Source: Brachionus manjavacas (taxonomy: Eukaryota; Rotifera; Eurotatoria; Ploima; Brachionidae). From it: 64,000 nucleotides of DNA. The notes below the pieces were generated by a model that saw only the letters and a list, made by a program, of their open reading frames with translations, did not search any database and had not been told where the DNA came from. Below, one piece after another: positions 1 through 64,000 of the stretch. Within the stretch, counting starts at the first letter, position 1. Each line of letters begins with the position of its first letter. The stretch is from assembly GCA_019054805.1 (NCBI GenBank), contig JAHQIY010000010.1, positions 1,471,501 to 1,535,500 of the forward strand. The letters run 5' to 3'. The position numbers and the translations under genes are program-made.

Positions 1-2
1 TA

Positions 3-227
3 AAAGATCCACTTTTGTTTTATAAATATTACAATTTACCAATACTAACTAGTAGTATTAAAGAGCTATTTTGTTTAATTGCTACTTCAGTTCCTGCAGA
101 AAGTGCTTTTTCTGTTGCTGGCTTTATTCAAAATGAAGAAAGAAACAGACTGAGTGCAAAAAATCTGGAAAAATTTACTTTTAAAAAGCTTAATTCAATC
201 GTTTTAGAAAACAAAAATAATTTTTAA
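3..227 (+). pseudogene. hAT transposase C-terminal fragment
   Basis: The frame is open from the left edge to a stop near 227. It holds the C-terminal dimerisation signature of hAT transposases: KELFCLIATSVPAESAFSVAG followed by an RNRLSAKNLEKF-like stretch. The hAT copy ending near 22.5 kb has a close relative of the same stretch (KELFCITPTSV, then NEERNRLNPHNKEKL), so both belong to one rotifer-type hAT lineage or to sister lineages. The element continues off the left edge. I could not identify its 3' terminal inverted repeat; the next 700 bp is AT-rich without a gene. Confidence 0.75.
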
Positions 228-930
228 GATTCTTAAACATTTTTTTAATTTTTATTTAATTTCGTAACTTATTTAATAATTTTTTAAAATGATTTTTCAA
301 GTTTTGTTTGGTTTCGTAAATTACTTATCTTTTAAAAATATCGAATACATTTTTTTTTGCACTTTTGAATTAGATTTTTTCGTCAATCAATTTACAAAAT
401 CGAAGATAATCGATTTAACTTTTCGACTAACTATTCGAAAACAAAGGGATACTATTGTCCAAAATTTGTTCGATAGTTTTCGATAAGTTTTGGCAAAGAA
501 GTTGAGGGTCTTATCATTTAAGTAGCGTCTTTCGAATTTTGGATAAAAAAGCAAACAAGATTTAGACATTTTGAAATAAACCATCTTATAAATTTAGCTA
601 AAAATGAAGCAGGAAATGTGTGGCTCGTTGCAAAGCGGAAAAAAATGAAAATTTTAGAATAGAACCTATAATGGCCGAAAAAAAAAGATTAGTGTTGAAG
701 TACTGTATGAAAGCTTTAAACTGCAAGGGGAGTTTGTCAAGTCAAGACCTGCCTTAAAGAAATTAAATTAAATTAAAGTCAATTTAAAATCTAATATAAT
801 GTTGACGTTCTCAGCAGCAGCGAATACAGCAAGTTGAACGTTTGATCATTCCAAGTAGTTGTTGTGATGCCCACATGAATTAAGTCAGACAGTAAAATAA
901 TAAAAAAATTTAGGATTAACTATAGAAAAA
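228..930. other. AT-rich stretch without a recognised gene
   Basis: The short open frames at 289-486 (plus) and 387-584 (minus) have low-complexity compositions and no family motif. Part of it is probably the 3' non-coding end of the hAT fragment to the left. The motif GTCAAGTC near 735 resembles the GACTT-rich MITEs at 4.1 and 50.1 kb. Confidence 0.4.
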
Positions 931-1812
931 TAAATGTTGGCAATCGACTCCAATCGATTGACAAATTTAATAAAACGATTAATTTTTTATAGTCAATTAT
1001 TAAATCGATTAATTATTTTTAGTCGATTATTAAATCGATTAATTTTTTTTGAGTGTTTAAAGTCAACTATTAAATCGATTTAACTTATATATCTCGAAAT
1101 AAAAAATTAAGAATTAGCAATAAATTTTTTTTTTTTTAAAAAAAAGATTTTTAAATTGATTTTAAACTTCAAATTTAAATTAACTTTTTTCTACCACAGG
1201 CCATACAATCTGGGAAAGAAGAAATAAATTAAATCCACTAAAAATTCACAAAATGGTGGTAGTTTCAGAAAATTTATAGAAAATTAATTTAGAATTTTTT
1301 TAAATCGTTTCAAATTTTTAATTTTAAAAATTTTAATCTTTTTTATATTACGAATAAAAAATTTTTAAAAATAAATCGTTGAATTGTACTTTTTGATTTA
1401 AATTTGGTATTTTAAATAATAAAAAAAGGTTCATTGCTAATTCCTAATTTTTCATTACGAGATATGGCAAGTTTTTTTTTCTATTAAACTTTTTTGAAAT
1501 TTTGAAATTACGTTGTTTCATTAAAACTCAATACTTAAGCATGTAAAAATTTGAAATATTATTACGCAATTATTTTTAGAAATTTAAAATAGAAAAAAAA
1601 ACTTGCCATATATTAGAAACTTTAAAGTCAACTAGAAAAAATCAGTCGATTTTTAAATCGATTTAATAGTTGACTATAAAAACTAAAAAAAATAAATCGA
1701 TTTAATAATCGACTAAAAAAATAAATCGATTTAATAATCGACTAAAAATAATTAATCGATTTAAAGTAAGTCGATTTTTGAATCGATTATTGATAATCGA
1801 TTGCCAACACTA
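931..1812. repeat. Inverted-repeat element with AATCGATT arrays
   Basis: The right end reads inward as TAGTGTTGGCAATCGATT. The left end is a near copy (TAAATGTTGGCAATCGA). The arms are filled with degenerate AATCGATTTAATAATCGAC units, about 940-1085 and 1620-1800. Further inverted pairs lie inside: about 1086-1135 with 1425-1470, and 1460-1485 with 1587-1612. The terminal TAGTGTTGG matches the hAT-like MITE at 42539. No clear target-site duplication remains. Confidence 0.6.
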
Positions 1813-1942
1813 TTTTTTTTAGAACACAAACTTTTAAATCATGACTTAACTTGACTTAAGACTTGTGACTAAAAAAAAAACTCGGATATTTAATGCTCTT
1901 ATCAATAAGACCGATTTGAACTTCTTTTATTTAATTTTATTA

Positions 1943-2281
1943 AATTATCCTTTTAAAAAAAATATTTTTATAAAAGGATAATTATTTTTAGCTTTGCATC
2001 AAGAAATATAAAATAAAAAACCTTCTCTATTTTGTTCTTGTTTTTGTATGAAAATTTTCACTCAGATAATAAAATTTTTGAAAGAAATGTAAAGGAATTC
2101 AAAATCAAAAGTATTTAAATTATCATAGAATCATTTTTCTCCAAAAAACTTTTTATAAATAATACTTTTTAATTATTTCCATACAAAAACAAAATAGAGA
2201 AGGTTTTTTATTTTATATTTCTTGATGCAAAGCTAAAAATAATTATCCTTTTATAAAAATATTTTTTTTAAAAGGATAATT
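1943..2281. repeat. Foldback element, near-perfect inverted arms
   Basis: The left arm (from AATTATCCTTTT at 1943 to about 2050) recurs inverted from about 2180 to 2281. Each arm tip is itself palindromic (about 1943-1983 and 2240-2281), so the element can fold as a cruciform with forked ends. There is no coding capacity. Confidence 0.7.
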
Positions 2282-2738
2282 ATTAATTATTTTTTGTTCC
2301 AGCAGATCTACCGCGTTTTCTTTTGGCTACTGACTCATTGTATCTTTCTTTTTGTAGTCGTATTTCTTTTTGGAATAGATTGCTCAATTACTATTGAATA
2401 ATAATATAATTATTTAATTATTCCCTTTTTCGAGACCTGAGTTATATCGAGATTATAAAAAAAAATATTATTTTGCATATTAATAAAAAATTAATAAAAA
2501 AGGTATGAATGTAACTATGTTGGCGAATTTATTAAAAAAATAAAATAATAAATACAAAAAATAAAAATTAAATAAAGAAATAGATTATAAAAACAAAATA
2601 CAGCAAGAGATATTTTTTTTAAATTAAAAGTTGAATTAATTAATTAATGTCAAGTCAAACAAAAATAAAAAAATGGTGATTATAAATTGGTTGCCCTACA
2701 AGATTAAAGTCTGATTAACAAAAAAATTCCCAAAACTA

Positions 2739-3311
2739 TTAACAAATTGAACGATTCTTGATATCATACTGACTTCCATTGTAATGCTTTTGTTTGTGAT
2801 GTTGTTGAATATTCTTGTTTATTTGTTCCTGAGTCAGCTGGCTAATCGTAGTTTGGTTATAACCGAGTTTTTGTACAAGATTGATCTAATAAAAAAAATT
2901 TAAATAAAATTTGAATTGTGGAAAAGTTAAAAATGAATATTGACATGTCGCTATCGAATTATATGAAAATTTAAAGGTCATTTTCAACTTTAAATTTTAT
3001 GTTAGTTGATTGATTAATGTTATAAAAAGGTAATGTTAGTTTTAATTGGTACCTTAACATGTCAATACATGAGAAGTTTTAATCAATAAATCAATTTCGA
3101 TTTAACTTATATCAACCATCAGGGATTGTCTTTTTAATTGGATGTATCAGCATGCTCAATGAAAACTTTAATCCAATTATTTTTCCATTCATGAAGAACT
3201 TTTAACATCCTACATATAATTATAATAAATTAAAAACGCTTAAAGGGATCAACTCTAACCGGATACCTCCACTGTGTATTTTTTTGCCAGTAAAATACCA
3301 TTTTCGCCAGT
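2739..3311 (-). CDS. Possible 3' end of an unrecognised gene, three exons
   Basis: Three stretches can be chained in phase on the minus strand: 3267-3311, 3167-3209 and 2739-2885, joined by GT-AG introns of 57 and 281 nt. They would encode a C-terminus containing FYWQKNTQWRMLK, HEWKNNWIK, then LVQKLGYNQTTISQLT, a glutamine/histidine-rich segment and a stop at 2739-2741. The 57-nt intron has the normal size for this window. I do not recognise the family. The 5' end was not found; it should lie right of 3311. It could also be chance in AT-rich DNA. Confidence 0.35.
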
Positions 3312-4126
3312 CTATTAAAAAATTGTCAGATTAAAACTGAATTTTCTTTTATGAATCTTTTATCAAATAATAAATTTAGAGAAATCTTTAATTACGCTTC
3401 TTTCTTATTTTGTTTTATTTTTTGCTAATTTACTATGAATAAAAAAAGCATCATTTCAATAATTCTTAAAATATTATTTAAATCACTAAAAACCATTCAT
3501 GAACACGATTTTTTTTTTGTTGAAAAAACAATCACGTCAAAATTTCAATCAAAAAATCAATCTTTCATTATTTTTTACTAAAAAATATTGAGCTCTCATT
3601 TTAGTGCGTAAACACACATAGCTCCACTTTTCTCTCAAAAACAAAGAAGAGGACGATGCATTAATACACAAATTATTTTTAAATCTAATAATATAATTTT
3701 TAAAAATATTTTTTTATGCTTTCAAAAATAACAAGATATTTTAAATTTCGTATGAAATCAACTTTTTTGATTATTTATTTATATTTTGAACTTTTGCCAT
3801 TAATTTTATAAAATCTTAAAAACACGTTAAAAACGCGGTTTAATTAAAGATTATTACGCGTTTTTGCATAAAAACAGGCGTTTATTAGTAGATGCGTTTT
3901 TTTGCGTGAAATTTTGCGTTATTTAATTCCCGGGAAGTCTGTGTTGGATCTGTTCAAGAGGCTAGGTTTTCTTAGAGCTGAAGGGAACGGGTTAGGAATC
4001 ACCCGTAGTAAAGAGGCAACTACTTTCTAGTTGAATCTTTCTTGTTCTCTGACCCAAACGTAGGACCCCAATGAGAGTGAGAGGGTATCTCAATTACTTA
4101 GGATAGAAAGACTTAAATGAATGAAA
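3312..4126. other. AT-rich stretch, nothing recognised
   Basis: No coding frame with a family motif was seen. The segment from about 3930 to 4130 is less AT-rich than its surroundings and may be an older mobile-element remnant. Confidence 0.35.
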
Positions 4127-4134
4127 CCCAGAAC

Positions 4135-4269
4135 CAGAGTTGTTTAAAAGTCCCAAATTAAACTCCAGGTTATTAAAAAAAAGTCTTTGACTCGTACTTT
4201 GAAAAAAAATTTAAAATAAAAGTCCGAACTTGGACTTGACTTGAGACTTGTGACTTTTAAACAACTCTG
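4135..4269. mobile_element. hAT-type MITE, copy 1 of the CAGAGTTG family
   Basis: The ends are perfect inverted repeats starting CAGAGTTGTTTAAAAGTC. They are flanked by an 8-bp direct repeat, CCCAGAAC, at 4127-4134 and 4270-4277. Length 135 bp, no coding capacity. An 8-bp duplication and CAG ends are typical of non-autonomous hAT elements. A second family member lies at 50123-50305. Confidence 0.85.
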
Positions 4270-4277
4270 CCCAGAAC

Positions 4278-5060
4278 ACAGCATGTCTGGTTCACTGATG
4301 CCAGTGAGTATAAACTTGGATTTTTTTCAGATGACTCGGAAGGGAGTTTTTAGCCCCTATAGAAGCTCTTCAGGCAATTCTCAAATTGTACATCGAAATC
4401 CAAGCGGTGATCGGGCTTTGGAAGCAAGTTAGAGCGAAGTGGACACGATTTTTTTTGGTAAGTTACCAAAATAAAAATTTGCGAATATGGATTTACCGAA
4501 AAACGCGGAAGACCAAAAAATAATTCATTTTAAATTGTTCTTTAAATTTTTGATTTAATTTTTTTAAGTCAGAAATTAAGCCTTTTGTGAAATTTAAAGT
4601 TTTTTGTCATTTCAAAAAGTAAAATTTGTCACCGCAAAAAAGTTAAAGTCATTTTCAATTTTTAAATTATTTCGCTTTCTATGGTTTCCAGTGTGGAAGG
4701 TTTTCATGCTTTTACTACCAGTCACAAATGTTCCCCAACATTCGCTTCCTCGATTTTTTCGCAAAATAAATAAAATTTGAGTCTAAAATTAAAAGAAAAT
4801 AAATATATTAATCCAAAATTATAAATCACAGATTCAACTCTTTCACGATATTTCATTAATTTAAAAACAAATATTTGTAATTAATTGAGAATGTTTGCAT
4901 TAAATTAAAAGAAAAAAGGGCGTTTTTTACACGCAGTCCTTTTAGTCAAAGATAAAATCATCATCAAATTATGACTTTTTTTCTTTTTGCCAAGGATACT
5001 TAAGACAAGATCATTTAAAAAGCAAGGATTGAAAAAAATATTCATTTTTTATTAAAAAAA
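4278..5060. other. Intergenic DNA downstream of the TPP carrier
   Basis: AT-rich intergenic DNA. The short plus frame 4241-4432 runs out of the MITE into non-repetitive sequence and has no family motif. Confidence 0.35.
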
Positions 5061-6080
5061 TTAATACTTTAGACTTCGTACTAAATTAGTCAATTGTTCA
5101 TAAAAAAAGAACGTAAGACCACTGGACAAGGCGGCCTTCAAAACACTCGGTAAATAGCCCTTGTAAATTCCAAGTAAACCTTCATTTTTTACACTTATAT
5201 ACAAGCAATTCCACAAGCCGGAAAATTTTACCACCTCAAAATAAAAATTTTATTTTTTTTGTTTTTACTTAATGAATAGAAACTTTTTTACCTTTCCGAA
5301 TTTTTTTCTAGCATCTTCAAATCCTTGAATTTGAAGTCTCTTTTTGCTTAAATCAAACGGATAAGCAATTGTTTTAGATATGATCCCAGAAATCGAGCCA
5401 TTTATGCCCGACTGAAAGGAAGAAATATTTTTTGTTCGCTCAGAGCTGTCAATCGACTTGGCATAGTCCCACAGCGAATTTAAGAGCTGATAAAAACCCA
5501 GTTTGAACGCTGTTTCAGGCGTGATTAACATTAAATTAGGAACAGTGCCTCTATAAAACCCCCTCAAACCTTCATTGGTATAAACCTTTTTTACTGCATC
5601 TAAAATTCCATTATATACTCTGGGCTCTCCTTGAGTTACCAACCGTGTTCGGATTGTGTCAATTGGTTGATTGGTTACAAGAGTCAGACTAGCTCCAATA
5701 CCACCACATGCAAAATGTGCCATGAATTTTTTGTTCTCGGTCTCGGCCAGACTAGGCCATAGGGTGAATGCATAGCGGGTCAGAACCTCAAACCAAAGCA
5801 AATGTGCTGAAAATGAGATCGACAACAATTGTCCAGTTAAGTGTCCTTTCCACAGCGCCAACACTCCTTCTTCTTTTATTATGGTGCCAAGAGATTGTCC
5901 CAGAGATTTGTACTTGGAAAGTTGAGATTTTTTAGATATTGGTTCATATTGAACTTGATAGCGGATTTTCAACACATCGAAAGGCTGGATTAGGGCTCGG
6001 GTCAGAATAGCACTACCAGTCGTCACATAAGCTTGTTCTCGCGTGCCAAGATTTATTTTTTTTGGGTCATAGCCGACCAT
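5061..6080 (-). CDS. SLC25A19: Mitochondrial thiamine pyrophosphate carrier
   Basis: Two exons were rebuilt: 5292-6080 (263 codons, start ATG at 6080) and 5061-5234 (57 residues plus stop), with a 57-nt intron with GT at 5291-5290 and AG at 5236-5235. The 320-residue product begins MVGYDPK, as the vertebrate SLC25A19 does, and has that family's length. Three mitochondrial-carrier signatures are visible: QPFDVLKIRYQ, QPIDTIRTRL and YPFDLSKKRLQ, one per tandem repeat. Other family matches are KGHLTGQLLSI, QGEPRVYN and, across the splice, FGKVVK then YKGYLPSVLKAALSSG. The known role of the family is exchange of cytosolic thiamine pyrophosphate across the inner mitochondrial membrane. The match is too broad for another SLC25 member to be likely. 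Confidence 0.93.
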
Positions 6081-9000
6081 TTTTTATTAAATAAATTTTA
6101 ATGATCATTTATTAAAACTAAATAGTTTTATTTATTCAAAAATAAAATTAACTTCACCGCAGACTTCACAGCTAAGGCAATTGTCTGAATTTTTAATTAT
6201 AATAAAAATTGATGGATTTGTGTCTACGGGGCTTTAATTAAGCCTTTTATTTGTAGACACCATTGAAAGCAGGTCTTCGCGACAAAATCGATTTTTCAAA
6301 AAAAGTATAAAAAATTTTCATTTTTGGGTCAAGAATATGTTATTTGAAAAAAATTTGAATTTTGTAATGGGACTTGAAATCTAGAGATTTTAATAAGGTT
6401 TGCTTTGTTTTTGTTTCCCAAGTTTGAATAGCTTGTAAGAAAAAACAAGATTATAAAACCGAGTATTTGTTTGCACTGGGTTTTCATTAGTCTGTACATA
6501 CTATAAATAAATCGACCGGAGATGATCAAATTTGCAAAGCTATAAACAATTTTTTTAAACTATTTTACTCAGAAAATTAAGTTTTTCTTCTTACCATTTT
6601 AATTCCAAATTAGAATTAGACTTTTAAAAACCAAATAAATCAAAAAGATATTTAACTTTTAAATATCTTTTAAATAAATTTACTCAATTTTATATAATGG
6701 GTCATTTAATATTTAAGAAAGCTGACCCAATTTTTAAATGAAAAATTTTTTTTCTGGATATTGGGTATTAAATTTTTTTTTCAAAATATATTAAAAAAAT
6801 TATAAAAAAAAAGTCTGCACCAAATTAGAAAAAAGTAAATCTTTTATTTTTTAAAATTAGTATTAGATACCCCTCTGATTCGGAATGCCAAGATAGAAAC
6901 AGAGGAGACTTGATACAATAATTTAAGATACTAAACAAGTTAAAAAAGCTCAATCTGATAATCCGTATTTTACTGTACTACAAATTACTGATCTTTACGC
7001 TTCTGTAAGCACATGAATGCAGTTTTTTCTCAAACAGAGCAGTCAGGAGATGGAACAGATTAGCTTTATAAGTGGTTGAAGTGAATACTGTGAACAAATT
7101 AGATTGAAAAATCATTTGGATAAATTTTATAATTTTTTATGGTTTCGATTTAGGAAATTTTTTTGGCAAATAATTATTTATGTTATTTTCATGCAAAAAA
7201 ATGACTAAAATACTAATTGTGTTAAAAATTTATTTATTAATATTAAATTAAATAAAAACAGAGCAAAATTGTTAAAATTGATGCATACATTAAACAAAAA
7301 AATCAAATTTCTGTTTTTCCATAAAAATAATTAATAATTATCTTTTTTGTTATTATTTTCTATTTTTAGTCCCTCATGTTTTTAATATAAGATTTAAAGT
7401 TAAGTTTCAGTAACAATTAATAAAATTGTTTTTCCGGTTTTAAAAAAAATTTTAGTTAGTAAAGAGAAAGAGAATAGAAAAAGAAAAGAAAAGACCCTAA
7501 AGTTAATGAGCCTTAATCAAGGAAGTTTATTTTTTTTTCAAAAAATCTAAATATCTAAATGAATCAGGAAAAATTGCTAGAAAATGATAATAAGCAATTT
7601 TTTTCTTTAAATAATATAAGATTTGAAAATAAAAAAATTTTTTTTAAATTTTTAAATAGAAAATTTTTTGTTGCAATTTTTAAGTATAATTTTTTCATTT
7701 TATTTAATTTTTGGCAAATACATCAAAAATTAAAGTGTTTTAATTTTGTTAAATTTAATTAAAAATAACCTTTTTTTCAGTATATATGTTTTTTGAAATA
7801 TATTATACTCCATTTTTTTCCTTATTTAAAAATTATATAATTAATTGACGCTGAGAAGAGAGATCAGACAATTTTTCGATGGACGGAGAGCTTATGGATA
7901 AAACCATGCACTTTTACTATTCTATTTTGTATGAAAGATTCAATAATAACAAAAATAAAAAAGTAACTCTAATACTCTAATACAACAACAACAACTCTAA
8001 TACAAATTTAAATTCTTAATTAAACTATGGATTTTGTACTAAAGATTTTTCTTTAAGTTTTTAAAAATGAAACAATTAATATTTGATTTAGCAGTCCATT
8101 TTGAAGAAAAAATTTAAAGAAAGATTTGTCAAAAAAATAAGTTATTTTTAATCAAATTGTATACTAATTTAAAATTGAAAATTAAAATTTCCGCTATTCT
8201 TGGTTTTCAGTTACTCTAAAAATTTATCATCTTAAACAAGTTAGTAGTATTTATTTACAATTGAAACCCCCTAATTCAAAATTATTCAAGTAGCGATGAC
8301 AGTTTAAAAGAATAAAAAAAAGTTTAAAAATATCAAAAAAAATTCCAACTGAAATAGATCATAGAAACAAAGTCAAATAAATTTCAAAATATTGATATTT
8401 AATCTGATCATAAGTATTTCTTGTTCTAATTAAAATTATTTTTTTTGTTGAATCAGGTGAAATATTTTCTATTTCATGTTGTTTCATCTTCAAAGTTTAA
8501 AAAGCTCAATTTTGACTATTTAAATTAATAACGAATTTTATATTTGTAATTTTTGGAACGTTTGTATGAAAATTTACAATGCCAATAAAAACTGTCTACC
8601 AAAAGATGGTCACTTTTTAGAATAAATTTTAGTAAAATTTCTATTTTTTTATTTATTTCAAAAATTACGTCAGATTCGGCGATGATAAAAAAAATGAGTC
8701 TGTCTTTTCTTTATTTTTTTATTTTCAAATTAATTAATTAATACATTTTATTTAATTTCATTTTTTTTAAAAGCAATTTTTTAATGTAAAAAAAGTGATG
8801 TTGAAGTTGAAGTTATTTTCTAAAGTAATTATTTCTTTAAAAGAGATGTTACTAGTTTTTTTACTATTATGTTAAATTGAAAAATTTTAATTAGAACTAT
8901 AAAAAAGTATCTTTAAAAAGCCTAAGAAAATTCAATTTTTAAAATGATTATTAAAAATATGAAATATCTATTAAATATATAAAATTTTAAATATTATTAT

Positions 9001-10076
9001 TTAAATTGTGCTTCAAAATTATAGAAATTAAAATAAACCTTGGTTCTCTAAAACAATTATTAAGAAGGCATAAATTTATTTACCAATATCTAAACTAATC
9101 TGTAAAGTATAATCAATAAATCGACAATCGATTTTATTAAGATTATCAAAAATAGTATAAATGTTTTAATAAACTTATTTATCAATCAATTTTATTTCCC
9201 TATCAATAAAAAAACACAATTAATTTAGCTTATATTTTTTTATTTTAGTTTTGGTTGAAGTCATTCTGGTCATCAAAATCACTTAAATCAGCTAAAAATA
9301 TCTGAAACTGTTTTACTCGCTTGGGTTGTTTTCAATAAATGTCAATTTTAAAAAATGTTTTATTTTAAACAAGAAACTTCTATATTATCCTTAACCAGTA
9401 CTTTTGTACTGAGAAGAAATCCAGTTTTTTAAGTTAAATTTTTCAAAATAAATTTTATTTATTTGAGAAGGAAATCAAAATAAAAAATTTAAGGTTCTGT
9501 TCAAAAATGAGCTGGATTAAGGGCATTTTGAAGTTTTTTATCAATTTTTGATGGTTAAATTGATCAAATCTAATATTAACTATGAAATTAATTCTTATTT
9601 TTAAATAGAATTAATACAGACATACAAATTTAGATTAAGTATTCTATATTTAAAAAAAAAACTAAGGAAATGATGCTGCGCTGCACCAAAAACAAAGGTA
9701 ATTTTTTTGTTCAATTTTTACTGAATTTGACCCCTTCTAAGATCAAATTGTAAGATTTTATTCTGAAAAAACTCTTTATCAAAAATATAGCATCAAATAG
9801 CTAAAAATTACCTTTTCTAATTGAAATGACCTCAATTGTGAAAGCGTTTGAAATTTGAGCATTTTAAAATCTTTCATCTCACCTCTTAAATAAAGAAAGT
9901 ATTCAGGAAACTTAAGAAAATTTTTCTTTTTTTCTTTAAAGACTAATTGTTGATTTTTTTTTCAAATAGTAATTTGCAAACAAAACACAAATTTTTTATT
10001 ATTTATTTTTTATTATTATTTTAGCTACCATAGCGAAACTACATCTAGTCTCGCTCCACAGGTCTCCTGCTGTAGC

Positions 10077-10114
<38 letters not shown>

Positions 10115-11015
10115 TTTAAAAAATGTGCAGCAAAAAGGTATAAGTTTAAAAATCCCAATCTTTTCCTTTGTAATTTAATTCTTCATTAGCAAAAATCTCA
10201 ATGGAAGTGATCGAGTGGTTTTTATAGATAAATTATAAAAAATTTTAATATCAAATTATTAATTAGAATTCATTTTCAAAATTTTTTTAATTTTACTTAG
10301 TAAAAATGATTTATTATTTTGAAATTATTAAAGAAAAATAAACCAAATTTTCCGGTTATTTAAAGGCTAAAGAAGTCTAAAATCCCTCGGAGCTTTTTAA
10401 AAAAAAATTATTTTTTTAATTTACTTTATTAGATTTAAAATATGTAAAAAAAATTCATGTAATTAATTTTAAGATAATTTTTTTTGAAAAAAAAAAGCTA
10501 AAAATAAACCTCCCATCAAATGAAATAATCTTGATTAGATGATCATTCATCATAAGGACGGCGTTGTGAAATTCAGTACAAATTAGACAAAACCATTTCT
10601 TTTTAAAAAATTAAAATTTTTATAATAAAAGTTAACAATTTTTCATTTGATTTTTCTTTTGTTTTTATTTGTAAATGTCAATTAAAAAAAATAATAAAGT
10701 TTTAATTAAATTACTTCTAATGGCTTTTTTTTATTGTCAATTCTTTGAAATAAATAAAAAATAATTTTAATTAGACTTTGAATTATTATTATTATTAGAC
10801 TATTGAATTTCGATTTCATAAAAAATGAGGTCTTGGCTACATTTAATTGTGGAAAATTAAGTACTGAACATGTTTTTTAGATGTATTCGAACACTAATTG
10901 TTCGATTTCAAAGGATCCAATTTTAATAAATGTCACATCTTTTCATTAATTTCTAGGTCAGAAACCCTTCCATCATAAAACGCACTCCAATCTATTTTTG
11001 TTAATTTAGAAAAAA
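6081..11015. other. Long gene-poor AT-rich region
   Basis: About 4.9 kb with no convincing gene on either strand. The short open frames (6329-6529 minus, 7559-7762 plus) are low-complexity. It contains a two-part hairpin at 6220-6260 and a LINE 3' end at 10023-10115. A 19-bp string near 10570 (TTGTGAAATTCAGTACAAA) recurs in the arms of the foldback element at 39956-40320. Confidence 0.5.
10023..10115 (+). mobile_element. Severely truncated LINE 3' end
   Basis: A GC-richer block in AT-rich DNA folds into two adjacent hairpins. The first pairs 10032-10041 with 10046-10055, nine of ten bases; the second is CAGG/CCTG around 10059-10069. A pure ATT repeat follows (about 10078-10112). The same layout of hairpins then a short tandem repeat ends the near-complete CR1-like LINE at 27184-27250. 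No coding part is left. Confidence 0.55.
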
Positions 11016-11996
11016 ATGAAAATAAAATTTTTCGTATTTATTTTTTTGGCAAGACAAATTTTGGCATCAGGTCCAATCGATGTCGGAATCATATTTACCA
11101 AAGCAGGAGGTAACGAAAACCTAATCGAAAAATTCAAAACATGCGTATCCTCGATCCTCAAATACTCGTCCATTGATCTCAATTTATACATAATTGGCGA
11201 CACTGAAAGCCAGTACATAGCCAAAAATGTGATAGATAAAATAAAAAAACCAGCCATCAATTTCAACCTCAAGTCAATAGATGCAGATTCTTTGGCCAAA
11301 AAAATGCATGAACTGGTGTCAAAAATGCAGAATCATTTTTCCCACAGTCCCACGTCATACTACGGCGATTCACTTTTCTTTTTGTCCATAGGACTGCACA
11401 AAGTTTTCAATCAAAACATTGACAAAATGATCCTTTTGGACTCAGACCTAAAGTTCAAAAGAGACATTGGCGATCTACATGCTCTATTTTCCAATTTTAG
11501 CAGCACCAATTTAATTGGTATAGCGCGAGACGGTCAACCTGTTTACCGGCACTTGTTTTGGCAATTTAGAAAGGAGAACCCAGACACACGAGTTGGCAAT
11601 CCTCCACCAGACGGCTTGACCGGATTTAACAGTGGAGTATTGCTTCTAGACTTGGCTAAAATGAGAAAGTCCCAGTTGTATAACCAGCTTTTGACTAATG
11701 AAAAAGTTGATTATCTGACCAAAAAATATTATTTTAAAGGTCATTTGGGAGATCAGGATTTTTTTTCTTTAGCAGGAATGGAATACGAAGAATTGTTTTA
11801 TGTGCTTCCGTGCCAATGGAATAGACAATTGTGTCGATGGTGGGGTGAGCACGGATATGCGGACGTAATTGATGAGTATTTTAGATGTGATGGAGAAATT
11901 TTTGTTTATCATGGCAACTGCAATACGCCAATACCAAGGGATTCAGATGATGATGAGTACCAGTCTTATTTTGTCCGTATCAAAAACGATCTTTGA
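11016..11996 (+). CDS. XXYLT1: Xyloside xylosyltransferase 1-like enzyme (GT8)
   Basis: An intronless frame of 326 codons. The family is a UDP-xylose-dependent alpha-1,3-xylosyltransferase that adds a second xylose to O-glucose glycans on EGF repeats, such as those of Notch, in the ER. Residues 1-18 form a hydrophobic N-terminal signal or anchor. The metal-binding DXD is DSD at 142-144. Strong family motifs follow: YRHLFWQFRKENP (178-190), GFNSGV (203-208), GHLGDQDFF (242-250), WNRQLCRWW (268-276) and YHGNCNTPIP (298-307). It is a little shorter than the human protein, with a short stem before the catalytic domain. The start is the first ATG, directly preceded by AAAA. ATTAAA near 12012 may be the poly(A) signal. 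It lacks introns although its neighbours have many, so a retrocopy is possible. Confidence 0.93.
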   Translation: MKIKFFVFIFLARQILASGPIDVGIIFTKAGGNENLIEKFKTCVSSILKYSSIDLNLYIIGDTESQYIAKNVIDKIKKPAINFNLKSIDADSLAKKMHELVSKMQNHFSHSPTSYYGDSLFFLSIGLHKVFNQNIDKMILLDSDLKFKRDIGDLHALFSNFSSTNLIGIARDGQPVYRHLFWQFRKENPDTRVGNPPPDGLTGFNSGVLLLDLAKMRKSQLYNQLLTNEKVDYLTKKYYFKGHLGDQDFFSLAGMEYEELFYVLPCQWNRQLCRWWGEHGYADVIDEYFRCDGEIFVYHGNCNTPIPRDSDDDEYQSYFVRIKNDL

Positions 11997-12972
11997 ATTT
12001 ATATTTTTCCATTAAAGTTGCATATTTTTTTTAATTTTAGTCACTTTTTAAAAGCTTAATTGAGTTCAAATAAAAATTAAAATCATTTGCAGAAGTTTAA
12101 AATTTTTATTTTATTTTTTTTGCTTAATTAAAAAATTTATTTATTTCGATGATAAACGGCGGTCTATATTTCTTAGGTCAGCTAATTTTTTTTCAGCAAA
12201 AATAAAAGAAGTTAACCAAAAAATTGTTTTTTATTTTATTTTTTTTTTATTATAATATAATTTGAGGGCGATCCCTAGGTTCGTCCGAATGGGTTACACC
12301 TTCGTTAAATCCAATAACATATTTTCAGTCTCAAATAAAAAAATAATTTTAATAATTTCAAGCATTTTCATATTTGAAATTAAACTCTTTAGTGAAATCT
12401 GAAAATAATATTGAAAATTCTTTTTTAATTTTTAAATAATTCATTTATTTTTTTTCCCCGAGCGAGTGCTCATTCAGACTAGAAACATATGAAAAAACTA
12501 AAAATATAGTTAAATAATATAAAATTAAATAAATAAAAAGAATAAAAATGAGCATTAAAAAGAAAAAAAAAAAATTATAATTAATTTAATTCTTTTAATT
12601 TGATTACAAATTTAAAAGAAAAAAAGAAACTTGTGAGATCGAAGAACCAAAATTAACAAGTGAAAATAAACAATTGATTGATAATAGCACTCAAACTGAG
12701 TGGTCACCGTATGCCGAGACTTTGATCAAATGAAAATTGAATTATACAAAAGTAAAATAGGAAGCAAAAAAAAATAATTTCGATTTTTTTTTAATTTTCT
12801 TATTTGTTCATTAAATTTACAATAAAAAATTTTATCATAAAAAATGTGATCTTAAGTTCATAAAATTTACAAGATAAATTTTGCGAGTAAAATTTTTGAT
12901 CTATAGATCATGAAATTGACTAGACCCAATTCATTTTGATTAAATTTTATATTCAATCATTAAAAAACTTGA
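11997..12972. other. Intergenic DNA after XXYLT1
   Basis: AT-rich. It holds a LINE 3' remnant (minus) near 12241-12310 and one coding-like stretch at 12600-12733. That frame reads ETCEIEEPKLTSENKQ, then STQTEWSPYAETLIK and a stop, but no family or splice context was recognised. Confidence 0.35.
12241..12310 (-). mobile_element. LINE 3' end remnant, minus strand
   Basis: Read on the minus strand, two short hairpins (TTCG/CGAA at 12080-12089 plus 200, i.e. 12280-12289, and AGGG/CCCT at 12265-12276) are followed by a TA-rich short-repeat tail (12241-12260). This is the arrangement seen at the other LINE 3' ends in the window. No coding sequence remains upstream of the hairpins. Confidence 0.4.
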
Positions 12973-13438
12973 TCTAGTCGGTAAGGTGAACCATAGTTCA
13001 CTTATTATCTGAAATATTTGTTCTAGGGTTTTGTTAACTATTGGTTTACCCAATTTTTTTGCTCAAAATAGAATTAGACGAAAGATTTTTAGATTTGCCA
13101 TGATCTGGTTGACTTGGTATTACTCTTTCCATAATCCCAAATACCTAAATGCGCTCTCTTCATAAATATTTGCATAAATAATAAATAATAAAAATTAAAG
13201 AAAATTAAAATAAATTGTTCACTCTTTAAGAGTTTGACTTTGGGGAAGATAGATTCATCTATTTCGCAAAATTTTCCTTCTCCTCCCAAGTTTAAATTTT
13301 CTATGTAATTATCTTTTCTATCTTATTTTTTATCATTACATTAGCTTTTTTTAAATTAGGTGAACTAATAGTTCATAAAACCTGAGAACAAGAATCGTTC
13401 GAGTAACAGGTGAACCATAGTTTACCTAGCGGACTAGA
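12973..13438. repeat. Diverged inverted-repeat element (MITE-like)
   Basis: The arms are about 80 bp and imperfect. The left begins TCTAGTCGGTAAGGTGAACC; the right, read inward, begins TCTAGTCCGCTAGGTAAAC. Both arms contain GGTTTTRTKAACTATTRGTT. No clean target duplication was found. Confidence 0.5.
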
Positions 13439-14146
13439 CACGAAAAACTTTGTTTTCTTCTTATAAAATTTTGACATAAGTGAAAGTTTACTTTCGTTTG
13501 GTGCTTTTTAACAAATACTCAATTGATAAAAAATGGAAAACAGAGCGTAGATAGTTTTTTAAACTACAAATATTATCTAAAGGATCATCATATCACAAAC
13601 CTAAAGTCAAAATTCATAAAAAAACACCAAGTTTTTCATGCTTGCAATATTAACTTAAAATTATTTTTTATTTGAAACTGAAAAAAATATTTGAAACATG
13701 GCACTTTTTCAATGTTATTTCAACATTAGATACATTTTGTAATTCAAACACAAAAAATTAAACCACATAGTTCAGAGAGTATAAAAGGTGAAAATGTTCG
13801 AAATTGTCCTTTACAGTTTTATGTAAAATTGCTGAGTCTATCAAATACGTCCAGAGGTGATTCAAATCTTTTGTTTGTGCTTGAATGTTTATTTAACATG
13901 TATACATGTATTTCTTTTGCTATCAAATCTTGTTTAGATTTGTTTGTCAAAAATTTTAGGAATAAACTATTTGATCTTTTCCCAAAAAATTGTTGAACTT
14001 TAGAATAACGATATGACTAAACCAAAAACTATTATGGAACAGATATCACAAATAGGTACCGAAAATCTTGAAATGACCTCCTAATCCTGATCTTTTAAAA
14101 AGAGTAATAGTTTACTGCGGTACAGTGTTCAATATTAGAATTAACG
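13439..14146. other. AT-rich stretch, nothing recognised
   Basis: No gene, RNA gene or repeat structure could be supported here. Confidence 0.35.
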
Positions 14147-14627
14147 ACAAGGTCCTTAATTCTAGCCAACTTTCCGCTAAGTATCGATAAGTTTTTTATT
14201 ACAATCAGCTTTTTCCTGTTTCTTATCGATAAAATCTCGTTGATTTGTCATTTAGAGTAGAAAGTTTTTTAATAAAATTTTATTTTTAAGTTATATTAAC
14301 TTTCTTTCATTATTAATTAAATTAATTTTTTTTAATTACTCAGGAGTTAGTTGAAATAGTTTTTTTTATATATTAGAAATCAATTTTAAATCATTATGTC
14401 ATCGAATTGATACAATCAATCAACTGAAATTGTGGCTCAATTTGAAGCTTGAACAGAAAAATTAAAAAGACAGTGCTACAAGCGTCAACGTAGCGTACTG
14501 ACCCAGGCTTTTTTGAATTTTTTGTCTTATTAGTTCTATCAAAATATATAAAATTCGAAAAAGCGTGGATTGGGACGCTTGGTGCTGTTGACAGTCCTAT
14601 CTTTGATCGCGACAATTAGGACCTTGT
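14147..14627. repeat. Candidate MITE with ACAAGGTCC ends
   Basis: The ends are short inverted repeats: ACAAGGTCCTTAATT at 14147 and its near-inverse ending at 14627 (ACAAGGTCC-TAATT). No target duplication was identified. The minus-strand frame 14394-14615 inside has no recognisable motif. Confidence 0.35.
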
Positions 14628-14649
14628 TTTTTTTTTAATAAACTCACTA

Positions 14650-15877
14650 CAGTGCTGCTACGATACCTTGAATTCACCATATTTTACGTAAATTATGGTA
14701 AATTCACGATATTTTACCATATTTACCGTAAAATATGGTAATCTCAAAAAGGGTATTTTTCCTAAAATAACGATAATTACTGTAAAATTCAGTGAAAAAA
14801 AATTTTTCAAAATTTCTCGAAAAAAACCGATTTTCATGAAAAAAATTTTTTTTTTGAATTTTTGTAAAAGGAAAACAAAAAAAATTTTTTTGACTAAAAT
14901 TGACGTAAATTTTGGTAAATTCTTGTAAAAAAAGGTAAAAAATGGTAAAAATTCAACAGAAAGGGAAAAATGGATTTTTTATTATTTCATTCAATTTTTT
15001 TTCTAAACAAACTAAAATATATAATGTTTAAATATTAATTTTTTATTGAAAATTAATATTGAAACATTATTTACAAAAAAAATATTATTTTCTAGCTTTA
15101 TTTGCTTTTAAGCTGTTAGCTGTCTTGTCCCAAGCTTCTTTGAATGTTGATCCTTTTGGAATAAATTTTACAAGCCCAGCTTTTTAAAAAAATTTATGTC
15201 TAACTTTCGATTTCATTTAAAGCATATTATTTTACTTTTGATATTAAGCATTTCAAAAAACTTTGACAGTTGAAAAATGTAAAAAAATATTAAAAAATTT
15301 TATTATTTTAATTTTTTAATAAAACATTTCTAGTTTGTTGAGATTGTAAGTGAAAGAAATGGTGACTGGTCAGATCATTAAATTCTGATTGTATATCTTT
15401 TTTTTATAGAGCTCTTTATAAATGATTTTTGATAATTTTTGTATATAAGAAAATAATTTAACATTTTCGTACTTAATATTTTCAAATACTGATTTGGGAA
15501 AACAAATAATTGACAAATAAATATTAATTTTCATAATTTGTTTAGAAAAAAAATTGAATGAAATAAAAAAAAATCCATTTTTTCTTTTCTGTTGAAGTTT
15601 TGCCATTTTTTACCTTTTTTTACAAGAATTTACCGAAATTTACGTCAATTTTTGTAAAAAAATTTTTTTCATGAAAATCGGTTTTTTTCGAGAAATTTGG
15701 GAAATTTTTTTTTCACTGAATTTTACAGTAATTATCGGTATTTTACGATAATTATCGTTATTTTACGAAAAATACCCTTTTTGAGATTACCATATTTTAC
15801 GGTAAATATGGTAAAATATCGTGAATTTACCATTTTTACGTAAAATATGGTGAATTCAAGGTATCGTAGCAGCACTG
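14650..15877. mobile_element. Tc1/mariner-type long-TIR element
   Basis: It is flanked by TA on both sides (14648-14649, 15878-15879). Both ends start CAGTGCTGCTACGATACC, resembling the CAGTGCTG start of Tc1. The terminal inverted repeats are about 350 bp, full of GTAAAATATGG-type palindromic units. About 530 bp of unique DNA lies between them. No DDE transposase is visible. On the minus strand a frame starts MAKLQQKRKNG inside the right arm (15606). A separate frame ends with KAGLVKFIPKGSTFKEAWDK at about 15090-15190, just inside the left arm, so a small spliced product is conceivable. Confidence 0.8.
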
Positions 15878-15986
15878 TATAGATGAAGATGACGATATAT
15901 ACATATTCACTCAAAAATGAAAAATTAAAGGGAGAATTCATTTTATTGAATTTTTTATGAATTTATAAAGTTGATTTATAATTTCA

Positions 15987-17599
15987 TTAGCCACTACTAA
16001 TTTTTAATTTGTTTGAATCTGAAGTTTCTTGTAAATTTTCTTTCGACTTTCTAGCCATAAATGTATAATATGAATAAACAACACTCGCTATTGAACTAGC
16101 TCAAATAAGCAATTAATTATTTATAATAAAATTTCATTTAAACTACCTTATTGTAAGTCCAACAAAATTTAGATTTGAAAATTTGTAATCGCCGCCAATA
16201 AACATTCCGAAATATGTAACCAAAATATTCTTGGAAAAATTTTTAACAATGTTTAAGGAATTATATCATTCAAAGGATCAGAATTAGAAATATAAAATTT
16301 AATAAATAATAATTTAATAATATAGTAAAAAATAATTATAATTCTGAAAAAAAGTCAAACCCCCAAATTCTTACTTTAAGGCATCCAATAACTGAAGTGG
16401 TTAGCGGAGAATTGAATTTTGTGCAAAGCATCCACGAATAATTGAGAAAAAATCCCATCAAACATGACAAGAGGAAAAAAAACAAAAAAGATGAATTGAG
16501 CCATTGATTATAATTAATTATTTTCTGATATTCATTTGTGATCAAAGATAACAGCAGCATTGGCAAAAAAGTTAGCAAAGAATTATAATACATCAAATCA
16601 TACTCATTCAATTTCTAAAACAATGTGATAGACAGTAATTTTATGTATTCATTAAAATTTTATTTGGAAAAATACCATATTATTAAATTTTTTTTTGGTA
16701 AGTATACCATTACCAGCAGTGAAAAGGTTATTAATCATCGTGTATGAATAACCGAGGAGATTGAATGAAAAGTCATTTCTAAAGAAAAAAAATCTAGAAT
16801 AAGAGTTTTTATTCAAATTAGACTCACAAAGCAGCTAATAATGTGCCAAAAACCATTATGTATACTGAAAATTGAATCGATAAAGGCTTTTTCAGTCTTT
16901 GCAAAAAATTTTAAATATTTTTATTTCACAGAGCTATGACATGCTTACTTGAGTAGAAATATTTCGCCATACATGGTCATCAAGATCGAAAAACGCCTGA
17001 GTACTGTAAACATTGGCAAACTTTTAAAATCAAATTCGAAAAATAAAAATGTAAAAAAAAAAGTATTTTATTTTTTACTTGATTAACTTTGTTCCTCCTA
17101 AACCGAAATAAATGTTCCCAAAATAAAAAGTTGAAAGAGGAATTAAATTAAATGCTGTTTTAGAGTCGAATTTGTTCATTTTTATCAAACCAAATTGTTT
17201 AAAAAATTCCAGTAATACTAAACTGATAATTATCTTAGTTCAATTGATTATATTTTACTTAATTTATTCGAAGAGTAGAATAAAAAATTACTTGTCCGAG
17301 TGCCAATGCTTGAAAAGAAGAAAAACTAAAAAAAATATATTTTATTTATTAAATTCTTCAATTAAGTTGTTAAATTTCATTCAATACTTATATTTTGTTA
17401 AAACAATTTTGTTCGAAAACATTATCATCATTGAGGCTAGAGCGTAAAAAAGTGCTGAAGCTATTTTTTTATATCTTTCGCTGTTGGAACGATTTAAATA
17501 ACCTCCCTGAAAACTTTTAACTTCTGACTTTAAAGACGCTTTTTCATTTTGTATTTTATCGCTTTTATCGTTACTTATAATTTCATCATTTAAGTTCAT
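15987..17599 (-). CDS. Nucleotide-sugar transporter, SLC35D type
   Basis: Nine exons were rebuilt, all GT-AG and in phase: 17388-17599, 17292-17325, 17079-17233, 16949-17020, 16828-16896, 16676-16778, 16375-16614, 16147-16229 and 15987-16095. This gives 358 residues, about the length of SLC35D1. Introns are 49-62 nt except one of 145 nt. The product is a multi-pass antiporter of the ER/Golgi membrane; this subfamily brings UDP-sugars such as UDP-GlcNAc or UDP-glucuronate into the lumen. Family motifs: NKIVLTKY, ALALGQ, STFYFGNIYFGL, NLPMFTVLRRFSIL, GYSYTMINNLFTAGNG, YYNSLLTFLP, SCLMGFFLNYS, CTKFNSPLTTSVIGCLKN, TYFGMFIGGDY, and SIASVVYSYYTF. The N-terminal 45 residues and the C-terminal tail are polar. 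Substrate cannot be read from sequence. The 34-nt exon 2 is unusually small. Confidence 0.92.
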
Positions 17600-18846
17600 T
17601 TTAAATCATCTACTTATTTAGAAATTAAATTGATTATTTTATTTGAAATTAGATTTTCCTTTTTAAAATATCTTCTTGATATAGCAAAGGTTGTTATTTA
17701 TATGATTTCACAAATTCATAAATTTCCTTAAAGAAAGAAAAAAGTAATTATCGAAAGAATTTTGTTATTTAAAAATAAAAGCAAAAAAGGGTAAAATATT
17801 TTTAAAATTTAATTTTCAATTAATTTATATTTAAAAAAAAATTACTAGCTGAAATGAGCTATCAAAAAAAATTGTTTCTATTTCATAAAACACTTAACAA
17901 TTATTTTTTTATTTTTAGAATGCCCATAAAAAATTTTGACAAATGTTACCTGGTTTAATATACTCAAATTAAATCATAATTACATGAACCAAATTTTTTC
18001 CTTGTTCTGTAAAAAATTTTTGAAATTCCAATGAAAATTCATTGTTAATATCCAAAAAAAAATATTAAACAATTTATTTGTAAAATTTTAGTGAGCATAA
18101 TTATTTTTGAAGTTAATGGTTTGTTTATCATTTAAAAGAATTTCCATGGAATCGGTCTTATTAAAAGAATTTAGGTAATTTTCTTAAAAACACGGAGTTT
18201 AACAATACTCAATAGTTTTTAAATCATAATTTTGGAATATTTCATTTGATTATTTTAAATTATTCGAATTTGAATATTTTACTAAAAGAATAAATCAAAC
18301 AAATTGTTTTTTTAACAAATATATTTTTTGGAAAAATAATTATTTAATTATGAATTTATTATAAAGTTAAAAATTTGATATGAATTCGTTTATCATTATT
18401 TCATTTGTGATAAGTGACACTTTTTTCTAATTCAAATGAATGTTTTTTGACCATCAATTAAAAAATACAAATTCTTGATAATTCGAAAAAACAGTAAAAA
18501 ACAAATCGTCATTAACCTTGTTTTTACCACGTTTACTAGCTTCTTCTTCAAGTAACTCAGCATCATTGTCGGTTTCATTGAAACCAATAATAAATGTTCA
18601 TTAAGTTGTAGAGTTCACAGTTTTCAAAATTTAACACATAAAAGACAAATATCTTTTGAGAAAAACATTTATCTGTTAATTAAATTATCTACTTTTTAAA
18701 AATAAAATTATCTACTAAAAAAGACAATTATCTAGAAACGAAAAACTATGCCATTAAAAAAACAGGTTTTAATTAACTAATAAAACTGATAAAATATTTT
18801 GAAAATGCTTAAATAGAAATACATTAAAACTCAACTATGAGGTGCC
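17600..18846. other. Upstream region of the SLC35D-type gene
   Basis: AT-rich DNA left of a LINE insertion. No gene was recognised. The promoter of the sugar transporter must lie at its left edge, but I see no TATA box with a convincing position. Confidence 0.35.
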
Positions 18847-19730
18847 TAAGTCAAAATCTTTACTAAAGAAGTTAAAGTTATAGCAGAGTAAAAAAAAAAG
18901 TTCAGAGCAGCTTTTTTGGAATTTCATATCTTCTGCCTAAAAATAGTCCTACCTCTTCACCTAAATTCAAATCTTTTATATACAAAACATTTTGCTTATC
19001 TAAATTCACATATGGTCTTGAGGCTCTTACTCTTAATTCGACCACAAAGGATTCAATAAATAAATTACAAAACAACTTAATTAGACAAATGTTTGGTTTA
19101 AAAGCCTACTGTCACATGTCACGAGTCTTAAAAGTACTAAAATTATTCAACTTTGATGAACTTTATCTATTTTCAAAACTAACTTTTATTGATACAATTA
19201 AATATAATTATCTATCATCACAATTTTTAAAATATATGCTAAGTGAGCCCCCCTCTAATAAATCTTTTTCCTCCGACTTAGTACTCATTTCCAAGTACTT
19301 TAAAATTGAAACCTCAAAAATTTCAGTAAATATAAACCAACTTAAAGAAAATCTTAAGATTAATCTGATTTCTAATGATGGTATATCTGATTCAATTTGG
19401 TTATGTCTTTGCAATTTAAAATTAAAACATTACAGAACTCTCCTAAATGAGCTAATTCAAAAAAAAAAAAGAAATTCTTGAATTTTGGTCCGAATTATCT
19501 TGCTTTCTAACTTTCATCCCTTTTTCTATTTTCGAACTAATGTTCCTTTTTTATTTTTGTAATTTTATTTTTAGATAATAATTTTTCATTTTTTAAAAAA
19601 ACACAAAAACACAAAAAAAAAATTTTATCTTTATTTTCTTTTACTTCTCCTTAAAGGAGGTTAATTCAATTCAATAAATAAATAAATAAGTCAAAATCTT
19701 TACTAAAGAAGTTAAAGTTATAGCAGAGTA
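18847..19730 (+). mobile_element. 5'-truncated LINE with a 44-bp target duplication
   Basis: The insert is about 18891-19686. A 44-bp perfect direct repeat beginning TAAGTCAAAATC flanks it (18847-18890 and 19687-19730). A frame open from about 18900 to 19481 encodes the C-terminal part of a non-LTR reverse transcriptase (KFTYGLEALTLN, NNLIRQMFGLK, HMSRVLKVL) and ends at a normal stop. The 3' UTR carries a CTCC/GGAG hairpin (19647-19659) and an AATA repeat tail. Identical duplications point to a fairly recent insertion. Confidence 0.85.
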
Positions 19731-19906
19731 GTAATTAGACAGCATGTAAGCGTGTTAAGCAAAAAATAATATCAATTATTCTTGAGTATGAAATTTAAGT
19801 TGTCAGAAAGTGTAAATTTAACCCTAAACTTTTACAGTACAGCAATCATTTCCTGTTTCTGTAATTTTACGTAAAAAAATGGTAATTTTTAGTGATGGGT
19901 CTTAAC

Positions 19907-22900
19907 TAGGGTGGTAGATCGATAGTAAACTGACTTATCGGTAAACCCTTAGATTTCGATATTATTAGGTAGAACGATTAAACTGATATCGAATAAATTT
20001 ATTTGAAATGTGTTTCGATTAAAATCAACCGAATTTTTAAAATCGATAAGCAAAAATTTTATTGCTGTCTATCGAATTATAATATCGAATTTTATAATCG
20101 ATATATTTTATCGGATAAATATATCGATAATTCAAAAGTCGAAATAAAACTTTCTTAAAAAGAATAATTTTAGAAAGAAATTAATGTAAACTAATGTAAA
20201 TGTAAACTTTTATTACAACATTTACTAAAAAATTACTATAAATATTTAATCTTTTAAAAAATTTTTCTTTGAAACCTAATTTTTTGAAATAAACATTTTT
20301 TTGTGACTGATATTAAAAATTGAAAATGATAGATGAAAAACTAAAAAGAAAGCGTGATAAGAAGTCATGGGTTTGGCGGTACATAGATTTTGATAAAGAT
20401 AGTGAAATGGTGAAGTGTCACAACTGTAATTTTAGTAAAAAGCACAATAATTCTACGACTTATTTGCAGAATCATTTGGCAACTCATGGTTTATTTGAAG
20501 CTTGCAAACCGCAAGAGCACTAATTTGTAGAGGCGATTTTTTCGGACACAGATGAAGAATTTGACGATGAATCGGATTCAGAGAATCAACCTAGAAAAAC
20601 GTTAAAAATTATCTCCAAGAAAAATTAACTCATTTTATGGTTTTAACAAATCAACCTGGTCGGATGGTTGAGCATCAAACATTTTTAGACTTTTGTAAAG
20701 AAATGAATCCTGATTTTGAATTGCCATGTAGAACAACTTTCAATAACAAATATTTGCCTCAAAAAGTAATTTTATTTATTCGAAGGAAAAATTCTCAATG
20801 AGTTTTGTACCTTTTAAATAGTATGAAAATATAAAAAATCTTGTTGAACTCGAGTTAACTAATATGATCAAATGCTCAATCTCTTGCGACGCATGGACCT
20901 CAATATCAAATGAATCATTTCTAGGAGTCACTTGCCATTTTGTTTCAAAAAATTTTGAATTTAAAAGCTTAATATTGTCTCTACAATATTTAAAAGAATA
21001 TCATTATTAACATTTTATTTTTGGATCTTTAAGTGAAAAAATAAAGTCATTTGGCGAAAAAGTAAATCAATTTTTCATTAATTAATAAATTAAAAATTAA
21101 TTAATTTGAAATTTGTAGTTAATGGGTGTAATTTCAGACTCTGGCGCGAATTTTAAAAGTGCCGTTTCGCAGTTCCCAGACTATGTTATTAAGTTGCCTT
21201 GTGCAGGTCATAAATTAAATTTATGTGTGCCAGACCTATTTAAAATTAAAAAAATTAGTTAAAAAAACAATAAATATTATATTTATGATATCAATGAAAA
21301 TGATGAATTAAGAAAAAGAGAAATATCGTCAAGAGAAATTACTGATATTGAAATTGAAAACAAAATATGCTTATGAAAAAATGCAAACATCTTGTTGAGT
21401 CATTTAAGCATTCGGAGGCACTTCAACGAAAACTTAAAGAATCACAAAAGAGTCTAAGATACAATCGTAATTGCAAGCTTGTACAAGATGTATGCACCCG
21501 GTGAAGTAGCACCTTTGATATGCTTAAGTCAATAACAATAAATAAAACAGCTCTTAAACGAATTCACCATGATGCTGGATGCTATACTATAGAAGATTAT
21601 GTTCCGAATGATCATGAATTTTGTCTTATAAAGGAATTGTCTAATGTTTTACAACCACTAAAAGAGCTAACAACTGTATTATCAACAAGAATAACCGTTT
21701 CAAATAATCATTTATTTCCAGTTGTATACAATTTTGTTTACCAAGAATTTGATTCAATGCTATTTTTGAATGCTGAAGTTGAGATAATTAAAAATGTTCT
21801 TATTAAATCAATCAAAGGAGATTTATTTATTTGTTTAACGATGATATATTCAAGGCTATTACTTATTTAGACCCTTGTTATAAAAATTTCGAATTCATAA
21901 ACGATGAAATCAAACGTAAGACCATAAAATAAGAAGAAGCCAAAAATTATTTACGAAATTTTTATTCAATAAAATGTCAAAGAGATAAATCAACAGCAAA
22001 CACACATCAAAATCAGCCTTCAACTCCATTGAACACATAAAGCCAAAATAACATTTCAAATGACAGTTCTTCTGAACAAAGATCAGCTTCGTCCCCTAGA
22101 TTCCAGGCTTCTGATACTCAAAATAGTCCTATTTCAATTAAAAGTAAAAGAAAAGAAAATACAAGAACAAATAACTTGATTAAGAAATTACAAGACTCAC
22201 GAAAAAATGACTCAGTAACTGTGTCCTCTGCTCTGGATGATGAGTTAAACTTTTACGAAAATCAAGCCGAAAATTTTTACAAAGCTTATAATAATAATGA
22301 AATAATAAATCCACTCTTATTCTTTAAACAATTTGAATTAAATTTGCCTAATCTTTCTATTATAGTGAAGGAATTATTTTGTATAACACCAACTTCAGTA
22401 CGAGTCTTTTTTCAGTAGCCGGTTTCATTCAAAACGAAGAAAGAAATAGATTGAATCCACATAATAAAGAAAAATTAACTTTTATTAAACTCAACTATAT
22501 TAATTTAAATTAAAAAAACTTTATAAAATTTTGATAATTTAATCACTTGGTTACTTTTGCAGACTCGCTAAAATTTTAAACCTAAATTTTTTTAAATAAT
22601 TTTTTGACATATTTTTAAAGGAATTCAAGTCTAAATCGTAAATTTAAGAATATTAATATTAATTTATTAATTAATTTTTTAAAATTTAAATTTAAATTAT
22701 AATTTTTATGAAAATTATCAAAAAATTTCAGTAATCACAATCCACAAATATAAAGAAAAAATATCGATTAATCTAATCAAAATTTAAGTTCGAAATAACT
22801 TTAATATTATCTTTTTTTTTGATATTGAAAGATTATCGATTAATTTTTTTCGTATCGTACTAGTTCATCAAAAAATTATCGTTTAAAAATTTGAAAAAAA

Positions 22901-22985
22901 AAAAAAATTTCGATTTAAAAATTGTTTTATCGATACGAATTTTGGCGAACGAAATCGCTAGTTGCTTAAACGATCTACAACCCTA
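19907..22985 (+). mobile_element. Complete but broken hAT transposon
   Basis: The terminal inverted repeats are TAGGGTGGTAGATCG and TAGGGTTGTAGATCG (14 of 15). A perfect 8-bp duplication, GTCTTAAC, flanks it at 19899-19906 and 22986-22993. It sits 17 bp inside the left end of the enclosing element. Length 3079 bp, long enough for an autonomous element, but the transposase frame is interrupted. Confidence 0.92.
20326..22510 (+). pseudogene. hAT transposase with BED zinc finger, interrupted
   Basis: The start is ATG at 20326. The first frame (to 20523) is a BED-type zinc finger: WRYIDFD, CHNC and HLATH supply the C2H2 ligands. Later pieces follow in shifting frames: GRMVEHQTFLDFCKEMNP near 20660, CDAWTSISNESFLGVTCHFV near 20890, ISDSGANFKSAV and PCAGHKLNLC near 21130-21230, a 116-codon middle domain at 21520-21870, DPCYKNF near 21870, and the C-terminal dimerisation region ending near 22510. 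Stops and frameshifts separate them, so the element cannot make a full enzyme. Some breaks could be introns, but the stop after the BED domain lacks clear splice sites. Confidence 0.85.
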
Positions 22986-23489
22986 GTCTTAACTTAACTA
23001 ATTTAGTTTAGTCGACTAAAAACAAGTTGACCAATTTTTAGCCAACTAAATTTTAGTCGACTTGTTTTTAGTTAACTAAATTTTAGTCGACCAATTTTTA
23101 GTTTAGTCGATTTAGTTACACTAAGAGAACAAAATAATGTGAAATAAACAGATGTTTTTGGGATGCATATCTCTGGATTAGTATTTTTTTAAGAAAAAAT
23201 TATTTAGACAATACATAGATAGCAGGAAATCATGGGGACGCGAGATATAAGGGGAATAGTGAGAAAAAATTAAAAATTTTAGAAAAAAATTATTTAACTT
23301 TTTTTTGGCATGTTGAAGTTTATGATCAAATGATCAAATGCTCAATTAAAAAGTAAGCATAATAAATTCTTAAATTAACGAAATGATTTTTTTTTATTGG
23401 TAATGAATTAACATATTAAATATAAGACAATAATAATTGTTTGAAATTAAAGTTGCATCAACTAATTTTTGCTATATAATTATTCCAAA

Positions 23490-24193
23490 ATGGTAAACGT
23501 TCAAAAAGCAACATATGATTCGTTTGTTGCTGAACAGAAAATGCTAGTTGAAGGGATGGTAAGGAGAATAGCTGATCTAGAAAGGAAGTACAATGAAGTC
23601 TTGAAAGAAAATCAAGAACTTTCAAACAAGTTAAACGCCTTAGAGAACAAAGAAAGGTCCAACAATTCTCAACCAGAATTATTTGCAGATCTTTTAAAAA
23701 AAAAAAAAAATAAGAAAATGTTGAAGCGAACATTTTGAACGCAATAAGATTAGAAAAGAAAGAAGAAGACAAGAAATCGAAGAATGTTTTGATTTTTGGT
23801 ACCGATTTTACTGAAGATGCTGAAGCTGATAAGGAAACAGTTGATAAAATCTCTGATGCTATTGGGTTTGACAAGTCGAAAATCAAATTTATTAAAAGAT
23901 TTAAACGTAAGAATGATAGTGTTAAAAGTACACCAATTCTTGTTGATTTGAACGATAAATCGAGCAAAATAAGCATGTTGAAAAATGCTAAAGAGCTAAG
24001 AAAAAGGAGTCACTTTTATAACATATATATCAACCCTGATCTTACCTTTGCAGAGCGTGAACTTAGCAAAAAACTGGTAACCGAGCGTAATGATAAAAAC
24101 AAGCAAAATGATAGTTCTAAGACTGGTTTCAGATACGGAATTAGAGACTTTGAAGTTGTCAGGATCAAAATTGGTCATGACAATTTAGATTGA
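23490..24193 (+). pseudogene. LINE ORF1, coiled-coil RNA-binding-like protein
   Basis: The start ATG is at 23490 (MVNVQKATYDSFV). About residues 20-60 form a coiled coil rich in heptads (LERKYNEVLKENQELSNKL). The frame shifts in a run of A residues at about 23694-23711 and continues in the next frame. That part, FGTDFTEDAEADKETVD onwards, looks like the RNA-recognition-type domain of LINE ORF1 proteins, ending at 24193. The A-run shift may be a decay mutation or slippage. Confidence 0.65.
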
Positions 24194-24249
24194 TATTTTC
24201 ATAAACGTTCATTTAACAGCAGTTGTCAGGTTAACAGTATTGAAACAAA

Positions 24250-27185
24250 TAGCAAATATTCTTCTCAAAGATCGAATCACAAAAATTTGGTTAAAAATAG
24301 AGTAACAACATTCTATAAAAACTTCATTAACTTCTGGTACACCAATGCTACTTCGCTGGATAACAAAATGCATATTCTAGAAGCCGAGCTCTCTGTAGAA
24401 GATCCGGACATTGTTTTGGTGTCTGAGACATGGTTCAAAGACACTTCGGTCACCAATATCAGTAAAACATTTTCTTTAGAAAAGACAGATGTTCGAGAGG
24501 TGGAGGAGTATGCGTTTATGTTAAAAAATCTATTAAATCAAATGAAGTTAATGTAGTCGAGCTTCAAGACAATTTCGTTGAATGGGTTTGGTGCGAGTTG
24601 CACAACCTGAATGATAGAATATTAGTTGGTTGTTTCTATAGACCACCGAACAGTTCAAATGAGACAAATACGAGATAGATATAAACCTGTTATTAAAAGA
24701 AGCAAGTAACCTAGTTTCGAATAAGCGTTTTAGTAGTTTGATTATATGTGGTGATTTTAATTATCCGGCAATTAAATGGTCTAACTTCGGTTTCTCAGAA
24801 ATAGCACCTTTCGATTTACCAAGTAAGGTCTTTATCGAAACTTTACAGGACTCATTTTTAAGCCAAATTGTCGAAAAAAACACTTTTCAGCTAAACGAAC
24901 ACGATTGCTCTAAAGTTTTGGATTTAGTTTTAACCTCGAATCGCGAACGGCTGCTGGAGTTAATTCATAAGCCGATTTTAGGAAACTCGACTAAGGGTCA
25001 TCATATTTTAACGTTCAAGTTTTCCACTATTTCAACAGTTGAGAATTTCGATAGTCGTCGTTTCAATTTTAACAAAGCGAACTTCAATTTTTTTTCAGAG
25101 AAAATATCAAAGATTGATTGGACTAATTTGTTTTTTGACAAAAACGTTAAGACTTGTTATGAGATATTTTTAAATATCTATATAAATTGTGTGAAAAAAA
25201 CATCCCATTTCGTCGGTCACCGAAAAAAAAGAATTTAACTTGGTTTTCGATGTCAACAAGAAAACTAATACGAGAAAAGAAAAATGCATGGTTTAAGTAT
25301 GTCGCCTCAAATAAAAGTGGTTTGCTCTTGTCAAGATTCAAAGCACTAAAAAAAGTAGTAAAAATTTCGTTAAACAAAGACCTTAAAGAATTTGAGCGCA
25401 GCTTAGTTAAAAATTCGAAATCGAATCCGAAAGCTTTTTACTCTTATGTAAATTCGAAATTGGCGGTAAAAGATCAAATTAAAGCTTTAAATGATAAAAA
25501 TGGAGATTTAATAACAGAACCAAAAGAAATTTGTAAAATTTTGAGCGAACAATTTGAGTCAGTTTTTATCAAGAATGAACCTGAGTTTGCAAATCAATTG
25601 GATAGACGTACAAATAAGATATTAAATCTTGATCCAGTCGTTATATTTTCACTAGAAAATTTGGTTAAAGAGCTAAAGCTACTTAACAAGTACAAGGCCT
25701 TAGGCTCAGACAAAGTACATCCTTGGGTGCTCAAAGAAACTTCAGTAGCTGTAGCTGTTCCTCTTTCTCTTATTTTCATAAAGTCATTTGAAACCTCTGA
25801 AGTACCAAAATATTGGCGACAGGCTAACATTACTCCCTTGTTCAAGAAAGGTTCAAGACTGCAGGCTTCAAATTACAGACCGGTATCTCTCACTTCCGTC
25901 GTATGTAAGATAATGGAGAGACTAATTAAACACGAGGTTATACGCTTTTTAACTGAAAACAAATTGATTAGTTTGAGTCAACATGGTTTTGTTAAAAGCA
26001 AATCTTGTGTTACTAATCTGTTGGAAACTATGGACATTGCAACAGAAGCTCTAAACTTAAAGGGTGCTTTGGACATAATTTATCTGAATTATGCCAAAGC
26101 CTTTGATAACATCCCACATCCCACATAAACGTTTAATTCATAAAATTGATAAGTATGGTTTTGGACAACTTATTAAAGGATGGATCAGTGCATTTTTAAA
26201 AGACAAAAAGAAAAGAGTTATCTTGAGTTAAGGTGAATTTGTTTCAGAATGGATAGATGTGCTTAGTGGTGTACCTCAAGGTTCAGTTCTTGGCCCAATT
26301 TTATTCATTCTTTATATTAACGACCTCCTTGATCTTATTGAGAACATGATCGAAATGTTTGCAGATGATACGAAGATAAGTGCAATGATTAATAATGTCG
26401 ACTGTTGTTTATCTCTTGAAAGTGATCTTCAGAGAATATCTAACTGGACTAATGATTGGTTGGTTGCTCTGAATGCTGAAAAATGTAAAGTAATGCATAT
26501 TGGAGACAAGAACCCGAATTATAGTTACGATATTAATAATACACCCTTATTAAAAACAACGTCAGAAAGAGATCTGGGTATAATTATTTCAAATGACTCG
26601 AAGTGGTCTGATCAAGTAAATGCTTGTGCCAACCGAGCAAATATGGTTTTGGGAATGGTTAAGAGAACATTCATATTTCAAAACATCGTATCTTTAAGTA
26701 GACTGTATAAGGCCTTTGTAAGACCACATTTAGAATATGGAGTTCAGGTCTGGAACCCACATCTGAAAAAAGACAATGCTGTGTTAGAATCAGTTCAGAG
26801 GAGAGCTACTAAGCTAGCTTTTGAAGTAAGAAGATTGGACTACAATGATAGAATCAAAGCCATGAATTTAACAACACTTGAAACAAGAAGACTCAGAGGC
26901 GATTTAATACAAATGTTTAAAATCGTTAAAGGTATTGATAAGGTTAACTGGTTAAAGCCCCTTTTATCTAAAAACGAAGGCAATGGTTTTCGTCTGGCAC
27001 CAAGAAGTCATGAATATGTAGTAGAGAGACAACTGGTTAAAAACTGCGACCAAAGATACAACTTTTTCACAAACAGAGTATCAACTGTTTGGAATAGGTT
27101 AACGAATGAAATTGTTAATTCAACTGCTGTCAATGAATTTAAAAACAAAATTGATTTAATAGACTTAAGCAAGCTATCACAGTGA
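24250..27185 (+). pseudogene. LINE ORF2, APE endonuclease and reverse transcriptase
   Basis: Endonuclease pieces: NATSLDNK, VLVSETWF, CFYRPPNSS and ICGDFNYPAIKW, with frameshifts near 24540 and a stop near 24680. The expected SDH near the domain end reads KGHH. RT pieces: NYRPVSLTSVVCKIMERL, LYNYAKAFD-like motif A (YLNYAKAFD, Asn where the catalytic Asp is expected), GVPQGSVLGPILFILYINDL and intact FADDTK. A 7-bp tandem repeat (CATCCCA) at about 26113-26126 shifts the frame and a TAA interrupts near 26230. The C-terminus ends at the stop 27183-27185. The enzyme is dead. Confidence 0.85.
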
Positions 27186-28069
27186 GGGTGAAACCTCATT
27201 TCATGTGGTTTATCCACATCATAGCTTTAATTATTATTATTATTATATTATGCTTCAGTCTCAAAAAAATTTTTTAAGTTGATCATAAAATAAATGGATT
27301 AATAATCGATTTTTTAGAATTAAAAAGAGTACCAAATCCGAAAGACAAAAAACATAACTTCGCAAAGATAACAAAATTAAAAAACCAAATGATATTTTAT
27401 TTTTAGAAAAATATTTATTTATTTGCATCATTAACTTTACTAAAAAATCAAAAATAATTGATCATTTTAGTTAATTTTGAGCATACTATTAATTTAAATT
27501 TTTTTTTTTTTTTTTGAAATTTTAATTTAACAAACTATGTTAATCAATGTTACATCAAGAATTTTATAAAATTCAACCTAAATCTTCAGGAAATTTATTA
27601 TTAAATATAAAATGAGCAATTTGATATAAAGTTTTGATCATAAACTTCAACATGCCCTTTTTTTTATTGAAAATTTAATATTAATGAAGAAAAAATACAT
27701 ACAATCAAATTACAAAAAAAAAACAATGCTAATTTCTTTAAAGTTTAAGTCTAAGTTATAAATATTATTTTGTAAAAATTTTCCCATAATAATTGATATT
27801 AAAAATTTAACCGTTTATTAAAAATTAATAATTAATATAACTTAACTAAAATTTAGTTAATTAAACTAAAGAGAAAACTCCATCACTAGTAATTTTTAGT
27901 AAAAAAAAGTAAATTTTAAACATTAGACAAAAACTCATTAAAAATGTACAATTATACACATTCCAGTATAATTCAATCATTCGACTTATCTCCATTTTTT
28001 TCTATAACTACTTCTTCAAAAAGTAATCCGATTCTTTAACGAAAGAAAAATGTCATAATTATATAAATC

Positions 28070-28860
28070 ATTTAAAAAAGATGCCGCATCATTTTTCAAT
28101 CTTTTTAAAGCCAAAATTAATTCATTTAAGCAAATTTGATCATTAAAATTACACTGGTTATAATTTCTAAAGAATTCAGAGTTAGAATTAAGTATTTCGA
28201 TATCTTTCTTAGTATCAATTAAATCAGAATTAGGACTAAATATTGAAGATAAGAGTTTCCCGAAGCATTTTCCCTTTTCTTCATTAGTTTTGAATTCCTT
28301 ATTATTTAAAATCAAATTTGGAATTAAATTTGTGCTTTTTTTGTTCTAAACTTTTAATTTTTTTCCAAAAGGTCAACTTGTCAGTTGGTTTTTTCCCATC
28401 TTCTCAATAAAATTAAACCAATTTTGATTTTTTGATAGAATTTTTTTTAAGAGGCTTTTAACTCAGATATAAGTTGATTATATTTTTGCTTGAGCTTTTG
28501 ACAGCGAGTTTTCTGGAAGTTTCTTCTTACTTTCCAACGTTCTTTAATTTTATCATTAAGTTGATCTTTAGTGAAGGAACTTTCAGTGATATTAACTGTT
28601 TGAGAATTTAAAATCTCGCTGAATAATTCCCAGTTTGCTCTATTATAGTTAAACTTTTTAGCTGTAGATTTATTTTCTAATAGAAATAGATGCTTCGATT
28701 GGGAAATGATCACTAGTCATGTCTTGACTATTTAATACATTGAAGTCAGTAATTTTGTCAATTAATGAAGAAGAAACTAAAAAAAGGTCGAGAATTTCAA
28801 AGTAATTTTTATTAAAAATATTGAAGGGTTAAACTTTAACTTTAATATTTGCTATTTTAA
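28070..28860 (-). pseudogene. LINE family B fragment (endonuclease end to RT start)
   Basis: Read on the minus strand from about 28860: ILDLFLVSSSLIDKITDF and NSQDMTSDHFP are the end of an APE endonuclease with its SDH. Then come STAKKFNYNRANWELFSEI, MILNNKEFKTNEEKGKCF, and LNELILALKRLKNDAAS, the start of an RT domain. It breaks near 28083. The same order occurs on the plus strand at 43352-44332, with close similarity, so these are copies of one family. Confidence 0.7.
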
Positions 28861-31800
28861 TCCTTGCTTTTTTGACACTTGCAAATTTGATGCGACACCC
28901 CGAAAACCCATTTTTATTACATGAAATGTTGTGCGAATGTTTACGATAATTTATATTAATATTTAATTTAAAACAGTTTTCAAAGACATAATTTGGTGTT
29001 ACTTAAAATTTTTTGAAATTTTTCCAAGATTTTTTCAAAAATTTTGTGATTCAAATCAATCAGTTGATTTACTTTACACCTCTAATTTAAAACCTTACTC
29101 AAAATTTTTGCATCGTATTTTCATATTTTTTTAACTAACTTATCCTTTGCTGTCATTTCAATTTCAATTAGCTCAAAAGATCAACATTCATTATAGCTTA
29201 TTTATTGCATTAAAAATTGATTATCAGTAAAAACATTTAAGTCGATTAAAATAAGAAATAGAGTAGAAAATCCAAATTTTCAAATAATCACGAAAGAAAT
29301 ATTATTGATTTTTTAATAAATCTCAATAAGTTTTAAAATCTAGAATTTTGGTTTTTTGTTAATAGATTTTTATTTTTTTAAATTTATTAGAGACATTTTA
29401 ACTGAAATTTTAACCGAATTATAAGAGATTGTCATTTGATTTAACATTATTTCGCTTTTTGGTTTAATTAAAATGCCATTGAATTAAATTATTTTTTTAA
29501 AATTCTGAAATTCTATAAATTAAATTAAATTAAAAGCTTAAATTCCAGTGATATTTTATTATTCCCCTTTATCAGCTATGAGCTCTCTTTTTATCTTTAA
29601 TCTTATTTTAATTATGCGTCAAATTGATGAAACATTTTTGATGGAAAATTAAAAAATTGTGCCATTCATTATATTGCCATTTTTATAATTATAATGCTAA
29701 ATAAAATATTAATGTGAGTGATGAATAATTTTCGAAAAAATCAAATGTTTCTAAAAAAATTTTCAAGAGCACTTAAATTTTTGTTTACAAATTATCAAGT
29801 GTAATTTAGAAAAAAATTACTTCAATTATCAGTATTGGATCTTTGAATTGATAGTTTTTAAGATGCTATTTTTTTAATTAATTGATTAGAACTGAAAATA
29901 AATTTAAATTTAAACATGCTTTTAAAGGAAAAGATTTACATTTATTAAATTTCATATATTCACATTTAATAGAAGAGGAAATAAAAATCAATAAAGTCAA
30001 TTATTTTTAGAAGCAAAATAAATCATTTTTTTTAAATTTAAAATTCTTAAAAGCTTATGATAAAAAAAAGATGAAAAAAATGGTTTCATTCTCACTCTAA
30101 TAATAAGTCTTTAAAATCGATTATTGTTAAAATTTTTGTCAATTATTCTAATTTCACATCGAAACCATTACATTTGTTTAAACTTGTAAGCATAATATAA
30201 ATTTTTATAAAATTAATTAAGATTTATTTAGATCCAAAAATTCTTATTTAATTTGTGATACTTTATTTAAGTAAAACAATAAGAGACTAGTTTATTTGAA
30301 GTGGTTTGTTCATTTTAAGATCCATCTTCGTAGGTGCACTTTTATTCTTGACTTTAGTATTTTTATTGTTCCTTTTCAAAATTTTACATTTATATTTATT
30401 CAAATTTAAATCTGAACTAAAAAATAACTTAAATTCTTGTAAATAGAATAAAAAATTTAAATGAACATTTATAATTTAATTTTTTTAATTTTCAATGTCT
30501 TTTTAGGTCTGACTAACTTTTCGATACTTTTTGTTTTCAGGTAAATTTAATAACATAAATTTTGATATTTTAAACTCGAAATAAATTTTATTTATTTTTC
30601 TAATAATTTTGATGAATGAAATGAAAAATAAAATCTAAAGTTTTAAATTATAAAATACCAAATCACCAGATCTATATCCTCAAAATTTTTATTGACGGAA
30701 TTCCACTGTGAAAAAGAAGAGAAACTAGATATATTCAAACTTGGAAGAATTTAAAGAAGAAATTGAATTTCCCGTAAAGAAAAGTCCAAAAACTATAAGC
30801 TTCTTATTTCACAGCTTCTTTTACAAATATAAATACATTAATAATATTTACTATTTTTTAATTTTTTAGAGTTAAAATAACCAATTTATCATTTAAAGTG
30901 TCAAAGATATCAAGTCAAGTGACCAGATCAAAAATTGTCATTGATATTTAATAACTCATTTATTGTGGAGATCATTAGAAGATGATTAATTTCATTTAAA
31001 AACATCAACTGAAATTTATCTGTACTATTATTAGAATAAATGTATAGGAAAATTTTTAAATTTTATTTCTCTTAAATTGTAGAAAGATTTGTTTAAGCGA
31101 TGAAAACTTTTGAAGATTATGTTTTTTTTATCGATTTTGATCATCAATGTCCTCTGATGTTTTCTGGTAGTTAAGTACCCTTAGGATTTAATGTCATAAA
31201 TTTTTTCCGTAACAATTCCATCGAATGAAAACATTTTAAAAATATTAATGAGACTGGAGTAAATTATTAATTTGAAATTTAAATCAAAAATGATGAAATT
31301 ATATGCAGTCATTTGAAAACAAATATTTAATTTTTTTAATTTATTTTTTTAAAGAACTTTGAAAAAGATTATTTAATTTTTTAATTTTAAAGTTTTTCTC
31401 TTTATTTTTAAAATTATTTCTTTTAATTATTTAACTAAAACAAGTTTAATTTGTTTAAACTCTTGGTTCAATAAATTTTAGCTCTTTTTCAAAAAACTAA
31501 ATTATGAAATTATATTTTTTAAATAGAATTCTTTAGTTTGCTTTTTATTAAAAAAGAAAAAAATTAAGTCGATTGTTAGCAATTTTTCTGTCATTTATTG
31601 ATTGTAACTAGTTACCGCTTTTATAAAACATTAAGAGAAAAAAATCATTTAAAAATACCTCATCACAAACTTTTAAAAATTTATGAAAAAAACATAAAAT
31701 CCAAATCAAAGGAGTGAAATATTGAGGTTAACCTTATTAAAGCATCGAACTTGAGAGTCAAGACAAATTGATAAAATTTTGAGTTTGGGTACCATTTGTA

Positions 31801-31949
31801 AGAAAATTTTTTTAATATTTTTCAGCTTTAAAAAAACTCCAAAATGTTGCTTTTTTATATTTCTTAAATCTGTAAATATGCAAAATTACATGTTTTTAGA
31901 GATATTGTGTATAAGCTGTATTAGAAGACTTTGGTTTATGATACTTCTA
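28861..31949. other. Gene-poor AT-rich region
   Basis: About 3 kb with no supported gene, RNA gene or inverted-repeat element on either strand. Confidence 0.45.
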
Positions 31950-32620
31950 GGAAGGAAGTATACTAAAATAAAACGATACAAGAAAAAAAATATAGAATTT
32001 GAGGAGCAGGCTCGGCAAATTACTAAGAATTCGGACTTTTTCATTGATGATGAGTCCTGTCTCACCTTTTGGCATAGCACCATAGGGATCAATGGCTCAT
32101 TTTATTCAAGTGACATGTCTGAGTGTTCTCCAGATGTTAGATTCTACAAAAAATGAAAAATTCAAAAAAAACTCTTTTGAGAAAAAAATCTTTGTGTGAA
32201 TTGCATTGTCTCAAAAGTCTTTTTCAGGTAAAGTGGGTTCACAACTAACCAACATGTATTCTTAAATGAATGCATCAAAAGCAATTGATTCCTTTCATCA
32301 AACAGTCCTATCCGGAAGGGGAATACTTGTTCTGGTAAGACTATGCATCTTCTCATTACGCAAAAACTGTAATAGCCTACTTCGATGAGCAAAAGATCGA
32401 TTGTATGGCTAAGGATAAGAACTCTCCTAATTTACCGGAAAGGCTTTTTGAGGAATTTTGAAACCAGAAGTGTTAAAGAAAAACAAGTGTGGTGAAAATA
32501 TGCACCAAAAAAAATAGGCTTAAAGCTCCATAAAAGCCTTGATGGGATGCGTTTTCTCTCGATTTGATAAAGTAAGAAGGAAAGGAGTTATGGAAAAAAA
32601 CAAAAATAAGAATGGATACT
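31950..32620 (+). pseudogene. Tc1/mariner transposase fossil
   Basis: Two frames together recall the DDE half of a mariner-type transposase. The first has FFIDDESCLTFW (first catalytic Asp) and ends near 32156. The next gives KKIFVWIALSQKSFSGKV near 32180-32230, then after a shift DYASSHYAKTVIAYFDEQK (second Asp, 32339) and SPNLPERLFEEF, where TGA replaces the expected Trp codon. Traces of the C-terminus run to about 32600 (FDKVRRKGVME). The N-terminal DNA-binding half and the terminal repeats were not found. Confidence 0.75.
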
Positions 32621-32689
32621 ATTTTTAATGTAAAAAAAAAATGATAGTTAAGAAGACTTAAATTGAAATAGATTGTTACATGTGGCACA

Positions 32690-33735
32690 TTTTTACAGAG
32701 TCCAAGTTTCAGGAAAAAAAAGAGGAAATAGTAAAGTAGCAATTACACAAAGAAGTTGGGTATTCAATTTATCTTGATTCGAAACCTTCTTTGTATTCCT
32801 CCACTAGTCTTACAACCAATGGAATAGAATGACTCAGTCCTGTCCCAACATATCTCTCACTCAACTCACAAAGCCGATTTGAGACTGTTAGTAATTAAAG
32901 TTTATTAAAAGCCTCATGATGCAACATGTTGGAAGGAGTATCATATTTTAACTTGAGGATAGCTCTGACTGCTGTATTCTGAATTGCTTGTAGTTTTTTG
33001 ATATTATTTTCTGAAAATGATTTCAAGCAAGAAAAAGAATAGTCTATGATTGATCCGACTAAAGATTTAAATAAATTTCCTAGTGTGTTTTGAGTAAGAC
33101 TCCATTTTTTTAAATAAAGGATTTCTTGAAACCTTTATCTTGATTTTTGCACGAAATGTGCCCTTTGAGATTTGTTTGAATCCTTCTTCTTGGAAATATT
33201 GCTCATAAATTTTTTCGATGCACAACGCCCTTTGTTTATTTTTTTTTATTTAAAAAATAATTTGGGAAAATTCCCTGGCTGTTTGGAATGAATATTAATT
33301 CTCCCTTTCAGCCACATTAGCGTTATTAATTAATAATGTTAATAATTTCGGAATTTGTAAAAGTTATTTTTGATTATTTTAAAAATTGAAAAAACACATA
33401 AATTAGACAACGCCCTTTGAAATGATATGCTTTGCAATTTTTTCTGCGGAAAAATTTGGTTTTAGACCGACGAATTTAAAGGCAAAAGATTTGAAGATTG
33501 ATTCGCCTAAAGATTTATATAAATTTCCTAGTGTGTTTTGAGTAAGACCCCATTTTTTATTTGACAATATCCTAATAATATTTAACTTTTTATTGCAGCG
33601 TTTAACTTGGAATTAAATTTAATACCAAGAAACTTGATTTCTTTTTGGCTCACTATTCTGTTTCCATAAATTTTTATCTTTAGATTATCACTCTCTTTTT
33701 TGTACCTAGACTTCTGAACACGACTTACAATGTCA
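32690..33735 (-). pseudogene. LINE family B reverse-transcriptase C-terminus
   Basis: The minus strand from 33735 reads VQKSRYKKESDNLKIKIYGN and KEIKFLGIKFNSKLN. After an interruption (33111-33479) it continues with IKKLQAIQNTAVRAILKLKY, SNMLHHEAFNKL, NRLCELSERYVG and ends with the family tail (IEYPT-like, SSFFPET) near 32690. About 60 bp (33057-33120) is repeated diverged at 33505-33565, so two overlapping copies or an insertion are present. Confidence 0.7.
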
Positions 33736-33740
33736 TTCAA

Positions 33741-33841
33741 TTATAATAATAATGTCATTTATTAATTATCTTATAAATTTTTTTGTCCATCAGATTCATG
33801 GACATTCTATTATTAGCGTGATCGCAACCGATCACGCTATT
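33741..33841 (-). mobile_element. LINE 3' end with two strong hairpins
   Basis: On the minus strand a perfect 10-bp stem (33815-33824 with 33829-33838, AGCGTGATCG and its inverse, 4-nt loop) is followed by a 7-bp stem (33784-33790 with 33798-33804, TGTCCAT). An AT-rich spacer and an ATTATTATTATAATT tail follow. This is the LINE 3' end layout without any coding part; it lies beside family B sequence. Confidence 0.5.
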
Positions 33842-34336
33842 TTTTTGAATCAAAGTTTTTTTTTAAATATTACTTCTATAAGATGATAATTTGGCATATA
33901 GAAAAGCAATAATTGATCAAAATTATGAGGAAATTGTTTTTTAAAAAGTACAGTTGTTACTCTAATTAAATTTTCTTAATTAAAAATCGAAAATGGCATT
34001 AAAGAATCAGACAAGAAATCAAATTAATTTTCTGCAAGACTAGACAATTTTTGACAAGAACAAAAAAAATATACCAAGTAAATCGAAGCCTTTTAGAATC
34101 CCTAAATAAAATTATAATTTAGAGTAAATAAAATTTATCGATTTTTCTATGAACAAAAAAATAAAAACTAAAAAAAAAGAATTAGAAAAGAGAAAAACAG
34201 AATACAGTTGCAATTTTTTAGTTTATTTTTATAACAAAACATTTAACTTAATTAGAATTTTAGCTGAAATTAAATTTAAAAATAGAATAATTTATGAGTG
34301 TCTTCTAAATCGGATGAAAAACATTCTAAAGTCAAG
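33842..34336. other. Upstream region of the SLC17-type gene
   Basis: AT-rich. A frame at 34298 continues the transporter frame upstream of its ATG but has a stop directly before it, so an upstream exon or 5' UTR is possible. No TATA box stands out. Confidence 0.35.
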
Positions 34337-36010
34337 ATGGAAAATAAGCCTATACTGACAACCAGCTCGTCTGGATCCATTGCCTCTAGCTCAAATCTTG
34401 GCATAATATGCTCCTGGATCAACTCAATTAAAAAGCGCCACATCCTCACTATATATTCGTTTTTTGGCTTTTTTTTTGCCTACATTTTCCGCGCCAACTT
34501 GAGCGTTGCCATTCTTGAAATGTCAAAACAAAACAAACCAGTGGCCAATTTGACCCAACAGGAAAACAACACACTTGATTTGCCACAGAGCGAATGGTCG
34601 CCACTGCTACAAGGCTACATTTTGTCATCTTTTTTCTACGGCTACATACTCACACAAATTCCGGCCGCCTTTTTAACTAGCCGGTACGGAGGACGCAACT
34701 TGTTCGGAGCTGGGGTCGGTCTCAGCGCTTTGCTTTGCCTGGCCATGCCTCTAGCGGCCTACATTGGGCCCAGTTATCTCATGGCCATCCGAATCCTGCA
34801 GGGTCTGTGTCAAGGATTCATATACCCGGCCATGCATTGTCTTTGGTCCAAGTGGTGTCCGCCAAATGAGCGCTCCAGACTAGCCACTTTCGCTCTGTCC
34901 GGATCCTATATCGGCTCCGTGGCCGCCCTCAGCTCTGGCGGACTTATCACCATCTACCTTAATTGGCAATCTATTTTCTACATTTTTGGTAGCTAGATTT
35001 TTTTATTTCCCATTAAAAGTTTTATCTCCTGTGAAAAAAAGGTGTCCTTGGCATAATATGGTCAGTCTTTTGGTTTTCTAATGTCTACGAGTCGCCCTCT
35101 GAGCACCAGCATATTTCATGCGAAGAAAAAAATCGCATCGAATCAAGTCTAAATTTTGTAATAATAAATAAATTATTTTTTTTTAATTTTAAATTTTCTC
35201 TTTAGACCGATTACAGTTGTATACCATGGTCAAAAATTTTGCGCTCGGCGCCAGTCTGGGCCATAGTAATAGCTCATTTTGGTAATTGATTTATTTGGTT
35301 TATTGGAAAAATTTAATTTGGAAATTTTTTTTCAAGCTGAAAATTGGGGATTTTATACCATGTTGACAGAGATGCCCACATTTTTGTCAGATGTTTTAAA
35401 TTTTCAAATAGATGAGGCAGGCGTTTTGTCCGCACTGCCATATTTGATAATGGCCAAGGTGTTGTACTTTTCCGGATGCGTTTCGGACAAACTTGTGGAC
35501 CAAAAACTGGACTATACTCAGGTGAGGAAGATTTTTTGCTGTGCTGGTTTTGTGCTCCAAGCGATATTCATGTTTGCCATGACACTGACCACTAATCGAA
35601 CATTGCTGATCATTTTTGTGACTTTGTCAATTGGTTTCGGGGGGATGCCGTGGTCGGCTTTTGGCGTAAACCACCTAGACATTGGCGCCGGCTACGCCAA
35701 TGTTCTCATGTCCATTACAAACACGTTCGCCACTCTGGCCGGAATTATCAGTCCAACTCTGACCGGTCATCTAATCGAGGACAAAACTAAAGCCGAATGG
35801 AATGAGGTCTTCAATATCTCGGCTGTAATCTTTCTGATTGGAGCCATATTTTACTATTTTCTTGGAACTGGTGAGGTACAGCACTGGGCTATTGGCACCA
35901 AGGAATTCCAGAACCCAACATCAAGCAATTACAATGATTTTTCCAGAAACAGCACCTTTTCTGTAAGTGAAGTCAACACTGATCAAGAAAATTCCAAAGT
36001 GAACCAATGA
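34337..36010 (+). CDS. SLC17-type anion transporter (sialin/VGLUT superfamily)
   Basis: Four exons rebuilt, all in phase: 34337-34988, 35042-35157, 35206-35281 and 35337-36010. Introns are 48-55 nt and the product has 505 residues. It is a 12-helix major-facilitator protein. Family features: FRANLSVAI in helix 1, SEWSPLLQGYILSSFFYGY, RYGGRNLFGAG in the helix 2-3 loop, ILQGLCQGFIYPAMHCLWSKW and PNERSRL, IAHFAENWGFYTMLTEMP across the last splice, and GFGGMPWSAFGVNHLDI. SLC17 members move organic anions or phosphate, with Na+, H+ or membrane potential, across plasma, lysosomal or vesicle membranes. The subfamily and substrate cannot be settled here. ATG at 34337 is the first in frame after a stop; an extra 5' exon is possible. 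AATAAA near 36140 may be the poly(A) signal. Confidence 0.9.
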
Positions 36011-36322
36011 TCTCAATTTTTTCTAGTCAGACTTTTTGTCAAAAATTTTCTCTATGTTTCTAAGCATTAAAATGTGACCTTTACGTCAAAAATGTCTTTT
36101 TTATTTCAATTGTTTTAAATGTAACACTAATTAAGAGTTAATAAACAAATTTATTAAAAATTTTAGTCTTTGAAAATTTGAATCTTTGAGAAAAAAATTA
36201 TTCAAAAATGTTTAAGCTTTGATAATTATGACTAGCAAATACATGCGCAGCGCTCTTCATTTTGATTTATCAAGGCTCATGTTCAAAACCACTGCAGTCT
36301 AAAGCACGAAGCCCACACAGGG

Positions 36323-36328
36323 TATAAA
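36323..36328 (+). promoter_or_regulatory. TATA box of the secreted-protein gene
   Basis: TATAAA lies 37 bp before the ATG at 36365, preceded by GC-rich CCCACACAGGG. The position allows a very short 5' UTR. This is the clearest core promoter in the window and suggests strong, regulated expression. Confidence 0.6.
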
Positions 36329-36364
36329 TCAAGCTGAATAGTTAAGAATAGAAATTATTTCAAA

Positions 36365-36862
36365 ATGAAATTTTTAGTGATAGTTTTGGCTTTAGGATTT
36401 GTGCTAGCATCAGCTTATCCATATGGCAACATGGGTTATCGTGCTGGCAATGGTATGCTAGGCCCGGGACTCAATATGATGAATCAATATGGTGGAATGG
36501 GTGCCAATAGACGCCGGTATAACAGACGACCAGCAAATCGCTATTACATGGCTGATTATGGTGACAATTATTATGACGATGATGAATACTACTACGACAC
36601 CTATGAAGATTATGAATGGAGACCAATGCAGCAGAGAAGAAATGGTGGTACCATGTATGGAAGACAGAGAGGCCACTATGGATCAGATAGCTATGAGCCG
36701 TATACAGAGTATAGTCGACCAATGTACGAAAAGTCAAGCAGGCAACACTCAGGCCCTTATGACGACAAAAGCTACAAATACAAAAAAGATTCCTATAAAG
36801 CTGAGCCATATGCCAGTACCTATAAAAGCAGTCAAGACAACAACAAATATCAACCGTACTAA
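36365..36862 (+). CDS. Secreted tyrosine-rich protein
   Basis: An intact single-exon frame of 165 codons. Residues 1-18 are a clean signal peptide (MKFLVIVLALGFVLASA, cut before YPYG). The mature part is low-complexity and rich in Tyr, Gly, Asn, Arg, Asp and Ser. It has an Arg/Asn-rich region (GANRRRYNRRPANRYY, about 46-61), an acidic Tyr cluster (DNYYDDDEYYYDTYEDYE, about 67-84) and a C-terminal half with spaced SYKYKKDSYK-like units. There are no cysteines. Such composition is typical of extracellular matrix, cuticle, egg-shell or adhesive proteins that can be cross-linked through tyrosine; that role is inference. AATAAA at 36895-36900 fits a poly(A) signal. I do not recognise a named family. 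Confidence 0.8.
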   Translation: MKFLVIVLALGFVLASAYPYGNMGYRAGNGMLGPGLNMMNQYGGMGANRRRYNRRPANRYYMADYGDNYYDDDEYYYDTYEDYEWRPMQQRRNGGTMYGRQRGHYGSDSYEPYTEYSRPMYEKSSRQHSGPYDDKSYKYKKDSYKAEPYASTYKSSQDNNKYQPY

Positions 36863-36900
36863 GATTTTTTAGTTTTTACTATTTTTGTTAAGAGAATAAA

Positions 36901-37806
36901 TATTTTAATTTATTTATTTTTAATACTGAATGTTTAGACCAAGTCTCTGATTTGGTTTTGATTTAATATTGTTTTAAATTGAAATAATTTTCTGAAAAAT
37001 TTAAATTGGGCTCCAATTTTAAGCTAAGCCAAAAAAAGAAAATTTTAAAATTCACGAGGTAAATATCAATTTATTTTAGACTAGAATTTAGAAAAAATAT
37101 ATTTGGCTCATAAAATCAATTAAGCTTCTGGCCTATTCAAATTTTCAAATTTTAGAATTCAATTTTTTACTAAAATATTTTGGTAAATAAAATGGAAAAA
37201 ATTTTTTTGCAGCTCCAGCTAGTTTGCATAAATCAATTTTAATTTGGCTGTTCAGATATAAAAAAATGAAGCTGACAAATAAATAATATTTAGAAATAAA
37301 ATTAAAACTAAAAATAACTTGTGTTTTAAAGATAATTTTTTAAATTTTAATATTTAATATTTATGAATTTTATTTATTCCTATTGACCAAAGTAAACCAA
37401 ATTTTGTGTGCGTATCCTCATTCATTTTTTATTTTAAAATATAAATAAAGTCTTAGTTGTTCTTAGGAGTAGGAAGAAATAAAGTCCATCTAGAACACCT
37501 TTACCTAATAATTATACCTGTCCTCCAAGGTTTTTATAGAATACATATTTATGTTAACAAGTTTATTTTTAAAAGTAATAAAACTAATCGAAATTGATCA
37601 TTAAAATGATCACTTTTTGGTTCAAAGAATCTCTGATAAAAAGAAATTTAAAATCAAGCCTATTTGAATTTAAATTTCTTGAAACATTTTTTTCTTATTC
37701 ACTTTAGAAAAGATCAAATGTCAGAAAAGGAATCTTACTTTTAGTTGCTAAGTGTTGCATACATTTCTGTGGTGACTCCGTCAATAACCGGAGCTTTTCT
37801 GTTCTT
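36901..37806. other. AT-rich intergenic DNA
   Basis: No gene or element was recognised between the secreted-protein gene and the ACCGG-rich element. Confidence 0.4.
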
Positions 37807-38075
37807 CAGAGCCGTCTATAAACCGGTTTTATACAAAACCGACTCTATATTAGAGCCAAATTTTAAAACCGGTTTTTTAAATCGGTTCTGGTTTCAAGCC
37901 AATTTTAAGACCGGTTAAACCGACCTGAATTTTTTTTTAACCCTCTTTATTATATTGAAATGTTATTTGAAAAAAATTAGTAAACTCTAAATTTCTCCTT
38001 TTGATTTCAAAAGACGAATAGACAAGAACACCAAAAAGGCAAAAATTTTATTTTAAAAATACCATGATGTTTTTT

Positions 38076-39601
38076 GGTTATGTCTAAAACATACACCCAT
38101 CAAGATTGCGAAAAAACAACACCAGGTGTAAATCACCAAAATTTTTATAAAAGTGAAATTTTTTTCTGATACATTTATTCCTAATTATCTGAATTTAACT
38201 ATACACCCATTTTCATTTAAAAAAAAATCTATCATCACCTTTAAATTTCGAATTAAAAAAAAACAAACCAAAACACCCTCATAACTTTTAAGATACACCC
38301 AAAAACTGATTATATTTTTGAATAGAGCATAAAAATATCTACTAGAATATATAGTTTTTATAAATTAAATAATTTGATTTAGCCATTAAAAATCGAAAAA
38401 ACAACTTTTTGGCTCTTCGACAATACACCCTAATTTTTTTACCTTTTTCCATTTTTTTTCTGTAATGTAAAATTGAAATTATAGGTTATCGATTATGAGG
38501 AATCTGAAAAAAAAATCAGATTTCTTCTTTCTGAATTAGTTTTTAAAATAATTTTTTGCAATTTTTTTTTGATTATTTTAAATGTTTTTAGCAACTCTAC
38601 AACGATCTTCTAAAGTAAATCAAATGTAAGGAAAGGTCAAAAATAAATTTTTTCGTAAATTTTTTAATTTTTATCGAAATTTAAAATTTATTATGATTTT
38701 AAATATAATTTATCTTTAAATTTAAATTTTTATCCTCATCATAATTTTTAAAAAATATTTCTTTAAATTTTTAAAAACATATAAATTAATTTTTCAAAAA
38801 TTTTTGTAATTTATAATCAATTTCAATGGTTATTGTGATTACTTCGCCCATTTTAAAACCATCGTTGCAAATCAAAATATTACTAGAGTAATCTCTTTTT
38901 TGAATTTTTTATTTAATTTAATTCTCGAATTTCACCGGAAAAAGGGATCAATTTTCTATTGACGAAATTTTTTATACCTTTTTGAATAGTCGGGTGAATT
39001 TGATTTATCTCGACTTTTAAGGCATGTGCAGCACCAAACAAATGCCAGCTACCACACCAGTTTATTTTGATCTGATTTCAAGTCAAGGATCTAACCCAAT
39101 AGACTCAAGACAGGTTTTAATGCAAGACATTAAAGAATGTTTAACTCTTAACACCTGGTGTGGTAGCTGGCACTTGTCCTCATGATCGATAACCTATAAT
39201 TTCAATTTTACATTACAGAAAAAAAATGGAAAAAGGTAAAAAAATTAGGGTGTATTGTCGAAGAGCCAAAAAGTTGTTTTTTCGATTTTTAATGGCTAAA
39301 TCAAATTATTTAATTTATAAAAACTATATATTCTAGTAGATATTTTTATGCTCTATTCAAAAATATAATCAGTTTTTGGGTGTATCTTAAAAGTATTGAG
39401 GGTGTTTTGGGTTGTTTTTTTTTAATTCGAAATTTAAAGGTGATGATAGATTTTTTTTTAAATGAAAATGGGTGTATAGTTAAATTCAGATAATTAGGAA
39501 TAAATGTATCAGAAAAAAATTTCACTTTTATAAAAATTTTGGTGATTTACACCCGGTGTTGTTTTTTCGCAATATAGATGGGTGTATGTTTTAGACATAC
39601 C
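38076..39601. mobile_element. Mutator-like non-autonomous element, long TIRs
   Basis: Inverted arms of about 425 bp (38076-38501 and 39177-39601) are highly alike. The tips are GGTTATGTCTAAAACATAC and GGTATGTCTAAAACATAC, both leading into ACACCC. A perfect 9-bp direct repeat, ATGTTTTTT, flanks it (38067-38075, 39602-39610). Long arms plus 9-bp duplications are the hallmark of Mutator-like elements. The core has no transposase. Inside, a perfect 18-bp inverted pair, TGCCAGCTACCACACCAG, lies at 39043-39060 and 39155-39172. Confidence 0.8.
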
Positions 39602-39955
39602 ATGTTTTTTCCATTTCGAAAACTTAAATAAAAATATAAATTTAATTTAAAAATTTGAAAATTTGATATTTTCAGATTATTTAAAACTGAAAATATCACT
39701 GATTCTAAAGATTAATTAAGTATAAGCCTTACAAGTTTTGTTTCTGAACATACATTTTGAGCGGTTGGTTTAACCATAACAAAAGACCGCACACCATTTG
39801 ATTCAAATAGCGGAAAAGGCTTAATCTGCTTGAAATCGCGGAAAAAAAGTAAATTTTGTTAACAGAAAATATTTAATGAGAATTTTTTTTCAATAGAATT
39901 TTTTACAATTAGATAATTTTTTTGTTAATTTTTATTTTCAAAATAGACTTAAACC

Positions 39956-40320
39956 GGGTTTTGTGAAGTTCAGTACAAAAGAACAGAACAAAGTGTAAAA
40001 AAATTAAATAACTTTTTTTCTATTTGTTTGAAATTAATTCTGTGAATGCAGCATGGTGCAACATTCAAAGTTGCATCAACTGTATAAGTCTGCTAATGGT
40101 GTGCAAAATCTCTGCAAAATGCACTTTGCTCGAGAATATTGAAATTTGATTTCTGCATAACTCTGCAAATTTAGTTGACCTTGATTTTTGATGCAACTTT
40201 GAATGTTGCACTAAGATGCATTTACAGAAATAAGTTTAAACCTTTAAGAAAAAAGTTATTCAATTTTATTACATTTTTTTCTGTTCTTTTTATCATTTTG
40301 TACTGAATTTCACAAAACCC
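39956..40320. repeat. Foldback element, GGGTTTTGTG ends
   Basis: The left arm, from GGGTTTTGTGAAGTTCAGTAC, returns inverted at the right with GGGTTTTGTGAAATTCAGTAC. Further pairs lie inside (GTTGCATCAA and TTGATGCAAC). TTAA abuts the right end and lies 3 bp outside the left end (39949-39952, 40321-40324), hinting at a piggyBac-like target, but this is not exact. Confidence 0.55.
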
Positions 40321-40829
40321 TTAAGCTGGCTGTAAAAATTTAACCGGTTTTCAAACTGGCTTCAATTTGAAACCGACTCTAAAACCGACTTGAAATCTGG
40401 AACCGGTTTCAAAGCCGGTTTTAAATTTCAAACCGGTCTACCAGCCCTATTCAGAGTCTTTACTGTCCCTTCTATTTCTTTATGGCTAGGCACTTCCGTG
40501 TCAATATCAAGGTCAGTGCTAGCTGATTCAGGTTGTAAAGTTTCTTTAGTGATCTTGTGTAGCAAATGTAGGTCTCTTCTTCTGCTTCACTAGCACAATG
40601 ATTTATATAATTTCTCTTTTCACGCCTTGCTCCTTTCTTAAAAAGCCTGAAGTTCTCCGGGAGAATTCGATCCTTCGACCTTTTGCTTACTTCACTTTTT
40701 TAAAGCTGTTGATCGAACCATAACATCATCAGCTCAAAACATAGTTTCCTTAAAATGTCTTTACACAAATGCCTCATAACGTATCTACATAATCAAGGTG
40801 AATTTGGATGTTATACTGAGAGAAGAACT

Positions 40830-41215
40830 AGCAAGATTTAGACGAGGTAGGGGATGCATAGACCAGATATTTGCACTTATGTGAATTTACATACTTAGGA
40901 AGCACCATCAGTACAGCGATGGGAACACACAAAGACACTGAGAATAGACTAGGTAAAGCAAAGAATGCCTTTGCTATACTTCGACCAGCATGACAATCAA
41001 CCAGCTACAGCAATGAAACAAAACTTAAACTGTTCAACTCTGTAGTATAAGCAATACTAAAAGATGAAAGCGAATGTTGGGGGATGGGTGAATCTGACAG
41101 GAAAAGTCTTAACACCTTCCACGCGGGAAGCCTGTGGAGGATCCTCGGGATACAATAGCCTGAGATATCGCCAAATGCTGACCTATTCACAAGAAAAAAT
41201 TCAGAGCCATTAAGT
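40830..41215 (+). pseudogene. Non-LTR reverse-transcriptase fragment, second type
   Basis: Pieces in shifted frames: ELARFRRGRGCIDQIFAL near 40830, FTYLGSTISTAMGTHKD near 40895, RLGKAKNAFAILRPA, YSNETKLKLFNSVV, then ECWGMGESDRKSLNTFHAG and LWRILGI near 41060-41160. These match the palm end and thumb region of a LINE RT that differs from both other families here. Stops break it and the 3' end was not found. Confidence 0.75.
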
Positions 41216-41229
41216 TAATGAATAAAGAA

Positions 41230-42538
41230 TAAAAGAGTGCTATGGCTTGGGGAATGAACTTAGAATGAAAGAGAGGCGGATACCAAAAAGAGCTCTTCAA
41301 TGGACACCTCAAGGGCAACGTAAAAAATAAAAATAATCAAATATTAGCTTTTTTAAAGTAAGACTACCTAAAAATCTGACTAAATAGAGAAAAAATGGAT
41401 AAAAATAAAATAAATGATCAACAGAGATGGCAAATTGCATGTTTTTTGAAAAATCTGACAAAGACTGAAAACAATTGAATAGAAAAAAAAGTTTGATTCT
41501 AACTTTTTGTGACATACTGTACAGAAACATTCAAATCATTTAATCAACACTTATGAAAAAATTTTTTTAAAATCAATTTTTAATAAGAATTTTTTCAATA
41601 TAATAAATAAAATAAATCAATCAATTAAGTAATCAATACTAATTTCTTTTTCTTTTTTTTATATTATTCTGGCAGCGGAGCAACAGGTAAACCTTGTTAA
41701 ATTGAAAACAAACCTTATAATTATCAAAATATAATTTCAAATATGATTTCGACAGTTACCACAGTCTGCTTTTTTTTTAATTTATCATAGCCTCATAGAA
41801 CGAAAATATTAAAAAAATAAATAAGCTTATGAGTTTATACTATGTAATTTTTTTTTCACATTAATCCATGCCAAAAATTGCTTTATGAGTTTGTTTAGTT
41901 TCCATTATTTTTTAATGTTTCAAATATTTTGTATACTATCAGAAATCAAAATACTAAAAGCTTACTAAATTAAATAAAGAATTTTGATATTATTTTTTAG
42001 GTTAAATTTTATTTATTTACAAAAAATATTAAAAAAATATTTTTTAACTTATTAACTCGACAATTTTACACCAGAACACGATAGGTTAGTTTGCGAGGTT
42101 TTACGCAATTATCAAATAAATTTTACAATCTAAAATAACAATAATGCAGTTAAATAATTTTTATTGTATTTTTGATCAATTATTAAAAAAAATTTAAGAG
42201 TTATTTAAAAGATTTCTCCTAAGTCCCTTTTTTATTCATTAAGTTTTATATTTTTAAAGGATCAATTTTTAAAAATAAACATTCTCTTAAATATTTAAAA
42301 AGAATTTTGTTTTTTTATTAAGTCTTTTTTGATTAAAAAGACTTTGAGTAATGAAACTCTTTTAGGTATTTTACATATAATAATTTAAAAAATTTAGACA
42401 GATATAATGTTTAAAGAACCGTAAAAAAGTTCTTAAAATTTTTTTCGCCTTTGAAAAAAAAATTTTCCTTTTAATTATTTTTTTTTATTTGATTTTTAAT
42501 CCAGCCAAATCTATTTATAAAAAAAATCAGTTAATTAG
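41230..42538. other. AT-rich intergenic DNA
   Basis: No supported gene. The minus frame 41309-41530 has no family motif and is very AT-rich. Confidence 0.4.
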
Positions 42539-42924
42539 TAGTGTTGGGATCCGTACAAGCGGACACTTGAGCGGCCAAAATTTTCAGAAATCGTGACCGC
42601 GTCCGCACTAGCTGGACAACCTTAAGCAGGTGGTCAAATTTTTGGACCGCCAAAATAAACGGTCTAAAAAATACACTCGAATAAATTAAATAATTAAATT
42701 CTTGGCGGGTTTTCACTAAATTTTCTGTAAAATTTTGAAAAATAAAATAAAAAAAATTTTAATTTTAAATAATTTTAAAATTTTAAACTTTTTAAAATAA
42801 ATTAAGATAATTTTTTTCTACTTTTTTTTTCATTTTAATAAGTTAATTTTTTTAAATTAAAAAAAATTAAAAAAACACAAAAAGCCGTCCGTGTAATGGA
42901 CCGGGTTGACCCTATCCAACACTA
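42539..42924. mobile_element. hAT-like MITE with TAGTGTTGG ends
   Basis: Both ends read TAGTGTTGG inward. The 8-bp direct repeat TTAATTAG is perfect at 42531-42538 and 42925-42932. Length 386 bp. It has a GC-rich left half with GCGGAC/GTCCGC motifs. The minus frame 42531-42716 inside is a by-product of the repeat. The terminal nine bases match the right end of the element at 931-1812. Confidence 0.85.
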
Positions 42925-42932
42925 TTAATTAG

Positions 42933-43351
42933 CTAACTTTTTAACACTTGGATTTTTTAAATAACAAAAAAGAAATGACTTAATGAATTTGAGTTTTCTT
43001 TCAAGTTTATTACCTAAATATAGCACAATGTTATTCTAATTTTTTCTTGCTTCTAAACTCCGAATAAAACTAAAAATATTACACACATTTATTAATTAAC
43101 TAATTGAATAGAATAAAAAAACCCTATCATAACTTTATTTCGTAAAAGAAACCGAAATTTTCTTGAAATACCTAAAAACTACACCGAAAAAAAAAAGCGG
43201 TGAAGATTATTTTTTATTTTAAGTTAATATCTTACTTCCTATCTTTTTCACATCATCTAGACCCATTGGGTAAATTTAGGCGTATTAAAATAAAATAAAT
43301 AAATGCTTTATGTAATAATTGTAATAATAAATAATTAATGAGCTAGACTTT
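42933..43351. other. AT-rich stretch, nothing recognised
   Basis: No feature could be supported between the MITE and the family B LINE. Confidence 0.35.
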
Positions 43352-44625
43352 TCAGTAATCAATGATAAGCGCCCTACTTTCAATATTTTCAATAAGAATT
43401 ACTTTGAAATTCTTGATCTTTTTTTAGTTTCAACTTCATTAATTGACAAAATTACCGACTTCAATGTCTTAAATAGTCAAGACATGACTAGTGACCATTT
43501 CCCAACGAAGCATCAATTTCTATGGGCTATCAATTAAAAAATAAATCTACAGCTAAAAAACTTAACTTTAAGAAAGCAAACTGGCAATTCTTTAGCGAGA
43601 TTTTAAATTCTCAAATAGTTAATATCACTGAAAGTCCCCTCACTATTGATCAACAAATGATAAAATTACAGAAAAAATCATTTATGCATCACATAAAAGT
43701 ATTCCTTACCTTTCTCAGAAAATCTACAAATCCAGTCTTCCCCCGGACATTGTTAATTTAATTAAAGAACGTAGGAAAGTAAGAAGAAACTTCCAAAAAA
43801 TTCGCTGTAAAAAGCTTAATCAACTTACATTTGAATTAAAAGCCTCTTTAAAAAAATTCTCGAAACAAATTTGGTTTAATTTTAATCGAGAAGATGGGAA
43901 AAAACCCACTGACAAGTAGACCATTCTAGATCAAAAAAAGGATCAAATTTAATCCCAAATTTGATTTTAAATAATAAGGAATTCAAAACTAATGAAGAAA
44001 AGGGAAAATGCTTTGGAGAACTCTTATCTTCAATATTTAGTCCTAATTCTGATTTAATAGATCTTGATAAAGATTTCGAAATACTTAATTCTTACTCTGA
44101 ATTCTTTAGAAATTATAACCAGTGTAATTTTAATTATCAAATTTGCTTAAATGAATTAATTTTGGCTTTAAAAAGATTGAAAAATGATGCGGCATCAGAA
44201 CCTGACCAAATTCATAATTTAATGTTAAAAAATTTACCTAGAAATTCATTAATAGAAATCACAGAACTTTTAAACTTATATCTTCGAGAAAATAATATCA
44301 AAAACTACAAGCAATTCAGAATACAGCAGTAAGATCTATCCTTAAGTTAAAATATGATACTCCTTCCAACATGTTGCATCATGAGGCTTTTAATAAACTT
44401 AAATTACTAACAGTCTCAAATCGGCTTTGTGAGTTAAGTGAGAGATATGTTGGTCTGACAGTCTGACAGTCTATTCCATTGATTGTCAGACTGGTGGAGG
44501 AATACAAAGAAGATTTCGAATCAAGATTTATTGAATACCCAACTCCATTGTGTAATTACTACCTTACAATTTCTTCTTTTTTCCCTGAACAATCAATTTT
44601 TTAAAAATATTAATCTCAGGTTGAG
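43352..44625 (+). pseudogene. LINE family B copy with internal RT deletion
   Basis: Order: endonuclease end (ILDLFLVSTSLIDKITDF, NSQDMTSDHFP near 43480), linker (MILNNKEFKTNEEKGKCF, 43961), RT start (LILALKRLKNDAASEPDQI, LMLKNLPRNSLIEITELL). Then it jumps at about 44290 directly to the RT C-terminal region (LQAIQNTAVRSILKLKY, HHEAFNKL, CELSERYVG) and the family end IEYPTPLCNYYLTISSFFPE near 44580. The RT palm is missing and frameshifts occur, so this copy is inactive. Confidence 0.75.
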
Positions 44626-44778
44626 ATCTGGATTACTGTTTAACTAAAATGGAGATTTTAATTTCAATTCCAAAATAGTTATTAAATATCATATATTTTT
44701 TTCAATTGATTTTTAGCAATTAAAAATGTTAAGGAAATTGTAACAATAGAGTTTAATTATTTTTTTTATTAACATTGA

Positions 44779-45051
44779 CTAATTGACTAAAATACTTAAA
44801 CCACCCGGCATCCTTTGCACGCACATGATTAAAGACAAATTCTCAATCTTGTAATAGCTCAAGCATTTTTCATCTTCCATTTGTTTTCCAAATGCCAGTA
44901 AACGATAATTTTCCGCTTTTATTCTACAGTTTAAGTCAATTTTTTTTCTCAGATCTTTAACTGTCATTGATTTAAATACTGTTTCATTATCAGCTATATC
45001 AATAGTTGAACGGATGTTATTTTGAGAATAGATCTTTACTTGGTAGAGCAT
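44779..45051 (-). CDS. Ubiquitin-like protein with GG plus six residues
   Basis: An intact frame of 90 codons. The whole protein is one ubiquitin-like fold: a beta-grasp start (MLYQVKIYS), the helix segment TVKDLRKKIDLNCRI, then RLLAFGKQMEDEKCLSYYKI, which aligns with the ubiquitin strand holding Ile44 and Lys48 (here Leu and Lys56). It ends CVQRMPGG at 77-84 and then LSILVN. Against ubiquitin, Val70 and Arg72 are kept while Arg74 is Pro. A tail after GG would need removal before conjugation, as in ubiquitin, SUMO or ISG15 precursors; that is inference. It lies about 100-330 bp downstream of a USP gene on the same strand. Alternatively it may be a non-conjugated Ubl. Confidence 0.8.
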   Translation of the reverse strand: MLYQVKIYSQNNIRSTIDIADNETVFKSMTVKDLRKKIDLNCRIKAENYRLLAFGKQMEDEKCLSYYKIENLSLIMCVQRMPGGLSILVN

Positions 45052-45147
45052 TCTTTCTCAAATTGTTTTAATTAAAAATTTAATTTTTTTTGTTTTAGAG
45101 ATTTTGATGCCTCTTTAGATCAAAATAAACTTAGATTAGTTTTTTTG

Positions 45148-45359
45148 TTAAAAATAAATTAAATAAACAAATAAAAATATTTTTATCGTCAATTTTCCAA
45201 ATAAATTGCACAGCCTTTTCAGCGAAAGGCTAAATCGAGTTTTTTTTTTTCGTTTACAAAAATCATCTTCAAGCAAGTTTGATTCCTGGTACAAACAAGC
45301 TTTGTCATCGCTAGATGCACTAGATTTAGAAGTGTCACTTTTATCATCAAGGACATATA
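45148..45359 (-). CDS. Probable last exon of the USP gene, junction unresolved
   Basis: After an acceptor (TTTTTTTAG at 45360-45367) a frame of 69 codons starts YVLDDK, matching the usual C-terminal strand of USP domains. It continues with a serine/aspartate-rich linker, a basic KRKKKTR and a hydrophobic end (IKIFLFVYLIYF). No GT donor in the right phase lies in the preceding exon: GT after ATAAAT leaves phase 0, but this exon needs phase 1. A base error, a non-canonical site or natural loss could explain it. If joined, the protease would have a C-terminal membrane anchor. Confidence 0.5.
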
Positions 45360-45385
45360 CTAAAAAAAAGGCGTTTTGCTTAAAT

Positions 45386-48046
45386 TTATATATTTTTTAA
45401 GTCTTGGATAATTTTCAAATCATTTGAATTTACATTTATAATTGATCCGCTAATTTTGGAAACTTTTTCATCATCAAAAATGAACCATTGGTTAGACTTG
45501 TCATTTTTTGCACAAGTAGTATCTTTCTTTCTATTTAATAAAAATTTTCAAATAAAAAAAAAAGTACAGTGGCCATTGTAAAGACTTCCAAAATGGTTTG
45601 AAACTGCAACTAGTTCATACTTTGAATATTTTTTTCCATCATTGGCGTACTCATTCAAATCAATGCTAAAATAACGCAAAAAACATCAACTTTATTTTTA
45701 TTATTTGTGTTTTTTACTTTTCAAAGAATTCAATGAACTGGCTGTTTTTTTTCTTGTTAAAATAATCGTCACATTTGAACCGATTCAACTGAATGATGAA
45801 AATTTTCGGCAAGTTAAACAATTGAAATTGTTCTTCTGATTGAGTTTTTCTACAACAATTTCTACAATAACTATATATTTTTTTTTAAAGTTAAAAAAAT
45901 TAATATAATTCAAAAAATAAAAACTTTTCAGATGTATTGATGTGCATGATTTTAAAGTGTTCGGTGAAGCAATCATGCAAAGTAAGAAAAGACTCGGCGT
46001 ATTTTCTTTTCCTTGAGTTTTGTTTTTGCATCTCTGGTATAGGCAACACTAGGCCGTTTGATACATCAAATTTAACTGATACATGATTACATTCTAGACA
46101 ATGTATTTTTTCATAAGTAAATGAATGAAAAAGTTCAGCAATGAAGCTTTGGTGTGAATTTATGTAGCATTTCCATAAACATGATCCATGATTCTTTGGA
46201 AAAGTTTATTTGGTTAATCAAAGATGATATTTTGGTTACCAAAATTTCATTATTTAAATATTTGTAATCAGTGTATATCGCTTTTAAATCCAAAGTATCT
46301 TCAAATTTTTTGTTTTTTAATTCTTCATGTAAAATATTGAGCATATGTTCTAAAAATTCATGTGAATCATTCTGATCAAAATTTGCGTACATTCCTTCAT
46401 ATGAAATAACACACTCCTTTGATTTCGAATTAAGAAGACTATTAAATTTTAAATTTTTTTAGAAAAAAAAATATTCATTATTTCTTTATAAATGAATACC
46501 GAGTTTGAATATCTTATAATTTCATGAAATTTTTTAAACTTATAGAGTCTCATTATTCGGCATTGTGAATTTTGGAGCAAAAACAAAAATTTAAAAATTA
46601 TTGACTCAAAAATTTTTTTCTGAAAAATGAATCAGCCAAATTTAGTCTCTAAAATTCAATTTTAATGATTTTCTATAACATTTAGTGCTTTGCAGACTTA
46701 AAGAGTGTTTGCAGACACTAAATTTGAGTGATACAAAGTTTGTATCAGCTGATGCAATTTGAAGAACTTGATTTTTAGTCTAATATAAAAAAGTGATTTA
46801 AATTGAATTTTTTTTGTTCAAAAATTCACATTTTTAATTAGATCAATATTCAAACTGTAGTGTTATAACTTCAATTTTTAGTATTTTAAAATATTTAGCT
46901 GAGAAAATAATTATTAAGTAATAAAATGAAGGCTGAGAAATTCACATCAACTTTAATTTTTAAAAATTTAACTTTAAAAATATTCATTAATTTCTAATAA
47001 TAAAAATATCATCAGAAAATTTTTTTAAATTTGATCAATAGTAAATAAATATTCTGGAATAAAATGAGAATTAAAAAGGAGAATAAGAATTATACTTTTG
47101 GTAATACCGTTAAACAATATTGATATTTAAATCATAACAGGCACTAGAAAATTATTATTTTAGCGTCATGCCAAAGCCTTTAGAATAATTTGTAGATGAA
47201 ATAGGAAATTGAGAATAAAGTATGACTATTTAAACTAGGTAATCGAACAGTCATTTTTATCAAATGAAAATAAAAAACCAGGAGCATGACTGAAAATTTA
47301 TTTTATAAATAAAACGATTTAATTTGTTTTTTTTTTGCGGAAAAAAAAATATAAAACCTTTAAAGATTTCTAGGATTGCTGAATAATTAAATCCTAAACA
47401 TGGTCACCATCATGGTAAATCAGGTAGCTCGATTTAATATTTTGTTTGACTAAGCTAAATTTTTTAATTTAAATATTTTCCTTAATATTCCTAAATATTC
47501 TTAAACCATTTTTCTATTGAAAAAATAATTTTAAAAATTACATTTACTTTTTTACTGAGATCAAAAGTAAGTCTAATTTTTTTAAATATCAAATTATAAA
47601 TTTAAAAATTACTTAATAATTTTACAATATTTACCCTTAAAAGAGACGGTCTTATATTTGATGAATGCTTTGACCATAACTTTTTGAACAAATCACTCAA
47701 ATGTTTTGATAAGCTTTTTTCGTAATTAGCAAAATAGCTAAAATCGGCTGCAATAAAATGGTCTCTAAATTCAGGAATATTGCTTAAGCACTAGAAAAAA
47801 GTTAAAAATTTTTTCAAAAAAACCATTAAAAAAGATTCACTTGAAGTGCTGAATTCATAAAACACGTGTTTCCAAGATTAGTTAGACCAGTTGTGCCAGT
47901 AATTGTACTTTTTTCCAAATCCAATACACTCCGGTCAACATCACTTAATTCATTTTGTTTAGGCCAAATTTACTTTTTTTCTAATTAAGTTACAGTTTGC
48001 CAAGGATTGGATTATTTCTTTTTGCTCTTAAGCTTTTTCTCGTCAT
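45386..48046 (-). CDS. USP-type ubiquitin-specific protease
   Basis: Eight exons were rebuilt: 47994-48046, 47841-47943, 47635-47790, 46240-46416, 45925-46193, 45718-45870, 45568-45665 and 45386-45522, giving 381 residues. Introns are 45-54 nt except one of 1218 nt. It is a cysteine protease that would cut ubiquitin or a ubiquitin-like protein. The Cys box is GLTNLGNTCFMNSALQ (Cys45), the QQD-like box is FDQNDSHEFL, the zinc ribbon CLEC plus YCRNC, the strand LPKIFIIQLNRF, the His box LVAVSNHFGSLYNGHYT (His336) and WFIFDD (Asp353/354). All catalytic positions are kept. No ubiquitin-binding add-on domain is present. The usual closing YVL is not in this model; a following frame supplies it (see 45148-45359). 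It is divergently placed from the RBR gene. Confidence 0.85.
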
Positions 48047-48165
48047 TTCTAAAAAAATCAAATTCTAAATTCGCACCAATTTTATATTTACTGACTAGGG
48101 ATAAGTTCAATATATAAAAATAGATTTTTGAATTTATTTAAATTTATTTTTTGAAAAATTTAAAA
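48047..48165. promoter_or_regulatory. Shared upstream region of USP and RBR genes
   Basis: Only 119 bp separate the two divergent start codons (48046 minus, 48166 plus). Both promoters must lie here or overlap the genes. The sequence is AT-rich; no specific site is recognisable. Head-to-head spacing this short suggests co-expression. Confidence 0.5.
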
Positions 48166-48924
48166 ATGGCTGAAAAATTTTACAATCCAAATATTCACAA
48201 AAAATTGAATTTGTCTAAAAAAAGCGATGAAATAGCTTATTTAGACATTGGTGAATATAGAGCTCTCCTTTCATGTGGCCATGCTTGTGATCCAAATTCT
48301 CTTACTGGATGGTGTGAATCAATTCTAAATGATGGAAGGACAAACTTTACATGTCCAGTCAAAGACTGCAATAGAGAGTGGCCGTACGATGAAGTAAGAC
48401 GAGTTGCATTGTTGACTCAAGACGAAAGACTTGATTTTGAAACTAAATTGTACAACAACTTGGCCAATAGTGTTTGTATCAAGCCATGTCCTAAATGTGA
48501 AAAATTTATTCTAAGAAAAGATAGTAATGTTAACAAAATTCAATGTTTAAATTGTGGCAATAAGGGTCAAATTTTTCTATTTTGTTGGCAATGTGAACAG
48601 AAATGGTTGGACCTTAGTTCAAATGAAAAATGCGGCAATGATGCTTGCCATAGCTGTGAAGAAGAAGCTTTGAAAAATTGTGAATTCATTTATTTGGCTA
48701 ATTGTCCAAAATTGGGCAAAATTCCGAGTGTAAGAGCTTGTCCGACATGTGACAAACTTTTGGAACACGATGGACATGGTTGTAAGAACATAACTTGTAA
48801 CAAATGCCAAGTCGAGTTTTGTTTTGCATGTTTAGAAACAACAGAAGTATGTCAAAGGTTACAAAATGGATACTATGATAAATGTTCAAAGCCTATAGCT
48901 CCTATCCAGACCAGAAGATCTTAA
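48166..48924 (+). CDS. RBR-type (RING-IBR-RING2) E3 ligase-like protein
   Basis: Intact single-exon frame, 252 residues from ATG 48166. The first domain is a reduced RING1: CGHAC (37-41), SLTGWC and CPVKDCNREW (63-72). The middle is an IBR: CPKC (108-111), CLNC (127-130), FCWQC (139-143) and CHSC (161-164). The last is RING2: CPTC (192-195), GHGCKNITCNKC (203-214) and FCFAC (219-222). Cys206, in the position after Gly where RBR ligases such as parkin carry the thioester cysteine, is present. RBR enzymes take ubiquitin from an E2 onto this Cys and then onto a substrate. RING1 lacks some ligands of a standard C3HC4, so E2 binding is uncertain. It is much smaller than most RBRs and has no extra domain. 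It starts 119 bp from the USP start. Confidence 0.85.
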   Translation: MAEKFYNPNIHKKLNLSKKSDEIAYLDIGEYRALLSCGHACDPNSLTGWCESILNDGRTNFTCPVKDCNREWPYDEVRRVALLTQDERLDFETKLYNNLANSVCIKPCPKCEKFILRKDSNVNKIQCLNCGNKGQIFLFCWQCEQKWLDLSSNEKCGNDACHSCEEEALKNCEFIYLANCPKLGKIPSVRACPTCDKLLEHDGHGCKNITCNKCQVEFCFACLETTEVCQRLQNGYYDKCSKPIAPIQTRRS

Positions 48925-50114
48925 CTAGGTGAAGAAAAAAAATTTCTTTATTTAAAATAAAAAAATTAATTGATAGAAAAATATTTTAATTAATTTTATT
49001 TAAAATTTATCAATTTTATTAACTGAATTTTAGACAACAGCGATAAGTCTCATTTTATTAAGTTATCAAGGATATGTTTACTTAGTCAAGCATTTTTCAA
49101 AGCTAGAATTTCATTATTATGTAGATTTGCGGATTTTCGTACAGAATTTAAATAGCTTTTCCAAGGCTATTCATCAAAGTTGAACCAACGGACACGCTGC
49201 CTAAAATACAGACTCAAAAGTTCATTATTAAAAATGATATTATACAAAAAATTGCAACACATTCTTTGAAATTTGCATAAAAATCAGCACCAAATTTTGT
49301 ATGATTTTTTCTAAATTTATTTTTAAATAAAAAATCTTTCGAAATAAAAATTTGTTTAAAAAAAATCTTTCATTTATTGCGCTAAAAGATAAATAAATGT
49401 GAATTTCCATATTAAAACAGGAAATTTAAAAGAACTTGAATAATTTTCGAAACATAAGAAAATTCGAATTTTTGAATTCGCATAATCCACTAGACCCGAT
49501 TTGAATTATAGCATATTTTGTAAAATAATTGAAAAAAGTAATTGTTAACTTTTTTAAAATTTAATAAAAAAATCGAATATTTTTAAATAACTTATTTTTT
49601 AAATAATAAAAAAGAATATTGAATATTCAGGATAAACATAAGAGATTTTTATTTATTTTTATACGAATAGTTTATTTTTTTGAAAATAATTATTCAGTTT
49701 GGAGCCTAGCTGTAATGAGACTTCTAGTTTGTTTCGTTCAAAAGTAATGCTTATATGAAGCAAAGCTCAAAGAAAACTTTTCAGTATGCGTGTTCAAAAG
49801 TTTTTTGAAATAAAATCCAAAAATTTTCAATTTATTTCCAAACATTTTAATTTTCAATTTTTAGTTTCTTTAATTTAATGATTGATTTATGAAAAGAATG
49901 TTTCATCTATTTGATAGTTAAAAATTATGTAAATTTTACAAGTGAAAATTTTTTGTTAGCTTTTAAAAAATGGTCTTAGTTTATTAAAAATAAATCACGA
50001 GATTAAACATGTGCAGAACAAACAATACATTTTAGCTTAAATTTTAATTTTTTAACTTCAAATTTATCTTTTGAAATTTGTGAAAATAAATTTCGATAGC
50101 ATTTAATCAAAATA
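48925..50114. other. AT-rich intergenic DNA with one coding remnant
   Basis: Only the short pseudogene fragment at 49087-49203 stands out. Confidence 0.4.
49087..49203 (-). pseudogene. Short coding remnant of unknown family
   Basis: On the minus strand a frame reads RQRVRWFNFDE, one stop, then PWKSYLNSVRKSANLHNNEI and LALKNA before a terminal stop. It is GC-richer than the surroundings and keeps protein-like composition across the stop. The family is not recognised; a mobile-element origin is possible. Confidence 0.35.
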
Positions 50115-50122
50115 GTGTAATT

Positions 50123-50305
50123 CAGAGTTGTTTAAAAGTCACAAGTCTCAACTCAAATCCAAGTCAAGACTTTTTTTTTTTTCAAAAGTCCCAACAAAGA
50201 CTTTAATTTTTTTTTCAAAAAAAAAGTCCAAGTCAAGACTTTTTATTTAAAAAAATTTTAAAGTCCGGACTTGGAATTTTTTTTTAAGACTTTTAAACAA
50301 CTCTG
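50123..50305. mobile_element. hAT-type MITE, copy 2 of the CAGAGTTG family
   Basis: Inverted ends CAGAGTTGTTTAAAAGTC at left and CAGAGTTGTTTAAAAGTCTT at right. Flanks GTGTAATT (50115-50122) and GTGTAATC (50306-50313) differ at one base. The body has AAGTCCAAGTC-type units like copy 1 at 4135-4269 but is 48 bp longer. Confidence 0.85.
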
Positions 50306-50313
50306 GTGTAATC

Positions 50314-52584
50314 AATCAAAGATAAAATGAATATCAAAAATTTAATTTTAACTATTTTTATGGTGTGATTTTTTTTCAACAGTGTTTCTAAATTAAACAG
50401 AAAAAAAAAACATTTTAGCTCAAATGACATTTTTTCAATATCTAGGCAATTGTTGATAAAACTTTTTGTTACTTTTCCCTAACAAAATAAATTTTTATTT
50501 AAAGCTATTGTGTAATTGTTTAAGATAAAAAAAATAAATAATACTTTTTGTCGAATCCTTTTTAATTTGATTGCATACCAAACTGTATATATCTTTCTAT
50601 CATTCACTTTTGATAAGCTTATTTAAACAAATGAATGGTAGAAAATATATTTAAAAAATCCAAATTGAATAATTTTTATGATAATTTTTGAAAATCTGCA
50701 TTTATAAAGAAAAATTAAATGAGGAGATTTTCAAAAAAAAATAAGTTTATTTTTTTATTAAAGTTTTAATTAAATTTTTTGAATTAAGGCTCCAAATAAA
50801 TTAAGAGTTTTTTAGATAAAAATAAAAAAAAACTATAATATATAAAGAATGGTACTTAACTCCAAAATTGCCAAAAAATTGAAATTGAAAAAAAATCACC
50901 TCTTACACAAAAATTTCATTAGATTAACAGAATTTGGGTTTTAATGCCGAGTTAAATGACCAAAATCGAAAATAAAGCAAAAAGAAAAAAGAAATTTCCA
51001 TGAGTTGAAAATGAAAAAGATACAAATTTTCACCCATTACTTTGGCCTTGAACCCAAAAAGATTAATCTATTTTGATCTCAAATATTCTTTTTAATTTTA
51101 AAATTTAGGGTAAATTTGAAATATTTTTCAAATTTAATTATTTATTGAAAATATATGGTAACACAGCCTAAATGTATTTAATGTAAATTCGGTGACGTAA
51201 TTTGAAAAACCGAAATATAAGACGTTTTATTTTCTTTTTTTAAACAACCTACATATTCTTGTAAAACTTGAAGAGAGGATACCAAATATATATATGAAAT
51301 ATTTTTAAAAAAATTTTAAACCTTTTTTTTCTTAATTCAAAGTTTTTTTCCGGCTAATTCAGTAGAATTTTTCAAATTTGTAATTATGTTTGACAATTTT
51401 TGATCCGATGACGGAACAAGTTTGAACTGACCTTATTTGCTTATCGTTTTCAGCCGGTCTTGATTAATAGAAAATAATTTTACTAGAATTTTAAGATAGC
51501 CGATGGGTCCGTTGTCTAATGTTGATATTTTTTATGGGTTAAGAGGTTAATGAGGTATCACCTCAATACCCAAAAATCCCACCCATTTACCCCTAAAAAT
51601 AAAATATTTAACATAATTAGACCGAAAGGACAAAAATGATCAGAATGACGACATTTTTTATGAAAAATTTAAAATTTTGTTTCTTCTTTTTTTTACAAAA
51701 ATAATTTGATTTTATTTGATAAAAATATTCATTCTGTATTATCAATAATCGTCAATATTTAATAAAAAGAATCACAACAAACAAAAAGAAGTTAAAAAAA
51801 AATATTCGATGGAAGATCTTGATAACTCAAAAAAAGATGTTTTTGAAAAAAAATTGAACACTAGTCAAGCTTCAAATTTATACAACATTCTGAGACATAT
51901 CTTTTTAACTAAAAAAATTCAAACATAAAATTTATTTTTTATTCGTTAATAATTCGTTTAAATTTTTTTCTAAATAGTTATGCTGTAGCGTATATTTAAA
52001 AGAATAATAATAAAGATTATTTTAAATATTTATATTTTTAAAAATAACATTTAAAATCCTTTTTTTAATTCTTATTGGGCTAATTGTGTGAATTTGGCGA
52101 AAATCCTGAAAAAGAGGTTAGTTCTCGGGCTAATTATTTACAAAATCAGGGGTAACTGGGTTTACCTAATTCACCCAATTAACCACAGGAGGTAAAGGGT
52201 GACTAGAAAAAACTGGTCTAATTCGGTGAGCATTTTTGGAGTTTTGGAATAAAATGAGTGCGAAAAATGCAATAAAAAAAAAATAAGTCACCCGGTTTGG
52301 CTCATTTACCATACTTAATTTTTTTTTAAATAATTTCTATAACAAAATTTAATCTCTGTCCTTCAATTTTAAGTTTCTTTTTTGGTTTGAACTAAAAAGC
52401 TGCATTTTGTTTTTGGATTTTTAACTTGGTATATATTAAAATTTGATTTAATTTGATTTAATTAACCTTTATCCCAATGATTGATGAAATAAAACAGAGT
52501 TGTAGTTTACGGTTAAAATTAACAAAAATATTGTCAAACAAAAAATGGGGTCTTAAGTATTACGCATCATTTGCATCATTAGGC
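50314..52584. other. Gene-poor AT-rich region
   Basis: About 2.3 kb with no supported gene. Some segments near 51540-51600 and 52100-52200 are less AT-rich but hold no convincing frame. Confidence 0.4.
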
Positions 52585-53050
52585 CTTAAATAAACTTAAA
52601 CTCTTAACTGTCTCGAACCGACTTTTTGAATTGAGTGAAAGATATGTAGCGAGTTTCGAATCAAGATACGTCAAATATCCGACTCCATTGTGTAATAGCT
52701 ATCTTACTATTTCTTCTTTTTCTCCTGAACTGATCAAAACTTAAACATGCTGCACATGTCATTACTTACAATTGTCTATTTAAATTGTCTTATATATTTT
52801 GTTTTCTTTACATTTTTATTTTATTTTATTTTTTCTTCATTATTTATTTTAAAAACTCTCTGGCAAAAACTCCAAAATCACATCCTTCCAGCAATCAAAT
52901 TAGTCCCTATTAGAACTAAATGGATTAACATTAATGAATCTCTTGGAGTTGAAATCTTAGAAAAAAGATTCAATAGATTATCAAAAAACTTCACTCTTAG
53001 TCGACTTCTATTTCTTAAGAAAAAAATAGTCCCACTCATAATTTTCTTGT
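52585..53050 (+). pseudogene. Adjacent LINE C-terminal fragments
   Basis: From 52585: LNKLKLLTVSNRLFELSERY, FESRYVKYPTPLCNSYLTIS and FSPELIKT, the C-terminus of LINE family B. From about 52855: LWQKLQNHILPAIKLVPIRT and NESLGVEILEKRFNRLSK, which look like the RT-associated C-terminal region of a Jockey-type LINE (LQ..QN..L..I). They abut in the same orientation and neither is intact. Confidence 0.6.
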
Positions 53051-53169
53051 AAATAATTAAAAATTATAAGAGATATCATTTTGCAGCAAAAGTAACTAGA
53101 AAATTTCTATTTTAAAAAAATAAAGTTAACTTCTCGTTACTCGCTTCTTGTATCTTATTTTTCTAAAAC

Positions 53170-53465
53170 ATACATTCGTGTCCGAAGACGGAACAAGAAT
53201 GTTTGCAGTGTCCGCTTGCAACCCATTTCTCAGGAGAGATATTGACACCCACGAAAAAGTCCAGAGAAGAGTAACGAGAGTACCCACTGCTTTGAAAGGC
53301 ATGGAGTACGAGAGCAGACTTGAGCGGATGGGTCTTACATCTCTGGAGTCAAGACGATAACGTGGTGACTTAATTCAACTATTCAAAGTCAAAAAGAGCA
53401 GAGACGGCATAACGTGGTGCAACGAGCTAAACTGGTCGGCTCCAAGAACCACGAAGAGAAGTCAA
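53170..53465 (+). pseudogene. CR1-like LINE C-terminus, left half
   Basis: Frame: CNPFLRRDIDTHEKVQRRVT, ESRLERMGLTSLESRR, a stop, then RGDLIQLFK and NELNWSAP. It aligns with QRRATKLAFEV, LTTLETRRLRGDLIQMFK and KVNWLKP of the LINE at 23.5-27.2 kb. The match stops at 53465 and resumes at 54658 after an insertion. Confidence 0.75.
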
Positions 53466-54657
53466 GGCACTATTAAAGAAAAAATTTTTTTAAAAAAGAC
53501 AATTTTTGTCGAAATGTTTAATAGAAAATTAATTTATAGAAATTATTATAGAAAATTTCTTTCAAACGAATTCGAAAAGGTTTACCAAGGTCAAATAATA
53601 GCAAGGACGCTTAGCATAAATCTCTTTCGCAAAATGTTGAATCACATCCAAATCTAAATAATTTTGCTAAACATTTGAAATATGAGCAGCATCTAACAGA
53701 TTCGTTTTTTAAATTATGCTCAACTAAAATTAATTTTTTCTTAATTTATTCGTATTATAAATTATTAAACAAAATATTATTTACATTGGGCTGAAAAGAA
53801 GGACTTTGATCCATTCTGAGCTGACCCGAATCTGTTTTAAAAAAAATTTTCTTTAAAATTTTTTTTTTACATTTTCAAATAATAAAGAATTAATTAATTA
53901 ATTAATTAATTAATCTAACAGATGTACTAATTAAACAAATTAATAGCGACATACATTATCCACGTGAAAAATCAGAAATTAAAAAAGAGAATGAAATTAT
54001 GTCTTTGTTTAGTGTTTACAATAAAGAAAAATTAGCAAATTTTTTTGATAGATTAATTCTTGTTTTAAAATAATTAATTGTTTAATTAGTTTTTTGCTAT
54101 ATTAATTACTTTTTTTTCTATAATTAATACAGGTTGATTATAAAATGATTTTTCTTTCCTATTTTCAACTTTCATTTTTTTAGCTTATTTACTCTATTTT
54201 GATTCTTTTTTTATCTAATTTTATTTACTTTAATTTTATTTTTATTTTATTTTTATATTTTATTTTTAACTTATTCTGAAGGAGCTTTAGCTCGGTACAG
54301 AAAACAAAATAAAATAAATAAAAAATATTTTAGCTCGGTACAGAAAACAAATAAATAAATAAATAAATAATATTTCTTTATCTTTCCTATATTGAATACC
54401 CAACTCCATTGTGAAATTGCATCCTTACTTTTTCCTCCTTTTTTTCTGAAACCTGAACTATTTAAACTTTCATTTTTTTTTTAGCTTATTTACTTTATTT
54501 TGATTTTTTTATCTCATTTTATTAACTTTAATTTTATTTTTTATCTTTATTTTGATTTTTTTTAATTTATTCTGAAGGAGTCCTAGCTCAAATAAATAAA
54601 TAAAAATAATATAAAACTTTTCTACAAAAAAATTTTTCTATAAAATGAATAAGCCCC
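53466..54657 (+). mobile_element. 1.19-kb insertion splitting a LINE
   Basis: The insertion lies between two copies of GAAGTCAA (53458-53465 and 54658-54665). It begins GGCACTATT and ends AATAAGCCCC; read inward the ends are only loosely alike. It holds a frame at 53511-53657 (MFNRKLIYRNYYRKF), a TTAA tandem array at about 53889-53916, another LINE C-terminus near 53930-54070, two GAAGGAGC-type hairpins with AATA tails (54270-54360 and 54570-54610) and a family B end (IEYPTPL) near 54390. It is a composite of LINE debris rather than one clean element. Confidence 0.5.
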
Positions 54658-54836
54658 GAAGTCAACTACGGTGTGAGATCGTGGCGTCTTGTCAACAAAG
54701 ACACAGCTTCTTTGTCGATCGGACAGCAAATGCATGGAACGGACTGCCAGACAACAAAGTTCAACATCGATTGAGACGACCGCTTTGAGGGGTATCCCTG
54801 CGAGTAATTTAGCTTCGTGGTCTTTTACTTCTATTA
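54658..54836 (+). pseudogene. CR1-like LINE C-terminus, right half and 3' end
   Basis: Frame RSQLRCEIVASCQQRHSFFV then DRTANAWNGLPDNKVQHRL to a TGA at about 54788. This matches the FF..R....WN.L block of the complete LINE. The 3' UTR has an AGGG/CCCT stem at 54788-54799 and ends near 54836, exactly where a Tc1-type MITE begins. Confidence 0.75.
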
Positions 54837-55261
54837 CAGTGGTTCTACAAAAAGGTCATAATTGGTAAAATTACGTTATTTTACGGAATTTTTAGCCAGC
54901 TTAAGTAATCTTGCGTAAATATTAGTCGGTAAGGATATGTGATTTACGTAAAATTACGTAAGCTAACATACGTATATTTTAGTAAAATCGTTCCTAAATG
55001 CTACGGGCCAAAAAAATGAGGATTTTTGTAGGAAAAATTTAAAATTGACTTCTTTACCAAAACATTTAATTAATTTCATTATGAAAAATTTTTTAAAAAA
55101 TTTCAATATTCCTTACCGTTTCTTACTTAATTTTATGTAAAATTACACAATTTTTGGTAAGATTTGGTAAATTTTTTTTTTTATAATTAATTTTATAATT
55201 TTTAAATGCCACATAAATTTAAATTCTAAAAATTATAATTATTCTTTTTGTATAACCACTG
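54837..55261. mobile_element. Tc1/mariner-type MITE, CAGTGGTT ends
   Basis: TA flanks both sides (54835-54836 and 55262-55263). The ends are CAGTGGTTCTACAAAAAG and CAGTGGTTATACAAAAAG. Length 425 bp. The left half has GTAAAATTACGTA palindromic units like those in the arms of the 14650-15877 element. The minus frame 55219-55446 crosses the right border and is not considered a gene. Confidence 0.85.
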
Positions 55262-55263
55262 TA

Positions 55264-56043
55264 AAACGAAATAGCATAAAAAGTGAATGGCTCGTTGAAT
55301 GCTAAAAAGCTAAATTGATATGCATCAATGAATGAACTATTAAATGGTTGTGCTTTATCTGTTAAAAATTGATTTTTAACTAAAGCTCGCAAAGCTTTGG
55401 TAAATTGGGTAAATGTTGATTTTACCTTAAATTTTGTTATTTTCAATTGACTTGAACATTATTGTTCAATAAATTGTGGTTTCTTCTGAAAGCTTTAAAT
55501 TTAATCTTCTAAAAAATAAGTTAAAAGGAATAAAACATGTTTAAAAGCTAATGTACGTCTAAGTGGTAAAGATTTTTTAAAAGTCATTCTTGTTTTTTCT
55601 TTCTATTTCGAGAGCTCATCTTTTTCTAAATTTAAGATTCATTTTTTTATTGAGCCAACAAATCTTCTCCCCAATTCCTATTTGAATAGATTTCGGTCAA
55701 TTATCCAAAAGAAATGAAAAAAAAAATTTTTTAACATTTTTTTTATTTATATACAATAAATAGTCATAACACACTATTTTGGATTTTTCTTCTCTCTAAA
55801 ACAAAGTCTACATCAAATGAAAAAAGAAAAAAAAATGATGAAAACAAATAAATCAACTTCTAGTTAAAATAAGAGACAATTTTTGGACAAAAAAAAATTT
55901 AAAAAGCAAAAATCAATTTTTTTATGGACATACTGAAACACCGCCAAAATAGCTTTCTTCGAAATCTGTGTTTGGAAAAAAAATGAAAAAAAAAAAATAA
56001 ATAAAAGTCGAATAATTGAGAACTAAAATTTATACACCACCAA
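55264..56043. other. 3' flank of the CNC-bZIP gene
   Basis: AT-rich; probably contains the 3' UTR of the minus-strand gene ending at 56044. A minus-strand AATAAA is present near 55760 but was not verified as a site. Confidence 0.35.
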
Positions 56044-58339
56044 TTAGTACTTTTTCATTTTTTTATTAAAACCGGTATCTTGGGTCTCGTCATCTTCCTC
56101 AAACAAATCGCTATCATATTCATCTTCATCATCGCTGTCATTGTCAAACGACCTGTCTAAATCGCGCGGACTCGACTCCTCTGTGTCATAGGACCTAACC
56201 TCGCTTGTCTGCACCTCGCGCGTATTCAGCTGCTCTTTCAAATTATTTATTGTCACCATGGTCGGATCGCTGTCGTTAAACGAACTGCCGATCGCGTCCT
56301 GGTACAGCTTGTTAAACTTGGCAGTCGCTTCCCTTATCTAGAAAAAAAAAATTGAAAAATTGAATTTTTTGGCCCATAAGACAAAATCTGCGTCACCTCT
56401 TTCTGCAAGCTTGAAGTCTCTGCGCACAAAACAGACTTTTTTTGCTCAAGTTTGGCAACGCTCTCCTTCAGCGTGTCGATTGAGTCCAGCTTGCGCTTGC
56501 GGCATATCTGTGCCGCCACTTTATTCTTGCCTCTGCGCCGAATGTCCTTGGCTATGATCACCTGATCGTTGTTCAGCGACTTGTCGCGAATCAAATCGTT
56601 GAACTCGTCTGCACTAGTCTCCACTATTTGGCTCAGACTCAGCGGAATGCTGTTCTCTCTCAGCAGCTGTTGGTCACGTGACGCATTCTTCTCGTTCCGC
56701 TCTCCATCCGACCTGCTCGAGTTTTTGAGCATTTTCTTGAGCTTGTTCTTGTACGAATAGGGATGGTTGATCAGCGAGTCCTCTTCCGAGTTGCTTGTGG
56801 ACAAATAGGTGTGGTTGTGATTGAGTCCGTTCAATGCCGACGATTGTACACTGGACAGGCTGTTTGACGAGTTGGCATTGTGTCTCAATGTTGCATCAAC
56901 TTTGTTCAACTCCACTTCTCTTTCAATTGCTTCTTTCTTGACAAAAAAAAGAAAATTTTATTTACCCAAAATGACTAAGCAGTATTTGTTGGCCAAAAAA
57001 AACAAAGGTAAATGAACTAAATTTTTTTTTTTTTTTGTTGAGTCATCATTTAAATTGCATAATTAATAAAGAACGAAAAGAAAAATTTTATTCATTTTTT
57101 TTCTCTACTAACTTTTAATTCTGTATCATTAAGTAAAACATTTGGTATTTTTTTTGCTTTGTCATGATCATCATTGGTGTTGTGGGAAGCGGCCGACACG
57201 TCCAGAGATTTAAAAGTGGCATTTACGTGGTTGAGGCGTTGATTGCTGTCCATGAAGGCGATGAGCGCGGACATGTTCATGTCCTTGGACCTGGGCTCAG
57301 TGTCGTTTTTGTCCTTGTCGTGCAGCATTATGGCCTGGTCGAGCATGCTCTCGAACTGGGCCGTGTCGTTGTACAGCGTCTCGTTGGCCAAGTAGTTGTT
57401 CTCGACGAGCAGGGGACTGAACACAAACGTTTGGTTGTCGTTAAGCTTGGACAGCATCTTGTCGTCGTTTATTTTTATCTGATCATAAACAGACTCGGTG
57501 TTGTCGTCAGCCTCCACAAGCAGTTGATTGATCCAGTTCTCGTCGAGCAGGTTGTCCGAGTCCAGATTGGTGAGCGTGTCGTCCAAATTGGTCGAGTTTA
57601 TGCTCAGGTTTTCGTTGAGCTTTTCCAGCTCTTGGTTGATGGACAACTGGCTCAGGAACTCGGGCGTGGCGTTGTTGGTGGTGTTGACGCGCAGATTTGA
57701 GGCAAACGCCGAGTGGTGCGGACGAGCGAGTACCTGCTCAGTCTTGTTCGAGTCATTGGGCATCAGCATGATGAAGTACTCGCCAGTGTCCTCTTCGACA
57801 ATGAGCTTGCAGCCTTCCGGGATGCGGTTCTGCTCGAACAGGTCCGTAGTGGCCATTATGTCCGCGTTTTTCTGCGACTCCTTGTAGAACTCGATCTGCT
57901 TTGAGCTGTTGTGGTGGTGGTGGTGGTGATGGTGGCTGGTGCTGGACGGCATGATGCCCAAGTCAATGTCCTGCTGGAGAATGGTCTGTAGGTCCATGTC
58001 CATTTCAATGTCCTAAAATAATTTCCTAAAAAATAGTCTAAATTAAAATAAAGCTTGTTTTAAGTATGGCACCTCTTTGCTGAAAGAGTTGTCGTGCAGC
58101 AGAGTGAGCAGATCCTTCTGGGACGGATTCTGCACAAGCAGGGAGGCCGGTGCGATTAAATAGCTCAGCCGATTGAACAAGACTATTTCGTCCAAGTACG
58201 ATTTGGAGCGGTTGGCCAGAGTGTGCTTTGCTATGTGGTTGTGACTGCTAAATGGATCAATGGTTGTTTGGCGCAAAATGCTTGCCAACAAAGTTAGCCC
58301 GAGTACAGTCTCGAAAAAGTGCTTTTTTGGATTTCTCAT
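56044..58339 (-). CDS. CNC-bZIP transcription factor, NFE2L (Nrf) type
   Basis: Four exons rebuilt: 58073-58339, 57113-58012, 56397-56936 and 56044-56337; introns 60, 176 and 59 nt; 666 residues. It is the stress-response activator family that binds antioxidant-response elements with small Maf partners. Exon 1 has a hydrophobic segment (FFETVLGLTLLASILRQ, about 8-24), as in the ER-anchored NFE2L1 branch. Then come QQDIDLG (102-108), eight His (116-123) and EEDTGEYF (162-169). These two match the DLG and ETGE KEAP1-binding motifs of NRF2. The CNC domain is about 475-519 (IPLSLSQIVETSADEFNDLI) and the basic region DIRRRGKNKVAAQICRKRKL at 520-539, followed by a leucine zipper. The C-terminus is very acidic (DSDDEDEYDSDLFEEDDE). 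AG stands directly before the ATG, so a 5' UTR exon is likely upstream. Confidence 0.93.
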
Positions 58340-58359
58340 CTAAAAATATTTTTATTCTT

Positions 58360-58790
58360 TTTTTTTTTTTTAATTCGAAAATATGTAGAAATGTTGCCTA
58401 GCATTGATGCAAGGGCATAGAACACAGGCGAACAATTGCGCAACTTCTCTTAGATGCACCCCTGCACACTTTTTCCTATTACGTTCATGAAATTTTATAA
58501 AAAAAATTCTTATTTTACATTCTCTATCTTTCATTTTGAACATAATTTTTTCTTGTTAAATAGAGAGGTGTCGGAGAGAGAGAAAGAGAAAAAAAAGCAC
58601 ACTCGCATCGTTCAGTACTTGGATGAATCATGTTCAGATGGCTTAAGATGCTCTCATGTCGGAGCTTCTATTTCGAATAGAGTTTTGTCAATTTTTTGCT
58701 CTATGATTGCTTTAGTTCGGTTTGGGACGACTGCAATAACCACACGGCCTCCGTGCTAGACAAATTTTTATTTCTAAATTTTTACCAAAA
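58360..58790 (-). promoter_or_regulatory. Likely 5' UTR and promoter region of the CNC-bZIP gene
   Basis: The block is clearly GC-richer than its surroundings and includes a CT-rich tract (about 58565-58600). A poly-pyrimidine run plus AG on the minus strand ends just before the start codon at 58339, as expected for a splice into the first coding exon. The plus frame 58454-58759 inside has no motif. The exact transcription start cannot be set. Confidence 0.45.
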
Positions 58791-60939
58791 ATTTTTTCTA
58801 AATAAAAATAAAAAAAGGTAAAATAATAAAATAATTTAAATAAACTTTTTTTTTCTTTTTAAATTATGCTAATTTTAACAAGAACTTTAAACAACTGATG
58901 CACATAATGGAGCGAAAACTTAATTCCTAAATAATCAACTTTTCTAATTATTAAAATTTAAAAATAAAATTTTAAAAAATTGATTTTTTTTAATTCAAAA
59001 TTAGCATACACAAGCACATGAATGTTATAGTTTATACGGATGCCAAATTGGTCACGTGGTAACACAAAAATGTACCCTCTCTACTAGAAAAATAGTGGAA
59101 ATTTTTTTAACCAAAAATTTTTCTTTTCACTTAAGCCGAACGATTCAAGAGTGTAATTTTTTTCAAATTAAAAATTTGGCAAATTTTGACAATTGGTACT
59201 AATTTGAGAATAATTTCTCAAGCGTGTATATAATTGCATAGCATAATTTTGTGGATACATGTTGCCAAATTTCTAGTTTTCTTTTAAAAGCCATTTCGAC
59301 TTATATTATTATAAAACTTTCTTATCACTCTTTCTAAATTTTATCACTTAGGTGCTCGCTATAACAAAATCCAATTTCACAACACACAAAACTGAAAAAA
59401 TCGTAATTTAAAAAAAAATTCAAAAATTTGACATTAAATTTATCCAAAGTATAGAATGTTCTTAAATAAATATTTAAAAAAATTATCTTTTACTCTAAAA
59501 AGCTCCTTCTAGAAATTATTAAATAACAATTTTAAAATAATTAAATCAAATTATGCCTATTTTTTGAATAAAAAAAACAGTACTTGATCCTATACCAGTA
59601 CGTATTTAAAATGAATTCTAATCTAAATTCCTATATCATAATTTTTTAATATGAACAAAAATTAGTAAGTGTTTAAATTACTATCCAAACAAATGTATTT
59701 TTAAAAATTTTGAACTAGACCTAATTTTTATGAAATTTATCTGCAATTTTTTTCAGCTTTTATCACTATTTTTTTAAATTTGCTCTTTCGAATAATTAAG
59801 TACTTATTCGAGTAGATATTTTTATTTAATTTACCTTTAGAGCAAAACAAGTATAAAATGAAATAAAATAAGGATAAAAAATGCTCAACGAGCGGCATTT
59901 TTTTAAGCTCAGTTAAATTAAAAAGTAACTTTTTTTGCATCTAGAATCCACATAACGAAAAAACTTTTGCTCGAGCTAATAAATATTTTTTCTCTTTACT
60001 GAAGGTTTCATTGCTACTATTGAGTCTTGAAAAAAACAAAATAGTCAAAAATCCTGATTTTATCCTTGATAGATTTAATTATTATTCTATTTTTTTTTTT
60101 GAAAAAAAAGTTTATCTGAATATCTTAAAAATCTTGAAAAAAACATTTTTCAGAAATAATCGAAAAAATGTGGTAAATTGTGAACAGAGTTAAATTAGTC
60201 AGCGTAGGCTTGTCGTAAAAAAGCGAATTTAATTAAAAAATATAAAATTTTTATTTTTAAAAATTATATTTTATTAATTTTGGAAATTTTTTTTTGAATT
60301 TTTATAGCATGTTGGTATATTTTTTTAGAAAAAAAGACAATTGCTGATTTGCAGTTTTTATAAATAAATCTAAAGAATTAGAAATTTAGAAATTTTACAA
60401 TAGACGATAACTAATTAAGCATAAAATTGAGGAATATAAATTCTAAGAAATCTAAAAAAAAACAACTTTTGAATTTAACTTCATAAGAAAAAAAATTTAA
60501 AATTGAAATAAATTGAAAATTAAACTTGCAAGATCAAAGCAATTTTTTAACTATTAAATATGCTGCTATAATTTCTACTAACCTTTATTTTATTCTAAGC
60601 GTTTTTTCAATATTGAAGAGTTTAACTAAATTTTGATATATTTTTAACAAAAAAATAAAGTTACTGCATCAATTGATTTTAATTAGAACAATTTATTTTT
60701 GAACCAAAATTGACTTGATCGCTTTGAGACTTAAAATTTGATCGTAACTTTAAATTGGCCTTAGTTAATCATAAAGTAATATTAATAAATAGATATGGAT
60801 CTTTATTTGGCGAAACTGGTTATCTTATCGAGTGAATCAAAGTTTAATTTACATTTTTTATCATTTATGGTTTCTGTTTTGACAAGTAGAATTTTATTAG
60901 GGTTGCATTATTCCTTAATATGAACATTTTTTTTCCTAG
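58791..60939. other. Gene-poor AT-rich region
   Basis: No supported gene. One copy of a 65-70 bp dispersed repeat lies at 59709-59776. Confidence 0.4.
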
Positions 60940-61043
60940 GTTCTATGCAATATGTAAAATATGAACCCAAAGATCCAGTTAAAGATCGAATGCAAAAATG
61001 GTCATGTACCATAAAGAAGAACGCAAACAAGCCCAAGGACTAA
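60940..61043 (+). CDS. Candidate terminal exon of an unrecognised gene
   Basis: A strong acceptor (TTTTTTTTCCTAG, ending 60939) opens a frame SMQYVKYEPKDPVKDRMQKW, SCTIKKNANKPKD, stop at 61041-61043. The basic, non-repetitive composition is unlike the AT-rich flanks. The exon starts with two bases of a split codon, so a donor after the first base of a codon is needed upstream. A frame from ATG 60795 (MDLYLAKLVILSSE) lies close but gives no matching donor. Family unknown. Confidence 0.35.
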
Positions 61044-63609
61044 AACTCAAAATTTCTAATATGATACATTAGAAAATCAAAACAATTTGAAAAGGATAAT
61101 TTGAAGCATTTTTCAAGTAAAAGTTATGTAATCGATTTTATATTTCATTATTAATCTTTTTTATTTGTTTCGTTATATTGTTTCATTTCTTTAAATGAAA
61201 AACATCTCTTTTGCTTCTCAATCATCGTCATCATTATCAAAAATCTTCCTCAAGTGGGTTATGATCAAGAAAATTACCTGTGTCATGTGGACCATCATCT
61301 TCATCCTAAGAGCTACAAATTGCACCAGCATAGCAAATTATTAAAAAAATGTTACTAAAAAATTATTAAGGATTTTGAATAAAATTGAATAATTTCTTAA
61401 GGTTAATTTTTGACCCCGCTCTAAAATCTTAATTTAGATTTTTCTTGGCTTAAACAAAAAAGTGGCATTCAATTTTAGTAATCGAATTTTAACCATTACT
61501 TTATTTCCGATTTGCATTTGTAATTCGGCATTAAAACCCAAATCATTCAAGAACATGCTCGATGAATTAGGTTTCCTAAAATATGGGATCGATGGTACGC
61601 ATCCCTAGGGACAAAACCAAAATTTTAGATTCTAGCCCATGGACTTCTTTGCAAGGGTAAATTTCATGTTTAATAAAATTAAGTAATTTATTTTCTAAAA
61701 AAATGATAAATTCTTTATTTAAGATCTAAATCGAAAAATATTGATTTGAAGATTACATTTGATCATGAAATTCAATTTGCCCCTAAAAATTGTCATAAAC
61801 TTTATCTAGTTAAATTAAAAATCTGGAATTGTTGAGGTCCTTTAGAACAAGATCCAAAAAATAAACAAACTTGAAAAATTTAGCTGGTAAATTGACATAA
61901 TTTTCACTATTTAACTGAATTAATTTTGAAGGAATTTTTTGTGACCAAAAAACAACATCTTAATATTTCAAGAATTAGCCTTTTTTATTACAAATAAATT
62001 TTAAAATTTGCCTAAAATTTTAGAAATGAGAAAAGAAATGATTTAATCTCATGTAATTAAATTTATTCTATTAAAAATCATTGAAGTTATTTCCTTTTTT
62101 TAGCAATTTATTTATATATATTCTTAATTAAATAAATTTCAATATTCTGAACAATTTATTAATTGGGTAAAATTTTTTATTATTTATAAAGTTAACTAAT
62201 TATTCTTCTAGGGTAAAAATGTGATTAATTGGTCATGGAATTGACCAGTCCATTTTTTAAAAAATCTGATTTTAGTAATCTTAATTTTCATGATCAAAAA
62301 TTATAACAAAAAAAGTTTTGATTAATTAATTAATGAATTTATTAAATTTAAATTCAAATTAAAGTAAATTATTTTGAACTAGACCTAATTAATTTAAAAT
62401 TTATCGGCAATTTTTTTCAGCTTTTATCACTCTTTTTTTTTACTTGTGTCAAATAAGTTCTTCATTAAGTTTCCTTTCATAAATAAACAACAGATCTAAA
62501 TTATATCTAAAAACTGATTGATATTGTATATTTACTTATAAATCCATCACTAAACATTCAAAGCTTTCACTTACACCTATTACAACTTAATTTAATTCGG
62601 ATTCTCATTGTAGAATTATCACTTGTTTGAATTTTAATCTTAAATTTTAAAATTGAACCACTTCTTGTGCAGAAAAGTGAAAAAGACTTTTTTTTTTAAA
62701 TTAAAAATATATTTAATATACGGATTTTATGAATAGATAATAAAGATCTATTCTAAAAAATAAATATTTGGTATTGCATTGAATTTTTTCCAAAATATTG
62801 ATCCCTTTAAGTTTTTTATGGTTTCAAAAAACTCCATGATGCGCGTCATTTACTTTGCTCATACTAAACAAATCTTCTTAAAGCTAAATTTAAAGAAAAT
62901 ATTTAATAAAAGGTTGCCTATAACAATGAGACTCAAGCCTCATATTTTAAATGCATTCTATTTTTGTTCTAAATGATTAGCTTTAAGGTAAAATGGCAAA
63001 TTATTGTTCATATGCTAATTTTATAGTTAAAATGAACTTTGAATGAGTCTCACTTTAAAGCTTACTTAAAAAAGAATATTTAAAAAGCAAAAATAAACTA
63101 GAGCGATTTTACGAGTTAGCACTCTAACAGTGAACTCTTTAAAAAAAATTATTCTAAGAATAACAGCTTTATTTAAAAAAAGAATCATCAATAGCATATT
63201 TTTTTTAATCGAAATTTTGTTACTTTATTTAGAAAATTTTTCATAAAAAAAAGATAAAAATTGAATTAAAAGAGAAAATTATTGTGGCTTTGAAGCTTTT
63301 TGGTATTTAGATAAACTATCTAATTACAAGCATTTATTTTTGCAAAATTTGACTCACTTTGAATTATTGGAAATTACCAAAGAAAAATATCTTTAGACTT
63401 AGAAAAACTAAGCTTAAGATTTTGAAATTATGCTTGTTTTAACAAAAAATAAAATTCGAAAAAAATTAGAAGAATTTACCCTTTTTCCGACGCTATTCAG
63501 AGTTTCCCAGTAACGCGTTTAATTTTATAATAATTAACATCGAAGAGCAAATTAAAATTTTATTTTAGGTCTAGCTCGAATAAAGGGGAAATTAAAAGCG
63601 TTTATTTTA
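61044..63609. other. Gene-poor AT-rich region
   Basis: Nothing firmly coding. A short minus-strand acidic frame near 61215-61310 (DEDDGPHDTGNFLDHNPLEE) follows an acceptor-like AG but is isolated. The second copy of the dispersed repeat is at 62372-62440. The plus frame 62779-62976 has no motif. Confidence 0.35.
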
Positions 63610-63619
63610 AAATATTTAA

Positions 63620-64000
63620 GTAATCTAGTAGTAGTAGTAGTAGTAGTTTTGACTGTAGCTGGCTAGCCAGCGAGTGTGCTGATAAGGCACACTATGACAG
63701 CTGATGTGATTGATTGCTGCTCATCCAACAATCAATGCCTGCTTTAAAGCTGTTAACATTAGGGGCTTCAACTAATTGATTTGGCAGTGAGTTCCATATG
63801 TTAGCGGTTCTGTTGAAAAAAGTTATCTCTATGTTGGAGCCTCGAAATTTCTTTGTGATATTTGAAGCAGTGACCTCTTCCTTGGATTTTGGTGACATTA
63901 AAATTGTTGCTTTTTTCAACCAATTCTATTCCATGCATGAACTTGTATAATTGAATTAGATCACCTCTTTTTCTTCTTTCCACCAGATTTGGAATGTTTA
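63620..64000 (-). pseudogene. CR1-like LINE 3' end, cut by the window edge
   Basis: Two minus frames join by a frameshift near 63845: RKRGDLIQLYKFMHGIELVE, then FFNRTANIWNSLPNQLVEAP and VNSFKAGIDCW, the RT C-terminus of a CR1-like element. The 3' UTR has a GTGTGC/GCACAC stem (63674-63679 with 63687-63692) and a 12-bp palindrome CTGGCTAGCCAG (63659-63670). An ACT repeat tail (about 63627-63648) follows. The rest lies beyond 64000. Confidence 0.8.

Follow-up and report, generated by a model that had tools for sequence, protein, structure and literature searches.

A compact Ubl-USP-RBR gene cluster in Brachionus manjavacas as a candidate ubiquitin-like modification module

Three neighbouring genes were found within 4.1 kb (positions 44779–48924) of the window, the whole 64-kb stretch of Brachionus manjavacas DNA analyzed here: one for a ubiquitin-like protein (Ubl) and one for a USP-type protease, both on the minus strand, and one for an RBR-type protein on the plus strand. 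All three lie where the initial annotation had placed them, as coding frames with matching family domains. The Ubl gene (44779..45051, −) consists of one exon for 90 amino acids, the USP gene (45148..48046, −) of nine exons for 442 amino acids, while the RBR-type gene (48166..48924, +) is intronless and encodes 252 amino acids. The head-to-head arrangement of the USP and RBR-type start codons, described earlier as 119 bp apart, was reproduced by the spliced USP model (interval 48047..48165). The location of the Ubl downstream of the USP on the same strand could be sharpened: its start lies 96 bp past the USP stop (interval 45052..45147, −), and no AATAAA is present on the minus strand within this interval. 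Codon scores were weak for all three genes (RBR-type 0.10, Ubl −0.01, a 381-amino-acid USP model −0.05), the references being 24 training frames (mean 0.235, sd 0.178) and 130 short frames of the window (mean −0.111, sd 0.224). The coding status of the trio therefore rests on domain integrity and not on codon usage. The Rfam search yielded zero matches in the 64-kb window.

The Ubl is a free-standing protein with a single ubiquitin-like domain, identified by a profile search with PF00240 (E 2.9e-9, 37 bits at a cut-off of 25.4). Its internal GG, already noted in the first description of the locus, was confirmed: the PGG occupies residues 82–84, followed by a tail of six residues (LSILVN). Judged from its sequence, the protein is a putative precursor with a C-terminal GG that could be exposed by cleavage. 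Arg80 aligns with Arg72 of ubiquitin, a Pro takes the position of ubiquitin Arg74, and the residues directly before the GG, Pro and Met, are unlike the usual tail. By established knowledge, an Arg such as Arg80 at the place of ubiquitin Arg72 favours a ubiquitin-type E1 over the E1 of NEDD8. Fold prediction with AF2 and no alignment gave a pLDDT of 76, and Foldseek searches of PDB and BFVD returned no match at E ≤ 0.001. A fused USP-Ubl protein was also considered and rejected: on inspection by eye, no splice that keeps the frame was seen to join the final USP exon to the start codon of the Ubl.

For the USP, the nine exons on the minus strand (48046–47994, 47943–47841, 47790–47635, 46416–46240, 46193–45925, 45870–45718, 45665–45568, 45522–45434 and 45378–45148) are joined by GT-AG introns throughout, seven of 45–55 bp and one of 1218 bp (46417..47634). 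A broken USP gene was ruled out: the apparent frameshift at about 46195 and the faulty donor at about 47635 are both resolved by GT-AG introns of 46 bp and 1218 bp, and the frame is intact with zero stops or frameshifts to skip. The score for the UCH domain rose with each improvement of the joins, from 182.7 to 200.9 bits for the earlier spliced model (381 amino acids, UCH 1–241) and to 205.1 bits after an extra 55-bp GT-AG intron (45433–45379) had added the last exon. The resulting protein of 442 amino acids contains the full PF00443 (UCH) domain (1–254/254) as its sole domain, followed by a basic and hydrophobic C-terminal tail. Cys45, His336 and Asp353/354 are in place and align with USP4, bearing out the Cys, His and Asp claimed before for a USP-type protease. 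The nearest solved relatives are USP4, USP15, USP11 and USP2, with USP4 as best match (E 8.7e-50 for the 381-amino-acid model); the protein is closer to these than to USP18, the ISG15 protease. Catalytic boxes and two CxxC pairs of the USP4/USP15/USP11 core are kept. USP4 and USP15 additionally carry a DUSP-UBL part and a long insert, whereas the rotifer protein has the UCH domain alone. As a side observation, the long intron contains a dispersed repeat, with approximately intron positions 133–420 matching many places across the genome.

In the RBR-type protein, PF22191 (E 4e-8) and PF01485 (E 7e-7) exceeded their cut-offs, in two stretches each, and were the sole Pfam domains found. Among solved structures, parkin-type fragments alone matched, weakly (E 0.006–0.0075), and the fold prediction (pLDDT 34) was too low to use. 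Cys206, the candidate catalytic residue named previously, aligns with the active-site Cys in all ten other RBR loci of the genome examined (12 known), at identities of 20–26%. Like canonical RBRs of the Parkin, Ariadne and RNF144 types, the protein possesses IBR and RING2 domains, with metal positions kept, and its active-site Cys is at the same place. It differs from them in a RING1 without one of the two zinc sites, in which the first CxxC is absent and the third pair unrecognisable while C37/H39 and C63/C68 remain, and in an Asn at position +2 after C206, where 7 of the 10 other loci have His and 3 do not. A RING1 with a single zinc site presumably resembles the SUMO-type SP-RINGs. As a two-zinc RING1 is absent, we use the term RBR-type instead of canonical RBR, and the missing zinc site together with the Asn at +2 makes ligase activity uncertain. 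The available text of PMC9834252 describes RBR triad residues other than the Cys, including the +2 His, as incompletely conserved.

Searching the 114-Mb genome with the three proteins, the RBR-type protein recovered no relatives besides itself (E ≤ 1e-3), the Ubl found itself and nine weak ubiquitin-like matches, and the relatives of the USP were distant USPs. The initial annotation had offered a chance grouping of expanded families as one explanation; in that form it was rejected because none of the trio is expanded, its members being without close relatives in this genome. With uniform placement of at least 57 USP, at least 30 Ubl and at least 13 RBR loci, approximately 9e-5 Ubl-USP-RBR triples are expected, a figure from a post hoc test. 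Among the RBR loci listed, no other had a USP or Ubl locus as a neighbour at 50 kb or less. Protein scans of viral contigs matched 4 and 7 stretches, none of them confirmed, and motif scans 0; for genome contigs of viruses and prokaryotes the protein scan matched 8 stretches, again none confirmed, and the motif scan 0. Since these contig sets hold viruses and prokaryotes and near-exact motifs were needed, they say little about animals. The cluster is called unreported here solely because no animal Ubl-USP-RBR cluster is apparent among the papers listed by full-text literature searches.

The cluster itself is real, and its three genes plausibly constitute one module. The Ubl would be made as a precursor, from which the USP would expose the diglycine by cutting after PGG; the same protease would later take the Ubl off its targets. 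Mature Ubl would be activated by a ubiquitin-type E1 encoded in the genome and transferred to a shared E2; the RBR-type protein would then take over the Ubl by forming a thioester through Cys206 and hand it to substrates. Maturation and removal by the USP, conjugation by the RBR-type protein and use of the general E1/E2 enzymes is the division of labor that we infer as most likely. Candidates for the upstream steps exist in the genome (an E1_UFD domain at two places on contig C6, 18 ThiF matches, 33 E2-profile matches), while profile searches found no E1 or E2 match on the trio's own contig. The 119-bp interval is possibly a two-way promoter, which would drive USP and RBR-type genes jointly; the Ubl would be either transcribed together with the USP or regulated like it. 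A dedicated conjugation pathway, as raised at the outset, is compatible with the data: it is favoured by the short distances between the genes (96 and 119 bp), by the absence of close relatives in the genome and by a free-standing Ubl with GG and short tail, and disfavoured by the degenerate RING1 and a USP resembling USP4/15/11/2 rather than USP18. For one module speak, in addition, the intact domains (RING1 excepted), the conserved catalytic positions and the low number of expected triples; against it speak the lack of E1/E2 on the contig, the likeness to general USPs, the missing zinc site of RING1, the Asn at +2, the Pro at the Arg74 position and the weak codon scores. On balance, we put forward one small ubiquitin-like modification module tentatively, at somewhat less than an even chance.

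Alternatively, and with a distinctly lower probability, the three could be independent neighbours, i.e., unrelated ubiquitin-system genes, with USP and RBR-type protein acting on ordinary ubiquitin and the Ubl having a role of its own. The kinship of the USP to general ubiquitin USPs fits this explanation, tight spacing can arise without common function, and the closeness test was post hoc; however, it has to accommodate two gaps near 100 bp, partners without close genomic relatives and a triple for which the expectation is approximately 9e-5. Rather unlikely is a Ubl that is not conjugated and instead regulates the RBR-type protein (or the USP) non-covalently, switching on the ligase for ordinary ubiquitin via the RING1-IBR allosteric site. 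The available text of PMC9834252 presents allosteric activation by Ub/UBL as widespread among RBRs, and the Pro and Met before the GG depart from the usual tail, but a kept GG and a removable tail beside a protease are what a conjugated modifier needs. Least probable is a pseudo-ligase whose reduced RING1 recruits no E2 and which works through binding or inhibition, while the USP-Ubl pair acts elsewhere: the absent first CxxC and unrecognisable third pair of RING1 and the Asn at +2 would agree with it, yet C206 and the IBR/RING2 metal positions are kept, the +2 His is also missing in 3 of 10 other loci, and triad residues besides the Cys vary among RBRs (PMC9834252).

As a conjugation module, the trio invites comparison with known systems. 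ISG15 has two Ubl domains, whereas the Ubl of the trio has a single one; moreover, dedicated E1/E2 enzymes are not part of the trio, its USP is nearer to USP4/15 than to USP18, an RBR-type protein stands in place of HERC, and the three genes lie within 4.1 kb. Shared with the vertebrate system (ISG15, USP18, HERC5/ARIH1) are a Ubl modifier, a USP-family protease and an E3, the RBR ARIH1 being counted among the ISG15 E3s in the available text of PMC12234341. The same paper, published in 2025, describes ARIT, an interferon-induced clade of RBR-only proteins that occurs in fish, reptiles and some mammals and is placed in none of the named RBR groups; like the RBR-type protein it is short and restricted to the RBR domains, however, with a typical RBR structure instead of a reduced RING1 (PMC12234341). 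In prokaryotes, Bil and Caldiarchaeum clusters encode modifier and protease together (Caldiarchaeum also a RING ligase), with E1 and E2 included and a JAB protease in Bil, according to the available text of PMC11354881. In contrast, the present locus comes from an animal, contains introns, encodes eukaryotic protein families and is without E1/E2. Judging from fish proteins with similar motifs, the RBR-type protein is possibly an ARIT relative. Going further, a self-contained, hitherto undescribed animal Ubl pathway is conceivable though improbable. It would comprise a new single-domain PGG-tail modifier, a USP dedicated to it and an RBR-type ligase with single-zinc RING1, and would perhaps be ancient, with the interferon-induced ARIT clade as what remains of the ligase in vertebrates.

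New ubiquitin-like modifiers are, to our knowledge, seldom found, and the enzymes acting with them are usually dispersed over animal genomes, which makes partners hard to guess. Here, modifier, protease and ligase are found in 4.1 kb, each without close relative, so that candidate partners are named directly and the pathway is testable with three recombinant proteins. Tightly packed and complementary in predicted function, the three genes may form one small protein-tagging pathway. Should the RBR-type protein group with the interferon-induced ARIT of fish, it would also be worth seeking, in vertebrates, the modifier that belongs to this orphan ligase.

The anatomy of the locus formed by the genes for the ubiquitin-like protein (Ubl; 44779-45051, minus strand), the USP protease (45148-48046, minus strand, 9 predicted exons) and the RBR-type protein (48166-48924, plus strand) is solid. 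As already described in the initial annotation, USP and RBR are arranged head to head with 119 bp between their start codons, and Ubl follows USP on the same strand. The Ubl start is located 96 bp past the USP stop. On the minus strand an AATAAA was found at 44770, directly beyond the Ubl stop, and none between the USP stop and the Ubl start, a weak signal in such AT-rich DNA. Rotifers are listed among the animals with trans-splicing and operons in the section used of PMC12460157. The window (G000:C10:1471501-1535500; the genome comprises 61 contigs and totals 114,169,980 bases) has a GC content of 26.7% and the cluster one of 26.4%; for the rotifer genomes assembled in PMC11954553, an excerpt of that paper gives 24.95-31.14%. 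The cluster is flanked by animal-like genes for a mitochondrial carrier, a glycosyltransferase of family 8, an MFS transporter and a Maf-type bZIP factor, with LINE pieces scattered between them. The Maf/bZIP exon (56337-56957, minus strand; PF03131, E 4e-15), 7.4 kb from RBR, is presumably CNC/Nrf2-like. At 23466-27182 (plus strand) there is a LINE whose open frames are long and which has a reverse transcriptase (PF00078), and two other LINE-like fragments (28019-28716, minus strand; 43495-44329, plus strand) have peptides in common as judged by eye.

Joining the USP exon by exon via GT-AG introns gave an open frame of 381 aa, which scored 200.9 bits with PF00443 and covered 241 of the 254 profile positions. 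By listing possible introns an additional one of 55 bp was found, which connects to the neighbouring open frame. The protein of 442 aa predicted in this way covers the entire profile (205.1 bits). Predicted splicing removes seven introns of 45-55 bp and one of 1218 bp (46417-47634). This long intron contains a dispersed repeat, which several copies in the genome match in adjacent forward and reverse orientations, as in a foldback element. The last exon ends, at 45148-45265 (minus strand), with basic residues and a short hydrophobic segment (KRKKKTRFSLSLKRLCNLFGKLTIKIFLFVYLIYF) that may be a membrane tail. Using the 381-aa model, the closest solved structures were USP4 (E 8.7e-50), USP15, USP11 and USP2, with USP18 much more distant (E 1.6e-14).

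In protein searches of the genome, the USP draft hit itself in six pieces and had 22 further, partial matches (20-49% identity). Besides itself, Ubl matched nine ubiquitin-like stretches weakly, and six of these lie within one polyubiquitin frame. After merging, at least 57 USP, 30 Ubl and 13 RBR loci were counted. Taking these lower bounds and uniform placement, about 9e-5 triples are expected within 4146 bp. The USP count takes in copies beside a mobile element, making the estimate conservative, but the test is post hoc and real genes are not uniformly placed. At two loci, L060 (G000:C52:36000-44000) and L058 (G000:C4:1-9000), two frames lie next to that of a Helitron (Helitron_like_N, E 1e-26; DUF6570, E 6e-18): one of 274 aa that is USP-like (PF00443, E 5e-10), and one of 396 aa with no Pfam match. 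Copies with the 274-aa frame numbered 10 among the matches listed: contig C52 (120 kb) carries five, the first 21 kb of C4 three, and C28 and C16 one each. Among the loci listed, RBR-USP and RBR-Ubl neighbours at most 50 kb apart occurred in the trio only; besides it, two Ubl-USP pairs were found within 50 kb; in one, both matches share a frame of 514 aa, and in the other they are separated by 4.5 kb. That the three genes are independent neighbours is a rather unlikely explanation.

Ubl is a single-exon gene for 90 aa with 37 bits to PF00240; two other profile models stayed below their own cut-offs. Residues 25-89 are 37% identical to the polyubiquitin of the same genome, and the part before residue 25 is longer than that of ubiquitin and unalignable to it. 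In the alignment with ubiquitin, Lys48 is retained, a Leu takes the place of Ile44, Arg80 that of Arg72 and Pro82 that of Arg74. Arg72 of ubiquitin matters for the choice of E1. Gly83-Gly84 corresponds to the ubiquitin GG and is followed by LSILVN. A Ubl acting as non-covalent cofactor is improbable.

The RBR-type protein (252 aa, intronless) exceeded the cut-offs of both IBR models. These models yielded the 13 RBR loci, and 10 of the other 12 were aligned. C206, proposed as candidate catalytic Cys, indeed coincides with the active-site Cys in all 10. At position +2 it has Asn, where seven of the 10 have His and the remaining three Lys, Tyr and Gln; according to the part consulted of PMC9834252, the Cys of the RBR triad is essential and its remaining residues are not fully conserved. 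RING1 was present in the stretch used for seven aligned loci. All seven have the first CxxC, missing here, and the C-x2-C third pair, unrecognisable here; C37, H39, C63 and C68 are left, with C41 and C50 at different spacings. The same portion of PMC9834252 includes a RING1 E2 binding site and an allosteric Ub/UBL site among the defining RBR features. A pseudo-ligase, to which the reduced RING1 would point and the conserved C206 would not, is quite unlikely. On contig C8, a full RBR gene is accompanied by three short matches to IBR_1 (G000:C8:381692, 385743, 398417), which all have the same score, extend over 17 kb and are probably stubs or pseudogenes.

Genome-wide, the RBR-type protein matched only itself at E<=1e-3, and in a search limited to the aligned set about 20 bits were reached with three other RBRs; it is therefore a remote RBR member. 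Judged by sequence, parkin-type fragments were the only plausible solved relatives (E 0.006-0.0075). Fish proteins annotated ARI5-like presumably have similar motifs and, in some cases, a fused Ubl, which we take as a lead only. In the sections used of PMC12234341, two RBR genes from salmon that respond strongly to induction with interferon gamma are placed in an undescribed clade named ARIT, with an RBR domain alone and fish, reptile and some mammal sequences, and the RBR ARIH1 is counted among ISG15 ligases.

Upstream enzymes are encoded in the genome, with 18 E1-type ThiF matches (15 above cut-off), the UFD domain of ubiquitin-type E1s at two places on contig C6, and 33 E2-profile matches; none of the three was found on C10. 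As the likeliest reading, we tentatively propose that the trio forms one conjugation module, which, if working as a pathway, would therefore borrow its E1 and E2.
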